Of a stretch of DNA of 64,000 nucleotides, positions 1 through 64,000 are shown piece after piece. The position numbers and the translations under genes are program-made. This stretch comes from Hyphomonas neptunium ATCC 15444 (GTDB lineage Bacteria; Pseudomonadota; Alphaproteobacteria; Caulobacterales; Hyphomonadaceae), in NCBI RefSeq assembly GCF_000013025.1, contig NC_008358.1, positions 868,001-932,000 on the forward strand. Reading direction: 5' to 3'. The notes beneath the pieces are model-generated. The model did no database searches. It worked only from the letters and a program-made list of their open reading frames with translations, and had not been told where the DNA came from. Position 1 is the first letter of the stretch. Each line of letters begins with the position of its first letter.

Positions 1-1805
1 CGGGTCTGGAAATCATCGTCACCTCCGGCAAGAAGCGCGGCGAAGCGGGCAAGGCAAACCAGGAAGTCATCCGTCTCCTCGCCGAATCCGGAAACCTTCT
101 CGCGCGCGGCATCACCACCATCCGTGACGCCCATTCCTGGCGCTCCAAAGCTCCGGTCATCCGCCGCGCCACGCCGCAATGGTTCATCGCGATGGACAAA
201 CCCGTGCATAACGGCAAGACCCTGCGCGAACTCGCCGTCAAGGCCATCGCCGACACCGAATTCTTCCCCGCAACGGGCCGCAACCGCCTCTCCGCCATGG
301 TCGAGAGCCGTCCCGACTGGCTGATCTCGCGCCAGCGCAACTGGGGCGTGCCGATCACCCTGTTCGTCAACGCCGCAGGCCAGCCCCACACCGCCGCGCT
401 CTCGAAAGACGAAGCCGCAAAGCTCAACGCCAACATCAAGGCCGCCATCGAAAAAACCGGCGTAGACGGATGGTTCGCCACGCCGCTCGAAGCCTTCTTC
501 GAAGGCACCGGCGTCTCCCCCGAAGGCTGGGAAAAGGTCACCGACGTTCTCGACGTGTGGTTTGACTCAGGCACCACCCACGCCTTCGCCCTGCGCAAAC
601 GCGGCATCATCGACAACGCCACGGGGCAGGCGGACGTTTACATGGAAGGCTCCGACCAGCATCGCGGCTGGTTCCAGTCCTCCCTGCTTGAAAGCTGCGC
701 CACACGCGGCATGGCGCCCTATAAAAAGGTCGTCACCCACGGCATGGTCGTGGACGCAGACGGCAAGAAGATGTCGAAATCCATCGGCAACACGATCGAG
801 CCTGACGCCTTCCAGAAACAGCACGGCATCGAGATCCTCCGCATCTGGACGGCTTCGGCCGACTATTGGGATGACACCCGCATCTCTGACGAGATCATCA
901 AGGGCACCGTCGAAACCTACCGCAAGCTGCGCAACACGCTGCGCTACCTCCTCGGCGCCCTCGATGGGTATACGGAGGAAGAAGCCCTCCCTGCCGGTGA
1001 CATGCCCAGCCTGGAGCGCTTCATGCTGCATCGCCTCAGCGAACTCGATCGCGGCGTTCGCGCCGCCTATGCCAGCTTCGACTTCAAACGCGCGATGACC
1101 CAGATCGTCAACTTCGTGAACGTCGAGCTTTCGGCCGTCTATTTCGATGTCCGCAAGGACGCCCTCTATTGCGACCCGGCCTTCACGCCCGGCGCGGCCT
1201 GGGACGACGCCACCGCCGAGTGGGGCAACCGCCGCCGCGCGGTGCGCACGGTCATGGCCCTCGTCATGGAACGCCTCCTCGCCTGGCTCGCCCCGGTGAT
1301 GCCATTCACCACCGATGAGGCCTTCGGCGAAAGCCACCTCAAGGCCCGCGCGCCGTCGGTCCACCTGCTGCAATTCCCGGAAACACCTGAAGGCTGGCTG
1401 AACCCACAGCTCGCGGCCCGCTGGGAAAAGATCTTCGCCGTCCGCCGCGTCGTCACCGGCGCGCTGGAAGTCGAACGCCGCGAAAAACGCATCGGCGCCT
1501 CGCTGGAAGCGGCCCCGAAAGTCATCATCGCCGACAAGGCCCTGATCGACGCCTTCGAGGGCGAAAATGCCGGCGACATCTTCATCACGTCCGGCGCCGA
1601 GCTGACCCAGGCAGGCGAGGGGCCCGCAGGCGCCTTCACGCTGGCCGAAGCCCCCGGCATCTGGGTCGTGCCCCAGAAGGCCGCTGGCATCAAATGCCGC
1701 CGCAGCTGGAAATACTTCGACCCCGCCACCGCCGACCCGTCTTTCCCGGACATCACCCCCCGCGACGCCCTGGCGGTGCGGGCAAGCGACAAGGCGGCGG
1801 GGTAG
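1..1805 (+). CDS. ileS: Isoleucyl-tRNA synthetase, 3' part (partial)
   Basis: Class Ia aminoacyl-tRNA synthetase that charges tRNA-Ile in the cytoplasm. The start lies left of the window and the open frame begins at base 3, reading through with no stop to 1805. Seen here: the end of the editing/connecting region (HSWRSKAPV, ATPQWF), the catalytic-core stretch DVWFDSG, the KMSKS loop at bases 768-782, the anticodon-binding helical domain and a short C-terminal tail. That tail normally carries a Cys4 zinc site. Here it reads KCRRSW and PDITPRD, so only one of four cysteines is left. Similar losses probably occur in other alphaproteobacteria, so this is likely lineage-typical rather than damage. 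lspA follows closely on the same strand, a common pairing. Confidence 0.97.
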   Translation, partial: GLEIIVTSGKKRGEAGKANQEVIRLLAESGNLLARGITTIRDAHSWRSKAPVIRRATPQWFIAMDKPVHNGKTLRELAVKAIADTEFFPATGRNRLSAMVESRPDWLISRQRNWGVPITLFVNAAGQPHTAALSKDEAAKLNANIKAAIEKTGVDGWFATPLEAFFEGTGVSPEGWEKVTDVLDVWFDSGTTHAFALRKRGIIDNATGQADVYMEGSDQHRGWFQSSLLESCATRGMAPYKKVVTHGMVVDADGKKMSKSIGNTIEPDAFQKQHGIEILRIWTASADYWDDTRISDEIIKGTVETYRKLRNTLRYLLGALDGYTEEEALPAGDMPSLERFMLHRLSELDRGVRAAYASFDFKRAMTQIVNFVNVELSAVYFDVRKDALYCDPAFTPGAAWDDATAEWGNRRRAVRTVMALVMERLLAWLAPVMPFTTDEAFGESHLKARAPSVHLLQFPETPEGWLNPQLAARWEKIFAVRRVVTGALEVERREKRIGASLEAAPKVIIADKALIDAFEGENAGDIFITSGAELTQAGEGPAGAFTLAEAPGIWVVPQKAAGIKCRRSWKYFDPATADPSFPDITPRDALAVRASDKAAG

Positions 1806-1816
1806 GGCGCCGTAAA

Positions 1817-1841
1817 GCCTCCTCTCCACGGGAGAGGAGGC
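1817..1841. repeat. Intergenic palindrome after ileS
   Basis: Perfect 11-bp inverted repeat (GCCTCCTCTCC / GGAGAGGAGGC) around a 3-base loop, just after the ileS stop and before lspA. No T-run follows, so it is a poor intrinsic terminator. It resembles the palindromes at 5820 and 35268. Confidence 0.6.
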
Positions 1842-1896
1842 CTTCCCCTGCACAGAAGTGCTTGATCCCTCCGCCAGCGTCTGCAATCTCACCCCC

Positions 1897-2433
1897 ATGA
1901 AATTCTCGCCGCAGACAGCCTGGCCCTTCGCGGTGATTCCGCTCGTCGTCCTGTTCGATCAGGTGACGAAATGGCTGATCCTGGCGGAAACGCGCCTGAA
2001 TGGCCTTGCCTGCCTCTCTGATGGGCGCCTGTGCGGCCGGATCGAGGTTCCAGGGCCCGTAGACCTCTCAATGGTGTGGAACCGGGGCATGAGCTATGGC
2101 CTGTTTCAGGCCGATGGGCTGATGCGCTGGGTGCTGGCGGGGGTCATGGCGGCCATCGCCATCGGCTTTTTCCTCTGGCTTCTTCGCGCAGAAGGGCGTT
2201 TCCTGCGGCTCTCGCTCGCCCTCGTGGTTGGCGGCGCCATCGGAAACCTGATCGACCGGGTGCGCTTTGGCGCTGTGGTCGACTTTGTAGACGTCAACGA
2301 GCTGACCTTCGGCTACTTCCCCTGGGTCTTCAACGTGGCCGACGCCGCCATCACAATCGGCGCGCTGCTCTTGTTTGTAGACCAGTTCTTACTTTCGCGC
2401 CCGAAACAGGCTAACAGCCTGAAGCAAGGTTAA
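1897..2433 (+). CDS. lspA: Lipoprotein signal peptidase (signal peptidase II)
   Basis: Inner-membrane aspartyl peptidase that removes signal peptides from prolipoproteins after lipidation. The 178-residue product has four hydrophobic segments. The two catalytic aspartates fit the family: GNLIDR (D120) and FNVADAAI (D149), with the conserved VVDFVDV stretch between. An in-frame GTG at 1858 would add 13 non-conserved residues, so the ATG at 1897 is preferred. The gene sits directly upstream of several lipoproteins that are its likely substrates (2468, 4394). Confidence 0.96.
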   Translation: MKFSPQTAWPFAVIPLVVLFDQVTKWLILAETRLNGLACLSDGRLCGRIEVPGPVDLSMVWNRGMSYGLFQADGLMRWVLAGVMAAIAIGFFLWLLRAEGRFLRLSLALVVGGAIGNLIDRVRFGAVVDFVDVNELTFGYFPWVFNVADAAITIGALLLFVDQFLLSRPKQANSLKQG

Positions 2434-2467
2434 TCCACTCCAGTTCAAGCGGATCTCGTACAGTCAC

Positions 2468-2965
2468 ATGAAAAAGACCCTCCCGCTCCTCGCTGCCGGC
2501 CTCGCTCTTGGCGTAACGGCTGCCTGTTCGGCCACCGGTTCGTCCGGCGCGGCGACCCCGAATGAGTTCCGCGTGGTTACCAAGCCGCCGCTGTCGATCC
2601 CGCCCAATTACAGCCTGCGCCCGCCCGCGCCCGGCACCACCATCCCGGCGGAAGTCGAAGCGGCCACCGCTGGCGGCACCGAAGCCTTCGGTACGGGCCT
2701 CGGCATCGAGGCCAGCGCGTCCGAGCGCGCGCTTGTCGCCGCTGCCGGCGCCAATGCGGTCAGCCAGTCCATCCGCGCCCAGGTCGACTGGGAAGAAACC
2801 AAAGCCATCCGCAAATCGCCCACGATTGCCGACCGCATCCTGTTCTGGCGCAAATCCGATCCGGAAAACGTCGCCGACGCGGCCACCGACAATGCGACCG
2901 GCGATCAGGCCGTGACGATCGAGCAGACCGGCGGCGCCAGCCGCATCAAGCTGCCCGGAACCTGA
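2468..2965 (+). CDS. DUF3035-type lipoprotein
   Basis: Small lipoprotein of 165 residues. It has a lysine-initiated signal peptide and a lipobox ending at the Cys in TAAC (about residue 20). Next comes the family hallmark NEFRVVTKPPLSIPP, followed by an Ala-rich, charged C-terminus. DUF3035 proteins lie between lspA and M16 peptidases in many alphaproteobacteria, and that order holds here. The molecular role is not established. The conserved neighbourhood suggests a cell-envelope role linked to the peptidase pair, which is inference. Confidence 0.85.
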   Translation: MKKTLPLLAAGLALGVTAACSATGSSGAATPNEFRVVTKPPLSIPPNYSLRPPAPGTTIPAEVEAATAGGTEAFGTGLGIEASASERALVAAAGANAVSQSIRAQVDWEETKAIRKSPTIADRILFWRKSDPENVADAATDNATGDQAVTIEQTGGASRIKLPGT

Positions 2966-3035
2966 TGTTATTCCCTGGGGGCCGGCGCATGTCTGCGTGG
3001 CCCCCCTTCCTGCCCCTCCAGATCGGAGCTTCCCC

Positions 3036-4394
3036 ATGAAACGGATACTCGTCGCTGCAGGGCTCCTCGCCTTCGCGGCCGCTGGCGCTTTGGCCGAGCC
3101 TGCTACCGAAACCAGCGCGCCAAGCAGCTTCATGCTCGATAATGGCCTGCAGGTCGTGGTCGTGCCCGATCACCGCGCCCCGGTGGTCACGCATATGGTC
3201 TGGTACAAGGTCGGCGCCGTCGATGAGGCCCCCGGCAAGTCCGGCATCGCCCACCTGTTTGAACATGTGATGTTCAAGGAAACCAGGAATATCGGCCCGG
3301 AGGAGTTCACCTCCATCGTCCAGCGGTCGGGCGGCCAGCTCAACGCTTTCACCAGCTGGGACTACACCGCCTATTTCGAGCGGGTTCACAAGGACCAGCT
3401 CGGCAAGATGATGGAGCTGGAAGCCGAGCGGATGGTGAACCTCATCATCAATGACGATCCCGAAGGCCCGTTCATCTCAGAGCGCGATGTCGTGAAGGAA
3501 GAACGCCGCCAGCGCCTCGACAACAATCCCGCCGCGCTGCTGCAGGAAATGGTGCTGACCGAATTCTGGAAGGGCCACCCTTACGAGATCACCGTCATCG
3601 GCCTGATGGATGAGGTGAACGCGCTGACCCCGCAGGACGGGCTGGATTTCTACCGCGAATATTACAGCCCGGAGAACGCCATCCTCGTCGTCGCCGGCGA
3701 TGTCACCGAAGAGGGCGTGCGCGCCCTGGCCGAGCAGCATTATGGCCCGCTCCAGCCCACCGGCGAAGCGCACGATCAGCGCAAATGGCAGCCCGTGGCG
3801 CCGCTCGCAGAAACCAAGCTGATCACCCATTCCGATCCCAAGGTGCGCCAGCCCGTCTGGAGCCGCTATTATCTCGGCACCTCGTTCAACCGCGATCCCG
3901 AACGCGCGCTCGCGCTGGAAGTCGGCCTTGAAGTGCTCGGCGGCGGCCTCACCAGCCGCCTCTACCAGACGCTGGTCGAGGAGCAGAAGGTCGCCATCAA
4001 TGTCGCCACCTTCGCCTGGACAACCCTGCATGATGAAGGCCCCGCGGTAATCTACGGCACGCCCGTTGACGGCGTCAGCCTGGAAGACCTCGACGCTGCC
4101 GTGATGGCCGAGATCGAGAAGATCCTCGCCGAAGGCTTCACCGAAGATGAAGTCCGCCGCGCCCGCAACAAGCTCGCCGCCACGGCCATCTACCAGACCG
4201 ACAGCCAGTCAGCGATGGCCAACCATTACGGCGCCAATCTCGCCCTCGGCTTCACGCTGGAAGAGATCGCCAGCTATCCCGATGAAGTGCGCGCGGTCAC
4301 GCCGGACGAAGCGCTCGCCGCCGTGCGCGCCGTCTTTGGCGCCGACCAGAACTATATCACTTCCCATCTTCTGCCGGCCGAAGGAGACCTCTGA
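3036..4394 (+). CDS. M16 family zinc metallopeptidase, active subunit
   Basis: Pitrilysin/processing-peptidase family enzyme of 452 residues with an N-terminal signal peptide (cleavage near ALA-EP), so periplasmic. The inverted zinc motif HLFEH is at residues 73-77, and a third ligand glutamate is expected near residue 149 (FISERDVVKEE). Both the N-terminal catalytic and C-terminal structural M16 lobes are present. The ATG at 3036 starts the signal peptide. A GTG at 2997 would put a Pro-rich stretch in front of it and is rejected. The stop overlaps the start of the next M16 gene (TGATG), so the two are translationally coupled and probably form a heterodimer. Confidence 0.94.
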   Translation: MKRILVAAGLLAFAAAGALAEPATETSAPSSFMLDNGLQVVVVPDHRAPVVTHMVWYKVGAVDEAPGKSGIAHLFEHVMFKETRNIGPEEFTSIVQRSGGQLNAFTSWDYTAYFERVHKDQLGKMMELEAERMVNLIINDDPEGPFISERDVVKEERRQRLDNNPAALLQEMVLTEFWKGHPYEITVIGLMDEVNALTPQDGLDFYREYYSPENAILVVAGDVTEEGVRALAEQHYGPLQPTGEAHDQRKWQPVAPLAETKLITHSDPKVRQPVWSRYYLGTSFNRDPERALALEVGLEVLGGGLTSRLYQTLVEEQKVAINVATFAWTTLHDEGPAVIYGTPVDGVSLEDLDAAVMAEIEKILAEGFTEDEVRRARNKLAATAIYQTDSQSAMANHYGANLALGFTLEEIASYPDEVRAVTPDEALAAVRAVFGADQNYITSHLLPAEGDL

Positions 4395-5809
4395 TGTTGA
4401 AACTCCGGCTTATCTCCGGCGCCGCTGCGGCCGTATTCCTCGCCGCCTGCGCCACGCCCGCCCCCCCACCTGAAGCTGCGCCTGAAGCCTCGCTCGACGC
4501 GGAGGCGGAAACGCCCGCCGCCCTGGCGCTGGATGTCAGCGTCTATGACGGCGATTTCGTCGACATCCAGGAATTCACCACGCCGGGCGGGGTGTCCGTC
4601 TGGCTGGTCAGCGAGCCCTCAATCCCCATCGTCTCGGTACAGATGGCCTGGCGCGGCGGATCGGTGGCCGACCCCGAAGGCCTGGAAGGGCTCGGCCAGG
4701 CGGTCGTCTATGGCATGAATGAAGGCGCGGGCGATCTCGATTCGCTCGGCTTCCAGACGGCGATGGAAGACCTGAACATGAGCTTTGGCTGTTCCAATGG
4801 CAGCGAATGGACCAGCTGCTCGGCCACCATGCTGTCGGATAATGCCGCCGCCTCGATGGCGCTGGTCGCCAGCGCGCTTACCGCGCCGCGCTATGACCCC
4901 GGCCCGTTCGAGCGTTTCGTGCGCGAACAGGAAGTCAGCCTCAAGACGCGGGAAACCTCGGCCGGCTATCTCGCCTGGCGGGCCCAGTCCCAGGCGCTCT
5001 ATCCGGATCATCCCTTCGCCCGCGAAGTCTCGGCGCAAAGCCTTGCCGCGCTGACGCCGGAACTCGCCCGCGCGCATAAAGACGCGCTGATGACGAAGGA
5101 CCGCCTGCTGGTCACCGCAGTGGGCGCCATCTCGCCCGAAGACCTTGCACCGCTGATCGACGCCGCCATCGCGGACCTGCCGGAGACGAGCGATGTCCCC
5201 GCCGCAACGCCGGTCACGCTGCCGGAGATTGCTGCGGCAGAGCCGGTCGTCGTCCCGCTGCCCCAGCCCCAGAGTCTCGTGCGCTTCATCGGCCCGGCCA
5301 TGGACCGGTCGAACCCGGATTTCTTCCCGGCCTTTGTGCTCAATTACACCTTCGGCGGCGGCGGCTTTGAAAGCCGCCTCGTGAAAACCCTGCGGGTCGA
5401 CAAGGGCCTGACCTATGGCATCAGCTCCAGCATTGATCCCGACCCGAACTTCAACGTCTGGTCCGGCGGGGGCCAGACCAAGAATGAAAGCGCCGGTGAA
5501 TTCATCACCGGCATCCGCGACGAGATGCAGAAGTTCATCGAAGGCGGCGTGACGGAGGCAGAGCTTTCCGACGCCAAGGCCTATCTGATCGGCTCCTATC
5601 CGCTCGGCTTTGACTCCAACGCCAAGATCGCGGGCAACATCATGTCCGTCCGCCAGGACGAACTCGGCATCGACTATTTCGACCGCCGCAACGCCCTGAT
5701 CGACGCCGTCACCCTGGAAGACGTAAACGCGGCGGCCGCAAAATACCTCGCCCCGGACCGGTTCAGCTTCTTCGTCGTCGGCGAACCCGAAGGCCTAAGC
5801 GCAGAGTAA
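4394..5809 (+). CDS. M16-like lipoprotein, zinc motif absent
   Basis: Second M16-fold protein, 471 residues, made as a lipoprotein (lipobox LAAC near residue 20). The position of the HxxEH motif reads GQAVVYGMNEG, so the metal ligands are missing and the protein should be catalytically inactive. The C-terminal lobe is well kept (FGGGGFESRL, RVDKGLTYG). Pairs of one active and one inactive M16 protein are known, as in mitochondrial processing peptidase and bacterial M16B heterodimers. The one-base overlap with the active gene upstream supports the same arrangement, with the lipid anchor tethering the dimer. Confidence 0.92.
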   Translation: MLKLRLISGAAAAVFLAACATPAPPPEAAPEASLDAEAETPAALALDVSVYDGDFVDIQEFTTPGGVSVWLVSEPSIPIVSVQMAWRGGSVADPEGLEGLGQAVVYGMNEGAGDLDSLGFQTAMEDLNMSFGCSNGSEWTSCSATMLSDNAAASMALVASALTAPRYDPGPFERFVREQEVSLKTRETSAGYLAWRAQSQALYPDHPFAREVSAQSLAALTPELARAHKDALMTKDRLLVTAVGAISPEDLAPLIDAAIADLPETSDVPAATPVTLPEIAAAEPVVVPLPQPQSLVRFIGPAMDRSNPDFFPAFVLNYTFGGGGFESRLVKTLRVDKGLTYGISSSIDPDPNFNVWSGGGQTKNESAGEFITGIRDEMQKFIEGGVTEAELSDAKAYLIGSYPLGFDSNAKIAGNIMSVRQDELGIDYFDRRNALIDAVTLEDVNAAAAKYLAPDRFSFFVVGEPEGLSAE

Positions 5810-5819
5810 TCCCCTCAAC

Positions 5820-5843
5820 GCCTCTCCCGCTCGCGGGAGAGGC
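5820..5843. repeat. Intergenic palindrome after the M16 pair
   Basis: Perfect 11-bp inverted repeat (GCCTCTCCCGC / GCGGGAGAGGC) with a 2-base centre, 10 bases after the M16 stop. No T-run follows it. It shares the CTCTCC/GGAGAG core with the palindrome after ileS. Confidence 0.6.
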
Positions 5844-5928
5844 TGCGCAGGATCAGCGTTTGCAGTGCAAACGCCCGGAGCAGGCCGTTGCGCAGCAATG
5901 GGAGGTGAGGGCCTGCAGCGTCCGGATA

Positions 5929-5976
5929 TGTCCTGGCCTGTCCGCCAGATGTCCCGCAAAGTGTCCCGATATGTCC
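5929..5976. repeat. Cluster of five TGTCC words at about helical spacing
   Basis: TGTCC starts at 5929, 5939, 5950, 5962 and 5972, i.e. steps of 10, 11, 12 and 10 bases, and the last three read TGTCCCG. A further TGTCC is at 6025. The cluster lies in the 334-base gap between two convergent genes (5809 and 6144), where no credible coding frame or promoter was seen. Function unknown. Confidence 0.5.
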
Positions 5977-6143
5977 CGATCTCTCCGCGTTTGTCACGGC
6001 AAAACCGGGGGACACCCAAACGCCTGTCCAACGCGCCAGCGCCCGCAACGCCCGGCCACGCCGCGCGCCGCGCTGCGCCAATCCCGCCGAACCCGCAGCC
6101 CGGTATACTTCCCGCATCAAGAAAAGCGGTTTTCCGCCAGACT

Positions 6144-7094
6144 TCAGTCCGGAGACTTTCGCGGCGTCGCCAGCCCCGGCGCGGCAAAGCCCCCGGAGGG
6201 ATGGCGCTTGTAGGTGAAGAGTTCGGCAGGCCGCCCCCCGGTCGACGGCTCCATCTGCCCCGTGCCGGTCACCAGCCGCGTCTTCTCCAGGGCGCGGCGG
6301 AAATTCTGCGTGTGCAGTTGCAGGCCGAGAATCCCCTCGACCCCGCGTTGCAGCTCGGAGAGCGTAAAGCGTTCGGGCACCAGCTCGAACACGACCGGGC
6401 GGTATTTGATCTTGCTGCGCAGCCGGGAGAGCCCGGTTGCAAGAATCCGTCTGTGGTCGGATGTCATCGCCGCGCCAAGCCGGATGCCCGCTTCAGGCAA
6501 TCCGGCATCGCGCGCGCACTCGGCCACCAGGCCCGCCTCATAGAGCAGCTCATAGCGCTCCAGCACCCGCTCCTCGATCCAGCGGGCCCCGTCGAGGCCA
6601 AAGGCGATCCGGGCCCGCTCGGCGCGCGGCTCATTGCCCGCCGCCCAGGTCTTCAGGCGCGGGGCAATCTCCGCGTCAATCAGGGCAGGGCGGCCAGAGC
6701 GATGATCTTCCCACGGAAAATACTGATACCAGCTGCGCCAGCGCGCCTCGAAATTCGCCGCCACCGGCTTTTCCTCCGGCGTCAGCGCCAGATAGCCGAC
6801 AGAGATGACGTGCGCGTTCGGCGGCGCGTCCACCACCGTGGCCTCAGGCGTCTCGCGGTCCTTGTCCCCGAAGGTGTAGAGTTGCTCGACATAGCCAAGC
6901 TCAAAGCCCGTCTGCTCGCGCACCCAGCCGCGCAGCGACAGGTCAAAGGTGCGATGGTTCACCGGGTCAAACGGGCCGAAGGGCAGGGCCTCCTCGCCGC
7001 TCGGCCGGCGGGTCACCAGCACATGCGGCTCCCCGTCCTTGATGGCAACCATCACGGCAGACAGGCCAATCAGCAGGGCAGAGGTGGCGGGCAT
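6144..7094 (-). CDS. NrtR-like Nudix-winged-helix regulator
   Basis: 316-residue protein with an N-terminal Nudix-fold domain (about residues 1-150) and a C-terminal winged helix (about 225-300, RFTLSELQRGVEGILG...NFRRAL). This matches the NrtR family, which senses ADP-ribose-type ligands and controls NAD genes. The Nudix box is degenerate: after GPFDPVN the expected REUxEExG is RGWVREQTG, with several acidic metal ligands replaced. The domain therefore probably binds rather than hydrolyses its ligand. The ATG at 7094 overlaps the stop of the upstream HD hydrolase gene by one base, so the two are co-translated. No NAD gene is in the window, so the target is unknown. Confidence 0.85.
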   Translation of the reverse strand: MPATSALLIGLSAVMVAIKDGEPHVLVTRRPSGEEALPFGPFDPVNHRTFDLSLRGWVREQTGFELGYVEQLYTFGDKDRETPEATVVDAPPNAHVISVGYLALTPEEKPVAANFEARWRSWYQYFPWEDHRSGRPALIDAEIAPRLKTWAAGNEPRAERARIAFGLDGARWIEERVLERYELLYEAGLVAECARDAGLPEAGIRLGAAMTSDHRRILATGLSRLRSKIKYRPVVFELVPERFTLSELQRGVEGILGLQLHTQNFRRALEKTRLVTGTGQMEPSTGGRPAELFTYKRHPSGGFAAPGLATPRKSPD

Positions 7095-7705
7095 CAGGCA
7101 GCCTCCGCCGCGATCACGGCCTGAATATCCTCAAAGCGCTTCAGGAACAGCCTCTGCGCATCGGGCGCGGGCAGGGGCTTCAGGCGAAACTTCATGCCTT
7201 CAGGGGGGTGCCCGAAGAAGCCGTCGGATTCCGCCTCGCTGAAGCCCGCCAGCTGCACCGCCTCAAACCAGGCGCAGATATGGTCGGCCTTCTTGATCGT
7301 CTTCTTCAGCTTCGCCGTTGTCAGGGGTTTCAGGCCGAACCGGATGTGAATGGCTTCCTGCAAACGGGCTTCAATATCCTTATAGCTCTCCCCCAGCAGC
7401 GCCTTGAACGGGGAGATCATGTCCCCGATCACATATTCCGGGCTGTCATGCAGCAGGGCGGTCAGCCAGGCCTCCGGCGGGAGACCGGGTTCCAGCTTGC
7501 GCACGATCTGCTCCACCAGCACCGAGTGTTCAGCCACGGAAAAGGCATGCTCGCCCCGCGTCTGCCCGTTCCAGCGCGCCACACGGGCCAGCCCATGGGC
7601 AATATCCTCGATTTCCACATCCATCGGCGAGGGATGTGCCAGATCAAGGCGCCGGCCAGACAACATCCGCTGCCAGACGCGAGGGGGCTTAACAGAACGC
7701 TTCAA
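7094..7705 (-). CDS. HD-domain phosphohydrolase (YfbR-like)
   Basis: 203-residue HD-superfamily hydrolase, resembling 5'-deoxynucleotidase YfbR and its alphaproteobacterial relatives. Metal ligands are visible as H in RGEHAFSVAEH and the HD pair in LLHDSPEYVIGD. The open frame starts with TTG at 7705. A GGAG sits 8 bases upstream and the stretch RVWQRMLSGRRLDL, which I recall as conserved in relatives, precedes the only early ATG (7666), so TTG is preferred. The gene is coupled to the NrtR-like gene (TGATG), suggesting a link between nucleotide clean-up and NAD control. Substrate not shown. Confidence 0.85.
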   Translation of the reverse strand: MKRSVKPPRVWQRMLSGRRLDLAHPSPMDVEIEDIAHGLARVARWNGQTRGEHAFSVAEHSVLVEQIVRKLEPGLPPEAWLTALLHDSPEYVIGDMISPFKALLGESYKDIEARLQEAIHIRFGLKPLTTAKLKKTIKKADHICAWFEAVQLAGFSEAESDGFFGHPPEGMKFRLKPLPAPDAQRLFLKRFEDIQAVIAAEAA

Positions 7706-7803
7706 GGGGTGGGCTCCATTGGGGCATCTTAAGGGATTGGTAGCAGGGGTAAATAAACCGGGGCGAAACGGTTACAAACTCGCCTTGTTTGTGCCCCCGT
7801 TTG

Positions 7804-7855
7804 CCAATGACGCATTAATGCCTGTCGGGCATAACCCTTGCATTACAGGCATTGG
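7804..7855. promoter_or_regulatory. Inverted repeats upstream of the small membrane-protein gene
   Basis: AATGCCTGT (7817-7825) and ACAGGCATT (7845-7853) form a perfect 9-bp inverted repeat. A self-complementary GCATTAATGC (7812-7821) overlaps the left arm, and outer CCAATG/CATTGG words flank the whole. It lies in the divergent gap between the HD gene and the small ORF at 7913. It could be an operator or an RNA hairpin. Confidence 0.4.
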
Positions 7856-7912
7856 TCCTTCGTTTTCAGCAGGGCCAGCGCATAAAACAAGTAGAGTGAC
7901 GGTGAACGCCTG

Positions 7913-8062
7913 ATGATTGATATTCTGCACCAATTCACAACCGGTTCGGGCTTTCCCGTGGTTGTCCTCGTGTGTTGTGCCATCATTGTGGTCATCGAGG
8001 CGGCCAAAGCCAGCCGCCGCGCCCTCTGGGGCGACCTGTTCACCGAAGACTTCGACGAATAG
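7913..8062 (+). CDS. 49-residue single-pass membrane protein
   Basis: Short open frame with ATG at 7913 and TAG at 8060-8062. The product starts MIDILHQF, has one strongly hydrophobic segment at about residues 15-33 (FPVVVLVCCAIIVVIEAA), then a basic patch (KASRR) and an acidic tail (FTEDFDE). That charge pattern fits a single transmembrane helix. The gene has its own divergent upstream region with inverted repeats, and ends 15 bases from the end of the convergent FabH-like gene. No family was recognised. It could be a regulatory small membrane protein, but only the coding potential is seen. Confidence 0.55.
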   Translation: MIDILHQFTTGSGFPVVVLVCCAIIVVIEAAKASRRALWGDLFTEDFDE

Positions 8063-8076
8063 TCGTTTCCGGGCGA

Positions 8077-9198
8077 TCAGCCCACCCGCTCCACCACAAC
8101 AGTTCCAGCCGAATAGCCTGCTCCGAACGAGCAGATCAGGCCTTTCTGTCCGGCCGTGAAGTCTTCCGAGTGCAGATGGAAGGCGATGATCGAGCCCGCC
8201 GAAGACGTGTTGGCGTAGGTGTCGAGCACTGTAGGGCTTTCAGCGTCGCTCGCCTCATGGCCCAGCACCTTCGATGAGATCAGCCGGTTCATGTTGGCGT
8301 TGGCCTGATGCAGCCACATGCGTTTCAGAGCGCCCGCCTCGATGCCCAGTTCGCCCAGATGACCATTGATCATCTCTGCCACCATCGGCACCACTTCCTT
8401 GAACACCTTGCGGCCTTCCTGAACGAACAGCTTGTCCGGCGTGCCGATGCCGTCAGGCGCCGCGCGGTTCAGGAAGCCGAAATTGTTGCGGATGTTGTTG
8501 GAAAATTGCGTCTTCAGCCGCGAACCCAGGATCTTCCAGTGCCCGGCCGGGGCAATCGCCTCGTCTTCTACCAGGATGGCGGTGGCCACATCACCAAAGA
8601 TGAAATGGCTGTCGCGGTCGGTGAAGTTGAGATGGCCCGAACAGATTTCGGGGTTCACCACCAGCACCGATCTGGCATTGCCCGAGCGGATAAAGTCCGC
8701 CGCCGTCTGAATGCCGAACGTGGCTGAGGAGCAGGCCACGTTCATATCAAACGCAAATCCCTCGATGCCGAGCGCTTCCTGCACTTCAATCGCCATCGCC
8801 GGATAGGCGCGCTGCATGTTGGACGCCGCGCAGATCACCGCGCCGATGTCCTTCGGGTCGCGCCCGGCCCGCTTGAGCGCGTCGCGCGCGGCATGCACGG
8901 CCATTTCGGCCAGTACGGAAATCTGTTCATTCGGCCGCTCAGGAATGCGCGGGGTCATGATATCGGGGTTCAGCACGCCCTCCTTGTCGATCACATAGCG
9001 CGCCTTGATGCCCGAGGCCTTCTCGATGAACTCGACGGAGGAATGGGTTTTGGGCTCCAGCAGGCCGGAGCTGATGTCGGCGGCGTTCTCGACATTCCAG
9101 TTGTCGGCCCAGGCATTGTAGCTGGCGACCAGTTCAGCGTTGGAAATCGAGTTGGGCGGGGTCCACAGACCAGTGGCGGAAATCACGGGGCTCGGCAT
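8077..9198 (-). CDS. Beta-ketoacyl-ACP synthase III-like (FabH family)
   Basis: Thiolase-fold condensing enzyme of 373 residues. The Cys-His-Asn triad of KAS III enzymes is present: C156 in NVACSSATF, H297 in WLHQANANMN and N330 in DTYANTSSAG. It is longer than housekeeping FabH (about 320 residues), mainly through an N-terminal extension around residues 30-65. It stands alone, away from fatty-acid synthesis genes, so it may prime with an unusual acyl-CoA or act in a specialised pathway. The substrate cannot be read from sequence. The 128 bases upstream should hold its promoter. Confidence 0.88.
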   Translation of the reverse strand: MPSPVISATGLWTPPNSISNAELVASYNAWADNWNVENAADISSGLLEPKTHSSVEFIEKASGIKARYVIDKEGVLNPDIMTPRIPERPNEQISVLAEMAVHAARDALKRAGRDPKDIGAVICAASNMQRAYPAMAIEVQEALGIEGFAFDMNVACSSATFGIQTAADFIRSGNARSVLVVNPEICSGHLNFTDRDSHFIFGDVATAILVEDEAIAPAGHWKILGSRLKTQFSNNIRNNFGFLNRAAPDGIGTPDKLFVQEGRKVFKEVVPMVAEMINGHLGELGIEAGALKRMWLHQANANMNRLISSKVLGHEASDAESPTVLDTYANTSSAGSIIAFHLHSEDFTAGQKGLICSFGAGYSAGTVVVERVG

Positions 9199-9326
9199 AG
9201 GGGTCTCCGGCGGCGCCTGTCCGCGCGCAAGCGTCAGGCCCTTCTAGCTATATCCTTGTAGGGAAAGCTGTAACGCGCGTTGCGGGCAAAGCACAAGGCT
9301 GGGCCGTCACGGCGGTTAACGGGGCT

Positions 9327-9602
9327 TTACTTGTCGACCTGGCCCGGCCCGCCATAGACCTTGCGTTGGAGTTCGCGATCCTCGGCCGCGCGGACGCTTT
9401 CTTCCCAGGTCTCGGACTCCTCATCATACTTGGCTTTTTCCGCCGCAATCACGGTTTCGCGGCAAAGCTGGCGCTCTTCCTCGTCCGATTTGTCCTGACA
9501 GGCGGCGAGGGCCTTGGCCTCGGCCTGGTCGCGCCATGTTGCGCAACCGGCGACCGGAAGAAGAAGCGCCATTGCCGCGCAGGCAGATAGCAGCGCCCGC
9601 AT
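9327..9602 (-). CDS. Small lipoprotein with C-x11-C motif (second of pair)
   Basis: 91-residue predicted lipoprotein with signal peptide and lipobox VAGC, then a highly charged, helix-prone body (AEKAKYDEESETWEESVRAAE). It carries two cysteines 12 residues apart, CQDKSDEEERQLC. The upstream small lipoprotein has the same spacing and a D-E-x-[DE]-R-x-x-C core, which suggests diverged duplicates. The ATG at 9602 overlaps the upstream stop by one base (TGATG). No known family; function unknown. Confidence 0.7.
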   Translation of the reverse strand: MRALLSACAAMALLLPVAGCATWRDQAEAKALAACQDKSDEEERQLCRETVIAAEKAKYDEESETWEESVRAAEDRELQRKVYGGPGQVDK

Positions 9603-9805
9603 CACGGACGGCGCTCGCCGTTGCGCTTCGTGCTCAGGGCAACATCCGCGACCACGTTCTGAATGCAGGTCGCCCGGTCGCCCTCATCTTCGATGCTGGC
9701 GCATTCATCCACCGGGTTGGCATACGCGTTCGACGGGGTACCGCTTGCGCAGCCGCCGACAGCCGCCAGCAATCCCATCGCCGTCATAAACATAAGCGTT
9801 TTCAT
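9602..9805 (-). CDS. Small lipoprotein with C-x11-C motif (first of pair)
   Basis: 67-residue predicted lipoprotein: signal peptide from the ATG at 9805, lipobox VGGC, then a short body with two cysteines in CASIEDEGDRATC. The paired cysteines could form a disulfide in the periplasm. The start overlaps the tag stop by four bases (ATGA), and the stop overlaps the next gene, so it sits inside a translationally coupled run. A longer frame starting further upstream lacks a signal peptide at its N-terminus and is not preferred. No family recognised. Confidence 0.7.
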   Translation of the reverse strand: MKTLMFMTAMGLLAAVGGCASGTPSNAYANPVDECASIEDEGDRATCIQNVVADVALSTKRNGERRP

Positions 9806-10383
9806 GGTCTCTCCCGCACACCCTTGTGACGGGGACACCCTACCTCATGATCGTTGACCATGCCAACGGCCTGTGCCCACGCATAGACAATTGTCGGGCC
9901 TACAAATTTGAAGCCGCGCTTCTTGAGGTCCCTGGACATTGCCGCCGACCAGTCCGTGCTGGTGGGCGCCTCGCGGAAATTCTTCCATTTGTTTACAACG
10001 GGTTTGCCGCCGACATAGCCCCAGCAGTAATCCGAGAAATCATCGCCCGCTTCCATCATGGACAGGTAGCTCCGGGCGTTGCCGATCACGGCGTCGATCT
10101 TCTTGGGGCTGCGGATGATGCCGGGATTGGTCAGCGCCTTTTCAGCGCGTCTGGGCGTCCAGCGAGCCAATTTTTCCGGGTCAAACTCGTCAAACTCTTC
10201 CCGAATGCTCTCCCGCTTCCTCAGAATTGTGATCCAGCTCAGCCCTGCCTGCATCCCGTCCAGCTGCAGCTTCTCCCACAGCGCGCGCGGGTCGCGCTCG
10301 GGCACGCCCCATTCTTCATCATGATAGGCGCGGTAAATGGGATCGGTCACCGGCGCCCAGCCGCAGGAATGGGGTTCACTCAT
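9802..10383 (-). CDS. tag: DNA-3-methyladenine glycosylase I
   Basis: Base-excision repair enzyme that removes 3-methyladenine from alkylated DNA. The 193-residue product has the family start CGWAP and DPIYRAYHDEEWG, the QAGLSWITILRKR stretch and a C-terminal NDHEVGCPRH, giving the Cys and His zinc ligands at both ends. The ATG at 10383 places the first zinc Cys at residue 6, as in the family. The start overlaps the end of the upstream ygfZ gene by 8 bases, and the stop overlaps the small-lipoprotein start. Confidence 0.95.
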   Translation of the reverse strand: MSEPHSCGWAPVTDPIYRAYHDEEWGVPERDPRALWEKLQLDGMQAGLSWITILRKRESIREEFDEFDPEKLARWTPRRAEKALTNPGIIRSPKKIDAVIGNARSYLSMMEAGDDFSDYCWGYVGGKPVVNKWKNFREAPTSTDWSAAMSRDLKKRGFKFVGPTIVYAWAQAVGMVNDHEVGCPRHKGVRERP

Positions 10384-11191
10384 CGGCTTTGGCCTCCAGA
10401 TGGGCTTTGACTTCGGCAATCAGCCACGGCGCGCCGTCGATTTCGGCGGGAGCGTCGTTCACGGTGACAGGCTGTTTATCCTGGATCGCCTTGGCAAACC
10501 TGTCGGTCCGGATCAGGGCGAGGGCTTCACCGGCGGCGGCGCTGGTGACGGTGCCGAGACTGCCAGCCGTTCCGGCGCGCAGCTCGGCGCCCACCACAAG
10601 GCCTTCGCCTTTCAGACGCACCGTGCGCTTGCGGATCAGCCCCTTGCGTTTCATCCGGCTGGCGACTTCCTGGCCGACGAAACAGCCCTTCCTGTAGTCG
10701 ATGCCGGTCATCACATCCATGTTGATGTCGGTCGGGAACACCTCGGCGGCGCGATAATCGCGGCCCCATTCGGGAACGCCTGCGCTGATCGCCAGCGCGT
10801 CCCAGCCAGGCAGGGGCTCTGCTGCATCTCCGGCGGGCACAATCGACCGGTGGGGCAGCTTCGGTGTGCGCGGATCGGGCACGCCGCTTACATCAATGGC
10901 CGAAACCAGCGCTTCATCGCGCATGATCTCCACCGCCGAGCGAAGCCGGAACATCTTCAGCCGCTTCATCAGATCGTCTGCGGCATCCTCGTGCACATCA
11001 ATCAGCACGCCGTCTGCGATGCGATGGGCAATATAGTCGGCAATGATCTTGCCTTGGGGGGTCAGCAGCGCGCCATAGCGCGCTTCACCCTCGGCCCATC
11101 CGGCCACCGTATGGGTCACGGTGCGCTCCAGAAGGGCGATTGTGTCGGGGCCGGTGAGGCTGAGAATGGCGCGGTCTGGAAGGCGGTGCAT
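10376..11191 (-). CDS. ygfZ: Folate-binding YgfZ/IbaG-type Fe-S maintenance protein
   Basis: 271-residue GcvT-like protein that helps assemble or repair certain Fe-S enzymes using tetrahydrofolate. The diagnostic motif is seen as DYRKGCFVGQE at about residue 184, with the invariant cysteine. It heads the minus-strand unit ygfZ-tag-lipoprotein-lipoprotein and is divergent from pyrC across a 97-base gap. Confidence 0.92.
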   Translation of the reverse strand: MHRLPDRAILSLTGPDTIALLERTVTHTVAGWAEGEARYGALLTPQGKIIADYIAHRIADGVLIDVHEDAADDLMKRLKMFRLRSAVEIMRDEALVSAIDVSGVPDPRTPKLPHRSIVPAGDAAEPLPGWDALAISAGVPEWGRDYRAAEVFPTDINMDVMTGIDYRKGCFVGQEVASRMKRKGLIRKRTVRLKGEGLVVGAELRAGTAGSLGTVTSAAAGEALALIRTDRFAKAIQDKQPVTVNDAPAEIDGAPWLIAEVKAHLEAKADE

Positions 11192-11288
11192 GGGGTTGAT
11201 CTAAGCCCCCGCTGGCGCCGCCGCAATGCCCGGCGCGAAACGGCAGGGCCGCGCGTGACTTTTACCCCAAGCGGCGCGATAACGCGCC

Positions 11289-12629
11289 ATGACCCAAGTT
11301 TACGACCTGATCCTGCGCGGCGGCACCGTCGTCACCCCCGGCGGCGAAGCCCAGACTGACATCGGCATCATCGGCGAGCGCATTGCCCATATCGGCGACC
11401 TTTCAAAGGCCTCAGCCGGCGAAATCTATGGCGCCGCTGGCCTCCACATCCTGCCCGGCGTGATCGACACGCAGGTCCACTTCCGGGAGCCTGGCCTGGA
11501 ATACAAGGCAGACCTCGAAACCGAGGCCCGCTCGGCCGCGCTCGGCGGCGTTGTTGCCGTTTTCGAGATGCCCAACACCAATCCCTCGACCATCACGCCT
11601 GACCGGATGCTGGACAAGCTCGCCCGCGCCAGGGGCCGGATGGACATTGACCACGCCTTCTATGCCGGCGCGACACATGACAACGTGGCGTTGCTGCCCG
11701 AAATGGAGCGGATGCTCGGATGTTGCGGCGTGAAGGTGTTCATGGGCGCCTCGACCGGCGACCTCCTCATCAAGGATGACGCGGGCGTTGAGGCCGTGCT
11801 GCGCGCCATCAAGCGCCGCGCTGCCTTTCATTCCGAAGACGAATACCGCCTCGAAGAGCGCCGCCACCTCGCCGTGACGGGTGATTGGAACAGCCATATC
11901 GTCGTGCGCGATGTTGAGGCGGCTGTCTCCTCCACGCGCCGCCTGCTGCGCCTTGCCCGCAAGACCGGCAAGCGTATCCATGTGCTGCACATCTCCACCG
12001 CCGAGGAGATGGAGCTGCTGCGCGACGCCAAAGATGTGGCGAGCGTTGAAGTCCTCCCCAACCACCTCACTCTGGCCGCGCCTGATTGCTATGACCGGCT
12101 GAAAGGCTTTGCCCAGCAGAACCCGCCTGTGCGTGAGGCCCGCCACCGTGACGCCCTCTGGCGCGCGCTCAATGCAGGCATTGTCGATGTTCTGGCGACG
12201 GACCATGCCCCGCACACAATCGAAGAGAAGCAGCGGCCTTATCCGGCTTCGCCGTCCGGCATGCCCGGCGTGCAGACGCTGGTGCCGGTGATGCTGACGC
12301 ATGTGAATGACGGTAAGCTCAGCCTGCAACGCTTTGTCGAACTGACCAGCGCCGGCCCGCAGCGCGTCTTCGGCCTCGCCGACAAGGGCCGCATCGCCGA
12401 AGGTAACCATGCCGACTTCACGATTGTGGACTTGAAGCGCAAGGCCACGATCACCGCTGACTGGTCAAAATCCAAATGCGGCTGGACCCAGTTTGATGGC
12501 TTCGAAGCCACCGGCTGGCCGGTCGGCACCATCGTGCGCGGCGGCTTCGTCATGCGCGACGGCGAGATCGTCCAGAAAGGCGGCGGCAAGCCTGTCCGCT
12601 TCAACGAAACGCTCGAGCCTGCTGCCTGA
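11289..12629 (+). CDS. pyrC: Dihydroorotase (class I)
   Basis: Amidohydrolase that closes carbamoyl aspartate to dihydroorotate in pyrimidine synthesis; 446 residues. Metal-site residues visible: D60 in VIDTQVHFREPG, candidate carbamylated K149 (GVKVFMG), H181, H231/H234 (HVLHIS) and D305 (ATDHAPH). The usual HxH at the N-terminal strand is QVH here, with the first histidine replaced by Gln. The rest of the site and the substrate loop (FREPG, NTNP) are intact, so it is probably active. An inactive or divergent PyrC-like protein cannot be excluded without testing. pyrE is in the same window at 28003. Confidence 0.9.
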   Translation: MTQVYDLILRGGTVVTPGGEAQTDIGIIGERIAHIGDLSKASAGEIYGAAGLHILPGVIDTQVHFREPGLEYKADLETEARSAALGGVVAVFEMPNTNPSTITPDRMLDKLARARGRMDIDHAFYAGATHDNVALLPEMERMLGCCGVKVFMGASTGDLLIKDDAGVEAVLRAIKRRAAFHSEDEYRLEERRHLAVTGDWNSHIVVRDVEAAVSSTRRLLRLARKTGKRIHVLHISTAEEMELLRDAKDVASVEVLPNHLTLAAPDCYDRLKGFAQQNPPVREARHRDALWRALNAGIVDVLATDHAPHTIEEKQRPYPASPSGMPGVQTLVPVMLTHVNDGKLSLQRFVELTSAGPQRVFGLADKGRIAEGNHADFTIVDLKRKATITADWSKSKCGWTQFDGFEATGWPVGTIVRGGFVMRDGEIVQKGGGKPVRFNETLEPAA

Positions 12630-12657
12630 ACCTGATTTATATCCCGAGAGAACGCTC

Positions 12658-14073
12658 ATGACCTTCAAACCTGCCTTGCTCATTTCGGCTGCCCTGCTGC
12701 TCTCTATGCCTTCGGCTTTCGCGCAGGAGCGCACGGCGTTCGAACAGAAAGCGCGCTCCCTCTACGAAGAAGCCGTCGCCGTGCGCACCGCCAAGGGGCA
12801 GGGTAAGGTGCCTGAACTCGTTGACTATCTCGTCAGTGAGCTGAAGGCAGCCGGCTTCACAGACGCAGATATTGAAGTTACCGATTATGAGAATGACGGC
12901 GAGCTTACGCAGGGCCTGATGGTCTGGTATCGCGCCGAGGGCGAGGCAGCGGAGAAACCCATCGTCCTGCTCGCGCATATGGATGTGGTCGACGCGCTGC
13001 CCGATACCTGGGAGCGTTACCCCTTCGACCTGATTGAAGAGGACGGCTATTTCTTCGGCCGCGGCACAGCCGACAACAAATACGGCGTCGTCAGCCTCGT
13101 CGCCACTTTCATGCGGCTGAAGGAAGAAGGCTTCCAGTCCAACCGCGATCTCGTCATCGCCCTCTCGGGCGACGAGGAAACCGGAATGATCTCCACCCGC
13201 GCGCAGGCAGAATACACCGCCGAGAATATCGATCCGGCTTATGTGCTGAACGCCGATGCAGGCGGGCTGACGCTGGATATGGATGGAAAGGCGCTGCTCT
13301 ATGGCGTTCAGGGCTCTGAAAAGACCTACGCTACCTTTGAGCTGACGATCAGCAATCCCGGCGGCCATTCATCTGCTCCGAGAGCGGACAATGCGATCTA
13401 TGAGCTCGCCGATGTGCTCCAGAAAATCGAAGCGCACAAATTTCCGGTGATGCACAGCCCGCTGACGCTCGCTTCCTTCAAGTCTGGCGGGGCGCAGACG
13501 CCCGGCCCGCTGGGCGCGGCCATGCTGGCCTTTGCTGAAAACCCCGAAGACGAAGCCGCCATCGCCACCCTGCGTGCTGATCCGTCCACGGTTGGCAGCA
13601 CCGGTACCACCTGCGTCGCCACCATGCTGCGCGCCGGCCATGCCGAAAACGCCCTGCCGCAACGCGCAACCGCGACGGTCAACTGCCGCATCTTCCCCGG
13701 CGTCGGCATCGACGCGACAGAGAAGACCCTGAAAGAGGTTGGCGGCAACGAGAACCTGAAGATCAAGCTGATCTCGGATCTGGTGGAAAGCCCGGAATCG
13801 AAATTGCCGGACGACGTGATGGCAGCGGTCAATACTGCCCTCGCGGCGCGTGGACTCGAAGGCTTGCCCGTCGTGCCGCACATGTCCTCAGGCGGAACGG
13901 ACGGCATGTTCTACCGTAATCTCGGCTATGATACGCTGGGCATCGGCGGCTCCGGCGCAAAGCCGAATGATACCTTCGCGCATGGCCTGAATGAGCGCCT
14001 TTCGGTCGACGCGTTCTATGGCGGCCTCGACCATTGGTACATCATCCTCAAGGAACTCGCCGGCGGCGAATAA
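12658..14073 (+). CDS. Secreted M20 family metallopeptidase
   Basis: Zinc-dependent exopeptidase of 471 residues with a cleavable signal peptide (AFA-QE, about residue 22), so periplasmic. Conserved M20 residues: LLAHMDVVDA (metal His and Asp), GRGTADNKYG (bridging Asp), SGDEETG (catalytic and metal Glu pair) and a late SGGTDG. A dimerisation domain sits in the middle (NPGGHSSAPR). The start at 12658 follows a GAGAG stretch and begins the signal peptide. The longer upstream frame runs into pyrC and is rejected. It lies 28 bases after pyrC on the same strand. Confidence 0.92.
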   Translation: MTFKPALLISAALLLSMPSAFAQERTAFEQKARSLYEEAVAVRTAKGQGKVPELVDYLVSELKAAGFTDADIEVTDYENDGELTQGLMVWYRAEGEAAEKPIVLLAHMDVVDALPDTWERYPFDLIEEDGYFFGRGTADNKYGVVSLVATFMRLKEEGFQSNRDLVIALSGDEETGMISTRAQAEYTAENIDPAYVLNADAGGLTLDMDGKALLYGVQGSEKTYATFELTISNPGGHSSAPRADNAIYELADVLQKIEAHKFPVMHSPLTLASFKSGGAQTPGPLGAAMLAFAENPEDEAAIATLRADPSTVGSTGTTCVATMLRAGHAENALPQRATATVNCRIFPGVGIDATEKTLKEVGGNENLKIKLISDLVESPESKLPDDVMAAVNTALAARGLEGLPVVPHMSSGGTDGMFYRNLGYDTLGIGGSGAKPNDTFAHGLNERLSVDAFYGGLDHWYIILKELAGGE

Positions 14074-14195
14074 CGCTCCGGCGGGACAGGCTGAGGGAGG
14101 GGCTTGCCCTTTCCGGCCGCCTGCGCGAGCAATCATGTCAGAAAACAAATTCATGGCGGGCCTGCCCTGCCATGCGGGGAGGATAAATTTTGCCA

Positions 14196-16064
14196 ATGAG
14201 CAAGACCGCGCATATTCCGTTTCGTGAGGTGCCTTATCTTCCGCTGAAGCTGAAGATCGACCGGCGCCCCGATGGCACGATCTATCTCGACAGTGGCCAT
14301 CCGCTCAAAGCCCATCCGCCGCATATGCTCGCTCCGCTGGTGAAATGGGGCGCCGAGCGCCCGGACCAGACCTGGCTGGCCGAGCGCTGGCCGGAAAACC
14401 CCGCTGCCGATGACTGGCGCCGCATGACCTATGCCGATGGCCTTGCCGCCGTCCGGCGCATTGCCGCCGCCTTCCTCAGCGAGGGCGCCGGGCAGGACGC
14501 GCCGGTGATGATCCTCTCGAAGAATTCCATCGACAATGCGCTCGTCATGTACGGCGCCATGTGGGCGGCGAGCCCGGTGGTGCCGGTGACGCCCGCCTAC
14601 GCGACGCTCAGCCAGGACCTCCTGCGGTTCCGGTATATCGACCAGCTCACCACACCGAAATTCATCTATGTCGAAGATGGCAACGAGTATCAGCGCGCCC
14701 TCGACAGCCTCGACCTGACCGGGCGTCTGGTGATCTATTCTCGCAATGCGCCGAAAGTCCCCCGCGCCGTCAGTCTGGAGGATTTTGCCGGACAGACCGG
14801 CCCGGCGGTGGACGAGGCTTATGCCCGCCTCACGCCGAAAACCGTCGCCAAATACATGCTCACCTCCGGCTCCACCGGGGAGCCCAAGGCCGTCATCAAC
14901 ACCCATGGCATGGTCGCGGCCAATTCCAAGATGATCCGCTCGGTATGGGACGAGGAACGCCTCGACGCGATTACCGGCGGCCCGCAGGTGATGGTGAACT
15001 TCCTGCCCTGGAGCCACACTTACGGCACCCATTCGATCCTCCACAACATGCTGGACTGGGGCGGCACGATGTATATCTGCCAGGGCGCGCCCACGCCCGC
15101 CCGCCTTCCGGAGATGATCCGTAACCTGAAGGAAATCCCCACCACCCAGCACACCACCGTGCCCCAGGCATGGGCGGCGCTGGCCACCGCGCTGGAGCAG
15201 GACGACGCCCTCGCCGAAGTGTTCTTCTCCCGCCTCACCTCCATGGCCTATGGCGGCGCCTCAATGGGGCAGGACATCTACGAACGCATTCAGGAAGTCG
15301 CCGTCCGTGTCACCGGCGAGCGCATCTCTCTGTCTGCCGGGTACGGCGCAACCGAAACCTCTCCCACCGCCTCAAATGTCCACTGGCCGAACGACAAGAT
15401 GGGCCTCATCGGCCTGCCGCTGCCCGGCAACACATTCAAGCTGGTGCCAGCGGGCGACAAGCTGGAGCTGCGCGTCAAAGGCGTCAACGTCACACCCGGC
15501 TATTTCCGCAACGCGGAGAAGACCGCCGAAGCCTTTGATGAAGAGGGCTATTACAAGCTCGGCGACGCGGTGAAGTTCGTTGATCCGGCCGAGCCTGAAC
15601 GCGGCCTCGCCTTTGATGGCCGCACGGTGGAAGAGTTCAAGCTCGCCAGCGGCACATGGGTCTCGGCCGGCGCCGTGCGCGTTGCGGCCGTGGCGGCGTG
15701 TGGCGGCGCGCTGTCAGACGCGGTTGTCTGCGGCCTCAACAAGGATGAGATCGGCCTTCTGGGCTTTCTCAACCTCGCCTGGTGTCAGCGCCTCGTGGGC
15801 GAGGCCTTGCCTGCCGATCAGCTGGTCACCCATCCCAAGGTGCTCGAAGCCGTCAAGGCGGGGCTGAGCGCCCACAACAAGGCCCACCCCAATGCCTCTG
15901 CCCGCATTACGCGGATACTGCTGCAACCTGTCGAGCCGCGCGCTGACCTCGGCGAGATCACCGAAAAAGGCTACATCAATCAGTCCCGGACGCAGGCCCT
16001 GCGCCCCGATCAACTTGATCTGCTATTTGCCGCCGAAAATGCCGCCGGGAAAATCCTGATTTAA
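14196..16064 (+). CDS. fcs: Feruloyl-CoA synthetase-like acyl-CoA ligase
   Basis: AMP-forming acyl-CoA ligase of 622 residues (ANL superfamily). The phosphate loop is LTSGSTGEPKAV (about residue 230) and the adenylate motif is SAGYGATETSP. The overall layout, with the long N-terminus (REVPYLPLKLKIDRRPDG), matches the feruloyl-CoA synthase group that activates hydroxycinnamates. A GGAGG at 14178-14182 is 7 bases from an in-frame TTG (14190) and 13 from the ATG (14196), so TTG may be the true start. No enoyl-CoA hydratase/aldolase for the next ferulate step is nearby, so the real substrate is open. A loose imperfect hairpin spans the stop codon. Confidence 0.8.
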   Translation: MSKTAHIPFREVPYLPLKLKIDRRPDGTIYLDSGHPLKAHPPHMLAPLVKWGAERPDQTWLAERWPENPAADDWRRMTYADGLAAVRRIAAAFLSEGAGQDAPVMILSKNSIDNALVMYGAMWAASPVVPVTPAYATLSQDLLRFRYIDQLTTPKFIYVEDGNEYQRALDSLDLTGRLVIYSRNAPKVPRAVSLEDFAGQTGPAVDEAYARLTPKTVAKYMLTSGSTGEPKAVINTHGMVAANSKMIRSVWDEERLDAITGGPQVMVNFLPWSHTYGTHSILHNMLDWGGTMYICQGAPTPARLPEMIRNLKEIPTTQHTTVPQAWAALATALEQDDALAEVFFSRLTSMAYGGASMGQDIYERIQEVAVRVTGERISLSAGYGATETSPTASNVHWPNDKMGLIGLPLPGNTFKLVPAGDKLELRVKGVNVTPGYFRNAEKTAEAFDEEGYYKLGDAVKFVDPAEPERGLAFDGRTVEEFKLASGTWVSAGAVRVAAVAACGGALSDAVVCGLNKDEIGLLGFLNLAWCQRLVGEALPADQLVTHPKVLEAVKAGLSAHNKAHPNASARITRILLQPVEPRADLGEITEKGYINQSRTQALRPDQLDLLFAAENAAGKILI

Positions 16065-16323
16065 TGGCATTTTCAGTGCCAATATCAGCCGGTTATGCCG
16101 AATCCTGCCTTTTTGGGGCTCGATTCCTTATCCAAAGCGCTTAAACATGCCCCTGAAGTCTTCGGGTAACCGGAGGCTTTGGCCATTCCCCTTTGGCTCA
16201 TGGCGGGTCGCAGATAGTCAGGAAGCTCCCCTTGCTTCCGAGCTGCCTGCGGCCCGTTTGGTTTTGCGCTCGCGCCGAAAACCGCTAGGGAACGCCAACA
16301 ACTCAATCAGGGGAGGTTTGTCC

Positions 16324-17892
16324 ATGTCCGATTCCGACGCCGCCATGACCGGCGCCGAGGCGCTTGTGTCCACACTAGCCGATCATGGCGTCACGGCCTG
16401 CTTCGCCAATCCCGGCACCTCTGAAATGCACCTCGTCACCGCGCTCGACCGCGAGCCGCGCATCCGCTCGGTGCTCTGCCTGTTTGAGGGTGTGGCGACC
16501 GGCGCCGCAGACGGCTACGCCCGCGTCACAGGCCGCCCGGCGATGACGCTGCTGCATCTGGGCGCCGGCTTCATGAATGGCGGGGCCAACATCCACAACG
16601 CCAAGCGCGCCTGGACCCCGATGATCAACGTCATCGGCGATCATTCGGTGCCGCACCTGCGCTATGACGCGCCGCTCACCTCCAACATCATGGGCCTCGC
16701 CGGGCCAAACTCGGTCTGGATCAAATCGGCCAACCATGTCTCTGTCACGGGCGATCTGGCGGCCGAAGCCTGGGCCGCCAGCTTTGGCCCTGTGCCCGGC
16801 CCGGTCTCGCTGATCCTCCCGGCGGACTCCGCCTGGACCGAAGGCGCCACCCCCGGCAAGACGCGCGCTCAGCCCTTCCTGCGCGCGCCCGATACTGCGC
16901 TCGTCGAAGCCGCTGCCAAGGCTGTGAAGTCCGCCAAAAAACCGATGATCCTGATCAGCGGCACCGCGCTCACCGGTCCCGGCCTCGGCCATGCTGCGCG
17001 CCTGAAAGCGGCCGGCATCCGTGTGCTGACGGATACGTTCTTCCCCCGCCAGGTACGCGGCGCGGGCATCTTCGCGCCCGAGCGGATGCAGTATTTTGCC
17101 GAAGGCGCGATGGCAGACCTTGAAGGCACCGACCTGATGCTGGTGGCCGGCACACAGGTGCCCGTCGCCTTCTTCGCTTATCCCGGCAAGCCGAGCCTGC
17201 TTGTGCCCGAAGGCTGCACACCGATGGTGCTCGGCGGGCCGGAAAGCGACAGCGCCGCCATCCTCGAAGCTCTCGCCGATACCATGGGCCTCACCGAGGC
17301 AGCGCCTGCGCCTACGCTGGAAATTCCAGACGCCCCGACCGGCGCGCTCAATGCCGCCACCATCGGCGCCTCCATCGCGCGGCATATGCCCGAGGGCACA
17401 TTCGTCTCTGATGATGGCGTTTCCAACGGTCTGCCGAGCTTCATGATGACCGGCCGCGCCCGCCCGCATGACTGGATGATGCTGACCGGCGGCGCGATCG
17501 GGCAGGGCATGCCCCTCGCGCTCGGCGCTGCCATCGGTGCCAAGGGCCGCAAGGTGCTCTGCCTCACGGGCGATGGCGCAGGCATGTACACCAACCAGGC
17601 GCTCTGGAGCATGGCGCGCGAGAAAGCCGATGTGATTAACATCGTCTTCGTCAACCATTCCTACCGTATCCTGAACATCGAGCTGGCGCGCACCGGCGCG
17701 GGCAATCCCGGCCGCGTGGCGGCAGACCTCCTCGGCCTCGGCCGCCCGGAGATCGACTGGGTGAAGCTGTCGGAAGCCCAGGGCGTCCCGGCGGTCAACG
17801 CCACCACCGCCGAAGAATTCGACGCAGCCCTCGCCCGCGCCTTCAGCGAGCCGGGCCCCCACCTGATCGCCGCGCACGTTCCCGCGCGCTAG
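16324..17892 (+). CDS. ThDP-dependent enzyme, acetolactate synthase-like
   Basis: 522-residue thiamine-diphosphate enzyme with the usual N-terminal PYR, central and C-terminal PP domains. The catalytic Glu is in LFEGVATGAADGYAR. The cofactor motif begins TGDGAGM and ends FVNHSY, with the usual second Asn replaced by His. The sequence looks more like decarboxylase or carboligase relatives (benzoylformate-decarboxylase group) than biosynthetic IlvB, and no small subunit is adjacent. A strong GGGGAGG precedes the ATG at 16324. It follows the feruloyl-CoA-synthetase-like gene by 259 bases, so a shared aromatic-acid role is possible but unproven. Confidence 0.8.
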   Translation: MSDSDAAMTGAEALVSTLADHGVTACFANPGTSEMHLVTALDREPRIRSVLCLFEGVATGAADGYARVTGRPAMTLLHLGAGFMNGGANIHNAKRAWTPMINVIGDHSVPHLRYDAPLTSNIMGLAGPNSVWIKSANHVSVTGDLAAEAWAASFGPVPGPVSLILPADSAWTEGATPGKTRAQPFLRAPDTALVEAAAKAVKSAKKPMILISGTALTGPGLGHAARLKAAGIRVLTDTFFPRQVRGAGIFAPERMQYFAEGAMADLEGTDLMLVAGTQVPVAFFAYPGKPSLLVPEGCTPMVLGGPESDSAAILEALADTMGLTEAAPAPTLEIPDAPTGALNAATIGASIARHMPEGTFVSDDGVSNGLPSFMMTGRARPHDWMMLTGGAIGQGMPLALGAAIGAKGRKVLCLTGDGAGMYTNQALWSMAREKADVINIVFVNHSYRILNIELARTGAGNPGRVAADLLGLGRPEIDWVKLSEAQGVPAVNATTAEEFDAALARAFSEPGPHLIAAHVPAR

Positions 17893-17903
17893 GCACAAAA
17901 AAA

Positions 17904-17940
17904 CTCAGCCGCCTGACGCATCAGGCGGCTGAGCTGTTTT
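17904..17940. terminator. Bidirectional intrinsic terminator
   Basis: Perfect 13-bp stem (CTCAGCCGCCTGA / TCAGGCGGCTGAG) with a CGCA loop. CTGTTTT follows on the right and a run of A precedes on the left, so both strands have a T-tract. It separates the convergent ThDP and S9 peptidase genes. Confidence 0.9.
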
Positions 17941-17958
17941 CAGTTCAGGTCCGGAAAA

Positions 17959-20049
17959 TCACTCGGCCGCGTCGGCGTCCACCTCATCCTTCTTCGCCGG
18001 ATCATATTTCGCAAACCAGCCCATGATGTTGTCCGTCTTGGCAATCAGGCGGCTGGGGCGGGCGGCGATATAGTGGGGCGAGCCGGGAATGCGGATGAGC
18101 GCGGTATCGACCCCGTTCATTTTCAGCCCGGTATAGAACTGCTCGGCTTCCCATGTTGGTGTACGGAAATCTTCTTCCCCCACCATCATGAGTGTCGGTG
18201 TCTTCACCTTGTCAACATAGCGGATCGGCGAGCGTTCCAGATAGGCTTCCGGGTTGGACCAGGGGTCTTCGCGTATCCAGTGACGGCGCACCATCTGGGC
18301 GATGTCGGCCGAAAGCGCCATCGTCATCCAGTTGATCACCGGCTTGACCGAGGCGGCGGCTGCAAAACGCTCCGTCTTGGTCACGATCCAGGCGGTCAGG
18401 ATGCCGCCGCCCGATCCTCCGGTCACGAACAATCTGTCTTCGCTGACATAGTTGCGCTTCACCAGCTCATCGACGACGCTCATCAGGTCGTGATAGTCAT
18501 TGCCCGGATAGGCCCGGTCGATGGCCAGGGCAAACTCCTCGCCATAGCCGGTCGAGCCGCGCGGGTTGGTCCACACGGTGACATAGCCTTCCGCTGCAAA
18601 TCGCTGGATCTCGCTGGCGAAGAAGGGGCCATACATCGCGTAGGGCCCGCCATGGATTTCCAGGATCATCGGGAAGCTGCCATCGGCCTTGAAGTCGGGC
18701 GGCAGGGCCACCCAGGCTTCGATTTCCAGGCCATCATGGCTGGAGGGCACCTTGATCTCTTCGATGCGCGCCGTTTCCAGATAGGGCAGGATGTCGTCAT
18801 TGAGGGCAGTGAGCACCTTCATGCCCTTGCCGTCAATCGCGGCAGACGCCACCTCGGACGGGCGGTCGTCGAAACCGGCGGTGTAGGCGACGAGCGGGTT
18901 GCGCCCTCCGCTTACGGAGAAACTGCCTTCGGCATAAGGCCGGCCAATGGAGGCGCCGCCGATGCCGGTCAGCACCTTCGTTGCCGCTCCGCCTGTGGTG
19001 ATGCGGTAAAGGCTGAGAACGCCGTGATCTTCAGACAGTACCAGCAGGCTCCTGCCATCGGGCGCCCACAGGGTCTGGCCGACATTGCCGGGGAAATCGG
19101 CGGCAATCTCGCGCGCGCCGCTGCCATCGGCATTCATCAGGTAAAGATTGTCCTGCTGGTAGGAGAGAACCTTGTCGTCAAATCCGCGATAGGCAATCGT
19201 CTTACCATCGGGGGAGACAACCGCGCCATAGTCCGGGCCATCCCGGCTCGTCAGGGGTCGGATCGAAAGATCAGCCAGGCTCACCGCATGGATTTCGCTT
19301 TCCAGCGGGTCCATGTCGGCGTCTTCGGCAAGGTTGCCGGAAACCAGCAGGGTGGCGTTGCCCAGCCAGGCCGGGCCGGAAAGGTCTGCCTCACCAAAAG
19401 TTACCTGCCGCGGCGTGCCGCCATCAACGGGCAAAACGAAAATCTGCGAGGTGCCATCCTTGAGATAGCCCGCGCCATCAAAGCGGAAGGTGAGGCGATC
19501 AAACACCTTCACCGGATCGCTCCACTTGCCGCCCTCGGGGGTGGCGGGCGCCTTGGCAAAGCTCGGCGCGTCGCTGGGCACAAACATCGAGAAGGCGATG
19601 TATTTCCCGTCGGGCGACCAGACCGGCTGCGAGGGGGCCTGAAGGAACTGCGCGAGTGCGTGGCTGCGGCCCGTGTCGGGATAGAACACGCGCAGTTCAG
19701 GCTTGCCGCCTGCCGCGCTCATATAGATCAGGCGCGAGCCATCTGGCGACCAGCGCGGATTGGCAGCACCCTCGGCGCCGGCCACCAGCGGCCGGTGATT
19801 GCCGGTGCCTGTGTCGATGCTCCAGAGCTGGCCAACATCCCGGTCCGTCATCCGGTCCATTGAGCGGCGGACATAGGCGATCGTCTTGCCGTCCGGCGAG
19901 ACCTGCGGATCGGATGCATATTCCATGTCGAACACGCGCTCGGCGGTGAAGCGTTTCGACGGCGTGGTGTCTTTTGCTGTGTCAGCAACGGCCGGTGATG
20001 CAGCCAGCATGAAAGCCAGGCTCGCAACGGCCAAAGTGCGGGAAATCAT
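17959..20049 (-). CDS. S9 family prolyl oligopeptidase, periplasmic
   Basis: 696-residue serine peptidase with signal peptide (AVA-DT). A WD40/TolB-like beta-propeller covers about residues 40-400 and a C-terminal alpha/beta hydrolase domain follows. The catalytic triad is readable: S546 in GGSGGG, D627 in GEEDFRTP and H659 in GSPHYI. The ATG at 20049 has a GAGGGG upstream on its strand and starts the signal peptide; the longer frame is rejected. Such enzymes cleave small peptides, often from the C-terminal side of proline or as acyl-peptide hydrolases. The exact specificity is unknown. Confidence 0.93.
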   Translation of the reverse strand: MISRTLAVASLAFMLAASPAVADTAKDTTPSKRFTAERVFDMEYASDPQVSPDGKTIAYVRRSMDRMTDRDVGQLWSIDTGTGNHRPLVAGAEGAANPRWSPDGSRLIYMSAAGGKPELRVFYPDTGRSHALAQFLQAPSQPVWSPDGKYIAFSMFVPSDAPSFAKAPATPEGGKWSDPVKVFDRLTFRFDGAGYLKDGTSQIFVLPVDGGTPRQVTFGEADLSGPAWLGNATLLVSGNLAEDADMDPLESEIHAVSLADLSIRPLTSRDGPDYGAVVSPDGKTIAYRGFDDKVLSYQQDNLYLMNADGSGAREIAADFPGNVGQTLWAPDGRSLLVLSEDHGVLSLYRITTGGAATKVLTGIGGASIGRPYAEGSFSVSGGRNPLVAYTAGFDDRPSEVASAAIDGKGMKVLTALNDDILPYLETARIEEIKVPSSHDGLEIEAWVALPPDFKADGSFPMILEIHGGPYAMYGPFFASEIQRFAAEGYVTVWTNPRGSTGYGEEFALAIDRAYPGNDYHDLMSVVDELVKRNYVSEDRLFVTGGSGGGILTAWIVTKTERFAAAASVKPVINWMTMALSADIAQMVRRHWIREDPWSNPEAYLERSPIRYVDKVKTPTLMMVGEEDFRTPTWEAEQFYTGLKMNGVDTALIRIPGSPHYIAARPSRLIAKTDNIMGWFAKYDPAKKDEVDADAAE

Positions 20050-20224
20050 GAATACCCCTCCATCCGCAATTTTCTGTGCTGCGGGCGTAACATGCTGAAT
20101 GCGGAGAGGATAGCTCAGCGGTTTTCCGGGCTTGCGATTCGCAAAACGGCTGCGCATATAGCCCTCGGAGGCAGGCGGCGGACGGGCCGCTCGCCAATCG
20201 GGTCAGGCGGGGAACCGAGCAGCC

Positions 20225-20878
20225 CTAACGAGCTTCAGTCCGGGTCGTTTGCTTGTCTCCACCCATTTCCCGCAATTCCGTGCCATTGACCGCGCCTGCC
20301 GCCGTAATCACGGCCGCCTCCTGCGTCAGAGGGTGTGCGGCGAGATCCGAGACCGACACATAGACCCGGCCCATCCGCTCGCTTTTCGCCGGCACCGCGT
20401 CTTCGCCCAGCCCCTCAGACATCGCCCGCCAGACCAGCTCTGAGCAGTAAAGGCTGTTATCGGATGCGAGCGAAAACGACCGGTCAAACGGCCGTCCGAC
20501 AACCGATTCGGCATAGGCGAGGTAGGCGGCCTGCTGCGCGCCCTCCAGATCCATCCGGTAAACGCCAAGATCGGCTACATCCGCCAGATAGTCCGCCAGG
20601 CTGACCCGGACGACCGCGCCGGCCTCCCGCCGCGCGCCGGTGTCGGCATGGATCACCGAGAGGGTGCCATCGGCGTTCTCAACGGCGATTCCGACATGTC
20701 CCCAGCGCTTGTCGCCCAGCGACCAGATCGCCGCCAGCTGCGTGCCTGCGCCGGTATTGGCGCCCTTGAACAACAGGTCGCCTGCCTCAACCGGCGGCAG
20801 TGCCTCGGGCGGTATCTGCGCCCCGGCAATCCCGGCCCCCAGCAGGCAGGCCAGCGCGGCGGTTACTTGGCGACGCAA
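20225..20878 (-). CDS. YiiX/YebB-like NlpC/P60 cysteine hydrolase
   Basis: 217-residue secreted protein of the circularly permuted papain-like NlpC/P60 class (YiiX type). The catalytic His is H61 in WGHVGIAV and the Cys is C145 in LYCSELVW, in the permuted His-before-Cys order. A signal peptide ends near residue 20 (AGA-QI). The only usable start is TTG at 20878, inside the last codons of the upstream small secreted protein (16-base overlap). Probable substrates are envelope amides such as peptidoglycan or lipid linkages; this is inference from the fold. Confidence 0.82.
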   Translation of the reverse strand: MRRQVTAALACLLGAGIAGAQIPPEALPPVEAGDLLFKGANTGAGTQLAAIWSLGDKRWGHVGIAVENADGTLSVIHADTGARREAGAVVRVSLADYLADVADLGVYRMDLEGAQQAAYLAYAESVVGRPFDRSFSLASDNSLYCSELVWRAMSEGLGEDAVPAKSERMGRVYVSVSDLAAHPLTQEAAVITAAGAVNGTELREMGGDKQTTRTEAR

Positions 20879-21246
20879 TTGGCAAGCACCGAACTGCCAG
20901 ACGCCGAGATCGATTCGTAGATCAGCGTCATCGCGTCATCGAGGGTCGGGGCCGATAAGAGCGTGTCAGCGACGAGAATCGCATCGGCTTCGCTCATGAA
21001 CTCGCCGGTATATTCCATGTCATAGTCGTCCCAGCCTTCCCAGGTGATGGAATCGGCCAGACAGGCGCAGTCTTCAGGGAAGTAGAGGCTCTCCTTGCCT
21101 GCAGCCAGCGCGGCTTCATGCCGGGCCAGCAGGGCGGGGCAGGCGGCCTGGGCGCGTGCCTGCTGGGCTGTGTGCACATCTGTCAGCTGGGCGAGGGCGG
21201 GCGCCGCCAGGATCAGCGCGGTAACCAGTGTTGCGAAAAATTTCAT
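20863..21246 (-). CDS. Small secreted protein of unknown function
   Basis: 127-residue protein with a clear signal peptide (ALA-QL). The mature part has four cysteines (ACPALL, EDCACLAD, ANCVAK), many acidic residues and an aromatic stretch (WEGWDDYDMEYTGEF). I recognise no family. It overlaps the YiiX-like gene downstream by 16 bases, so the two are probably expressed together. The cysteines suggest disulfides in the periplasm. Confidence 0.65.
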   Translation of the reverse strand: MKFFATLVTALILAAPALAQLTDVHTAQQARAQAACPALLARHEAALAAGKESLYFPEDCACLADSITWEGWDDYDMEYTGEFMSEADAILVADTLLSAPTLDDAMTLIYESISASGSSVLANCVAK

Positions 21247-21410
21247 GAAAAGTGTCCCCTTGGATGCATCCCGTGTAAGAGGCTACACTCACGCTGAATC
21301 GCCCGCAATCACTGGAACAGGGGGCGCCGCGTTAATCTTTTGTTTACCCGATTTCCACGTCTTCTTGACGGATTTGCGAATTGAGGCGTTGACCGGAAAT
21401 TAACCTTCAG

Positions 21411-21457
21411 ACACTATATCTTGTGTCGGGGCAAAGGGGTGAGACCACATCTGGTTT
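21411..21457 (+). promoter_or_regulatory. Paired NrdR boxes upstream of nrdA
   Basis: Box 1, ACACTATATCTTGTGT (21411-21426), agrees with the NrdR consensus acaCwAtATaTwGtgt at 15 of 16 bases. Box 2 (21442-21457, core ACCACATCTGGT) agrees at 10. Their centres are 31 bp apart, three helical turns, the usual NrdR spacing. A possible -35 TTGACC (21389-21394) puts the -10 region under box 1, fitting repression by NrdR with (d)ATP. Confidence 0.8.
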
Positions 21458-21505
21458 AGCTCCCGCGATATCCCTATATCTGCAGGAACATCGAGGAGGG
21501 TCGCC

Positions 21506-23374
21506 ATGTCGGCAACCAACGCTAAATCCGTCGCCAGTGAAGCCGCCCGCAAAGGCAAGCCGAAAGCTGGTGGGGGCGCGAAAGTGGCGCTCGTGCCGGT
21601 CAACCAGGTGGTGACCGATCCGTCCCGCGATTCGCTGCTGACCGATTTCGGCAAGAAGACGCTCGACGACCGTTACCTGCTGCCCGGCGAGACCTATCAG
21701 GACATGTTCGCCCGCGTCGCCACCGCCTATGCGGACGATGCCGAGCATGGCCAGCGCATCTATGACTATATTTCGCGCCTCTGGTTCATGCCCGCAACGC
21801 CTGTGCTCTCCAATGGCGGCGCCGATCGCGGCCTGCCGATTTCCTGCTTCCTCAACCAGGTCGGCGATTCGCTCGACGACATCGTCGAGACCTGGACCGA
21901 GAATGTCTGGCTCGCCTCCAATGGCGGCGGCATCGGCACCTATTGGGGCAATGTCCGCTCCATCGGTGAGAAAGTCGGCCAGAACGGTCAGACCTCCGGC
22001 ATCATCCCCTTCATCCGCGTGATGGATTCGCTCACCCTTGCGATCAGCCAGGGCTCGCTGCGCCGTGGCTCGGCTGCCTGCTATCTCGACATCCACCACC
22101 CGGAAATCGAAGAATTCCTGGAAATCCGCAAAACCTCGGGCGACTTCAACCGCAAGTCCCTGAACCTCCATCACGGCATCAACATCACCGACGCCTTCAT
22201 GGAAGCGGTCCGCAATGACGAAGAGTTCGGACTCATCAGCCCGAAATCGGGTGAAGTGCTGAAATACGTCAATGCCCGCAAGCTCTGGCAGAAACTGCTC
22301 GAGCTGCGCATGCAGACCGGCGAGCCCTACCTGCTGTTCACCGACACCGTGAACAACGCGCTGCCCGCCCACCAGAAGCGCCTCGGCCTCAAGGTTACCC
22401 AGTCGAACCTCTGCTCGGAAATCACCCTGCCGACCGGCGTCGACCATCGCGGCACCGACCGCACGGCTGTCTGCTGCCTGTCCTCGGTGAACGCTGAAAC
22501 CTTCCTCGAATGGTCGAAGGAGCCGATGTTCCTGGAAGACATCTTCCGCTTCCTCGACAACGTGCTGGAAGACTTCATCCAGCGCGCCCCGCCGGAAATG
22601 GCCCGCGCGGTCTATTCCGCCAAGCGCGAGCGCTCGGTCGGCCTCGGCGTCATGGGCTTCCACTCCTTCCTCCAGGCGATGAATGTCTCCATGGAAAGCG
22701 CGACCGCCAAGTCGCTCAACCTGAAGATCTTCAAGCACATCCGCCAGGGCGCAGACGCGGCCTCGGTGAAGCTCGCCAAGGAACGTGGCCCCTGTGAAGA
22801 CGCCCGCGATGTCGGCATGATGGCCCGCTTCTCCAACAAGATGGCCGTCGCCCCCACCGCGTCGATCTCGATCATCTGCGGCGGCACCTCGGCCGGCATC
22901 GAGCCGATCCCGGCCAACGTCTACACCCACAAGACCCTCTCGGGCTCCTTCACGGTGAAGAACCAGCAGCTGGAAACCCTGCTCGATACGAAAGGTCTCA
23001 ACACCAACGAGATCTGGACCTCGATCCTCGAGCATGAAGGCTCGGTCCAGCACCTCGATTGCCTCGACGCGCATGAGAAGGATGTCTTCAAGACCGCCTT
23101 CGAACTTGACCAGCGCTGGATCATCGAGCTGGCGGCCGACCGCACGCCGTTCATCTGCCAGTCTCAGTCGCTGAACCTCTTCCTGCCCGGCGACATCAAT
23201 AAATGGGACCTTCACATGCTGCACTGGACGGCATGGGAGCGGGGCCTGAAGTCGCTCTACTATTGCCGCTCGAAATCCGTGCAGCGCGCCGCCTTCGCCG
23301 GGTCGGAAAAGGCGGAAGCCTCGACGCTGGAAGTCGCGCGCACCGACTATGACGAGTGCCTTGCCTGCCAGTAA
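21506..23374 (+). CDS. nrdA: Class I ribonucleotide reductase, alpha subunit
   Basis: Reduces ribonucleoside diphosphates to deoxy forms; 622 residues. Conserved parts: GLPISCF with the first redox Cys, NLCSEI with the radical Cys, the radical-path tyrosine pair in LYYCRS and the C-terminal redox pair CLACQ. The N-terminal ATP-cone domain is absent, so overall activity control by dATP is not expected on this subunit. Transcriptional NrdR control is suggested by the upstream boxes. A strong GAGGAGGG precedes the ATG. The nrdB partner is not in the window, unlike many nrdAB operons. Confidence 0.95.
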   Translation: MSATNAKSVASEAARKGKPKAGGGAKVALVPVNQVVTDPSRDSLLTDFGKKTLDDRYLLPGETYQDMFARVATAYADDAEHGQRIYDYISRLWFMPATPVLSNGGADRGLPISCFLNQVGDSLDDIVETWTENVWLASNGGGIGTYWGNVRSIGEKVGQNGQTSGIIPFIRVMDSLTLAISQGSLRRGSAACYLDIHHPEIEEFLEIRKTSGDFNRKSLNLHHGINITDAFMEAVRNDEEFGLISPKSGEVLKYVNARKLWQKLLELRMQTGEPYLLFTDTVNNALPAHQKRLGLKVTQSNLCSEITLPTGVDHRGTDRTAVCCLSSVNAETFLEWSKEPMFLEDIFRFLDNVLEDFIQRAPPEMARAVYSAKRERSVGLGVMGFHSFLQAMNVSMESATAKSLNLKIFKHIRQGADAASVKLAKERGPCEDARDVGMMARFSNKMAVAPTASISIICGGTSAGIEPIPANVYTHKTLSGSFTVKNQQLETLLDTKGLNTNEIWTSILEHEGSVQHLDCLDAHEKDVFKTAFELDQRWIIELAADRTPFICQSQSLNLFLPGDINKWDLHMLHWTAWERGLKSLYYCRSKSVQRAAFAGSEKAEASTLEVARTDYDECLACQ

Positions 23375-23406
23375 GGCAGGGCTGCCTCAACCGGCATCAT
23401 TCTATC

Positions 23407-23441
23407 AAAGGGCGCCCGCTGATTCGGCTGGCGCCCTTTTT
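23407..23441 (+). terminator. Intrinsic terminator of nrdA
   Basis: 10-bp stem AAAGGGCGCC / GGCGCCCTTT with a 13-base loop, then TTTTT. It lies 32 bases after the nrdA stop. Confidence 0.9.
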
Positions 23442-23566
23442 CGTTGCGGGAAGTAAACGCCGCATTCGCCCCTGTTTTGCCAAATTTCTCAACGCCTTAA
23501 TCAAAATCAGCCTCCTGTCGTCAGGGCAGGTATGGCAAAAATTTTTTTGAAATCTGGAATCTGCAG

Positions 23567-23584
23567 CCGTTTCTACAGAAACGG
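23567..23584. promoter_or_regulatory. Candidate operator upstream of the LpxR-like gene
   Basis: Perfect 8-bp inverted repeat CCGTTTCT-AC-AGAAACGG in the AT-rich 280-base leader between the nrdA terminator and the gene at 23722. No credible gene fills this leader; a 95-codon frame from 23532 overlaps the next gene and looks accidental. Confidence 0.45.
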
Positions 23585-23721
23585 GCATGACGAACATCTG
23601 TTAATCAATTTGGGTAAGAATCCGTGTTGGGGCGAATTTCTCTTCATGATATTGGAACTGATAGGGAAGAACCTCGTTAAGAAGAATGTGACGGGGATCT
23701 ACCTTGAGAGGCGTCAAACTC

Positions 23722-24585
23722 ATGATGATTGCATTTGCAACCGGTCTTGCATCATTGGCCTGCCAGGGCTGTGTCTCTGGCGACGCTTTGAGCGAGACAA
23801 ACTACCAGCAGGCCGCTGAGCCTTCGCTGGGGATGACGCTCGCTGTTCCAGGCCGCATCGGCGCCGGAGCCCTCAATACTCCGTCCCCGGAATCTTCTGC
23901 CGCACTTGCGGCGTCGACCCCCCTTATCGGAACCGTCGTCACCCCGATCACCAGCCCGGATGCGCCGGTCAGCGTGGTCGCCGTGTCCGGCCCGCCGCCT
24001 GCCTTCAGCATGATGGGTACCGGCGTTGCCGGCGTCTCGGTGGTCGATTCCAACCTTGCCTGGAGCAGCAGCCCGGCGCTCGCCCGTGTGGCCGCCGATG
24101 TCTCCACCCGCCGCGCCGGCCGGGCCCCCGAAATTTCGCAGGATGTGTCGATCGGTGTATCGATTGCCGCGCCCGCCGCCACCACGGGCCTCGGCTTCGA
24201 TGTCGGCGTTGCGCCCCGCCTCGCCATCCGCGATGAAGGCGATCTGTCCAGCCAGCGTTTCGGCGGTGAAGTGCGTTTCGGTCAGGGCCTCAATCTTGAA
24301 GACCGTAATGGCCAGCCCAAGGGCTGGTATCTATTTGTCGGCGCCGATGGCGAAGCGCTTGTCTGGGACAACAAATCCAACCTGCCATCTCTGGGCGATG
24401 TGTTTGATGTCCAGGTGACCGATCAGGTCACGGTCGGAGACCTTCAGGCCGGTGTCTCGGTCCAGCGGGCAGGGGGCGAACTGTCCCTCAGCTACATCCG
24501 GCGCGAGATGAAGTTCAGCGATCGCAATCGCAGCCTGTCTGACACGGAAGACTTCGCCGGCGTCACCTTCACGATGCGCCGCTGA
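23722..24585 (+). CDS. Outer-membrane protein with LpxR-like C-terminal half
   Basis: 287-residue exported protein. The N-terminus is a signal sequence (MMIAFATGLASLAC), possibly a weak lipobox. A low-complexity Ala/Pro/Val region follows (about 20-130). The last 110 residues resemble the C-terminal strands of DUF2219/LpxR lipid A deacylases (GWYLFVGADGEAL, DLQAGVSV, SYIRREMKFS, FTMRR). The N-terminal half of LpxR, with its catalytic residues, is not recognisable, so it may be a beta-barrel relative without deacylase activity. ATGs at 23722 and 23725 are both possible; the TTG at 23704 is less likely. Confidence 0.55.
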   Translation: MMIAFATGLASLACQGCVSGDALSETNYQQAAEPSLGMTLAVPGRIGAGALNTPSPESSAALAASTPLIGTVVTPITSPDAPVSVVAVSGPPPAFSMMGTGVAGVSVVDSNLAWSSSPALARVAADVSTRRAGRAPEISQDVSIGVSIAAPAATTGLGFDVGVAPRLAIRDEGDLSSQRFGGEVRFGQGLNLEDRNGQPKGWYLFVGADGEALVWDNKSNLPSLGDVFDVQVTDQVTVGDLQAGVSVQRAGGELSLSYIRREMKFSDRNRSLSDTEDFAGVTFTMRR

Positions 24586-24611
24586 TCCGTTGAGTGGGCC
24601 TGTGAGCCGGG

Positions 24612-24656
24612 CGCCGATGCCGGTCCGGGCGTGGCCGGAATTGTCCTGCATCGGCG
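24612..24656. terminator. Hairpin between convergent genes
   Basis: 9-bp arms CGCCGATGC / GCATCGGCG enclose a further CCGG/CCGG pairing. It sits between the ends of the LpxR-like gene and the NYN gene. There is no T-run, so termination is only suggested. Confidence 0.4.
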
Positions 24657-24660
24657 GCAT

Positions 24661-25230
24661 CTAGTCCTCGTCCTCAAGGGCAGGGGCGTCGCTCGTATCG
24701 CGGCGCGGGCGGGCCACCAGATCGCCCAGATCGGTCAGCTCGATAAAGGTGTCCGCCTCCCGGCGAAGGTCATCTGAAATCATCGGTGGGGTTGCATTCA
24801 TGGTCGAGACGACCGACACGCGCACCCCCCTGGCTTTGACCGCTTCCACCAGCCTGCGGAAGTCGCCATTCCCGCTGAAAAGCACGATATGATCGCAGTA
24901 TGCGGCCGCTTCGAGCATATCGACGGCCAGCTCCACATCCATGTTCCCGCGTACCCGCTTGCGCCCTTCGCGGTCCACGAATTCGCGCGCCGGCTTTTTC
25001 ACGACGTTGAAACCGTTATAGGCCAGCCAGTCCACCAGCGGCCGGATCGGGCTGTATTCGTCGCTCTCCACCAGCGCCGTGTAATAGCTCGCCCGCACCA
25101 GACGCCCGCGCGACTGGAACTCCTTGAGAAGCTTACGAAAATCAATTTCCAGCCCGACCGCTCTGGCAGCTGAATACAGGTTGGCACCATCAATGAAGAG
25201 GGCCAGACGTTCATCCTTGTAAAAAGCCAT
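24661..25230 (-). CDS. NYN/PIN-like ribonuclease domain protein (LabA/DUF88)
   Basis: 189-residue protein of the NYN family, a PIN-like RNase fold. Acidic metal-site residues are visible in LFIDGANLY (residue about 14), GNMDVELAVDML and LFSGNGDFRRLVEA. The C-terminus is short and acidic. The ATG at 25230 is preferred because the conserved fold begins within ten residues; the upstream extension is discarded. It is divergent from rpoZ over 156 bases. In cyanobacteria LabA relatives affect clock output; here the role is unknown, probably RNA processing. Confidence 0.88.
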   Translation of the reverse strand: MAFYKDERLALFIDGANLYSAARAVGLEIDFRKLLKEFQSRGRLVRASYYTALVESDEYSPIRPLVDWLAYNGFNVVKKPAREFVDREGRKRVRGNMDVELAVDMLEAAAYCDHIVLFSGNGDFRRLVEAVKARGVRVSVVSTMNATPPMISDDLRREADTFIELTDLGDLVARPRRDTSDAPALEDED

Positions 25231-25329
25231 TGGCTTTATCCTCGTCTTCCAATAGGGAGGGGCCAAATTCATGCCCAGGCGCGTTTACCGTCCGGAATAC
25301 CGATCCCTTGCAGACTCTGCAAGGACGGG

Positions 25330-25358
25330 TTGCCGTGGCGTGCTGCAGCGCATATAAA
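25330..25358 (+). promoter_or_regulatory. Putative promoter of the rpoZ operon
   Basis: TTGCCG (25330-25335), a 17-base spacer and TATAAA (25353-25358), followed by an AGGAG Shine-Dalgarno (25371-25375) before the rpoZ ATG at 25387. The spacing is ideal for the housekeeping sigma factor. Confidence 0.65.
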
Positions 25359-25386
25359 GGGCGGTTCTTCAGGAGAATAACCCCGT

Positions 25387-25737
25387 ATGGCCCGCGTTAC
25401 CGTAGAAGACTGCATCCAGAAGGTTCCCAACCGCTTCGAGCTCGTACTGCTCGCAGCCCATCGTGCACGCATGATCCGTGAAGGATCGCCGCTGACGATT
25501 GACCGGGACAATGACAAGGACCCAGTCGTTTCCCTGCGTGAAATCGCCGAGACCTCGATCGACCTGAAAGTCGTCAAGGAAGCCCTCATCTCCAACCTGC
25601 AGGACATCCGGCCCGGCGAAGAGAATGAGCGTGAAGCTGACCGTGTCGCCCTTCAGGCTGCGCCTGCAGCGACGGAAGACGATGTTCTGCGCGCCTATCA
25701 GGCAGAACTCGAATCCGGGCGCGACGACCGGCTCTAG
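25387..25737 (+). CDS. rpoZ: RNA polymerase omega subunit
   Basis: 116-residue omega subunit that helps assemble RNA polymerase and takes part in (p)ppGpp binding. The typical start [20 protein letters not shown] and the VVSLREIAE motif are present, with an acidic C-terminal extension beyond the E. coli length. It is first in the operon and 8 bases before the (p)ppGpp synthetase/hydrolase gene, the common rpoZ-spoT pairing. Confidence 0.97.
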
Positions 25738-25745
25738 GAGACTCA

Positions 25746-28013
25746 ATGGACGGCAGCGCCCTTTCCGGACCGGAAAAAGGGGCTGGCACAGGGGCTGGCA
25801 AACCAGCTCCTGCCAGCGACGCTGCGCCTGAACTTCCGCATTTCCTGTCCCGGGAAGAGTTGATCGCGAAAGTTCGCGCCTACCACCCGCGGGTGAGGTC
25901 CGAACTGCTCGGCCTGGCTTACGACTTCGCCAAGAAGCATCATGGCGAGCAATCCCGCGATTCCGGCGAGGCCTACTATTCCCACCCCGTCCAGGTCGCC
26001 AGCCTGCTTGCAGAGATAAAGCTCGACGAGGTCACCATCGTGGCCGGCCTCCTGCATGATGTGGTCGAGGACACCGAGATCGACATCGGCGACATCGAGG
26101 TGCGCTTCGGCCCGCAGGTCGCCGAACTCGTCGACGGCGTTACCAAGCTCGACAAGCTGGAATTCACCTCAAAGGAGGCCGCCCAGGCCGAGAACTTCCA
26201 GAAGTTTATCCTCGCCATGACCGGCGACCTGCGCGTGCTGCTCGTCAAGCTCGCCGACCGAATGCACAACATGGAGACGCTGCACTTCCGCAAGAAGCTG
26301 GAAAGCCGGCAGCGGACGGCGCGCGAAACCATGGACATCTACGCCCCGCTGGCGCGCCGCATCGGTCTTTACGACATGGCCGCCCGGATGGACGATCTGG
26401 CGTTCAAGGAACTGAACCCCGAAGCCCGCCGCGCCATCATCTACCGGCTGGAGGAGCTGGAGCGCGAAAACAAGGACGACCTCGGACGTATCCGGGCAGA
26501 CCTGACGCGCATCCTCAACGAGGCAGGGGTGCGCTGCCGGATCAAGGGCCGCCGCAAGCAGCCCTATTCGCTGTGGCGCAAGCTTGAGCGTAAATCGATT
26601 TCCTTCCGCGATGTGGCTGACCTCTTCGCCTTCCGCATCATTGTGACGGATGTCGCCGATTGCTATCAGGCGCTGGGTGTTCTGCATACGCACTGGGCTT
26701 GTATTCCTGAGCGCTTCCGGGATTTTATATCCGTGCCCAAACCAAACGGTTATGCCAGCCTTCACACAACGGTGCGTGCATCGGGCAACCGCCGCGTGGA
26801 ACTTCAGATCCGCACCGAAACCATGGACCTGACGGCAGAATATGGCGTCGCCGCCCACTGGGGTTACAAGAACCGCTCCTATGGCTTTGACGTGGATTCT
26901 GCCCGCGCGGCAGGTCTCGACCCCGAAGCCAACCTCAACGCCTTTGCCGAACTCCTGCGGGACGGCGCCGAGCCCGGCGAGTTCCTAGAGCATGCAAAGC
27001 TGGAGATGTACCGTGAACACGTCTTCACCTTCACGCCCAAGGGCAAGCTGATCATCCTGCCGGCCGGCGCCATGCCGCTCGACTTTGCCTATGCCGTCCA
27101 CTCTGCCGTCGGCGACACAACCATCGGCGCGCGGATCAATGGCGAGGAGAAATCCCTCCGCCGGCCGCTCAAGAATGGCGATGTGGTGGACATCATCCGT
27201 GGAAAGACGGCTGACCCGATCCGCGGCTGGGAAATGCTGACCCATACCGGCCGGGCGAAATCGGCGCTGCGCCGGCTGGAGCGCGAGCGGGAGATCGCCG
27301 AGTTCCGCCGCCTGGGCGAGGGGCTCATCAATCAGGCCTTGCGCCGCGCCGGGGCAGACCCGGTGGATGTCATGCTGATGGATGTGGCGAAGAAGTTCGG
27401 CTTCAAGACGGTCGACGAGATGCGCGAAGCGGTCGGGCGTGGCCGATTCAAGACGTCTGTGGTTATCCAGACCGTTTTCCCCGGCTATCAGCCCGAGCGC
27501 ACCGACGACATCGCCAAGACGCCCATCGACAGCGACCATGTTCCGCTGTTCGTCGAGGGCCTCACGCTGACACCAGGCGTGACCCTGCATCTGAGCACCT
27601 GTTGCCACCCGCTGCCCGGCGACCGGATCATCGGCGTCCAGGTGCCAGACAAAGGCTTGATGGTTCACGTCTCCAGCTGTCCGCGCCTGGCCGAATATGA
27701 CGACCGGCCAGAGCTTTGGCATGACCTCAAATGGACGGAGCTTGCGCGCACCGATGCCGTCGCCGTGACGCGTATCCGCATCAACGCGTCCAACCAGCGC
27801 GGCGTGCTCGCAAAGCTCTGCGCGGCGGTCGCCGAATCGAACGGAAACATCATCGGGATTTCCACGGCCTCGCGGCATCCCGATTTCATAGAGCTGATGA
27901 TGGATATTGAGGTTGAAGACCTGAAGCGTATGACGCAAATCCTTGCGGCACTGCGGTCCTTGGCCGTGGTAGACCGGGCCATACGCGATCAGGAGGGACA
28001 ATATGACCAGTGA
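25746..28013 (+). CDS. rsh: Bifunctional (p)ppGpp synthetase/hydrolase (Rsh)
   Basis: 755-residue stringent-response enzyme. Domains in order: HD hydrolase (about 60-190, H80 and HD 104-105 in [10 protein letters not shown]), synthetase (about 250-370, [13 protein letters not shown] and VELQIRTE), TGS (about 415-475), a zinc-finger/helical region with [12 protein letters not shown], and a C-terminal ACT (about 675-750). Both catalytic halves keep their key residues, so it should make and degrade (p)ppGpp. Its end overlaps the pyrE start by 11 bases. It is probably the sole long Rsh, as in most alphaproteobacteria. Confidence 0.97.
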
Positions 28014-28584
28014 AGACGTGCTCGCCGTGTTCAAAGAGGCGGGCGCATTGCTGGAGGGGCATTTCATCCTCTCCTCCGGGCGTCGCAGCTCCGTTTTTTT
28101 GCAGAAGGCGCTTGTCTTCTCGCGGCCGGACCTTTCAGAGAAACTCTGCAAGGCGCTCGCTGCCAGGCTGGCGGCAGACTTCGGCAAGATCGATGTGGTC
28201 GCCGGCCCCGCCGTGGGCGGCATCATTCCCGGTTATGAGCTTGCCCGCCATCTGGGCGCACGCGCCATTTTTGCCGAGCGCGTCGATGGCCAGCTCCAGT
28301 TCCGCCGCGGCTTTTCGATTGCGGCGGGCGAGCGGGTGCTGATCGCCGAAGACATTGTCACGACCGGTCTTTCTTTCCGCGAAACGGTCGAGGCGCTTGC
28401 AAAGCTGCCCGGTGAGGTCGTCGGCGGCGCCTGTATCATTGACCGTTCCGGCGGCCGCGCCGATGTCGGCTGCAAGCTGATCTCGCTCGCCCAGGTAAAC
28501 TTTCCCGATTATGCGCCTGATGATCTGCCTCCGGAGCTTCAGAAGATCGAAGCCATCAAGCCCGGCTCGCGGGGGCTTGCCTGA
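28003..28584 (+). CDS. pyrE: Orotate phosphoribosyltransferase
   Basis: 193-residue enzyme that joins orotate to PRPP to make OMP. The PRPP-binding loop is seen as [13 protein letters not shown] (about residue 115), and the [10 protein letters not shown]-terminal stretch fits. The ATG at 28003 lies within the rsh end and the stop overlaps the pdxJ start by one base (TGATG). pyrC, another step of the same pathway, is at 11289. Confidence 0.96.
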
Positions 28585-29327
28585 TGACCAGCCGTCTCCG
28601 CCTCGGGGTCAATATTGATCATGTGGCGACCATCCGCAACGCGCGCGGAGGCGCCCATCCTGATCCGATGCGCGCCGCTGAAATTGCGGCGGCTGCGGGC
28701 GCGGACGGCATCACCATCCACCTGCGCGAAGACCGCCGCCACATCCGCGACGGAGACCTCGACGCCATTCGCGCGGCGACCCATTTGCCGATCAATCTGG
28801 AAATGGCGGCAACCGATGAGATGACGGAAATCGCCGTCCGCTTCCGCCCCCATGCCGCCTGTATCGTGCCCGAGCGGCGCGAGGAACGCACCACCGAGGG
28901 CGGCCTGAATGTCGCCGGGCTGCATAACCAGATCGCCCCGATCGTCAGCCGTCTGAATCAGGCGGGCGCGCGCGTCTCGCTCTTCATTGAGCCCGATCCT
29001 GTGCAGATCGCTGTTGCGGAAGTGCTTGGGGCGCCGGTGGTGGAGCTGCACACCGGCCGCTATGCAGAGCTCTGGATCGAAGGCGGGGCAGAGGCCGCCG
29101 CGCCGGAGCTGGAGCGTCTGAAGCTCGCCGCCGCCGATGCCCGCCGCCGGGGCATCGAGCCCCATGCCGGCCATGGGCTCACATTTGAAAATGTCGGCCC
29201 CGTTGCCGCCATTCCGGAAGTCGCGGAGCTCAATATCGGCCACTTCCTGATTGGCGAGGCGATCTTCATCGGTCTTGATGCGGCCATCCGCGAAATGCGC
29301 CGCCTGATGGACGAGGCACGGCGATGA
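28584..29327 (+). CDS. pdxJ: Pyridoxine 5'-phosphate synthase
   Basis: 247-residue TIM-barrel enzyme condensing 1-deoxyxylulose 5-phosphate with aminoacetone phosphate in vitamin B6 synthesis. Typical motifs: [46 protein letters not shown] and [10 protein letters not shown]. It is coupled to pyrE upstream and acpS downstream; the pdxJ-acpS pairing is widespread in proteobacteria. Confidence 0.97.
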
Positions 29328-29737
29328 TCATCGGCATCGGCAACGATCTCTGCAATATCGAGCGTATCCAGCGCTCGCTCGACCGGTTCGGCGAGCGCTT
29401 CGAGCAGCGCGTATTCACGCCCCACGAAATCGCGAAAGCGCGTGGCCGCCGCCGCGTGGCCGAAACCTACGCCAAACGCTTTGCCGCCAAGGAGGCAATG
29501 GCCAAGGCGCTGGGCACAGGTGTGCCGCGCGCGGGCGTCCACTGGAAGCATCTCGGCGTCATCAATCTCCCCTCCGGCAAGCCGGGCTTTGAACTGACCG
29601 GCGGCGCTGCGGCGCGCCTCGCAAAGCTCACCCCGCCAGGCCACCGCGCCGTCGTGCATCTGACGCTTACGGACGATCATCCCTGGGCCGAAGCGCAGGT
29701 GATCATCGAGGCCATCCCGGTCGCGGAGCCGTCATGA
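29324..29737 (+). CDS. acpS: Holo-[acyl-carrier-protein] synthase
   Basis: 137-residue phosphopantetheinyl transferase that activates ACP. Metal-binding residues are visible in [13 protein letters not shown] (Asp near residue 8) and [13 protein letters not shown] (Glu). Four-base overlaps (ATGA) join it to pdxJ and rnc. In many relatives lepB sits between acpS and rnc; it is absent here. Confidence 0.96.
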
Positions 29738-30489
29738 AGCCCGCCCGCCCCAAACGCACACGCCAGCGCGCCGCCGTAAAGGCGGTGAAACCGTCTCTGC
29801 CGCCCGAAGCGCTGAAGGAAGCCCAGGAGATCATCGGCTTCAAATTCAAGGATGCCGCCATTCTTGAACGGGCGCTGACCCATCCCAGCGCCATCCCGCC
29901 GTCCGGCGATACGGTGAAGCTTTCCAACCAGCGCCTCGAATTCCTGGGCGACCGGGTGCTGAACCTGATCATCGCCGAACGCCTGATCGAGCGGCGTCAG
30001 TCTGACAGCGAGGGCGATCTTGCCCCGCGCCTCAACCGGCTCGTCAAGAAAGGCGCCTGCGCCGAAGCGATGCGCTTTCTCGGGCTTCAACGGTTCATTC
30101 TGCTGTCGGAAAGCGAAGTCGCCGCCGGCGGCCATGACCGCGAGTCGACACTGGGCGACGCCTGCGAAGCAGTCATCGCCGCGATCTATCAGGAAGGCGG
30201 GCTCGCCGCTGCGCGCAAGTTCATAGAGCGCGCATGGGCGCCGCAATTTGAAAATGTGCCCGCCGAAACCAAAGACCCCAAGACGCTGCTTCAGGAATGG
30301 GCGCAGGGGCAGGGACATCCGCTCCCGGATTATGTGGTTACTGGCCGCTCTGGCCCCGACCATGCCCCCCAATATGAGGTGGAAGTCCGCCTTGCCGTCG
30401 GCAAGGCAACGGCCACCGGCCCTTCAAAACGAGAGGCGGAGCGTCATGCGGCCGCCCTGATGCTCAGAACACTGACAGGAACAGAATGA
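29734..30489 (+). CDS. rnc: Ribonuclease III
   Basis: 251-residue double-strand-specific endoribonuclease that matures rRNA and some mRNAs. The RNase III signature reads [12 protein letters not shown] (about 66-77): metal-binding Glu and Asp are kept, but the first Glu of the common NERLEFLGD is Gln. The second site is [17 protein letters not shown]-terminal dsRNA-binding domain (about 185-250) is present. An N-terminal basic extension of about 20 residues ([13 protein letters not shown]) precedes the catalytic domain. Four-base overlaps join it to acpS and era. Confidence 0.96.
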
Positions 30490-31433
30490 CCGAAACAGAA
30501 ATCCGCCGGGCAGGTTTTTGCGCCGTTATCGGCGCGCCCAACGCTGGCAAATCCACGCTCACCAACCGCCTCGTCGGGGCCAAGGTCGCCATCGTTACCC
30601 ATAAGGTGCAGACGACCCGCTTCCCCGTGCGCGGCGTGGCGCAGGTGGGCGACGCGCAGATAGTCATCGTCGACACGCCCGGCATCTTCGCCGCCAAACG
30701 CCGGCTCGACCGCGCGATGGTGAAAGCTGCCTGGGGCGGCGCCGATGAGGCCGATTGCGTGGTCCACCTTGTCGATGCCTCCGCCTGGGTTGCCGAACAA
30801 ACCGGCCGGCCCAGCGGCGCCCAACGCCACTCGCTGGAGGACGATCGCCGCGTGATCGAACAGCTCAAGGAAGCGGGCAAACGCGTCTTCCTCGCGCTCA
30901 ACAAGATTGATCTCTTCCCGCACGATCAGGTGCTGCCCGTCATCGCCGCGCTCAGCGAGGCAGGCGTTTATGAGGAGACCTTCCTGATCTCGGCGGAAAA
31001 CGGTGAAGGCGTTGACAGGCTTGAGGCAGCCATTGCCGCGCGCATGCCTGAAGGCCCCGCGCTCTATCCGCCCGATCAGATCGCAGACCTTCCCATGCGC
31101 CTCTTGGCGGCGGAAGTGACGCGCGAGAAGCTGATGCTCCGTCTCCATCAGGAATTGCCCTACCAGCTGATGGTCGATACCGAATCCTGGGAAGAGCGCG
31201 GCGATGGTTCGGTGCGTATTCAGCAGGTCATCATCGTTGGCCGCGACGGCCACAAGGCGATGGTGCTCGGCAAGGGCGGCAGCCTGATCAAGGAAATCGG
31301 CCGCCTCGCTCGCCTGGACCTTACGCAGATGCTGGAACGCCCGGTACATCTGTTCCTGTTCGTGAAGGTGGATGAGCGCTGGCAGGAAAAGCGGGAGCGC
31401 TATCAGGGCATCGGCCTGGAGTTTGATGTCTGA
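30486..31433 (+). CDS. era: GTPase Era
   Basis: 315-residue Ras-like GTPase needed for 16S rRNA maturation and 30S assembly. G motifs: GAPNAGKST (P-loop), QTTR, DTPG and NKID. The C-terminal KH RNA-binding domain is seen around MVLGKGGSLIKEIG. Pairing with rnc (ATGA overlap) and recO downstream is the classic rnc-era-recO operon. Confidence 0.97.
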   Translation: MTETEIRRAGFCAVIGAPNAGKSTLTNRLVGAKVAIVTHKVQTTRFPVRGVAQVGDAQIVIVDTPGIFAAKRRLDRAMVKAAWGGADEADCVVHLVDASAWVAEQTGRPSGAQRHSLEDDRRVIEQLKEAGKRVFLALNKIDLFPHDQVLPVIAALSEAGVYEETFLISAENGEGVDRLEAAIAARMPEGPALYPPDQIADLPMRLLAAEVTREKLMLRLHQELPYQLMVDTESWEERGDGSVRIQQVIIVGRDGHKAMVLGKGGSLIKEIGRLARLDLTQMLERPVHLFLFVKVDERWQEKRERYQGIGLEFDV

Positions 31434-31439
31434 GGGTGC

Positions 31440-32171
31440 ATGAACTGGTCCGATGACGGAATAGTACTGGGAGGGCGCCGCTTCGGGGAAGGCGGCCTGA
31501 TCCTCGATGTGCTGACCCGTGAGAAGGGCCGCCGTTCCGGCCTCGTCTATGGCGGCGCCTCCCGCCGCAAGCGGGCCCAGTTTGAAGCGGGCAATACCAT
31601 CGCGCTCAGCTGGACCGGCCGCCTTGATGACCAGCTCGGCCGCTTCGATGTTGCCGAAGCCAGGAAAGACCGCGCCTCCCGCCTGCTGGATGATCCCGCC
31701 GCGCTCGCCGCGCTCTCGGCCATCACATCGCTCCTGCGCGGCGGCCTCAATGAAGGCGATGCTGCCGGCTCCAGCCTCTACGAGGCCACCACCCTGCTGC
31801 TCGATCAGCTGACCGAGCCGAACGTCTGGCCCGCGCTTTATGTGCGCTGGGAACTCGGCCTCCTCTCGGCGCTGGGCTTCGGGCTGGATCTCGACGAATG
31901 CGCTGTCAGCGGCGCCAATGACGGCCTCACCCATGTGTCCCCGCGCACGGGCCGCGCGGTGCGCGGTTCCGAAGCCGAGCCCTATGTCGACCGGCTGTTC
32001 GCCCTGCCAAGCTTCCTGATCGATCCGCGCGCAGACGTTCTGCCAGGTGACATTGCCGCGGGCCTGCGTCTGACGGGGTATTTCATCGAAGGTCGCCTCT
32101 TTGGCTCCGTCCATCGCGGCCTGCCGCCGGAGCGGGAACGTCTGCTGAAGCGGATCACCCCGCCTGCCTGA
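31440..32171 (+). CDS. recO: DNA repair protein RecO
   Basis: 243-residue RecFOR-pathway protein that loads RecA and anneals ssDNA. The N-terminal OB domain (DDGIVLGGRRFGEGGLILDVLTREKG, given here in part) and the alpha-helical C-terminus (LGFGLDLDECAVSG) match the family. It has no Cys4 zinc site. It ends the rpoZ-recO run and is 6 bases from the convergent extensin-like gene. Confidence 0.93.
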   Translation: MNWSDDGIVLGGRRFGEGGLILDVLTREKGRRSGLVYGGASRRKRAQFEAGNTIALSWTGRLDDQLGRFDVAEARKDRASRLLDDPAALAALSAITSLLRGGLNEGDAAGSSLYEATTLLLDQLTEPNVWPALYVRWELGLLSALGFGLDLDECAVSGANDGLTHVSPRTGRAVRGSEAEPYVDRLFALPSFLIDPRADVLPGDIAAGLRLTGYFIEGRLFGSVHRGLPPERERLLKRITPPA

Positions 32172-32177
32172 ACGGCC

Positions 32178-32864
32178 TCACCGGCAGATCATCCCCTGGC
32201 CCATATCCATGTGAAAATGGTCCGCATGCGCCGCGTTGTATTCGGGGCCCAGTGTCACCGAGAACAGCCCGCACGCCCCGTCATGCACCCGGCGCAGGAA
32301 CTTCTCTTCCTTGCCGCCTGCATCCCAATGGGCCTCCACATCAATCACCCGCCCATCCTCCAGCCGGAAACCGGAGACATCAATCGCGTTGCCAAAAGCA
32401 TGCTGCGAAAGGCGCCGCGAGCCGGCAATGTTGCGGCAGGAAAAGCTGCCATACGTCTCAATCCGCGCGACCGGCGAGTCAAAGATTTCCACAGCCGCCG
32501 GGCGCACCACATGACGCTCCCACATATAGACGGCCGCGCTCTGGGCGCAGGTCATTTGCAGCGTCCCCGAATAGGGCGTCAGGCTCTGGTCCAGCGTCAG
32601 GGCGTCAAACAGGCCACATCCCCGCTCGCCCTGCGGCGCATCTTCCAGCGGCGTATACGCCACGCCCGCCTCGTCCAGCGCGATGAAGCACGCCTCCCGG
32701 TTGCCCTTCAGGCGCAGCAGCTGCGCATAGGTGGCGATCCCCGGCTTGTAGGAGAGGTCAATCGGCGCAAACGGGTTGTGCCGCTGGGGCAGCGCATACA
32801 GAAGCACGCCCGCAATTGCGGAAATCATGATCGCATAGGCCAGGAAGATACTGATTCCACGCAT
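32178..32864 (-). CDS. Extensin-like domain protein (peptidase-like fold)
   Basis: 228-residue membrane-anchored or exported protein with an N-terminal hydrophobic helix (residues 4-24) followed by an Extensin-like_C domain. Conserved residues recall zinc D,D-peptidases: SQHAFGNAIDVSGF and ADHFHMD, plus several cysteines (ACFIALD, GCGLF, TCAQS, SCRNI). Bacterial members are thought to act on the cell wall, but activity is not proven. It is divergent from parC. Confidence 0.88.
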   Translation of the reverse strand: MRGISIFLAYAIMISAIAGVLLYALPQRHNPFAPIDLSYKPGIATYAQLLRLKGNREACFIALDEAGVAYTPLEDAPQGERGCGLFDALTLDQSLTPYSGTLQMTCAQSAAVYMWERHVVRPAAVEIFDSPVARIETYGSFSCRNIAGSRRLSQHAFGNAIDVSGFRLEDGRVIDVEAHWDAGGKEEKFLRRVHDGACGLFSVTLGPEYNAAHADHFHMDMGQGMICR

Positions 32865-32997
32865 TTATGCAGCAGATGCCTTCTAGGTTTCTTAACCAAA
32901 CGCCGGTTTCTGTTAACCTGCGCGCAATTGCGAGTCGGGCTATACCCTGACCCGTAAACCCGCACCAGAATGTGGCGAGACCTGCAACGAGGCCAGA

Positions 32998-35232
32998 ATG
33001 TCCAAATCTACCGCCGAGCCCCCTGCGGACCGGATCATAAACGAGCCGATGAGCGAAGCGCTGTCAAAGCGCTATCTCGCCTATGCGCTCTCCACGATCA
33101 CGTCCCGCGCGCTGCCCGATGTCCGCGATGGCCTCAAGCCCGTCCAGCGCCGCATCCTCTATGGCATGCGCGTCCTGCGCCTTGATCCGGAAGGCGGCTA
33201 CCGCAAATGCGCCAAGATCGTCGGCGATGTCATGGGTAACTACCACCCCCATGGCGACAGCTCGATCTATGACACGCTCGTCCGCCTCGCCCAGGATTTC
33301 AACGTTCGCTATCCCCTCGTCGATGGCCAGGGCAACTTCGGTAATATCGACGGGGACAGCGCCGCCGCCTACCGCTACACCGAAGCGCGCATGACGCGCG
33401 GCGCCGAGCTGCTGATGGAAGGCCTCGACGAAAACGCCGTCGATTTCCGCCCCAACTATGCCGAGAATGACGAGGAACCCGTCGTCCTCCCCGCCGGCTT
33501 CCCGAACCTTCTGGCCAATGGCGCCACCGGCATCGCAGTCGGCATGGCCACCTCCATTCCGCCCCACAACGTTGCCGAGATCATCGACGCGGCCCGCCAC
33601 CTGATCGAAAAGCCCAAAGCGACCACAGAAGAACTCATGGAGTTTGTTCAGGGCCCGGACTTTCCAACCGGCGGCGTGATCGTGGAAGACCGCGCCTCGA
33701 TGCTGGAGGCTTACGAGACGGGGCGGGGCGCCTTCCGTATGCGCGCCCGCTGGCATGTCGAAGATACCGGCCGGGGTACCTACCAGATCATCGTTACCGA
33801 GATCCCCTATCAGGTTCAGAAATCACGCCTGCTGGAAAAGCTCTCAGAGCTGCTCGAAGCCAAGAAGGTCCCGCTGCTGGAAGACGTGCGCGACGAGTCC
33901 GCCGAGGATGTCCGCCTCGTGCTCGTCCCGCGCGCCAAGACGGTTGAGCCCGACGTGCTGATGGAAAGCCTCTTCCGGACCTGCGATCTGGAAACGCGCT
34001 TCAGCTTGAACATGAACGTGCTGCACAAGGGCGCGCCCCAGGTCATGGGCCTGCGCGATGTGCTCCAGGCTTATCTCGACCACCGCCGCGAAGTCGTCGT
34101 GCGCCGGGCCGAATTCCGCCTCGACAAGATCGAGAAGCGCCTGCACATCCTGGAAGGCTTCCTGAAAGCCTACCTCAATATTGATGAAGTGATCCGCATC
34201 ATCCGGACAGAGGACGAGCCCAAGCCCGTCCTGATGAAGCGGTTCAAGATTTCCGACATCCAGGCCGAAGCGATCCTGAACCTCCGCCTGCGCGCCCTGC
34301 GCAAGCTGGAAGAGATGGAAATCCAGGGCGAGCATACCAAACTGACTGAGGAGCGCGACGAACTCGTCTTGCTGATCGGCTCGGTCCGCCGCCAATGGAC
34401 GCGCGTTTCGAAAGAGCTCAAAGCGGCCCGTGACGAATTTGATCCGTCCACCGCGCTCGGCCGCCGCCGCGCCACCTTTGAGCAGGCCCCTACGGTTGAC
34501 CTTGCCGCCGCACTGGAAGCCACCCGTCCGAAAGAGCCCGTAACGGTCGTCCTCTCGGCGCAGGGCTGGATTCGCGGCATGAAGGGCCACGGCCTTGATC
34601 CCGATACGATCAAGTTCAAGGAAGGCGACGGGCCGAGCTTCACCGAAGAAGTGATGAGCACCGACAAGCTCGTCTTCATGTCTTCCGATGGGCGCGCCTT
34701 CATGCTGCCCGCCGACAAGCTCCCCGGCGGGCGCGGCCATGGCGAGCCGATCCGCATTTCGATCGAGCTTGAAGACAATGTCGCCATCGTGGGCATGTTC
34801 AAGTTTGAGCCTGAGCGCAAACGCGTGATGGCTTCCTCTACGGGGTATGGCTTCGTTGTTCCGGAGGCGGAGCTTGAGTCAAACCGCAAGGCGGGCAAAC
34901 AGATCGTCAACACCGGCGGGGGCCATCTCAATGTCTGCGTGCCGGTGCTCGGCGACATGATCGCGGTCGTCGGCACCAACCGCAAGATGCTGATCTTCCC
35001 GCTGAAGGATCTGCCCGAAATGCCCCGCGGCAAGGGCAACAAGCTCCAGTCCTACAGCGGCGGGGCAGAACTCGCTGACCTCATTACCTTCGACAAACGT
35101 GACGGCCTGATCGTCGTCACAGGGGGCCGCTTCCGCGCCTTCGAAGAATGGAAAGAGTGGAAGGGCCAGCGCGCCCAGGCTGGCAAGGTTGTGCCTAAAG
35201 GCTTTCCGCGCACAGGCACGTTCAGCGGGTAA
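32998..35232 (+). CDS. parC: DNA topoisomerase IV subunit A
   Basis: 744-residue type IIA topoisomerase breakage-reunion subunit that decatenates daughter chromosomes. The catalytic Tyr is in AAAYRYTEARMT (about residue 127), and the quinolone-determining region reads HPHGDSSIYD with wild-type Ser and Asp. The C-terminal beta-pinwheel is short and lacks a GyrA box (QRRGGKG), favouring ParC over GyrA. parE is not in the window. A palindrome and a 12-bp repeat lie downstream. Confidence 0.95.
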   Translation: MSKSTAEPPADRIINEPMSEALSKRYLAYALSTITSRALPDVRDGLKPVQRRILYGMRVLRLDPEGGYRKCAKIVGDVMGNYHPHGDSSIYDTLVRLAQDFNVRYPLVDGQGNFGNIDGDSAAAYRYTEARMTRGAELLMEGLDENAVDFRPNYAENDEEPVVLPAGFPNLLANGATGIAVGMATSIPPHNVAEIIDAARHLIEKPKATTEELMEFVQGPDFPTGGVIVEDRASMLEAYETGRGAFRMRARWHVEDTGRGTYQIIVTEIPYQVQKSRLLEKLSELLEAKKVPLLEDVRDESAEDVRLVLVPRAKTVEPDVLMESLFRTCDLETRFSLNMNVLHKGAPQVMGLRDVLQAYLDHRREVVVRRAEFRLDKIEKRLHILEGFLKAYLNIDEVIRIIRTEDEPKPVLMKRFKISDIQAEAILNLRLRALRKLEEMEIQGEHTKLTEERDELVLLIGSVRRQWTRVSKELKAARDEFDPSTALGRRRATFEQAPTVDLAAALEATRPKEPVTVVLSAQGWIRGMKGHGLDPDTIKFKEGDGPSFTEEVMSTDKLVFMSSDGRAFMLPADKLPGGRGHGEPIRISIELEDNVAIVGMFKFEPERKRVMASSTGYGFVVPEAELESNRKAGKQIVNTGGGHLNVCVPVLGDMIAVVGTNRKMLIFPLKDLPEMPRGKGNKLQSYSGGAELADLITFDKRDGLIVVTGGRFRAFEEWKEWKGQRAQAGKVVPKGFPRTGTFSG

Positions 35233-35267
35233 TCCCGAACACGGGACGTCTGCTGTGAGCAACCCAG

Positions 35268-35303
35268 CCTCCATCCTCTCCATACCCATGGGGAGGATGG
35301 AGG
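35268..35303. repeat. Palindrome after parC
   Basis: 14-bp arms CCTCCATCCTCTCC and GGGGAGGATGGAGG (one G-T pair) around an 8-base loop. No T-run follows. It is related in core to the palindromes at 1817 and 5820. Confidence 0.6.
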
Positions 35304-35432
35304 CGGGGCACGGTGAAAGGTGAATGCAACGCATCAGAACATCCCCCGACGCCCGCTCCGTCATCCCGGTTTCGGCGCAGGCGAAGACCGGCCCCCAGAA
35401 AGTCCGGCTCCCGGATAACCGCTTCGCTCTTT

Positions 35433-35480
35433 CCGGGAATCTGGCCGGGAATCTGGCCGGGCATCTGGCCGGGCATCTGG
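35433..35480. repeat. Four tandem copies of a 12-bp unit
   Basis: CCGGGAATCTGG twice, then CCGGGCATCTGG twice, without gaps, in the convergent gap between parC and cobB. The one-base difference splits the array into two identical pairs. The rest of this 271-base gap shows no gene. Confidence 0.85.
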
Positions 35481-35503
35481 AAAATTCAGAAACGCGGCCC
35501 CGC

Positions 35504-36253
35504 CTAAAGCCGCCCCATGACCGCGCTCATCAACGGCCCGATGTCCGTATTCAGCACAAGATCGGCATAAGGATCCTGCTCCGTCGCCTCGCGATTGATG
35601 ATGGCGAGATTTGATCCGGCCTTCTTGGCCACAAGGGGCAGGCTGGCGGCCGGATACACGACCAGCGATGAGCCGAGCACCAGAAACAGGTCAGCCAGCA
35701 GCGCCTCTTCGGTCGCCCGCGCCATCTCGTCTTCGGGCATCGCCTGGCCAAAGGAAATCGTCGCGGTCTTGATCAGACCGGTGCAGAACATGCAGGTGAT
35801 GTCTTCGTCCGCTTCCCAGTGATGGCGCAGCGCTTCCAGCTCATACCGCTTCCCGCAGGTCAGGCATTTGGCATAGCTCGCATTGCCGTGCACCTCGATC
35901 ACCTTGCTGTCGGGCACGCCGGAATCCTGGTGCAGGTTGTCGACATTCTGCGTAATCACGCTGGTCACCTTACCCGCCTCGACCAGCTGCGCCACGGCAT
36001 AATGCCCGGCGTTCGGAGAGGCCCCGGTCCAGCCGGCGGTGCGGTTGAACACGCGCGTCCAGGCTTCCCGCCTTGCATCGCGCGAGGCGACGAAGTCCTG
36101 GAACATGATCGGCTTCATCTTGCTCCACACGCCGCCGGGCGAGCGGAAATCGGGAATGCCGCTTTCGGTCGAAATGCCCGCGCCGGTGAACACCACCACG
36201 CGGTGGGCATTGCGGATCAGGTGGGCGAGGTCGTCTGCATCAGTCTCGGTCAT
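35504..36253 (-). CDS. cobB: NAD-dependent protein deacylase, Sir2 family
   Basis: 249-residue sirtuin that removes acyl groups from lysines using NAD. NAD-binding motifs GAGISTESGIPDFRS and TQNVDNLHQ are present, the catalytic His is in IEVHGN, and the zinc Cys4 is in KCLTCGKR and ITCMFC. The C-terminal GSSLVVYPA motif is kept. Length is typical of bacterial class U/III enzymes. Confidence 0.95.
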   Translation of the reverse strand: MTETDADDLAHLIRNAHRVVVFTGAGISTESGIPDFRSPGGVWSKMKPIMFQDFVASRDARREAWTRVFNRTAGWTGASPNAGHYAVAQLVEAGKVTSVITQNVDNLHQDSGVPDSKVIEVHGNASYAKCLTCGKRYELEALRHHWEADEDITCMFCTGLIKTATISFGQAMPEDEMARATEEALLADLFLVLGSSLVVYPAASLPLVAKKAGSNLAIINREATEQDPYADLVLNTDIGPLMSAVMGRL

Positions 36254-36286
36254 GGGGCTGAGGCTACACAGATTTCGCGCGGCCTT

Positions 36287-36757
36287 CTAGCGGAACATGC
36301 CTTCGCGCAGATTAATGCCATGCTCCAGAAACGCCTTCAGGCAGCACAGCATCTGCATCCAGCCGCCCTTGTTGCTGAGCGTGGATTTCAGCCCTTCGGG
36401 TGTCTGCCGCCAGCCTTCTTCGGCAATCGAAACCAGAGTGCGCCCGTCCTCCAGTGCTTCAAACCGCATCGTCACCTGCGTCTGGTAATGGCCCGCTTCG
36501 CCGCCGCGTTCTGCGGCCGTGTCGCTCGCGTCCCAGTGCAGGATGATGCGCTTGTTCTTTTCCACTTCGGCCACATATACCGGAAAGGCGCCGGGGAAAT
36601 CCGCGAAGTCCCAGGTCACCGTCGCCCCGGTTTCCAGCCGCCCCCTGGCGCCCCCGGTCGTGAAATAGCCCGACAGCTTTTCCGGGTTCACCACCGCCTC
36701 GAACACCTCGTCGATGGGCCGCGCTATTCGCCCGCTCACTTCAAATTTCAAATCCAC
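36287..36757 (-). CDS. SRPBCC/AHSA1-type START-like protein
   Basis: 156-residue protein of the AHSA1 group of the SRPBCC fold, a hydrophobic-pocket domain (FEVSGRIARPIDEVFEAV, EEGWRQTPEGL). GTG at 36757 is chosen as start because GGAGG lies 8 bases upstream and homology begins at DLKFEVSG; the longest frame uses a TTG at 36790. It is divergent from an ArsR-family gene and shares its promoter palindrome. ArsR-SRPBCC pairs are common, and the ArsR member usually controls the SRPBCC gene. Ligand unknown. Confidence 0.88.
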   Translation of the reverse strand: MDLKFEVSGRIARPIDEVFEAVVNPEKLSGYFTTGGARGRLETGATVTWDFADFPGAFPVYVAEVEKNKRIILHWDASDTAAERGGEAGHYQTQVTMRFEALEDGRTLVSIAEEGWRQTPEGLKSTLSNKGGWMQMLCCLKAFLEHGINLREGMFR

Positions 36758-36775
36758 GATCCTTGCCTCCGGGTC

Positions 36776-36813
36776 TTGATCTTCGCCCAATCATGTTATA
36801 AAAATATAACATG
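36776..36813. promoter_or_regulatory. Shared divergent promoter and operator for arsR/SRPBCC
   Basis: A perfect 9-bp inverted repeat CATGTTATA-AAAA-TATAACATG spans 36792-36813 and includes the arsR start codon. On the plus strand TTGATC (36776-36781) precedes an extended -10 TGTTATAAA (TATAAA at 36797-36802). The predicted start of transcription is at or next to the ATG, giving a leaderless mRNA. The symmetric copy TGTTATATT can serve the minus strand. The repeat is the likely ArsR operator. Confidence 0.65.
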
Positions 36814-37146
36814 TCAAGCGTGATCACCGAAACCAGCGAAGACCGCGTCTTCAAGGCGCTCGCCGCCCCGGTGCGACGGGCGATCCTCGATGCTTTGAAA
36901 GATAACCCTCAGACCACGACCGAGCTGTGCGCCCGCTTCCCGCAGATTGATCGCACCACGGTGATGCAGCATCTCAAAGTGCTGGAGGGCGCAGACCTCG
37001 TCATCGCCCACAAGGTCGGCCGGGTCCGCTGGAACCATCTCAACGCCCTGCCGATCAAGGCGATCCATGATCGCTGGATCGGTCCTCACGCGGCAGGCGC
37101 GGTGGACAAGCTGGCAAAGCTGAAAGCCGGCCTCGAGCGGGGCTAG
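36811..37146 (+). CDS. ArsR-family winged-helix repressor
   Basis: 111-residue helix-turn-helix protein (recognition helix region DRTTVMQHLKVLEGADLV, residues about 47-64). It lacks the ELCVC-type metal-binding cysteines of ArsR/SmtB sensors: the Cys in TELCARF stands alone. It is therefore probably a non-metal sensor of the type found beside SRPBCC proteins. Its stop overlaps the end of the convergent VIT gene by 4 bases. Confidence 0.92.
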   Translation: MSSVITETSEDRVFKALAAPVRRAILDALKDNPQTTTELCARFPQIDRTTVMQHLKVLEGADLVIAHKVGRVRWNHLNALPIKAIHDRWIGPHAAGAVDKLAKLKAGLERG

Positions 37147-37844
37147 ACCACTGTCCCGAATGCCGCGCCGATCAGGCCGGTCACGATCATGGCTGCGGCG
37201 CCCCAGAACACGATCCGCATCACCGCCCGCCTCTTGCCCGCGCCGCCCGCGCTTGCCGACAGCCAGCCCAGGACTGCCAGGCTGATGAGCGAAACCACCG
37301 CCACAACCGGTGTCACGATGTCGTGCGGGGCCAGTGTCGCGGCCATCAGCGGCAGGATGGCCCCGGCTGAGAAACTTGCCGCTGAACTCCACGCCGCCTG
37401 AACCGGATTGGCGCTGGCGATTTCCGTCAGCCCGATCTCGTCGCGTGCATGGGCGCTCAGCGCATCATGCTCGGTCAGCTGGGCGGCCACCGCACGCGCC
37501 GTTACCGGCGTCACGCCGCGCTCGATATAGATCTGGGTCAGCTCCTCCAGTTCCTCTTCAGGAAACTTCTGCAGCGCCCTGCGTTCGATCTCCAGATCAG
37601 CCTTCTCCGTGTCGGCCTGAGAGCTGACTGAGACAAACTCGCCTGCCGCCATCGACATGGCACCCGCCACGAGGCCTGCCATGCCCGCTACAAGTACAGC
37701 GGACGCCTCAGCGGATGCCGAGGCGACGCCGATCACCAGGCTGGCAGTCGAAACGATGCCATCATTGGCGCCCAGAACAGCCGCGCGCAGCCATCCCGTG
37801 CGATGGCTGAAATGGTGCTCTTTGGGCAGGTATGGGTCGGGCAT
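37143..37844 (-). CDS. VIT1/CCC1-family iron/manganese transporter
   Basis: 233-residue membrane protein with about five transmembrane segments. The family start HRTGWLRAAVLGANDGIVST and GAMSMAAGEFVSVSSQAD are present, followed by the Glu-rich cytosolic metal-binding stretch (QKFPEEELEELTQIYIERG) between helices 2 and 3. It is expected to move Fe2+ or Mn2+ across the inner membrane. It is divergent from lemA; no Fur-like site was seen. Confidence 0.93.
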   Translation of the reverse strand: MPDPYLPKEHHFSHRTGWLRAAVLGANDGIVSTASLVIGVASASAEASAVLVAGMAGLVAGAMSMAAGEFVSVSSQADTEKADLEIERRALQKFPEEELEELTQIYIERGVTPVTARAVAAQLTEHDALSAHARDEIGLTEIASANPVQAAWSSAASFSAGAILPLMAATLAPHDIVTPVVAVVSLISLAVLGWLSASAGGAGKRRAVMRIVFWGAAAMIVTGLIGAAFGTVV

Positions 37845-37990
37845 CGGGCACTCCCACCGGAACAGGGGATGTTGGGGACAGAAAATCAGTGCAAAAACGG
37901 GCAGATAGAGTCAAGTCAGCCTGCCCTTGCGCCACGGCGCACACACCGTTACGCCTTGACCGCTGATTCATAGCAATAAGGGGACACCCT

Positions 37991-38554
37991 ATGAATACTG
38001 TTCTGATCGTGATTGCCGCCATTGTCGCGGTAATTGGCGCCATCATCCTGATCTATAACGGCCTCGTCATGAAGCGCCAGCGGGTCAATCAGGCCTTCGC
38101 GGACGTGGATGTGCAGCTCAAGCAGCGCCAGAACCTGATTCCGAACCTCGTGGAAACCGTGAAAGGCTATGCCGCGCACGAGCAGGCGACCTTCCAGCAG
38201 GTCATCGCTGCCCGCAATGCGGCCCAGGCTGCCAACACGGCGGGCGAGATGGCCAGGGCCGAAGGCGTTCTCAGCCAGGCCCTGGGAAAGCTTTTCGCTC
38301 TCGCCGAGGCCTATCCGGATCTCAAGGCCAACACCAACTTCCTGCAGCTCCAGCAGCAGCTCTCCTCGATCGAGGACAAGCTCGCCGCCGCCCGCCGGTT
38401 CTACAACTCGGCTGTGCAGGATTATAACACCGCCCGCGAACAGTTCCCCGGCTCCATCATCGCCGGCAGCTTCAATTTCGAGGCACGCGAGTTCTTCGAT
38501 GTCGGCGTCGAAGGCCGCTCCGCGATGGACGAGCCCCCGAAGGTCGCCTTCTAA
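37991..38554 (+). CDS. lemA: LemA family protein
   Basis: 187-residue protein with one N-terminal transmembrane helix (residues 4-23), a four-helix LemA domain (FADVDVQLKQRQNLIPNLVETVKGYAAHE, given here as a landmark near residues 36-64) and the signature AARRFYNSAVQDYN. Often found with a TPM/YgcG or htpX partner, but neither is adjacent here. A GCGCAGCC/GGCTGCGC hairpin (38562-38582) lacking a T-run follows the stop. Function of LemA is not settled. Confidence 0.93.
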   Translation: MNTVLIVIAAIVAVIGAIILIYNGLVMKRQRVNQAFADVDVQLKQRQNLIPNLVETVKGYAAHEQATFQQVIAARNAAQAANTAGEMARAEGVLSQALGKLFALAEAYPDLKANTNFLQLQQQLSSIEDKLAAARRFYNSAVQDYNTAREQFPGSIIAGSFNFEAREFFDVGVEGRSAMDEPPKVAF

Positions 38555-38561
38555 GCCGCTC

Positions 38562-38582
38562 GCGCAGCCAGCCGGGCTGCGC
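38562..38582 (+). terminator. Weak hairpin after lemA
   Basis: 8-bp stem with a 5-base loop, 8 bases after the lemA stop. No T-run, so termination is doubtful. Confidence 0.3.
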
Positions 38583-38614
38583 TATCCTGGCAGGGTCGCC
38601 AAGGGAGGTGCCCC

Positions 38615-38968
38615 ATGTCCATCATCCGTTATCTTCCAGCAGCGGCGGGCCTTGTGCTCGCCGCCTGCGCATCGGGCACAACCTCGCCCACAATGCGCTG
38701 GAGCGCTTCGGCCTGGAATGGCCTTGCCGCCCAGACCATCGGCACAGACAATTACAGCTTCTTCGCCGCGCCGCTCGATGGTGAAGGCTTCAAGCTCAAG
38801 CTGACCCTTGCCACCGATGGCGCTTTCCGTATCCAGGAGGGCGAGGACACCTTTCCGGAAGAATTGCAGGCTGCCGCCGAGCAGGCCGCGCCTGAAGGCT
38901 GCCGTCTCGACACGCTCACGCTCGCCGCAGATGGCAGCGCCGAAGCGGCCTATGATTGCCAAACTTAA
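38615..38968 (+). CDS. Hypothetical lipoprotein
   Basis: 117-residue predicted lipoprotein with lipobox LAAC (Cys about residue 19) and a strong AGGGAGG ribosome site. The mature part has two cysteines (EGCRLD, YDCQT) that could pair, and ends in alternating short strands (LDTLTLAADGSAEAAYDC). No family recognised. It is followed by another lipoprotein on the same strand. Confidence 0.7.
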   Translation: MSIIRYLPAAAGLVLAACASGTTSPTMRWSASAWNGLAAQTIGTDNYSFFAAPLDGEGFKLKLTLATDGAFRIQEGEDTFPEELQAAAEQAAPEGCRLDTLTLAADGSAEAAYDCQT

Positions 38969-39042
38969 ATGTTAGCGGGCATGGACACCGGCGCGCAGGA
39001 TAGATCAGAATGCGGAAGGTCTGTTAGAGGGTGAGGCCCATC

Positions 39043-39678
39043 ATGCGCTATCTGGTCATTGCCGCGTCAGCGCTCCTGGCGGCCTGTTCACCGTCGCCGC
39101 CCGCTGAGGAAGGCGAAACGCTGCAGGCAGAACTCACCTCACCGGTCGAGACAGCGGAAGACGCCGCTGAAGGCGCGTCGCCTACGGTCGATCCCACAGC
39201 GCTCGACTTTTCACGCATCGCGCTTGCCATGCGCATTCCCGCCGCGTTCGAAGCGGGTGAAGACGGCGCCTATCTCCAGATCAATGTGACCAATCCGCGG
39301 CTGTCTGTCGACATCTCCGAAGAGTTCCCCCTGGTCCAGACGCGCGAGGTGACGAGCCCTTTTTTGGAAGCCGAAGCGCGGGAAGGATTCCGGATATGGA
39401 CCTATGGAACGCACAGCGAGGATGGTCCCCGGTTACAGGCAATCAGCGGCGAACTTGCCCGCCTGAAGCGCGAAGCGCCTGGTGAGAACGAGTTGAGCTT
39501 CGGCGCCATCGCGCCCGGCTGCTGGAATGAAGCCTCCCAAACGCCCACCAGCCTCAAGCGCACGCTCTATATCCGCGTCAGCCCCGAGGCAGATTTTGAA
39601 CTCTTCGTACCGGAGCAGGAAATTGCCCAGGGCGATATACCGGGCACGGAAAGCTTCTGGGCGGCCTGCGGATCGTAG
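39043..39678 (+). CDS. Hypothetical lipoprotein
   Basis: 211-residue predicted lipoprotein (lipobox LAAC near residue 15) with an acidic, Ala/Glu/Thr-rich linker and a globular C-terminus that has two cysteines (PGCWNEA, WAACGS). The ATG at 39043 starts the signal peptide; an in-frame GTG at 39031 is the alternative. No family recognised. It converges with the aminotransferase gene across 6 bases. Confidence 0.68.
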   Translation: MRYLVIAASALLAACSPSPPAEEGETLQAELTSPVETAEDAAEGASPTVDPTALDFSRIALAMRIPAAFEAGEDGAYLQINVTNPRLSVDISEEFPLVQTREVTSPFLEAEAREGFRIWTYGTHSEDGPRLQAISGELARLKREAPGENELSFGAIAPGCWNEASQTPTSLKRTLYIRVSPEADFELFVPEQEIAQGDIPGTESFWAACGS

Positions 39679-39684
39679 CCGCTT

Positions 39685-40821
39685 TCAGCGCCGTGGCTGT
39701 GCCTTGAACCAGGGCTCCAGACGCGCCAGCGCTTCCTCGATTTCCGGCGTCGACAGCGCAAACGAAAAGCGCATGAAGCGGCCGCCCTCCACGGGGTCAA
39801 AGTCCACGCCCGGCGCGGTCGCGACGCCCGTTTCTTCCAGCAGCTTCAGGCAGAAGCCGAGACTGTCATCGGTGAAGCGCGAAACATCCGCATAGATATA
39901 AAACGCCCCGTCCGGCGGCGCGATCTTTTCGAGGCCAAGGCCGGGCAGGGCGCCGAGCAGCAATTCCCGGTTACGCCGGTAGACATCCAGATGTCCCTCC
40001 AGCTCCTCGCGGCTGTCCATCGCCACGAGGCCCGCATGCTGAGCCAGCGACGGCGCCGTGAGAAAGAGGTTGCCGATATAGGCACCCGTGCGCGCCACGC
40101 CGGCTTCGGGCGACACCAGCCAGCCGAGCCGCCAGCCCGCCATCGAGAAGTATTTGGAGAAGCTGTTGACGATGTAGGCGCTGGGCGCAAACTCCAGCAT
40201 CGAATGGATCTTCGGGCCATAAGTGAGGCCATGATAGATCTCGTCGGAGATGATCTGTATACCCCGCCGCGCGCAAACCTCGGCAATCGCGGCGAGTTCC
40301 TCTTTCGGAATGATCGTGCCGGTGGGGTTGGCCGGGCTGGCAATGATCACGCCCATGGGCGCAGGCTCCAGCGCCTCGAGCGCGGCGGCCGACAACTGGA
40401 AGCGTACCTCCGCCCCGCAGGCAATCTCCACCGGCTCCATGTTCAGCGCACGCAGAGTATTGCGATAAGCCACATAGCCCGGCCGCGCGATGGCAATGCG
40501 GTCGCCCGGACTGAACGCCGTCGCCAGCGCCAGCACGAGGGCAGGGGACGCCCCGCACGTAATCACCAGCCGCCGGGGCGAAAGGGAAACGCCATAGCTG
40601 TCCTGATAATGCTGGCAGATACGCTCTTTCAGCGGCAGGCTTTCCCAATAGCCCATCGCCTCGCTGTCGAGCACGCCATGCGCCGCAGCAATTGCGGCCT
40701 TGGGCGCGCCCGTCGAGGGCTGGCCAAACTCCATATGCAGAATGCGCTGGCCAGCGGCTTTGAGCTCATGCGCGCGGCGGCTGATCGAGATCGCCTGAAA
40801 CGGCGCAATATCCTGTCCCAT
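39685..40821 (-). CDS. PLP-dependent class I/II aminotransferase
   Basis: 378-residue fold-type I aminotransferase. The PLP lysine is in NSFSKYFSMAGWRLGW (about residue 225), the cofactor Asp/Tyr pair is in ISDEIYHGLTYG, the Asn in SPANPTG and the C-terminal carboxylate-binding Arg in FMRFSFA. It resembles aspartate/aromatic-type enzymes but the substrate is not determined. It begins 18 bases after the TRAP large permease gene and is the last gene of that operon, so it may act on the imported acid. Confidence 0.9.
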   Translation of the reverse strand: MGQDIAPFQAISISRRAHELKAAGQRILHMEFGQPSTGAPKAAIAAAHGVLDSEAMGYWESLPLKERICQHYQDSYGVSLSPRRLVITCGASPALVLALATAFSPGDRIAIARPGYVAYRNTLRALNMEPVEIACGAEVRFQLSAAALEALEPAPMGVIIASPANPTGTIIPKEELAAIAEVCARRGIQIISDEIYHGLTYGPKIHSMLEFAPSAYIVNSFSKYFSMAGWRLGWLVSPEAGVARTGAYIGNLFLTAPSLAQHAGLVAMDSREELEGHLDVYRRNRELLLGALPGLGLEKIAPPDGAFYIYADVSRFTDDSLGFCLKLLEETGVATAPGVDFDPVEGGRFMRFSFALSTPEIEEALARLEPWFKAQPRR

Positions 40822-40839
40822 CTGGAACCCTGTTCTTGA

Positions 40840-42423
40840 TTATTTCGCGGCCAGTGCCGGCAACCAAGTTGCCAGCCCCGGAATCGCCGCGATCATTGCC
40901 AGCAGAATCAGCTGCAGTCCAATAAACGGCACAGCCCCCCGCCAGATCTGCATCGTGGAAACTTCCGGCGGCGCCGCGCCGCGCAGATAGAATAGCGCAA
41001 AGCCAAAGGGCGGCGTCAGGAAGCTCGTCTGCAGGTTGATCGCCATCAGAATGCCGAGCCACACCGGATCAAACCCCAGCATGATCAGCGGCGGGGCCAC
41101 CAGCGGCACCACCACAAACACGATCTCGATAAAGTCGAGGAAGAAGCCGAGCACGAACATCACGAGCATCGCCATGCCCAGCGCGCCCCATTTTCCGCCG
41201 GGTACGGAATGGAGCAGCTCAGCCACCAGATCGTCCCCGTCAAAGCCCCGGAAGACGAGGCTGAAGAGAGACGCGCCGATCAGGATCAGGAACACCATGG
41301 AGGTGATATGCGCGGAGCTTTTCAGCGCTGGCGTCAACTCCCTCACGCGGCGCAGCACCAGCAGCCCGGAGATCAGGGCGGCAAAGAAGGCAAAGGCGCC
41401 AAGTCCCGTGATCGCCATGCCGATGAAGTCTGCTCCGCTATGGCCGCTGGACGCGGTGCGCAGGTCCAGCGTGTTGCGCAGCACGATGATGAGGATCAGC
41501 CCGGCAAGGCCCGCCAGCATCACCGGCATGAGCCGGCTCTGCGCCTCGCGCGCCAGCCGCATCCCCGCCAGCAGGATCGCCCCGCCTGCGCCGATGGCGG
41601 CGGCTTCGGTCGGCGGGGCAATGCCGCCCAGGATCGAGCCCAGCACCGCCACGATCAGCGCCAGCGGCGCGCCGAGGCCCAGCGCCACATCGCGCATGGT
41701 CAGCGGCGCTGTGCCTTCGATGACCGTCGCCGGCGGGCAGGACGAAGGCCGGAAGATCGCCATCGCAGCGATCCACAGCATGTAGAGCGCCACGAGGATC
41801 AGCCCCGGAATCAAGGCTCCGGCAAAGAGGTCGCCGACCGAAACGACCGCCGAGCCCCCGCCCGTGCGCAGCGAAGCCTGGCTCGCCGCATTGGAAATCG
41901 CGTCGGCCAGAAGGATGAGCACAATGGAGGGCGGAATGATCTGGCCCAGCGTTCCTGAGGCGGCAATTGTGCCCGTGGCGAGGCGTGGGTCGTATCCCTG
42001 GCGGATCATTGAGGGCAGGGCGATCAGCGTCATCGTGATCACCGTCGCACCGACAATCCCGGTCGAGGCCGCCAGCAGCGTGCCCACCAGCACCACCGCA
42101 AAGCCGAGCCCGCCGCGCACCTTGCCCAAGAGGCGGCTGGCAATATTGAGAAGGTCTTCAGCCACCCGCGAGCGCTCGAGGATCACCCCCATGATGACAA
42201 ATAGCGGCACGGCCAGCAGCGTCTGGCTCTGCATGATCGAGCTGCCTTCGATGCGGCTTGGAAACGCTTTCAGGAAGCTCTCGGGAAACACGCCCGTCGC
42301 AATGCCGATCAGGGCAAAGATCAGCGCCACCCCGCCCAGGGTCAGCGCAACGGGATAGCCTGCCAGCAGCGCGCCGATGGCAAAAATGAACATCGAGATG
42401 GCAAGGATCGCCTCAAGCTCCAT
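40840..42423 (-). CDS. dctM: TRAP transporter large permease (DctM)
   Basis: 527-residue integral membrane protein with about 13 hydrophobic segments. It is the ion-coupled translocation subunit of a tripartite ATP-independent periplasmic transporter. Typical stretches: LLAVPLFVIMGVILERS, GIVGATVITMTLIALPSM and the C-terminal GFALFYLRG. It is about 100 residues longer than basic DctM (about 430) because of an extra region near residues 280-370. It overlaps the small permease gene by 11 bases. Confidence 0.93.
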   Translation of the reverse strand: MELEAILAISMFIFAIGALLAGYPVALTLGGVALIFALIGIATGVFPESFLKAFPSRIEGSSIMQSQTLLAVPLFVIMGVILERSRVAEDLLNIASRLLGKVRGGLGFAVVLVGTLLAASTGIVGATVITMTLIALPSMIRQGYDPRLATGTIAASGTLGQIIPPSIVLILLADAISNAASQASLRTGGGSAVVSVGDLFAGALIPGLILVALYMLWIAAMAIFRPSSCPPATVIEGTAPLTMRDVALGLGAPLALIVAVLGSILGGIAPPTEAAAIGAGGAILLAGMRLAREAQSRLMPVMLAGLAGLILIIVLRNTLDLRTASSGHSGADFIGMAITGLGAFAFFAALISGLLVLRRVRELTPALKSSAHITSMVFLILIGASLFSLVFRGFDGDDLVAELLHSVPGGKWGALGMAMLVMFVLGFFLDFIEIVFVVVPLVAPPLIMLGFDPVWLGILMAINLQTSFLTPPFGFALFYLRGAAPPEVSTMQIWRGAVPFIGLQLILLAMIAAIPGLATWLPALAAK

Positions 42424-43084
42424 GGCCGCCTCCCTCCGCTGCCAGCTGCTGTGGCGTCTCCGGCGGTAGTGCGCCGGTGATGCGCAGGGCGGCCTTGATC
42501 GCTTCGGAAAGCCCCTGCGCCATCAGCAGCGCGGCAAACACCGGCACCAGCGTCTTGAAGAGGAAGAAGATCGGCAGGCCATCGGATTCCCGCGAGCCTT
42601 CCAGCAGCAGCCAGGCGCGCGCCAGCCCCGCCTCGCTTGTCATCAGGATGCGTACGCAGATCGGGAAAAGGAAGAGGTATATGCCCGTCAGCTCCACCCA
42701 GTTTCGCCCCGTCTCGCCAAAGCGCGGGCGCAGGATGTCAACGCGCACATGCGCCCCGTCTCTCAGGGCGGCGGCGGCGCCCAGCATGAACATCGCGGCA
42801 AAGCTGTAAGTCGTGATCTCGTTCAGCCAGCTGAAGGAAAGCGAAAACGTGTAGCGCAGGATCACGATGGCCAGCATCGAGAAGACAAGGATCAGGGAGC
42901 TCGCAATCGCCGCGCCCAGCGCAATGCCCGTCACCTTGTCAATCAGCCAGCTGAGCTTCAGCGCAAACCCGTCAACAAGGCGCGGCGCGCTCAGCGCAAT
43001 CAGTGGCACGAGAAACAGCGGCAGGCTGAGAAGGCCCAGCCATTTCAGCCCCGTTCCAATATCAAGAAAAACAGAAGTGTCCAT
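42413..43084 (-). CDS. dctQ: TRAP transporter small permease (DctQ)
   Basis: 223-residue membrane protein with four main hydrophobic segments and the DctQ landmark FSWLNEITTYSFAAMFMLGAA-type helix near residue 83. It is the obligatory small membrane subunit partnering DctM, somewhat longer than usual (about 170). It lies 18 bases downstream of dctP in the same operon. Confidence 0.9.
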   Translation of the reverse strand: MDTSVFLDIGTGLKWLGLLSLPLFLVPLIALSAPRLVDGFALKLSWLIDKVTGIALGAAIASSLILVFSMLAIVILRYTFSLSFSWLNEITTYSFAAMFMLGAAAALRDGAHVRVDILRPRFGETGRNWVELTGIYLFLFPICVRILMTSEAGLARAWLLLEGSRESDGLPIFFLFKTLVPVFAALLMAQGLSEAIKAALRITGALPPETPQQLAAEGGGHGA

Positions 43085-43102
43085 TGCCCGCCCCGGCGCC
43101 GC

Positions 43103-44212
43103 TTACTTGCCGAGCGCGCGGGCGGTGTAATACACCCCGTCCGAAACCCCGGCCCAGCCCCGCATCAGTTTCAGGGATTTCTCGAAGCTCTCATAGATGC
43201 GCTTCTCGATGCCGCTGCTGCCTGCGGCAGCGCGCACATCATAGGCGGCTTCCGACATCCGCTTCACCACATCTTCGGGGAAGGACCGCATCTGAACATT
43301 ATGCTCGTTCACCAGGAGGTCGAGGTGGACCGAATTCTGATAGGTGAACTCGCCCAGCGTTTCATGGTTCACCGCTTCGCAGGACGCCTTGAAGATCGCC
43401 TGCTCGCTCACCGTCAGGCTGTCCCACACGCCGCGATTGATGCCCACGGCAAGGCTGGCGCCCGGCTCATGGAAGCCAGGCCCATAATAGAAAGGCGCCT
43501 CGCGGTGAAAGCCGAGGGAATAGTCGTTCCACGGGCCCACCCATTCGGCCGCGTCAATCGCGCCGGTCTGGAGAGCCTGATATATCTCGCCGCCCGCCAG
43601 CGCGATGGAGGCCCCGCCCAGCGCCCGCAGAACTTCGCCGCCCTGGCCGGGAATGCGCATCCGCAGGCCCGCCATGTCCTGAAGGGAGAGGATTTCCTTG
43701 CGGAACCATCCGCCCATCTGGTGGCCGGTATTGGCGCCCTGAATGCATTTGATGCCGAACTGGCCTGAGAGTTCGTCCCAGAGTTCCTGGCCGCCGCCAA
43801 AGTCGATCCAGCCCATGATCTCCTGCGCCGTCATGCCAAAGGGCACGGCCGTGAAGAAGGGAAAGCCGGTAGACTTCGCCGTCCAGTAATACTCCGCCCC
43901 GTGATACATATCGGCTGAGCCATTGGCGACGGCATCAAACGACTCAAATGGCGGCACCAGCTCACCGGCGGCAAACACCTTCACCTCGATCAGCCCGTCG
44001 GTCATGTCGCTGATGCGCTGGGCCACGCGCTCGGCTGCCGTGCCAAGGCCCGGCAGGCCCTTGGGCCAGGTGGTGACCATGTTGAAACGCCGCCGGTTGC
44101 GGCTGATCGCCGGGGTCGCCAGCACGGCGCCCGCTTGCGGGGTCGAAAAGGTGGCTGCCGCGCCGGCCACACCCAGTGCGCCCGCGCCGATCAGGTTACG
44201 GCGGTTGATCAT
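43103..44212 (-). CDS. dctP: TRAP transporter substrate-binding protein (DctP type)
   Basis: 369-residue periplasmic solute receptor of the DctP family. The signal has a twin-arginine-like motif (NRRNLIGAGALG), so Tat export is likely. The mature domain has the family features TTWPKGLPGLGTAAERVAQ and GLRMRIPGQGGEVLRALGG, with the Arg that binds the substrate carboxylate. The ATG at 44212 begins the signal. The same clade includes receptors for 2-oxo and hydroxy acids, so an organic acid is expected; not established. Confidence 0.9.
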   Translation of the reverse strand: MINRRNLIGAGALGVAGAAATFSTPQAGAVLATPAISRNRRRFNMVTTWPKGLPGLGTAAERVAQRISDMTDGLIEVKVFAAGELVPPFESFDAVANGSADMYHGAEYYWTAKSTGFPFFTAVPFGMTAQEIMGWIDFGGGQELWDELSGQFGIKCIQGANTGHQMGGWFRKEILSLQDMAGLRMRIPGQGGEVLRALGGASIALAGGEIYQALQTGAIDAAEWVGPWNDYSLGFHREAPFYYGPGFHEPGASLAVGINRGVWDSLTVSEQAIFKASCEAVNHETLGEFTYQNSVHLDLLVNEHNVQMRSFPEDVVKRMSEAAYDVRAAAGSSGIEKRIYESFEKSLKLMRGWAGVSDGVYYTARALGK

Positions 44213-44282
44213 CCATGCCCTCCCCACACGGCACGGTATCTGCTGGCCAGAATGGCCATCGCTCCGTTTTGCCGGCGAAAAA

Positions 44283-45041
44283 CTACTCGTCGTCTCTCAA
44301 GGGCCGCCAGCGGTCGCCGTCAAGCACTTCCAGCGGCTTGTAGCGCCGTTTGTAGTCCATCTTCGGGCTGCCCTTGACCCAATAGCCCAGATAGAGATGC
44401 GGCAAGCCCAGATCATGCGCATGCCGGATGTGGTCGAGGATCAGGTAATGGCCGAGGCTCTGACTGGTCTTCGCCGGGTCGAAGAAGGTGTAGACCATCG
44501 ACAATCCATCGCGCAGCACGTCGGTAATCGCCGCTGCCACCAGCGGCGCGTCCGGTTCCGGCCCGTCACGATACTCGAAAATCAGGCTCTGCACGGGGCT
44601 GCCGCCCACCATCGCCACATAATCGCGATAGGTCATGTCAGACATGCCGCCATTGTCATGGCGCGTCACCACATAGGATTTGAGCAGGCGGAACTGCTCG
44701 CGCGTTGCCTGCGCTGCCACCGGGCGGCGCACCAGATGGGCGTTCCGGGCGATCACCCGCCGGTCATTCCGGCTGATGTCATACTCCCGCGTCGCCACGC
44801 GCACGCTCTTGCACGCATTGCAGCGGGTGCAGGCCGGGCGGTAGGCAATCGACTGGCTGCGGCGGAAACCGGACTGGCTGAGCACATTGTGCAGCGCGTC
44901 GGCTTCGGGAATGGCGAGGTTTGTAAACGCCTTCCGCTCTTTCCGGTCAGGCAGATACGGGCAGGGGCTGGGGTTCGTCACGTAGAACCTCAGCGACCGC
45001 TCAAGGCCCGCCGGCAGAAGATGGGGATCGGAAAACTTCAT
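44283..45041 (-). CDS. bpt: Aspartate/glutamate leucyltransferase (Bpt)
   Basis: 252-residue aminoacyl-tRNA-protein transferase of the N-degron pathway that adds Leu to N-terminal Asp or Glu. Family features: CPYLPDRKERKAF, PACTRCNACKSVRV and LGYWVKGSPKMDYKRRY. The first two carry the N-terminal cysteine cluster, probably a metal or Fe-S site. The ATG at 45041 matches the family start; an upstream in-frame start would add 12 residues. clpS/aat are not in the window. Confidence 0.93.
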   Translation of the reverse strand: MKFSDPHLLPAGLERSLRFYVTNPSPCPYLPDRKERKAFTNLAIPEADALHNVLSQSGFRRSQSIAYRPACTRCNACKSVRVATREYDISRNDRRVIARNAHLVRRPVAAQATREQFRLLKSYVVTRHDNGGMSDMTYRDYVAMVGGSPVQSLIFEYRDGPEPDAPLVAAAITDVLRDGLSMVYTFFDPAKTSQSLGHYLILDHIRHAHDLGLPHLYLGYWVKGSPKMDYKRRYKPLEVLDGDRWRPLRDDE

Positions 45042-45146
45042 TGCTGTAAACGATACACCGCGCGGGAAATCCGCCAAGTGGCCATTTAAGGGCAGGGGCA
45101 GCTGCGCGGCAAGAATGGCCCGCTTCTGTGCCCCGGCGGTAACAAA

Positions 45147-45827
45147 TCAGTCGGCCAGATGAACCTGAAGGCTGATCCGGCGGTTGGCAGCCAGGTGGGG
45201 CTGTCCGGCATTGAGGGGCCGCGTATCGGCATATCCTGTCACCGCCTTGACCCGATCTGTCCCGAAACCGGCCATCTCGAGCGCCCTGCGGGCCTCATTT
45301 GCCCGCTGCGAAGACAGCTCCCAGTTCGAGGACGCCGCGCCTGTCATTGAGAAAGCATCCGTATGGCCTTCAATCGAGAGGGCATAAGGCAGGCCTGAAA
45401 GGCTCATCGCTGCCGCCTGGATCAGCGCCGCGCCGTCTGCCGTCAGCGCCCCGCTTCCCGTCTCAAACAGCGGCCGGCCGGCGGTATCCACAAGTTCAAT
45501 CCGCACGCCGGTTGCATCAGATGAGAGCTGTACACTCTCGCCTGCCGCTTTCAGGCCTTCGGACTGCCGCAGCAAAGCGAGCAGCTCAGCAGCGCCCGAA
45601 ACGGCCTGATCACTGTGGAAAGCGGTGGAAACCGGCTTGCCGGTAAATTCAGAGGCGATCACCGCGCGGTCTTCTTTCGAGACCCCGCTGACCAGCCACA
45701 TAAGCATGAAGAACGCGACCAGGGCGGTCAGGAAGTCGGCATAAGCCAGCTTCCAGGTACCCGTTTTCCGGGTAGGCATAACGGGCCTTCTGCCCGTCTG
45801 CCGCCGAGAGGTCGTGGCATATGCCAT
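45147..45827 (-). CDS. motB: MotB-like flagellar stator protein
   Basis: 226-residue protein with one N-terminal transmembrane helix bearing the proton-carrying Asp (D31 in KLAYADFLTALVAFFMLMW, shortened here) and a C-terminal OmpA/MotB peptidoglycan-binding domain (SIEGHTDAF, LSSQRANEAR, NRRISLQVH). This layout defines MotB. It is shorter than E. coli MotB (308) and no motA or other flagellar gene is nearby. A second ATG at 45779 is also possible. Such organisms make motile swarmer cells, which fits. Confidence 0.88.
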   Translation of the reverse strand: MAYATTSRRQTGRRPVMPTRKTGTWKLAYADFLTALVAFFMLMWLVSGVSKEDRAVIASEFTGKPVSTAFHSDQAVSGAAELLALLRQSEGLKAAGESVQLSSDATGVRIELVDTAGRPLFETGSGALTADGAALIQAAAMSLSGLPYALSIEGHTDAFSMTGAASSNWELSSQRANEARRALEMAGFGTDRVKAVTGYADTRPLNAGQPHLAANRRISLQVHLAD

Positions 45828-45960
45828 TGCTCTTTTGCGTCCGATCCTTCTGATGGATGACGCAGGGTGTATCAGGTCGTGGTGAAAGCCACGCTTCGGC
45901 CAGGGGTGGGATTTCGATGAAATTCGCTCTAATTGGCCTTGAATTCATAAGGAGACTGGC

Positions 45961-46827
45961 ATGGCGCGCACGGCATTTCTCGGCCTTGGGGTAATGGGCT
46001 TCCATATGGCGGGCCATCTTGCGCGGGCGGGCCATCAGGTCGCCGTCTGGAACCGCTCCCCGGCCAAATCGGCGGCCTGGACCGGCGTTCACCGCGGCGA
46101 AGCGGCCAAAGACCCCGCGTCTGCCGTCTTCGGCGCCGAATATGTTTTGCTGTGCCTCGGCGATGATCCCGATGTCCGCGCCGTGTTCGACGCCTTCGAG
46201 CCGAGCCTCGGCGCGGGCATGACCGTCATCGACCACACCACCGCCTCTGCCGCGCTTGCCCGCGAACTGGCCGAGCGCTGCCGCGCCAAGGGCGCCCATT
46301 TCATCGACGCGCCGGTTTCGGGCGGCGAGGCCGGCGCCATCAATGGCAAGCTCACCATCATGTGCGGCGGGGAGGAAGCCCCCTTCGCCAAGGCCGAGCC
46401 CGTCATGAACGCCTTTGCCCGCGCGATCACCCTGATCGGCCCCAGCGGCGCGGGCCAGCTTGCCAAATCAGTCAACCAGATCTGCATCGCCGGCATCGTC
46501 CAGGGCCTCGCCGAAGGGCTCCACTTTGCCGAGAAGGCGGGTCTCGACGCGGAGAAAGTCATCGCCGCCATTTCCGGCGGCGCCGCCCAGAGCTGGCAGA
46601 TGGAAAACCGCTGGAAGACGATGACCGACGGAAAATTCGATTTCGGCTTCGCGGTTGACTGGATGCGCAAAGATCTCCGCATCACGCTGGATGCCGCCCG
46701 CGAAAACGGCGCAAGCCTTCCCCTCACGGCCCAGGTCGATCAATACTATGCCGACGTCCAGGCCATGGGCGGCAACCGCTGGGACACGTCCAGCCTCATC
46801 GCCCGCCTGGGCAGAAAGCCGGACTGA
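45961..46827 (+). CDS. 3-hydroxyisobutyrate dehydrogenase-like oxidoreductase
   Basis: 288-residue beta-hydroxyacid dehydrogenase. The N-terminal Rossmann motif is FLGLGVMGFHMAGHL, followed by the substrate motif DAPVSGGEAGA, and the catalytic Lys is in GAGQLAKSVNQI (about residue 171). NAD(P) preference is not readable with confidence. Two other genes fitting valine breakdown lie at 50103 and 55697, so MmsB activity is possible, but other hydroxyacids are equally plausible. Its stop overlaps the DUF389 start by one base. Confidence 0.88.
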   Translation: MARTAFLGLGVMGFHMAGHLARAGHQVAVWNRSPAKSAAWTGVHRGEAAKDPASAVFGAEYVLLCLGDDPDVRAVFDAFEPSLGAGMTVIDHTTASAALARELAERCRAKGAHFIDAPVSGGEAGAINGKLTIMCGGEEAPFAKAEPVMNAFARAITLIGPSGAGQLAKSVNQICIAGIVQGLAEGLHFAEKAGLDAEKVIAAISGGAAQSWQMENRWKTMTDGKFDFGFAVDWMRKDLRITLDAARENGASLPLTAQVDQYYADVQAMGGNRWDTSSLIARLGRKPD

Positions 46828-47840
46828 TGGGTATTTGCCGCGTCGACATCCACATTCCCGCTGATGGCGAGGTGTATGATACTGTAATGAGGATCGTCAA
46901 AGCGGCAGACCCGATCGACTACCGGGTGCTTCCGCTGGAGCAGCAGGATCGCCGCCTGATCCACGTGGTGATGCGCGATGGCCCGGTTCAGGCATTGCTC
47001 GACAATCTCCAGTCCCTGCTGGAAGACCGTTCCGGCTGGCGCGTCACCGTCGAAGAGCTGGACCTGACGCTTCCCAAACTGCCCGAGCCGAAAAACGAGA
47101 AAAAGAGGGCAAGCTCCCAGCATACCCGCGAGGAGCTTTACGTTCAGGTGTCCAGCAATGCGAAGCTGAACTGGGACTATGTCGTCATGGTCATCCTGTC
47201 GACCATTGTGGCGGCCGTTGGTCTTGTCTCGGACGGTGTTGCCGCCGTTATCGGCGCCATGGTGATTGCCCCGCTCCTGGGGCCGATCATGGGCTTTGCC
47301 ATGGGCGCCGCCCTTGGCGAGCTGGCGCTCCTGCGCAAAGGCATCCTCACACTTCTGGCGGGGATTGGTGTCGCGCTGGTGGTCTCCTTCACCCTCGCGC
47401 TCATCATGCCGCCCAACTGGGAGAGCCGGGAGCTGATGTCCCGCGCCGAAGTGCGCCTGGATGGGCTCGCCCTCGCTATGGCGGCGGGCGGGGCAGCGGC
47501 TCTGTCGGTGACACGGGGAACGGCGTCGGCCCTCGTCGGCGTCATGGTGGCCGCCGCGCTGCTTCCCCCCGGCGCGGCCTTCGGGCTTTTCCTGGGGTAT
47601 GGCGAATGGGCGCTGGCGCTCCGCGCAGCCCTGCTGCTCTGCCTCAACGTCGCCGCCCTCATCCTTTCCGCGCTGATCGTATTCCGCCTGCGCAAGATCC
47701 GTCCACGGACATGGATTGAGCAGAAGCACGCACAGCGGGCCGTCTGGTTGAATGCGGGCATTTCCGCCGTCTTTCTCCTCGTCGCCGTGGCGCTGATCGT
47801 GATGCTTGATCTCGGCCAGACGGTGGACCTCGGCGACTGA
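46827..47840 (+). CDS. DUF389 / TIGR00341 family membrane protein
   Basis: 337-residue membrane protein. A cytosolic N-terminal alpha/beta domain (residues 1-90) precedes the DUF389 core of about seven transmembrane segments, with the landmark GAMVIAPLLGPIMGFAMG and an AALLPPGAAFG motif. The family is widespread but of unknown function, possibly transport. It is coupled to the dehydrogenase gene upstream (TGATG). Confidence 0.9.
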   Translation: MGICRVDIHIPADGEVYDTVMRIVKAADPIDYRVLPLEQQDRRLIHVVMRDGPVQALLDNLQSLLEDRSGWRVTVEELDLTLPKLPEPKNEKKRASSQHTREELYVQVSSNAKLNWDYVVMVILSTIVAAVGLVSDGVAAVIGAMVIAPLLGPIMGFAMGAALGELALLRKGILTLLAGIGVALVVSFTLALIMPPNWESRELMSRAEVRLDGLALAMAAGGAAALSVTRGTASALVGVMVAAALLPPGAAFGLFLGYGEWALALRAALLLCLNVAALILSALIVFRLRKIRPRTWIEQKHAQRAVWLNAGISAVFLLVAVALIVMLDLGQTVDLGD

Positions 47841-48004
47841 CGCAGAGCCGCGCGCTGGCCAGACTGCCACACATCGGGTTTACATCTCGGTTTGAGCCCC
47901 TACCTTGTGGCCGAGCCCTATCCTTTAGGCGACGAGAGCCCCTTGGCGCGCGCGTGATGTGCGTGCCGTTCGATTCCCCAACCTCCGAAATGATTGGAAT
48001 TCCC

Positions 48005-48442
48005 ATGACCCAGGTCAAACAAGGCGACACCGTACACATCCACTATACCGGCACCCTGAAAGACGGCACGACATTCGACAGCTCGCAGGGCCGCGACCCG
48101 CTGGCGTTTGAAGTCGGCACCGGCCAGATCATTCCCGGCCTGGACGCCGCCATTCCCGGCATGGCCGTCGGCGACAAGAAAACCGTCACCGTCCCCTGCG
48201 AAGAAGCTTACGGCCCGATGAACCCCGACATGCGCCAGGATGTTCCACGCGCCGATATTCCCGCTGAAGTTCCTGTCGAGGTCGGCACCCGCCTTCAGAT
48301 GCAGACGCAGTCCGGCCAGCCCGTCCCGGTCGTCGTCGTCGCCTCCGACGACAAGACCGTCACCCTGGACGCCAATCACCCGCTCGCCGGTCAGGACCTG
48401 ACGTTCGACATTGAACTGGTGGCGATCAAAGAAGCGGCGTAA
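48005..48442 (+). CDS. FKBP-type peptidyl-prolyl isomerase, SlyD-like
   Basis: 145-residue FKBP-domain protein with the SlyD arrangement: FKBP strands (HIHYTGTLKDGTTFDSS) interrupted by an IF flap (about 70-125), then closing strands. The flap is FKBP/SlyD-type (EEAYGPMNPDMRQDVP). The His-rich metal-binding tail of E. coli SlyD is missing. The ATG at 48005 fits the family; upstream in-frame starts add unrelated residues. Chaperone and proline isomerase in the cytoplasm. Confidence 0.9.
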   Translation: MTQVKQGDTVHIHYTGTLKDGTTFDSSQGRDPLAFEVGTGQIIPGLDAAIPGMAVGDKKTVTVPCEEAYGPMNPDMRQDVPRADIPAEVPVEVGTRLQMQTQSGQPVPVVVVASDDKTVTLDANHPLAGQDLTFDIELVAIKEAA

Positions 48443-48455
48443 CGAGACCGAATGA

Positions 48456-48482
48456 AAGCTGGGCTGATTTTCAGCCCAGCTT
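48456..48482 (-). terminator. Hairpin terminator overlapping the hemB stop
   Basis: Perfect 12-bp stem AAGCTGGGCTGA / TCAGCCCAGCTT with a 3-base loop. On the minus strand it includes the last hemB codons and its TGA (48473-48471) and is followed by a short T-rich stretch. It also lies 14 bases after the convergent FKBP gene. Confidence 0.65.
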
Positions 48483-49466
48483 CTCCGCCGCGCGTTCCGC
48501 AAAATACGTGATTACGCCAGCTGCGCCCGCGCGCTTGAAGCTCATCAGCGTTTCCATCATCACGCGGTCGCCGTCGATCCAGCCATTCTGGGCCGCCGCC
48601 ATGATCTGCGCGTACTCACCGGAAACCTGATAGGCCAGCGTCGGCACGCCGAACGTCGTCGAAACCCGGTGAACAATGTCCAGATACGGAAGACCCGGTT
48701 TCACCATCACCATGTCCGCGCCGTCGGCGAGATCGAGCGCGACCTCGCGCAGCGCCTCGTCCGAATTGGCCGGGTCCTGCTGATAGGTTTTCTTGTCGCC
48801 TTTGAGCGCGGCGGCCGAGCCAATGGCCTCGCGATACGGCCCATAAAACCCGCTCGCATACTTCGCCGCATAGGCCAGGATCATCGCATTCGTGAAGCCT
48901 TCTTCCTCGAAGGCATAGCGGATGGCGCCAATGCGCCCGTCCATCATGTCAGACGGCGCCACGACATCCGCGCCCGCGCCCACATGCACCAGCGCCTGTT
49001 CGACAAGCCGCTCAACGGTTGCGTCGTTCGGGATGGTGCCATCCTCGTCCAGCAGCCCGTCATGCCCATGCGACGTATACGCATCAAGTGCCACATCGGT
49101 GATCAGGCCCACTTCCGGCGCAGCGTCCTTCATGGCTTTCAGCGCGCGCGGCACGAGGCCATCGGGGGAAAGCGCGCCGCTGCCTTCGTCGTCCTTGCCC
49201 TCGGGCCCGATATAGGGAAACAGCGCAATCGCCGGAATGCCGAGCGCCCTGGCGCGCTTGGCGGCCAGCGCGGCCTCTGCCACGCTGAGCCGGTCCACGC
49301 CGGGCAGGGAGGCGACCGGAATGCGCCCCTCGCCATCATGCACGAAGACCGCCCAGACAAGGTCTGCCGGGGTCAGAACATGCTCTGCCACAAGGCTGCG
49401 CGCCCACGGGGCCTGGCGCAGGCGGCGCATACGGGTTCCGGGAAAGGACTGTGGAAACTGGGTCAT
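48471..49466 (-). CDS. hemB: Delta-aminolevulinic acid dehydratase (porphobilinogen synthase)
   Basis: 331-residue tetrapyrrole enzyme joining two aminolevulinates. Schiff-base lysines are in KYASGFYGPYRE and MVKPGLPYLD. The zinc Cys3 site is replaced by DVALDAYTSHGHDG, so this is the zinc-free, Mg2+/K+-dependent type found in many alphaproteobacteria. Its terminator hairpin overlaps the stop. Confidence 0.96.
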   Translation of the reverse strand: MTQFPQSFPGTRMRRLRQAPWARSLVAEHVLTPADLVWAVFVHDGEGRIPVASLPGVDRLSVAEAALAAKRARALGIPAIALFPYIGPEGKDDEGSGALSPDGLVPRALKAMKDAAPEVGLITDVALDAYTSHGHDGLLDEDGTIPNDATVERLVEQALVHVGAGADVVAPSDMMDGRIGAIRYAFEEEGFTNAMILAYAAKYASGFYGPYREAIGSAAALKGDKKTYQQDPANSDEALREVALDLADGADMVMVKPGLPYLDIVHRVSTTFGVPTLAYQVSGEYAQIMAAAQNGWIDGDRVMMETLMSFKRAGAAGVITYFAERAAEKLG

Positions 49467-49497
49467 ACCTTAACTCCTACCGCCAAATCCGGCGCCG

Positions 49498-50043
49498 TCA
49501 CAACCAGCCCAATCGCCGCGCCATGAAGCAGCGCTGACGCACATCCAGACCGTTCTCGTCCTGGGCGGCTTCAATCTCGATCATCCACTTTTCCATCTTC
49601 TTCCGGGGCAGCTCCCGAAAGCCATGCTTTTTGTAGAACGGCCCGTTCCAGGGCAGGTCGCGGAAAGTCGACAGCACCACGCGTTTCAGCCCCCGGTCCT
49701 TTGCCTCGGCCATCACGCGCGCAATCAGCGCCCCGCCCAGCCCCATACGCCCCTGGCCGGGGTCCACGCTGATCTGGTCGAGATAGAGCACGCCGCCCCG
49801 CTCGGAGGTCAGCACAAACCCCACCGGAACACCTTTCCGGTCCCGCGCCACATGCAGATGGCCCGTCGGAATGGCCGCGCGAAACACCGTCTCTGGCACA
49901 TGATCCACAAGCTGCGCTTCGCTGAGCAGGCCCGTGCCCGCAAACAGCTGGCTGGCCGCCAGATCAATCGCGATCAGCGCCGGAATCTCTTCCGTTGCAG
50001 CGCCGGTAATCACATACCCGGCAGGAGGGCGTCGGATTGACAT
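49498..50043 (-). CDS. GNAT family N-acetyltransferase
   Basis: 181-residue acetyltransferase with the acetyl-CoA loop in VDPGQGRMGLGGALIARV (about residues 94-111) and the C-terminal WNGPFYKKHGFRELP. The substrate is unknown. The ATG at 50043 starts it, 59 bases from the divergent acyl-CoA dehydrogenase start; upstream in-frame starts would enter that promoter gap. Confidence 0.88.
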   Translation of the reverse strand: MSIRRPPAGYVITGAATEEIPALIAIDLAASQLFAGTGLLSEAQLVDHVPETVFRAAIPTGHLHVARDRKGVPVGFVLTSERGGVLYLDQISVDPGQGRMGLGGALIARVMAEAKDRGLKRVVLSTFRDLPWNGPFYKKHGFRELPRKKMEKWMIEIEAAQDENGLDVRQRCFMARRLGWL

Positions 50044-50102
50044 GGTGTAAGCCTCAAACGACAAGCGGCCCAAAGACTTAAGCCAATCCGGGAGCCCCGC
50101 CA

Positions 50103-51242
50103 ATGAGCCTCATCTTCACGCAAGAACAAGAGATGATCGCCGACATGGCGGCCAAATTCGCCGCCGACAAGCTCGCCCCCCATTCGGAGGCCTGGGACCG
50201 TGACAGCCATTTCCCCGTTGATGTCATCCGCTCCACCGCCGAACTCGGCTTTGCCGGCATCTATGTCAAAGAGGACGTTGGCGGCTCGGGCCTCACGCGC
50301 ACAGACGCGGCCCTGATCTTTGAACAGCTCTCCTATGGCGACGTCTCCACCGCCGCCTTCATCTCCATCCACAATATGGCGAGCTGGATGATCGATACCT
50401 TTGGGTCAGAGGAGCAGCGCGCTGCCTGGGTGCCCCGGCTCACCTCGATGGAGCTGATCGCCTCCTACTGCCTGACGGAGCCGGGCTCCGGGTCTGATGC
50501 CGCCAGCCTGAAAACCAAAGCCGTGAAAGAGGGCGACGATTACGTCATCACCGGCACCAAACAGTTCATCTCCGGCGCGGGCACATCGGACGTCTACGTC
50601 CTCATGGCGCGCACGTCCGATGATGGCGCCAAAGGCGTCTCCGCCTTCATCATCGAGAAAGATACGCCGGGTCTGTCGTTTGGCGCCAATGAGCGCAAGA
50701 TGGGCTGGAAATCCCAGCCCACCCGGCAGGTCATCCTCGACGGCGTCCGCGTGCCTGCCGCAAACCGCATCGGCGAAGAAGGCCACGGCTTCCGCTTCGC
50801 CATGGCGGGTCTTGATGGCGGCCGCCTCAACATCGCCGCCTGCGCCCTGGGCGGCGCGCAGCTCGCCCTCGACAAGGCCGTCGTCTACGCCAAAGAGCGC
50901 CGGCAATTCGGCAAGGCCCTCGCCGAGTTCCAGAACACCCAGTTCAAGCTTGCCGATATGGAAACCGAACTGCAGGCGGCCCGCGTCATGCTCTACGAAG
51001 CCGCTGGCCGGCTCGACCGCAAAGCCCCCGACGCCACCCGCTGGTGCGCCATGGCCAAACGCTTCGTCACCGACACCGCCTTCAAGGTCGCCAACGACGC
51101 CCTGCAGATCCATGGCGGCTACGGCTACCTCGCCGACTACCATGTCGAACGCATCGTCCGTGACTTGAGGGTCCACCAGATCCTCGAAGGCACCAACGAA
51201 GTGATGCGGGTGATTATCTCGCGCGATATGCTGAAGGGGTAG
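50103..51242 (+). CDS. Acyl-CoA dehydrogenase, isobutyryl-CoA-type
   Basis: 379-residue FAD flavoprotein. ACAD landmarks: CLTEPGSGSDAASL, KQFISGAGTSDVYV, the catalytic Glu in HQILEGTNEVMR and the FAD-binding QIHGGYGY. The C-terminal placement of Glu and the sequence style fit short-branched/isobutyryl-CoA dehydrogenases. It could therefore catalyse isobutyryl-CoA to methacrylyl-CoA in valine breakdown. Other short-chain substrates cannot be ruled out. Confidence 0.9.
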   Translation: MSLIFTQEQEMIADMAAKFAADKLAPHSEAWDRDSHFPVDVIRSTAELGFAGIYVKEDVGGSGLTRTDAALIFEQLSYGDVSTAAFISIHNMASWMIDTFGSEEQRAAWVPRLTSMELIASYCLTEPGSGSDAASLKTKAVKEGDDYVITGTKQFISGAGTSDVYVLMARTSDDGAKGVSAFIIEKDTPGLSFGANERKMGWKSQPTRQVILDGVRVPAANRIGEEGHGFRFAMAGLDGGRLNIAACALGGAQLALDKAVVYAKERRQFGKALAEFQNTQFKLADMETELQAARVMLYEAAGRLDRKAPDATRWCAMAKRFVTDTAFKVANDALQIHGGYGYLADYHVERIVRDLRVHQILEGTNEVMRVIISRDMLKG

Positions 51243-51252
51243 GGAGAGGGAC

Positions 51253-52101
51253 TCAGTACCGGGGCACCCGGTCCCGTATCCGGTCAAACCCCTCCTTGAT
51301 CGCCGCAAACCTCGCCTCAATGTGCGGCTCAAACTGCATGTCGGTGAAAATATGCGGCCAGTCATTCTCGATCGCCTCGCGCACCAGCTCGCCCACATAG
51401 AGCGGATCAATCCCGCTCGCGATCGCCTCGGTCACGGCTTTGAGAATTTCCGTCCCCGGTCCTTCGGTCGGAACCGTCTGGATCTGTCCGGCAAAGCGGC
51501 TCGGGATATTGCGCCCTGAGTCCACGATATTCGTGCGGATCACGCCGGGGCAGAGCACCGAGACGCCAATCCCGCGCGCGGCCAGCTTCGGTCGCAGATC
51601 TTCCGACAGCGCCACCACGCCAAACTTCGTCACATCATAGGCAGGGTTGGTCAGTGCCACCATACCGGCAATCGACGCGGTGGACACAATCTGTCCGCCC
51701 TCGCCATGTGCTTCGATCAGCGGCCCGAAAATCTCGATGCCCCAAACCACAGACATCAGATTGACGCCCACCACCCAGTTCCAGCCCGCATCATTCCAGG
51801 TGCCATAATCGCCCCCGCCGCCCACGCCGGCATTGTTGACGAGGATATGCACCTTGCCAAACCGCGCGATGGTCTCGTCGGCCGCGCGTTGCAGATTGTC
51901 CTTCAGCGACACGTCCGCCACCACGCCGTCCACATCGGCATTGGTCTCGCGCAAGGTGGCAACGGCCTTGTCCAGCGCCGCCTTCTCGATGTCGCACAGC
52001 ATCACCTTCACGCCCGCCTGCGCCAGCGCCGTGGCAATGCCCAGGCCAATGCCAGACGCCGCGCCGGTCACGAACGCGGTCTTTCCTTCCAGATGTTTCA
52101 T
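51253..52101 (-). CDS. Short-chain dehydrogenase/reductase
   Basis: 282-residue SDR. The nucleotide motif TGAASGIG is at residues 12-19, NNAG follows in the middle, and the catalytic Ser, Tyr and Lys are in STASIAG and AYDVTKFG. The Asp after the second strand (LCDIEKA) favours NAD(H). The ATG at 52101 is the family start. It is convergent with the acyl-CoA dehydrogenase. Substrate unknown. Confidence 0.9.
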   Translation of the reverse strand: MKHLEGKTAFVTGAASGIGLGIATALAQAGVKVMLCDIEKAALDKAVATLRETNADVDGVVADVSLKDNLQRAADETIARFGKVHILVNNAGVGGGGDYGTWNDAGWNWVVGVNLMSVVWGIEIFGPLIEAHGEGGQIVSTASIAGMVALTNPAYDVTKFGVVALSEDLRPKLAARGIGVSVLCPGVIRTNIVDSGRNIPSRFAGQIQTVPTEGPGTEILKAVTEAIASGIDPLYVGELVREAIENDWPHIFTDMQFEPHIEARFAAIKEGFDRIRDRVPRY

Positions 52102-52284
52102 TGATTTCCTCCCGATTTTTGCGGCCACCCTGCGCCACGAAAATCACCCGCGCAATCGCGGCGGGGGCCTCACCCTGCGTCATCGCCAAAGGCGGCTGCT
52201 CGCCGGAAACAATCCAAAACCTGCCCTTATCCCGCCGTCTTCTCCCGCGAAACCGGCGCTCATGGAAACGCGAGGGGCGCGCAC

Positions 52285-53253
52285 ATGCTGAAGAAAATCC
52301 TGATTGTCCTGGCGGTTCTCGTCGCAGCTCTCTGGCTGCGCAATACCAGCCTCTTCACGCCTCCCAGCTCGGACGGCCCGCCCCAGTTCATCTCCCATCG
52401 CGGGGTCCACCAGACCTACCACCGCGAAGACCTTGAGCGGGATACCTGCACCGCCACCCGTATCTATCCGCCTACGCACGATCTCATCGAAAACACGCTA
52501 CCCTCCATGCAGGTCGCCTTCGACGCCGGGGCAGACGTCGTCGAGATTGACGTCCACCTCACGCCCGACGGCGAGTTCGCCGTCTTTCATGACTGGACAC
52601 TGGACTGCCGGACTGAGATCGAAGGCGTCACCAACAAGACCCCCATGAGCGTCCTGCGCACCCTCGACGCCGGCTATGGCTACACCGCCGATGGCGGAGA
52701 AACTTTCCCCCTGCGCGGCCAGGGCGTCGGCATGATCAAGTCACTTCCCGAAGTTCTGGACGCCTTTCCCGAGGGCCGTTTCCTGATCAACTTCAAGAGC
52801 CGCCGCGCGGTCGAGGGCCGGGTGCTCGCAGAAATGCTGGACGCAAATCCGCGCTGGCGCGCGCAGGTTTGGGGTGTTTATGGCGGGCCCATTCCGGTGG
52901 ACGCATTGGTCGAACGTATTCCGGACATGAAACATTTCACCAAGGGCAGCGCGAAAGACTGCCCGATAGACTATCTGCTGATGGGGTGGTCGGGTTTTGT
53001 GCCCGATAGCTGCAAGGACACACTCGTGCTCATGCCTGTCGACTATGCCCCGCTGCTCTGGGGCTGGCCGCGCGCCTTCGAGGCCCGGATGAACGCGGCC
53101 GGCAGTCAGGTGATCCTCTTCGGAACGCCCGGCGGGACAGGCAATGACGGCGCGCCCGGCATCGACACACCGGCTCATCTGCGCAAGGTTCCCAAAGGAT
53201 TCGGCGGCTATGTCTGGACCGACCGGATCGAAGCCCTCGGTGATGTCAATTAG
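52285..53253 (+). CDS. Glycerophosphodiester phosphodiesterase family protein
   Basis: 322-residue protein with an N-terminal membrane anchor (LKKILIVLAVLVAALWL) and a GDPD TIM-barrel. Catalytic/metal features: ISHRGVH, ENTLPSM, VEIDVHLTPDG and VFHDWTLD. It probably hydrolyses glycerophosphodiesters in the periplasm. A DTC Cys near residue 53 is in the inserted HREDLERDTC loop not seen in compact GDPDs. Confidence 0.9.
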   Translation: MLKKILIVLAVLVAALWLRNTSLFTPPSSDGPPQFISHRGVHQTYHREDLERDTCTATRIYPPTHDLIENTLPSMQVAFDAGADVVEIDVHLTPDGEFAVFHDWTLDCRTEIEGVTNKTPMSVLRTLDAGYGYTADGGETFPLRGQGVGMIKSLPEVLDAFPEGRFLINFKSRRAVEGRVLAEMLDANPRWRAQVWGVYGGPIPVDALVERIPDMKHFTKGSAKDCPIDYLLMGWSGFVPDSCKDTLVLMPVDYAPLLWGWPRAFEARMNAAGSQVILFGTPGGTGNDGAPGIDTPAHLRKVPKGFGGYVWTDRIEALGDVN

Positions 53254-53325
53254 GGGTGCCCCCTATTGTGGCGGTCCCTTAGTCTGGCTTCTGTCGCGTT
53301 GATAAAAGCCGGAGAAGACAAACGC

Positions 53326-53715
53326 ATGCCCGACGCCGACATCATCCTCTCGACCTTCGAGCGCGCCGCGCAGGCCTGCGCCGATCCTGCGCCTCTGATC
53401 TATGCACGCCTCTTTGAACTGCGGCCGGATTTCAAGCCCCTGTTCGACATGGACACTGATGGCGGCGTGCGCGGTTCCATGCTGGAAACTTGCTTTGAAG
53501 CCATTCTCGGCGTGATCGAGGGGGCGAGCAGCCAGCGCGTCATCATCTCCGCGGCGCGCTTTTCCCATGGCGGCTATGGCGTCGTGGACGAGGAATTCGA
53601 CATCATGTTCGCCAGCATCCGGGATGTGTTCCGCGATCTGCTCGGTGCCCGCTGGACGGGCACGGAGGAAGCCCAATGGGCCATTCTCCTCAAAGAGATT
53701 GCAGCCATCTCCTGA
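53326..53715 (+). CDS. Globin-like protein
   Basis: 129-residue, all-helical protein resembling single-domain bacterial globins. RPDFKPLFD in the first half matches the globin CD region, and FSHGGYGVVDEEFD has the His expected as proximal heme ligand. The ATG at 53326 is chosen because upstream residues are unrelated. It lies 38 bases before cytochrome b561, so a heme redox role is possible. Heme binding is inferred only. Confidence 0.55.
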   Translation: MPDADIILSTFERAAQACADPAPLIYARLFELRPDFKPLFDMDTDGGVRGSMLETCFEAILGVIEGASSQRVIISAARFSHGGYGVVDEEFDIMFASIRDVFRDLLGARWTGTEEAQWAILLKEIAAIS

Positions 53716-53753
53716 TGGGCTAGTCTGACCCCTCAATCAGGGGAAATCAGACG

Positions 53754-54308
53754 ATGACGGACCAGACCCGCGCCAGCTATGGCGCTCTCTCACGCCTCAA
53801 TCACTGGCTCACATTCCTGCTCTTTTCCGGCATGCTGATCGTCGGTTTCACCCTCGCCTATGGCGGGCTGGAGCGGGAAACGCGCGGCCCGCTGATGAAC
53901 CTGCACAAGGCCACCGGCACGCTGCTGCTCCTCTTCGCGGCCTGGCGCATCAGCTGGCGCCTCACGCAAGGCTTTCCGCCGCCGATGCCCGGCGTGCCCG
54001 CCTGGCAGATCACGGCGTCTCGCATCGTCCATTGGGGGCTGCTCGCCGCGATCCTTATCATGCCGCTGTCGGGCGTAGTCATGTCGCTGCTCGGCGGGCG
54101 CCCCATCGGCATCTACGGCCTCTTCCTCATTCCGCCGGTTGCCGAGATCGAAGCCGTCGGCAAAGCCGCCCGCCAGGTCCACGGCTACGCTGCGTTCACC
54201 TTCGTCGGCCTCATCACGCTTCACATCCTCGCCGCCCTGAAACACGCTCTCATCGACAAGGACGGAACCCTCTCCCGCATGCTCAGCGGAAAAGGCGCGG
54301 CAGTTTAG
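53754..54308 (+). CDS. Cytochrome b561 family protein
   Basis: 184-residue integral membrane di-heme protein with four transmembrane helices. Candidate heme His residues are in RLNHWLTF, NLHKATG, RIVHWGLL, QVHGYAAF and TLHILAAL. It is of the bacterial CybB type that accepts electrons from quinol or superoxide. It is next to the globin-like gene and 82 bases ahead of a TauD-type dioxygenase, all plus strand. Confidence 0.92.
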   Translation: MTDQTRASYGALSRLNHWLTFLLFSGMLIVGFTLAYGGLERETRGPLMNLHKATGTLLLLFAAWRISWRLTQGFPPPMPGVPAWQITASRIVHWGLLAAILIMPLSGVVMSLLGGRPIGIYGLFLIPPVAEIEAVGKAARQVHGYAAFTFVGLITLHILAALKHALIDKDGTLSRMLSGKGAAV

Positions 54309-54390
54309 GCAGACCAATTGCCAATACCCGCCCGCCGGGTTTAAGCTCTCCTCAGCAGCCCGCCACAGGAGAGCGGGCAGGGAGGAAGCC

Positions 54391-55230
54391 ATGCAGATCA
54401 CACCCCTCACAGGCGCCGGCGCTGAAATCACCGGTGTCGACATCCGCGCGCTCACCGCGCCGCAGTTTGACGCCGTCCGCCAGGCCTATGCCGATCACGG
54501 CGTCATCTTCTTTCGTGATCAGTCGCTCAGCGAAGAGGATCACATCGCCTTCGCCCGGCGCTTTGGCCCCATCAACATCAACCGCTTCTTTCTCGCGCAT
54601 GAGCGCTATCCGGAAATCGCGCTGGTGCTGAAGGAAAAGGAACAGAAAACCAATATCGGCGGTGGGTGGCATACGGATCATTCCTATGACGCCGAGCCCG
54701 CAATGGGCTCTGTCCTCGTCGCGCGCCAGCTGCCCGATGAAGGCGGCGACACCTGGTTTGCCTCCATGTATACCGCTTATGACACGCTCGACGCCGACAC
54801 CCGCAATGAGATTGACAGCCTGCGCGCGGTCCATTCGGCCAAACACATCTTCGGCTCACAGACGGATAATTTCTATAAGGCCAACGAAGACACCGGCGGT
54901 CGCATCGGTAACACCGCCGCCGCGGACGTTCTGGAAGATGTGGCCCATCCCGTCGTCATCACCCACCCGCTCAGCGGCAAGAAGGCGCTCTATGTGAACC
55001 CCGCCTTCACCACGCGCATCGCGGGCTATTCGGATGAAGCCTCAAGCGCGTTGCTTATGCGCCTCTACGCCCACGCCATGAATCCAGATCATGCTCACCG
55101 CTTCAAATGGCAGCCGGGCTCGGTTGCCTTCTGGGACAACCGCGCCACCTGGCACTGGGCTATGAATGATTATCACGGGGAGCGCCGCCTGATGCACCGC
55201 ATCACGATCGAAGGCTGCGCGCTGAATTAG
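54391..55230 (+). CDS. TauD/TfdA family Fe(II)/2-oxoglutarate dioxygenase
   Basis: 279-residue non-heme iron enzyme. The facial triad is H94 and D96 in WHTDHSYD and a distal His in ATWHWAMND; the 2-oxoglutarate Arg is in RRLMHRITIEG. A GGAGGAA ribosome site precedes the ATG. The best-known members hydroxylate taurine or 2,4-D; the substrate here is open. Confidence 0.92.
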   Translation: MQITPLTGAGAEITGVDIRALTAPQFDAVRQAYADHGVIFFRDQSLSEEDHIAFARRFGPININRFFLAHERYPEIALVLKEKEQKTNIGGGWHTDHSYDAEPAMGSVLVARQLPDEGGDTWFASMYTAYDTLDADTRNEIDSLRAVHSAKHIFGSQTDNFYKANEDTGGRIGNTAAADVLEDVAHPVVITHPLSGKKALYVNPAFTTRIAGYSDEASSALLMRLYAHAMNPDHAHRFKWQPGSVAFWDNRATWHWAMNDYHGERRLMHRITIEGCALN

Positions 55231-55258
55231 GAAGCGGGCGGAATAGGCCGCCCCGCCA

Positions 55259-55546
55259 TCAGTCCATCCGGAACTCGACACCTACATCGCGCCCGCTTTC
55301 CCACCGCTTCATACATGTGCGCGGATATTTGAACTGGGGCAGCGTCATCACGAACTGGTCGGGCAGTTCCACGCCTTCGGGCACGCAAATGCGCGCGCCG
55401 CCAGGTGAAATGTCCCGCAGCTCACACTCCAGCCGCTTGAACAGGCCAAGGCGCACATAGGCCTTGCCCTCCACACGGATGCGCTGGCCCCGCCTGTTAT
55501 ATTGCAGGAAGGGCTGATGGTTGATCTCAGGGCGCTGTTGGGTCAT
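55259..55546 (-). CDS. PilZ domain protein
   Basis: 95-residue single PilZ domain. The c-di-GMP contact motifs are kept: RxxxR in YNRRGQR and DxSxxG in LRDISPGGAR. It is likely a cytosolic c-di-GMP receptor, for example in motility or envelope control, the same theme as the MotB gene. A longer open frame to the left runs antisense to the 55697 gene and is rejected; the ATG at 55546 is the start. Confidence 0.85.
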   Translation of the reverse strand: MTQQRPEINHQPFLQYNRRGQRIRVEGKAYVRLGLFKRLECELRDISPGGARICVPEGVELPDQFVMTLPQFKYPRTCMKRWESGRDVGVEFRMD

Positions 55547-55658
55547 GGGGAATGGCCGGGCGTCACGGGTGAATGTTGGGCCATTTAGGGAATGGCATAT
55601 CCTTATAATGACATACCCAAGTAAAGCCCTGTCCAAAGCCATTGATTTAATTGAACAG

Positions 55659-55676
55659 ATTCCAGTCATCTGGAAT
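55659..55676. promoter_or_regulatory. Palindrome in the PilZ / hydrolase divergent gap
   Basis: Perfect 7-bp inverted repeat ATTCCAG-TCAT-CTGGAAT, 20 bases upstream of the 55697 ATG, overlapping the likely 5' leader. A TATAAT word lies at 55604-55609 and a GCCATT/AATGGC repeat at 55580-55596. Promoter assignment is uncertain. Confidence 0.4.
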
Positions 55677-55696
55677 TGAGACCTGAGGAACACAGC

Positions 55697-56758
55697 ATGA
55701 GTGCAGATGTAAGCATCAAGGTTACTGGCAATATCGGCCGGATCACGCTCACTCGTCCTGCCGCTTTGCATGCCCTCAACACCCCGATGTGCGCTGAAAT
55801 CCTCGCCGCCCTCCAGGCCTGGAAAGCAGACTCCGCCATCCATCTTGTCTGGATAGATCATCAGGAAGGTACCCGCGGCTTCTGCTCGGGCGGCGACATT
55901 CGCATGCTTGCCGAAAGCGGCGCCGGCGATGCCTCGGAGGCGCGCGACTTCTTCCGCACCGAATACCGCATGAACGCCGCCCTGAAGGCGTTCCCCAAGC
56001 CTGTCCTCGCCATCCTCGATGGCGTCACCATGGGCGGCGGCGTCGGCCTCTCTGTCCACGGCTCCCACCGCGTGGCCACCGAGCGCACCCTGTTCGCCAT
56101 GCCCGAAACCGGTATCGGCCTGTTCCCGGATGTCGGCGGGGGCTGGTTCCTGCCGCGCCTGGAAGGCCAGCTCGGCACATGGCTCGCCCTCACCGGCGCC
56201 CGCCTCAAGGGCGCCGATGTCGCTGCTGCGGGCGTCGCCACGCATTATCTGCCCTCAGAGCTTGTCCCGGCGCTGGCCAAGCAGCTTGAAGCGGCAGACT
56301 TCTCGGCAGGCGCGGCGGACATGCTGGACGAAATCCTCCGCCGTCTGACGCATCCGGTTCCGGCTCCGTCCTATGGCGCCCATAGCGAGACCATCCATCG
56401 CTGCTTTGCAAAACAGACCGCTGAAGACATCGTCGCCGCCCTGGAAGGTGACGCCAGCGACTGGGCCAAGGCCGAGGCGGCCACCATCCGCGCCAAATCT
56501 CCCGAGACAGTCAAGGTTGCCCTGCGCCAGCTGCGCGAAGGCGCCCGCTGTGAGACCTTTGAAGACAATATGCGCATGGAATTCCGCATCGGCTGGCGCA
56601 AGGTTCAAAGCCATGATTTCCAGGAAGGTGTGCGCGCCGTCATTATAGATAAGGACAATGCGCCCGCCTGGTCGCCCGCGCGACTCGAAGAGGTCACCGA
56701 GGCAGATGTCGCGCGATACTTTGAAGCGCTGGGTGCGGACGAACTTACCTTCGCCTGA
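55697..56758 (+). CDS. 3-hydroxyisobutyryl-CoA hydrolase-like enzyme
   Basis: 353-residue crotonase-fold protein. The oxyanion stretch GFCSGGDIRML is at about residue 63 and the catalytic region is MPETGIGLFPDVGGGWFL. The long C-terminal domain and the FxxMRMEFRIG region mark the HIBYL-CoA hydrolase group. This step follows methacrylyl-CoA hydration in valine breakdown. A GAGGAA precedes the ATG at 55697. It could instead be an enoyl-CoA hydratase/isomerase. Confidence 0.85.
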   Translation: MSADVSIKVTGNIGRITLTRPAALHALNTPMCAEILAALQAWKADSAIHLVWIDHQEGTRGFCSGGDIRMLAESGAGDASEARDFFRTEYRMNAALKAFPKPVLAILDGVTMGGGVGLSVHGSHRVATERTLFAMPETGIGLFPDVGGGWFLPRLEGQLGTWLALTGARLKGADVAAAGVATHYLPSELVPALAKQLEAADFSAGAADMLDEILRRLTHPVPAPSYGAHSETIHRCFAKQTAEDIVAALEGDASDWAKAEAATIRAKSPETVKVALRQLREGARCETFEDNMRMEFRIGWRKVQSHDFQEGVRAVIIDKDNAPAWSPARLEEVTEADVARYFEALGADELTFA

Positions 56759-56793
56759 TCTTAGGCGTTCAAGTATCAAGAGGAGACCGCCGC

Positions 56794-57138
56794 ATGAACC
56801 CGGCCCTGATTACCTATGGCGCGCTCGGCATCGCTATCATGTTCGAGATCATCGGCACAACGCTGCTTCAGCAAAGCCAGCAGTTCACCCGCTGGCTGCC
56901 CACGCTCGGCATGGCGCTCTGCTATGGCGCGGCCTTTTACTTCCTCTCCATCGCGCTGAAGACGATTCCCGTGGGCGTCGCTTATGCCATCTGGAGCGGC
57001 ATGGGCATCGTTCTCATCGCGCTCATTGGCCTGATGCTGTTCGGCCAGAAACTGGACCTTCCAGCGATCATTGGTATGGCAATGATTATCGGCGGCGTCG
57101 TGGTAATGAATCTATTCTCTAAAACCGTGTCTCACTGA
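56794..57138 (+). CDS. SMR family multidrug exporter (EmrE/QacE type)
   Basis: 114-residue four-helix exporter that swaps protons for cationic drugs. The essential Glu is E18 in IMFEIIGTT. The landmark VGVAYAIWSGMGI and the LxFGQKLD loop are kept. It has its own AGGAGA ribosome site and follows the hydrolase gene by 35 bases. No guanidine riboswitch was seen upstream. Confidence 0.93.
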   Translation: MNPALITYGALGIAIMFEIIGTTLLQQSQQFTRWLPTLGMALCYGAAFYFLSIALKTIPVGVAYAIWSGMGIVLIALIGLMLFGQKLDLPAIIGMAMIIGGVVVMNLFSKTVSH

Positions 57139-57174
57139 GCTTAGCCTCAATATTTACATTTGGTTCATCAGTAG

Positions 57175-57208
57175 AAAGCCGCCCGGATACTTTCCTGGCG
57201 GCTTTTTT
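57175..57208 (+). terminator. Intrinsic terminator after the SMR gene
   Basis: 9-bp stem AAAGCCGCC / GGCGGCTTT with a 13-base loop and six T residues. Confidence 0.9.
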
Positions 57209-57351
57209 GTGCGTGTTGTTTCAGAATGAAACGCATTTTGCCGCCAAAACACGTTACGGGGCAGTAACGGTTAATGAATTCTCTGATTTGTTTACCAACA
57301 TCACTTGAAACCGTGTTGTGCTTATCAATTTATTAGGTTCACCCCAGTAAA

Positions 57352-57391
57352 TATACTCAAACTACAACAAAAGTTGAGTGAAAGTTGAGTG
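57352..57391 (+). promoter_or_regulatory. Promoter and repeated operator of marR
   Basis: A -10-like TATACT (57352-57357) overlaps ACTCAA (57355-57360). Two perfect tandem 11-bp repeats AAAGTTGAGTG follow (57370-57391), each holding TTGAGT, the inverse of ACTCAA. This gives three half-sites around the predicted transcript start just before the marR gene, a good candidate for autoregulation. Confidence 0.55.
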
Positions 57392-57400
57392 GTGGTGAAT

Positions 57401-57895
57401 ATGATGATGATCGACATGCAGGACACTGCAACAGGCACAATCGGCGAATCTTTCCTTAAGTCGCTGTCTCTTCTCGAACAGGCGCATCGCCGTCTGCACG
57501 ATGTTGTGAAGGATGATCTGGAACGCGCCGGCGAACGTTCGCTGACCGGCGTTCAGGCTCTGCTCCTTTACGAGATTGGTGAGGGTGAAGCCCCCGCTTC
57601 GGTGCTCCGCGCTCGCGGCGCCTTTGCCGGCACCAGCCTTTCCTACAATGTGAAGAAGCTTCAGGAAGGCGGCTATCTGATCCAGACGCGTTCGGAAGAC
57701 GACAAGCGCACGGTTACCCTGCGCCTCACCGATCGCGGCAAGAAAGTCCGTACACGGGTTGAGAAGCTGTTCGAGAAACAGGCAACAGCCCTTGAGCCGA
57801 CCGCCAGCGTCCGCGCTGACGATCTCTCCCAGCTCAACAAGACCATCTCGCGCCTTGAGCGCTTCTGGTCCGACCAGATCCGCTACCGCCTCTAG
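57401..57895 (+). CDS. MarR-family winged-helix regulator
   Basis: 164-residue MarR-type regulator. Winged helix at about residues 40-110 (LTGVQALLLYEIGEG, SLSYNVKKLQEGGYLIQ, DDKRTVTLRLTDRG). It resembles the LdtR/PetP-like group of alphaproteobacteria. Starts at 57401, 57404, 57407 and GTG 57389 are all in frame, and 57401 is a compromise. Two 11-bp direct repeats end within the leader, so binding may also hinder translation start. Confidence 0.88.
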   Translation: MMMIDMQDTATGTIGESFLKSLSLLEQAHRRLHDVVKDDLERAGERSLTGVQALLLYEIGEGEAPASVLRARGAFAGTSLSYNVKKLQEGGYLIQTRSEDDKRTVTLRLTDRGKKVRTRVEKLFEKQATALEPTASVRADDLSQLNKTISRLERFWSDQIRYRL

Positions 57896-57926
57896 GCGCG
57901 CGGCAGTTCTCCAAGAGAAGACAAGA

Positions 57927-57964
57927 AACCCCGGCGCGCGCCCCAAGCGCTCCGGGGTTCTTTT
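57927..57964 (+). terminator. Intrinsic terminator after marR
   Basis: 8-bp stem AACCCCGG / CCGGGGTT with a 17-base loop, then CTTTT. It starts 31 bases after the marR stop. Confidence 0.75.
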
Positions 57965-58053
57965 ATGTCCGCTGGCTGCAAACCTGGAAGGGGGCCAGAA
58001 GGGGGCTGATAGGGAGGGCTTGCTGGCGCCGGCCCAGCGCGTAAGCTTTCCCG

Positions 58054-58563
58054 ATGAAACTCTACGCCGTCTTCACCGGGGGCCATCACCCCCGCGCCAA
58101 TACCGAAGTCCACGATCTGCGCTTCGTGGTGGGCGAGAGCCTTGAGGCCACCGTGCCCGCCCTGCGCGCCGGCTGGTGGGGGAAACCCTCTTCGCTGCAT
58201 ATCGATGGCTATGCCGAGCTGACCGAGATTGACGGCTGGCAGGTCGAGCTCGTCCCCGGCCGCGCAACGTCTCCGCCCGCCCGCCGCCTCTGGTTCGTAA
58301 ACCTCGGTGGCTACACACCCGGCCTCTTTGGCGAACAGCACAACTACCTCTTCCTCGCGGGCGATGACAAAGCCGAAGTCTGGACCCGCGCCCGCGCGCT
58401 CTCCCCGGAATGGACGGGCCGCCACAAGGACAACTTCGTCTCCATCGACGAGGTGATCGACATAAACGGCCTGCTGGACGCCGACGGCTGGCACATCCGC
58501 CTCGACCGCCCCGCAACCGGCGCCGCGCCCGCTCGCATCGTGTCGGATTATATCAAGCTTTGA
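58054..58563 (+). CDS. DUF1543 domain protein
   Basis: 169-residue protein with two similar halves (starting LYAVFTGGHHPRANTEVHDLRF and FVNLGGYTPGLFGEQHNYLFLAG, given in part), a duplication typical of DUF1543. It is predicted to be cytoplasmic. Function is unknown. The ATG at 58054 begins the first repeat. Confidence 0.85.
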   Translation: MKLYAVFTGGHHPRANTEVHDLRFVVGESLEATVPALRAGWWGKPSSLHIDGYAELTEIDGWQVELVPGRATSPPARRLWFVNLGGYTPGLFGEQHNYLFLAGDDKAEVWTRARALSPEWTGRHKDNFVSIDEVIDINGLLDADGWHIRLDRPATGAAPARIVSDYIKL

Positions 58564-58686
58564 CGGGACCCGTCCCGATCTGTCCTGATCGCACCTCACA
58601 GGGGCTCAGCTCAGCCCTTCAAAAAACTCAATTCCCTCAAAATCAACGCTTCACCCTGTGGAAATCTCATCCTAAGGTAGCCCGCA

Positions 58687-59391
58687 ATGCGGGGGCTTAT
58701 TTCATTCTTTCTTGCGGGCGCAAGTGTGTCCGGCGTCGCCGAAGCGGCTCCTTGGGTGCGCGAGGACGGCGGCTGGTATGGGCGCGCGCTCGGGGCCCAT
58801 GATAGCCTCAACGGCGTCGATGGCTGGCGGCTCGATCTCTACGGCGAATACGGCGTCACGGAGAAAATCACCGTTACTCTGAAAAACGAAGCCGTGATCT
58901 ATCCCGATGCCCCCGCCTTTGACCGCGACCTCTGGCGCCTCACCGCCCGGCGCACCCTTGCCACCTACAAGGGCTGGACCGCCGGCGCAGAGCTTGGCGC
59001 CTTCCACGGCAGCACCCTCAACGCCAGCTCTGACGACGGCCTTTTCTTCTGCGACGGCACAGGGTTTGAAGCCCGCCTCGGCGGGGGCTGGTCAGGCGTC
59101 TACAAGCAACGCCCGCTATACGCCTTCGCCGATGTCGCCCATCTCGCCCAGGGCAGCGGCTGTGGACGTACACGGATAGAGTTTGGCTATGGCCAGGACC
59201 TGACGAAACACATCTTCCTCGGCCAGCAGCTCTGGTTCGAGGAAGGCGAATTCAGCGGCCGCTCGGTCAAAACCGAATCCCAGCTTGGCGTCCATCTCGG
59301 CCGCGTCGATGTCTCGGTCGGCTACCGCGAAGAAATCGGCGGCACCTTCAATGAAAATGCCGTCCTGATTGCGATCGTCGCCAAGCGCTAG
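58687..59391 (+). CDS. Exported hypothetical protein, likely beta-barrel
   Basis: 234-residue protein with a signal peptide (AEA-AP) and alternating polar/aromatic strands throughout (LDLYGEYGVTEKITVTL, FGYGQDLTKHIFLGQQLWFEEG, LGRVDVSVGYREEIGG). This is typical of a small outer-membrane barrel. It has one close Cys pair (FFCDGTG, SGCGRT). No family recognised. It converges with the cytochrome c gene within 5 bases. Confidence 0.7.
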   Translation: MRGLISFFLAGASVSGVAEAAPWVREDGGWYGRALGAHDSLNGVDGWRLDLYGEYGVTEKITVTLKNEAVIYPDAPAFDRDLWRLTARRTLATYKGWTAGAELGAFHGSTLNASSDDGLFFCDGTGFEARLGGGWSGVYKQRPLYAFADVAHLAQGSGCGRTRIEFGYGQDLTKHIFLGQQLWFEEGEFSGRSVKTESQLGVHLGRVDVSVGYREEIGGTFNENAVLIAIVAKR

Positions 59392-59396
59392 GCGAT

Positions 59397-59954
59397 TTAT
59401 TCCGCCGGGGCTTCCTCTGCCGGGGCGGCCTCGCCTTCATACCCCGTCTCGACCATCAGATAGGCAATCACGCCCAGCCGGTCGGCTTCCCTGCGCACGC
59501 CGGAAAAGCTCATCCGGTTGCCCGGCACAAAGGTGCGGGGATTTTCCAGCCAGTGATCCAGCTGCTCAGGCGTCCACATGAACGTCTCTGCCGACAGCGC
59601 GGGCGAATAGGCAAAGCCTTCCACCGTCGCCACCTGGCGGCTGAAAATGCCGTGCAGGTTGGGGCCAACGAGGTTGCCCGCCCCTTCTGCGGTAAGGTGG
59701 CAGGACTGGCAGAGCTTCCAGGTCCGCGCGCCCACGGCATAGTTGGCGGTGTTGTAAGGCGCGGGCAGGTTCGCAAATTCCGGGCTCGGCTCGCCGGGCG
59801 CCACGGCAGGTGTGGCGGGCACGGGTGCAGGGGTGGCCGGGGCCTCCTGAGCGCTGGGTTCAGCCGGCGCGGCGGGCGCCGGGTCAGCGCCGCCACAGCC
59901 CGCCAGGGCGAGCGCAGCAATCAGGGCGAGCGGAGCAGCAGCGGAAAAGCGCAT
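59397..59954 (-). CDS. Lipoprotein cytochrome c (class I)
   Basis: 185-residue c-type cytochrome. The N-terminus is a lipobox (LAGC, Cys 20) and a long Ala/Pro linker (about 25-60), so it is tethered to a membrane. The heme motif is CQSCH at 82-86 and the axial Met is M148 in GNRMSF. The domain looks like cytochrome c2. A shorter acidic Glu/Ala tail follows. It could shuttle electrons between membrane oxidases in the periplasm. Confidence 0.9.
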   Translation of the reverse strand: MRFSAAAPLALIAALALAGCGGADPAPAAPAEPSAQEAPATPAPVPATPAVAPGEPSPEFANLPAPYNTANYAVGARTWKLCQSCHLTAEGAGNLVGPNLHGIFSRQVATVEGFAYSPALSAETFMWTPEQLDHWLENPRTFVPGNRMSFSGVRREADRLGVIAYLMVETGYEGEAAPAEEAPAE

Positions 59955-60150
59955 GGGGTATCAACACCTTGTATGGGTCAGGAACTGTCGGCCACCATCT
60001 TTGCGCTCCTGCCCGCCAAACTCAACTGCCAGCCTGCCGCAGAGGCAAAATTTATCAAAACCCGCAGAAACAAGGCGCTGGCGCCAGTATCCGCCGGGCC
60101 GCAGCGCGCCAGACGACATCCCGCCCCGGATCGGCTAATCTTTGCCCCTC

Positions 60151-62055
60151 ATGGCTGATTCTGCTCCCCCCCGTCCGACGATCCGCAAACTGCCCGCTGA
60201 TGTGGTCAACCGCATCGCGGCGGGCGAGGTCGTCGAGCGGCCCGCAGCCGCGGTGAAGGAGCTTGTGGAAAACGCCCTCGATGCCGGCGCGCGCAGCATT
60301 GCCATCGCCATCGAGGAAGGCGGCCTCAAGCGCATCACCATCGAAGATGATGGCTGCGGCCTCTCCGCCGATGACCTGCTGATCGCGCTGGAGCGTCACG
60401 CCACCTCCAAACTCGTGCCGGACACCGAAGGCCGCGTAGACCTCCTCAACATCTACACGATGGGGTTCCGCGGCGAGGCCTTGCCCTCCATTGCCTCGGT
60501 CAGCCGCATGCGCATCGTTTCCCGCGCCAGCGGGGAAGACGCCGCCGAAATCTTCTCCGATGCCGGCCGCCTCGACGGTCCCCGTCCCGCCGCCTTTACC
60601 GGCCGCAGCGAAACCGGCACCCGCATCGACGTGAACGACCTTTTCCACGCCACGCCCGCCCGCCTCAAATTCATGCGCGGCGAACGCGCCGAAGCGATGG
60701 CCGTCACCGACGCGGTCAAGCGCCTCGCCATGGCCAATCCGGAAGTCGCCTTCAGCCTCGAAAGCAATGGCCGCAGCCTCTTCCGCTATCCCGCTGAAGG
60801 TCCGGGCGATGCCGGGCGCCTCAAACGCCTCGGCGCGATCATGGGCCGGGACTTTTCAGACAATGCCGTCGCCGTCGACGCCACGCGCGAAGGCGTGCGC
60901 CTGTCAGGCTTTGCGGGCCTGCCAACACTCAATCGCGGCAACGCGCAGATGCAGTTCCTGTTCGTCAATGGCCGCCCGGTGAAAGACCGTATGCTGACAG
61001 GCGTGGTACGCGCCGCCTATCAGGATTTCCTGGCGCGGGACCGCCACCCGATGGCCGCGCTGTTTGTGGACCTTGATCCCGAAGGCGTGGACGTCAACGT
61101 CCACCCCGCCAAAACCGAAGTGCGTTTCCGCGATGCAGGCGGCGTGCGCGGCCTGATGATCTCGGCGCTGCGCCACGCGCTCGCCGCCGCCGGCCACCGC
61201 GCCTCCACCACCGTCGCCGGCTTCGCCCTCGGCAAGGCCCGCGCCGAGCCCGCCCCGCAGGCCGGCTTCCTCTGGCAGGCGCCCCAGCCGGGTGGCTATG
61301 TCCAGCGCCCCGCCATGCCCCCGCAAGGCTACGCCGCCCGCCAGGTGGAAGAAGACGGCGCCAGCGCCCCCTTCGCCCCACGCGGCTATGTGCCAGACTA
61401 TGTCCCCGATCAGGGCGCTCCGGGCGCAAAGGTCGAAACCGGCCCCATGCCCGCGCCGGGCATGCTCGGGGAATACCCCCTCGGCGCCGCCCGTGCCCAG
61501 GTCCACGAAACCTATATCATCGCTCAGACGGCGGACGGCATCGTCATCGTCGACCAGCATGCCGCCCATGAGCGCCTCGTCTACGAAGCCATGAAACGCC
61601 AGATGGCCGAAGGCGGCGTCCGGCGTCAGGCGCTGCTCATCCCGGATATTGTCGAACTCTCCGAAGACGAAGCCCACCGCGTCTGCGCCCGCGCTGAGGA
61701 ACTCGCCGCCCTTGGCCTCGAAATCGAGCCTTTCGGCCCCGGCGCCATCGCCGTACGCGCCACGCCCGCCCTCTTCGGAGAGATGGACGCCGCCGGCCTC
61801 ATCCGCGATCTCGCCGATGATTTTGCCGAATATGAAGCGGGCCTCACCCTGTCGGAACGCTTCGAAGAAGTGATGGGCAACATGGCCTGCCGCTCCTCCA
61901 TCCGCGCCGGGCGCCGTCTGAATGCGGATGAAATGAACGCGCTCCTGCGCCAGATGGAAGCCACACCCCATTCGGGCCAGTGCAATCACGGCCGCCCCAC
62001 CTATGTCGAGCTGAAACTCGCCGACATCGAACGCCTCTTCGGCCGCCGGGGATGA
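60151..62055 (+). CDS. mutL: DNA mismatch repair protein MutL
   Basis: 634-residue GHKL ATPase. The N-terminal ATPase motifs [34 protein letters not shown] and RLKFMR match. A Pro-rich linker (about 360-440) joins the C-terminal dimerisation domain with DQHAAHERL, and a SSIRAGRRL stretch with [10 protein letters not shown] follows. The endonuclease metal motif DQHAxxERxxYE is partly present ([12 protein letters not shown]). The ATG at 60151 fits; a TTG at 60142 is less likely. The stop overlaps the next gene by four bases. Confidence 0.95.
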
Positions 62056-63308
62056 CCGGGATGCGGCTCAGCCGGCGCAGCCTGATGGCAGGGGTCGCAG
62101 GCGCGGCCCTCACTGCCTGCGCTCACCGGGCAGACCCCATGCGTATCCCCGCCGCCGCCGCGCGCCGCCGCATCGAAGACCTCGTCTATTCCGCCATGGT
62201 CCCCGCCGCCGGCCTGGTCGTGCGTCAGCGCGGCGAGGTCATCTTCGCGCAGGCGCAAGGCCTCGCCCAGGGCGCCGCGGGGGAAGCAGACCCCGCCCCC
62301 TTCACGCCAGACGCGCCGATGCGCATCGCTTCGGTTTCAAAGATGGCCGTCGCAATGACCGCCCACCGCCTCGCGGCCAAAGGCGCTTTGGATATCGACG
62401 CCGACATCCGCGCCGCCTTCAGCCCGCCCTTGATCAATCCCCATTTCCCCGACGCCCCGATCACCCTGCGCCAGCTCCTCAGCCACACCGCCGGCCTCGA
62501 AGACCCGGAGGTCTATTGGCAGCCCCTCCCGGGCCGCACCGAAACCCTCTTTACCCAAACCATGTGGCGCACGCCGGACTGGGGCCCGCCCGGCGCGGGC
62601 TTCCGCTATGCCAATTTCGGCTACGGCCTCGCCGGCGCTATCCTTGAGCAGGCAACCGGCGACCGTCTCGACCGCCTCACCGCCCGCGAAGTGCTCGCCC
62701 CCTTGGGCCTCGACATAGGCTTCAACTGGTCCGGCGTCTCCAGCAGGAAGCGCCGCCACGGCGCCACACTCTACAGCCGCGAAGCAGAGGGTAGCTGGCA
62801 GGTGCAGGCCGATGGCCCCACCAATCTCACCGGCTCAGATCCCGCCATCCTCACCGAAGACGGCGCCCGCCTCGCCGACTATGTTCCGGGCACGAACGGC
62901 ACCCTCTTCAGCCCCCAGGGCGGCCTGCGCGCGAGCCTCCACGATATGGCCATCCTCGCCCGCGCCGCTGCGCAAGACCCCGCGATGACCCGCCCCGTCT
63001 GGCGCTTCGATCCCGCCGGCCCCAATGGCGACGACGAACAGCTCTATTTTGAAACCTTCACCCCCGGCGCCCAGATTCACGAAGCGAATGCCTCACCCAT
63101 CCCCGGCGTCAAACTGATCGGCCATCACGGCGAAGCGTACGGGCTCTATTCCGGCGCCTTCCACGCCCCGACGCTCGACGCCGAGATCGCCTTCGCCGTT
63201 ACCGGAACCTCCGTGCCCGGTATGGAGCGCTCGCCCCATCATCCGGTCATCGTCAAGGCAACCGAGCCCCTCTGGGCCGCGGCGGAAACCCTGCTCGCCG
63301 CGCTCTAG
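62052..63308 (+). CDS. Serine hydrolase, class C beta-lactamase-like lipoprotein
   Basis: 418-residue secreted serine hydrolase. The signal has a twin-arginine stretch (LSRRSLMAG) and a lipobox (LTAC), suggesting Tat export and lipidation. The catalytic SxxK is in ASVSKMA, the Tyr is in YANFGY, and a late HHGEAYG replaces KTG. This fits the beta-lactamase/penicillin-binding esterase or peptidase group rather than true AmpC. The ATG at 62052 overlaps the mutL stop (ATGA); ATG 62061 is also possible. Its stop overlaps the convergent EEP gene by 4 bases. Confidence 0.88.
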
Positions 63309-64000
63309 CCTTTTGTTTTCTTGGCCTTGCGCGGCTTTGCGGCCTTCTTGCCTGCCTCCTTCGCCTTGCGCATCCGGTCGCCGCCACCCATCGCCACCCA
63401 CCAGAATATCCGCCAGCCTTCAGCAAAGCTCATCTTCCGTGTCGGCGCCAGCGTGCCCTGCTTCTCGGGCGCGGCCACCTTCGGCGCCTTGCGCTTCTTC
63501 TTCAGAGGACGGACGGGCTCTGCCGGCTCCGGCGGGCTTTCCACCGGCGCTTCCTCTTCGGTAAACTCCACCTGCGCGGGCACATCGCCGCGCTCAAACT
63601 CGCCCTTCACATTGTGCAGCAGATGCGCATCGGAAAAGTCGATCGCCAGCTCCACCCACAGCGGCAAATGGTCAGACATCTGCCAGGTCAGCCAGCGTTT
63701 GGAATAGTATTCCTTGTCCTTTCCGGTATCGCGGGGCCGCCCATCAGGCTTCAGGTCGCGGTGTCGCGCGGGCAGCACAGGGGCGTAATGCTCGTAATGA
63801 TCGGCATGAAACACCGTCTGGCTCCAGTCGAACACACCGGAGGACAGGAATGTCAGCTCATCCTTCAGGGTGCGGAAGGCGATCTGATCGTAATAATGCG
63901 TCCCCAACAGGTTTGACGGATACTGCTCCGGCGGCAACTGAAACCCCGCCTTGGTCAGCGCGCTCATTGTCTCGTCGACGGGGTTCTTGATGTTGAAATC
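63305..64000 (-). CDS. Endonuclease/exonuclease/phosphatase-like protein (partial)
   Basis: C-terminal part of a larger protein: the frame is open to the window edge (DFNIKNPVDET precedes Met 63967). The DFN and SDHLPLWVELAID motifs match the end of the EEP fold (DNase I-like), with the catalytic Asp/His in SDH. After the fold come a Glu/Pro-rich linker and a long Lys/Arg/Ala-rich tail ([21 protein letters not shown], shortened), a basic tail that may bind nucleic acid or membranes. The start is outside. Confidence 0.85.
   Translation of the reverse strand, partial: DFNIKNPVDETMSALTKAGFQLPPEQYPSNLLGTHYYDQIAFRTLKDELTFLSSGVFDWSQTVFHADHYEHYAPVLPARHRDLKPDGRPRDTGKDKEYYSKRWLTWQMSDHLPLWVELAIDFSDAHLLHNVKGEFERGDVPAQVEFTEEEAPVESPPEPAEPVRPLKKKRKAPKVAAPEKQGTLAPTRKMSFAEGWRIFWWVAMGGGDRMRKAKEAGKKAAKPRKAKKTKG

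Follow-up and report, generated by a model that had tools for sequence, protein, structure and literature searches.

Two small lipoproteins encoded behind ygfZ and tag in Hyphomonas neptunium: an unnamed family with a conserved cysteine pair and a predicted helical hairpin

The run of genes that starts with ygfZ and tag in Hyphomonas neptunium ends in two very short reading frames, here called P2 and P1, and the question raised by this locus is what such small proteins could be and whether their place behind tag says anything about their role. In the window, the stretch of 64,000 nucleotides that was analyzed, the minus-strand order is ygfZ, tag, P2 and P1, followed after a 128-bp gap by the beta-ketoacyl-ACP synthase III gene (Table 1); the genes nearest to the pair are an HD/YfbR-like gene, the synthase, tag and ygfZ. 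Overlaps occur at every junction from ygfZ to P1, with 8 nt shared by ygfZ and tag if the latter begins at the ATG that we adopted, its longest reading frame opening at TTG 10419. The ATGA and TGATG overlaps pointed out by the first-pass annotation can be read directly in the sequence, as CCATGAAA where tag stops and P2 starts, and as CGTGATGC where P2 stops and P1 starts.

Table 1. Genes, junctions and protein features of the locus, in window positions.
Feature	Position	Strand	Basis
P1, small lipoprotein, 91 aa	9327..9602	minus	ORF and translation, dN/dS
P2, small lipoprotein, 67 aa	9602..9805	minus	ORF and translation, dN/dS
tag, DNA-3-methyladenine glycosylase I, upstream neighbor	9802..10383	minus	PF03352, E 5.4e-72
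ygfZ, CAF17-like protein, first gene of the run	10376..11191	minus	TIGR03317, 75.3 bits against a cut-off of 49
Beta-ketoacyl-ACP synthase III (PRK07515 type), next downstream, same strand	8077..9198	minus	NF005703, E 2.6e-189
ATGA overlap, tag stop / P2 start	9802..9805	minus	sequence
TGATG overlap, P2 stop / P1 start	9600..9604	minus	sequence
P1 motif Cys35-x8-Arg44-x2-Cys47	9462..9500	minus	invariant in the 38-row alignment A3
P2 motif Cys35-x8-Arg44-x2-Cys47	9665..9703	minus	invariant in the 16-row alignment A4
P1 predicted long second helix, residues 41-83	9354..9482	minus	AlphaFold2; 22 of 43 residues charged

A good ribosome-binding sequence for P2 (GGGAGAG) lies within the end of tag. 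Inspection by eye of the sequence upstream of P1 revealed no ribosome-binding sequence, which fits translational coupling; P1 also has an in-frame GTG one codon ahead of its ATG, and the orthologues align to the ATG. Neither the tag/P2 nor the P2/P1 junction shows a promoter-like site. The idea that the two genes have their own promoter was discarded, the lone site (10350-10321) lying inside tag and occurring at chance frequency.

Both P1 and P2 are genuine coding genes under purifying selection. Ten pairs formed from five close orthologues gave a median dN/dS of 0.137 for P1 and 0.209 for P2, against 0.094 for tag and 0.067 for the synthase in the same set, and single further pairs ranged from 0.01 (P2) to 0.51 (P1, pair L008/L009). 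Low ratios and the existence of homologues indicate that the proteins are coding and constrained, but that they change faster than their neighbors.

With E values of 0.01 or lower, the P1 query matched in 43 of the 105 genomes of the family and the P2 query in 19, 17 of them within the genus; P2 is present in 17 of the 42 Hyphomonas genomes. A profile built from 38 P1-type proteins (A3) reached 71 of the 105, including all 42 of the genus, while a smaller profile, A1, matched in 65 of 249 genomes of the order. Beyond this the signal thins out: among 385 genomes drawn from the class, five had a match, two of them genus members. One P1 orthologue (L015 1492-1758, from the MAG G073) has a stop codon ahead of the conserved glycine tail, and its C-terminus may so be shortened, broken or misread.

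Both proteins combine a lipobox with C-x8-R-x2-C, and the original description of two tiny lipoproteins with a common C-x11-C therefore stands. The longer pattern in which it had been phrased, CxxxxDE-x-[DE]-R-x-x-C, is exact in P1 (CQDKSDEEERQLC) and in P2 (CASIEDEGDRATC); across the family, however, the constants are the two cysteines and the arginine, and the DE part is not kept. Taken by itself the bare pattern is weak, since C-x8-R-x2-C has ten further occurrences in the window's six-frame reading frames of 50 codons or more. Likewise, 4 of 1000 shuffles of mature P2 scored as well against mature P1 as P2 itself, and the two sequences by themselves would be no more than suggestive of homology.

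Conservation changes this picture. In A3 five columns are invariant, namely the lipid cysteine, Cys35, Arg44, Cys47 and Gly84, and in A4, a 16-row alignment of P2 orthologues, Cys35, Arg44 and Cys47 are kept in the same way, with YANP and VADV in addition. To avoid circularity, we also translated 58 of the A3-profile matches, one per genome and with no cysteine filter. Among these, 53 have C-x11-C and 52 the full C-x8-R-x2-C, the exceptions being a lysine for the arginine in G026 and C-x10-C in five proteins of genus g7. The genus subset carries the full motif in 41 of 41, and homologues that keep the cysteines, on which the first-pass annotation had staked its claim, do exist in related genomes. 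Comparison of the P1 and P2 profiles by hhalign gave a probability of 97.5 for the whole proteins, and for the mature parts a probability of 93.8 and a score of 35.4, the maximum among 200 column-shuffled controls being 15.9. Conservation in 52 of 58 unfiltered hits and a profile match far above the shuffles place the motif beyond chance. Judged by their profiles, the mature proteins are homologous, and we hold this homology, together with the genes and the motif, with high confidence.

The g7 proteins (loci L209, L210, L238, L239 and L240; genomes G079, G081, G083, G084 and G085) are a variant in their own right: C-x10-C replaces C-x11-C, a second cysteine pair appears in the tail, and no tag gene lies nearby.

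The slot between tag and the next gene was surveyed in 72 loci, tag being found in 66, and in most tag loci a distance of 0-12 nt separates the first slot gene from the point where the Tag alignment stops. In Hyphomonas the slot holds one P1-type gene, or P2 followed by P1, or a dissimilar first gene followed by a P1-type gene (G039, G041, G042 and G064 in the survey, and G040). The second-largest genus, g3, with Henriciella among its named records, has one long-type gene, a long and a short gene, or a short gene alone; long genes paired with genes of 58-63 aa stand there in reversed order in G012, G018, G019, G022 and G025. Named examples are Hyphomonas sp. L-53-1-40, Henriciella mobilis, H. 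algicola and a Hirschia MAG, whose slot protein does not have the arginine. The survey filter missed lipoproteins in G038, G043 and G053, the second gene of G060 and of G073 and the first of G040, all but the last of which came up among the unfiltered translations; it returned no candidate in G077 and no slot protein in the Ponticaulis record L093.

Two out-of-frame overlapping reading frames (L002:1368-1607 and L092:3149-3367) were dropped and identical proteins counted once, leaving 72 tag-slot proteins. The x11 spacing is found in 69 of these and the arginine in 66 of the 69, figures that have to be read with the filter in mind, as it required two cysteines 9-13 residues apart and the presence of cysteines is partly built in. 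The three exceptions in spacing comprise two proteins of L088 (titled Hyphomonas sp. ih12), with x12, and one of L094.

Several slot records deserve separate mention. At P2's position, L074 1770-2078 (G041) and L028 1184-1492 (G040) encode a different lipoprotein of 102-103 aa; both versions terminate in PTEPL, and that of L074 joins a C-x11-C hairpin to a cysteine-rich tail, with six mature cysteines. The nearest named relatives of Tag come from Hyphomonas and other Hyphomonadaceae, save one record titled Acidobacteria. That record, L082 (LNFC01000024.1), and L086 (CAMEDD010000004.1, titled Sulfopaludibacter) contain a Hyphomonas-like ygfZ-tag-P2 locus with Tag proteins 84% and 78% identical to the window's Tag, respectively, and these MAGs look mislabelled or contaminated.

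How, then, did the pair arise? The first-pass annotation saw a duplication inside the ygfZ-tag run. The homology that this implies holds, but the genes lie after tag, and a recent copying event finds support neither in the DNA, in which the longest match between P1 and P2 is 16 nt, nor in the phylogeny. In a tree of 69 proteins, a branch supported at 99/97 has P2 on one side and, on the other, 47 rows, made up of every P1-type protein of Hyphomonas, the long Henriciella-type proteins and eight more. This branch, the shared C-terminal tail and the slot are our grounds for taking P1 as the counterpart of the single-copy Hyphomonas gene. The tree itself is weakly resolved and should be read with care, being built on 71 columns with a midpoint root, 19 of its 65 inner branches open and warnings of long branches, and the single-copy Hyphomonas genes do not come out in it as the immediate sister group of this clade's P1. 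On that account, and because the two genes are adjacent and homologous and P2, found in 17 of the 42 Hyphomonas genomes, is followed by a P1-type gene wherever the contig continues (that of G071 ends just beyond P2, the only one of the two seen there), recent duplication of P1 within the run deserves to be weighed; we nevertheless judge it rather unlikely. Dissimilar pairs occupy the same slot in G041, G064, G039, G042, G019, G018, G012, G022 and G025, which makes gain and loss of deep homologues equally likely. The comparisons do not support P2 as a fresh copy of P1; P2 may, though, have changed fast after a duplication.

The position next to tag invites the idea that the lipoproteins assist Tag and YgfZ in alkylation repair or in Fe-S functions, for instance as envelope stress sensors with a cysteine redox switch. 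Such a role would agree with the cysteine pair itself and with the short distance to tag in most of the Hyphomonadaceae loci surveyed. However, in 66 more distant tag loci (L096-L161, from Maricaulis, Parvibaculum, Brevundimonas and others, some with no ygfZ and a few extending only a short way past tag) the filter turned up no C-x11-C lipoprotein downstream of that gene; a looser filter returned a single C-x11-C reading frame (L151), with an unconvincing signal peptide. Conversely, tag was seen in four of 20 regions around profile hits. These four belong to the family of the host, and all 13 regions that represent other families of the order lack tag. The 13 had been picked for their profile hits, and the filter gives a candidate in ten of them, one having the x10 spacing, with L225-L227 yielding none; two of the contexts at other loci, read by eye, involve isocitrate dehydrogenase in one case and a thiolase plus a reductase in the other. 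Tag linkage is observed in Hyphomonadaceae only, and its absence beside relatives in other families makes it look like local history. The linkage is probably positional and not a mark of function, and we regard a role in the business of Tag and YgfZ as highly improbable. Separately, L081 and L228 (G116) show a tandem pair at another locus, where two tiny lipoproteins, unlike each other but both with C-x11-C, are encoded near one another on one strand and flanked by thiolase-like and reductase-like genes.

The variability of the slot raises another idea, that these are surface-variable lipoproteins excluding phages or conjugation, comparable to entry-exclusion lipoproteins. Copy number and sequence do turn over fast at one slot amid conserved neighbors, and a weak match to the EexN profile appears in three of the 38 members. 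Yet the best of these has an E value of 0.15, which is noise level, the best PHROG match among five proteins scanned has an E value of 0.036, and the close-pair dN/dS values are purifying and not diversifying even at their highest, the L008/L009 pair. We give this exclusion role little credence.

We turn now to the proteins themselves. By eye and by pattern, P1 has a signal peptide at residues 1-19 with the lipobox VAG|C and lipid Cys20, and P2 one at residues 1-18 with VGG|C and lipid Cys19, leaving mature lengths of 72 and 49 residues. In both, the lipobox is preceded by a hydrophobic stretch, and the lipid cysteine is invariant in A3 and A4; lipidation is predicted on this residue. In the Lol rule of E. 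coli, a residue other than aspartate after the lipid cysteine argues for the outer membrane, although the rule may not hold here. Aspartate never follows the lipid cysteine in the 72 tag-slot proteins, from which we infer a likely outer-membrane location.

The number of cysteines points to a bond between the remaining two. Mature tag-slot proteins have an even count in 72 of 72 cases (two in 71 and six in one), and 12 of 12 members hand-picked from other loci have two or four, the extras arriving in twos. By script, 51 of the 58 unfiltered hits have two mature cysteines; for the other seven the script had mistaken a cysteine of the signal peptide for the lipidated residue or not found the lipobox, and by eye these have two (G000, G089) or four (the five of g7). 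Cysteines gained and lost in twos are as expected for a disulfide, which probably links Cys35 to Cys47.

Structure prediction is compatible with such a link. AlphaFold2, run with A3, modeled P1 as two helices, residues 23-35 and 41-83, at a mean pLDDT of 84.2 and with block means of 91-97 for residues 21-80; run with A4, it modeled P2 at moderate confidence (mean pLDDT 70.1) with helices at 31-36 and 41-65, bearing in mind that short charged sequences are often drawn as helices. In the models Cys35 falls where helix 1 ends or right beside that point, and helix 2 has Cys47 in its second turn, positions that make a staple over a loop of 4-5 residues plausible. A short helix, a tight loop and a longer helix stapled by the cysteines is a plausible fold, to which, as to the disulfide, we attach moderate confidence. 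Among solved structures, Foldseek returned no good match to the P1 model (best E 3.1). A sequence search of the solved structures gave one helical match (E 0.75), set aside as chance.

Cysteine-stapled hairpins are known elsewhere. The small Tims (Tim9/Tim10) and CHCH proteins are mitochondrial helical hairpins stapled by cysteines; they resemble the predicted form of P1 and P2 in the hairpin and its staple, but differ in cysteine spacing, and the likeness is one of analogy only. VIA-align of the P1 model with 2bsk gave a Z score of 5.4 over 73 residues, and the scores of 5.4-5.8 for 2bsk_C, 8b6h_FA and 7w5z_T1 are within the chance range for helical hairpins.

The LprI domain (PF07007, DUF1311) was our first guess for a parent family, being like P1 and P2 a small exported helical domain with conserved cysteines. 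It was rejected: P1 and P2 are unmatched and the retrieved relatives mostly lack the motif, C-x11-C occurring, with no arginine, in L164 only among the ten relatives listed. PF07007 is not listed for either protein or among the 25 listed of 27 families for the 38 P1-type proteins, and it has no match in genome G000, as against a match in 12 of the 31 genomes searched. An LprI-domain protein, ScwA of Salmonella, may still be the closest experimental parallel that we have seen, by analogy: its disulfides depend on DsbA, and both its stability and its control of a lytic transglycosylase require them (PMC7933661). The NGK_0946 family (NF046038) gave a weak match in six of the 38 P1-type members (best E 0.012) and 15 bits against Henriciella L090; P1 and P2 are not listed for it, and none of the proteins tested reached its curated cut-off of 45 bits.

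More generally, neither P1 nor P2 reached any Pfam, NCBIfam or PHROGs family, the matches being noise, as they are for the relatives with the exception of L050. The queries that we put to the open PMC library brought up no paper on this lipoprotein family. The view that no described family covers the pair is correct as far as curated families go, but a hairpin with C-x11-C and this arginine is also present in VasI. L050, a 182-aa secreted protein of another Hyphomonas retrieved by the P2 search (E 0.004), matches positions 2-46 of the VasI model PF11319 with its residues 38-80 (E 0.0023; its 18 bits fall short of the cut-off of 26.5). A search of 142 genomes of the class with PF11319 gave three proteins (L180, L181 and L182) that read CLQIEDSFDRQYC, CTNISSNSERLACYD and CKAINDDKRRLTCYD, to be compared with CDDIVDSKDRLDCYE in a Henriciella slot protein. 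C-x2-I-x5-R-x2-C, with the same spacing, is found in these three VasI-model proteins and in two secreted Hyphomonas proteins. The latter, L050 1138-1683 (G061) and L213 2189-2668 (G045), are 159-182 aa long and carry a VasI-like N-terminal CxxI-x5-RxxC[FY]D.

Core-to-core comparison with the VasI-like rows gave an hhalign score of 27.8, above the maxima of three sets of 200 shuffles (13.6 with all columns shuffled, 20.4 with the cysteines kept, 22.7 with cysteines and arginine kept), although the score is partly built in, the five rows having been cut with a pattern that demands the isoleucine and the arginine. The hairpin is probably a module of shared origin, common to P1/P2 and VasI, and not a sign of family membership. 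VasI, EvfG and VCA0118 (PF11319, type VI secretion accessory proteins) are also exported, with an N-terminal C-x11-C hairpin and an arginine three residues before the second cysteine. Their domain, however, spans 184 positions, most of them past the hairpin, whereas P1 and P2 consist of hairpin and tail only; as the VasI domain past the hairpin is absent, the two are not VasI members.

Could P1 and P2 nonetheless be lipid-anchored, stand-alone relatives of the VasI N-terminal hairpin that do the same job, such as docking in the envelope? The identical spacing, the sub-threshold PF11319 match of L050, which P2 had drawn in, and a score above all three shuffle maxima speak in this direction. Against this, the shared stretch is about 30 residues long and its rows were selected by pattern, the C-terminal VasI domain is missing, and PF11319 is listed neither for P1 nor for P2 at E values up to 10 (filters dropping most matches above 0.1) nor among the 25 listed of 27 Pfam families for the 38 P1-type proteins. 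The VasI family was named from type VI clusters, whereas P1 and P2 are lipid-anchored beside tag; no type VI genes flank them, and G000 has no PF11319 match. To our knowledge, the role of VasI in type VI secretion is itself poorly known. We take a shared job with VasI to be a serious candidate, if on balance a doubtful one. A more elaborate version, with a fast-turnover family of outer-membrane lipoproteins, each a VasI-type stapled hairpin with a variable helix, whose recurrent non-identical tandem pairs work together in a hetero-complex and target, for example, a secretion or cell-wall protein of the envelope, is speculative and seems to us quite unlikely.

Taken together, we think it fairly probable that P1 and P2 are outer-membrane, disulfide-locked hairpin lipoproteins of an unnamed family and act as protein-binding adaptors in the envelope. 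Mechanistically, the two would be translated by coupling from the end of the ygfZ-tag transcript, exported by Sec, lipidated at the lipobox cysteine and tethered by the lipid. Helix 1 would end at the first cysteine of the motif, 13-17 residues past the lipid cysteine, and a tight loop of 4-5 residues would lead into helix 2, opening with Arg-x2-Cys. The periplasmic oxidation machinery would then link the two cysteines and lock the hairpin, leaving the remainder of helix 2 as a variable, partner-facing part, long and highly charged in P1 and short with a basic tail in P2. In this way the proteins may serve as small membrane-tethered adaptors, apparently kept as a pair in one Hyphomonas group; our confidence in the adaptor function is low.

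Small lipoproteins and the hairpin module are known kinds, but P1 and P2 match none of the curated families. Annotation often overlooks very small lipoproteins or gives them no name, and the family can be defined by a lipobox, a first cysteine 13-17 residues further on, C-x8-R-x2-C and a predicted helix, a definition that holds across the Hyphomonas genomes searched and reaches other Caulobacterales. Hyphomonas is not known to be harmful, and making deletions and assaying disulfides in it should be straightforward. P1 and P2 point to a stand-alone form of the VasI hairpin, and would give annotators a new small family and provide a minimal model of a disulfide-locked hairpin.
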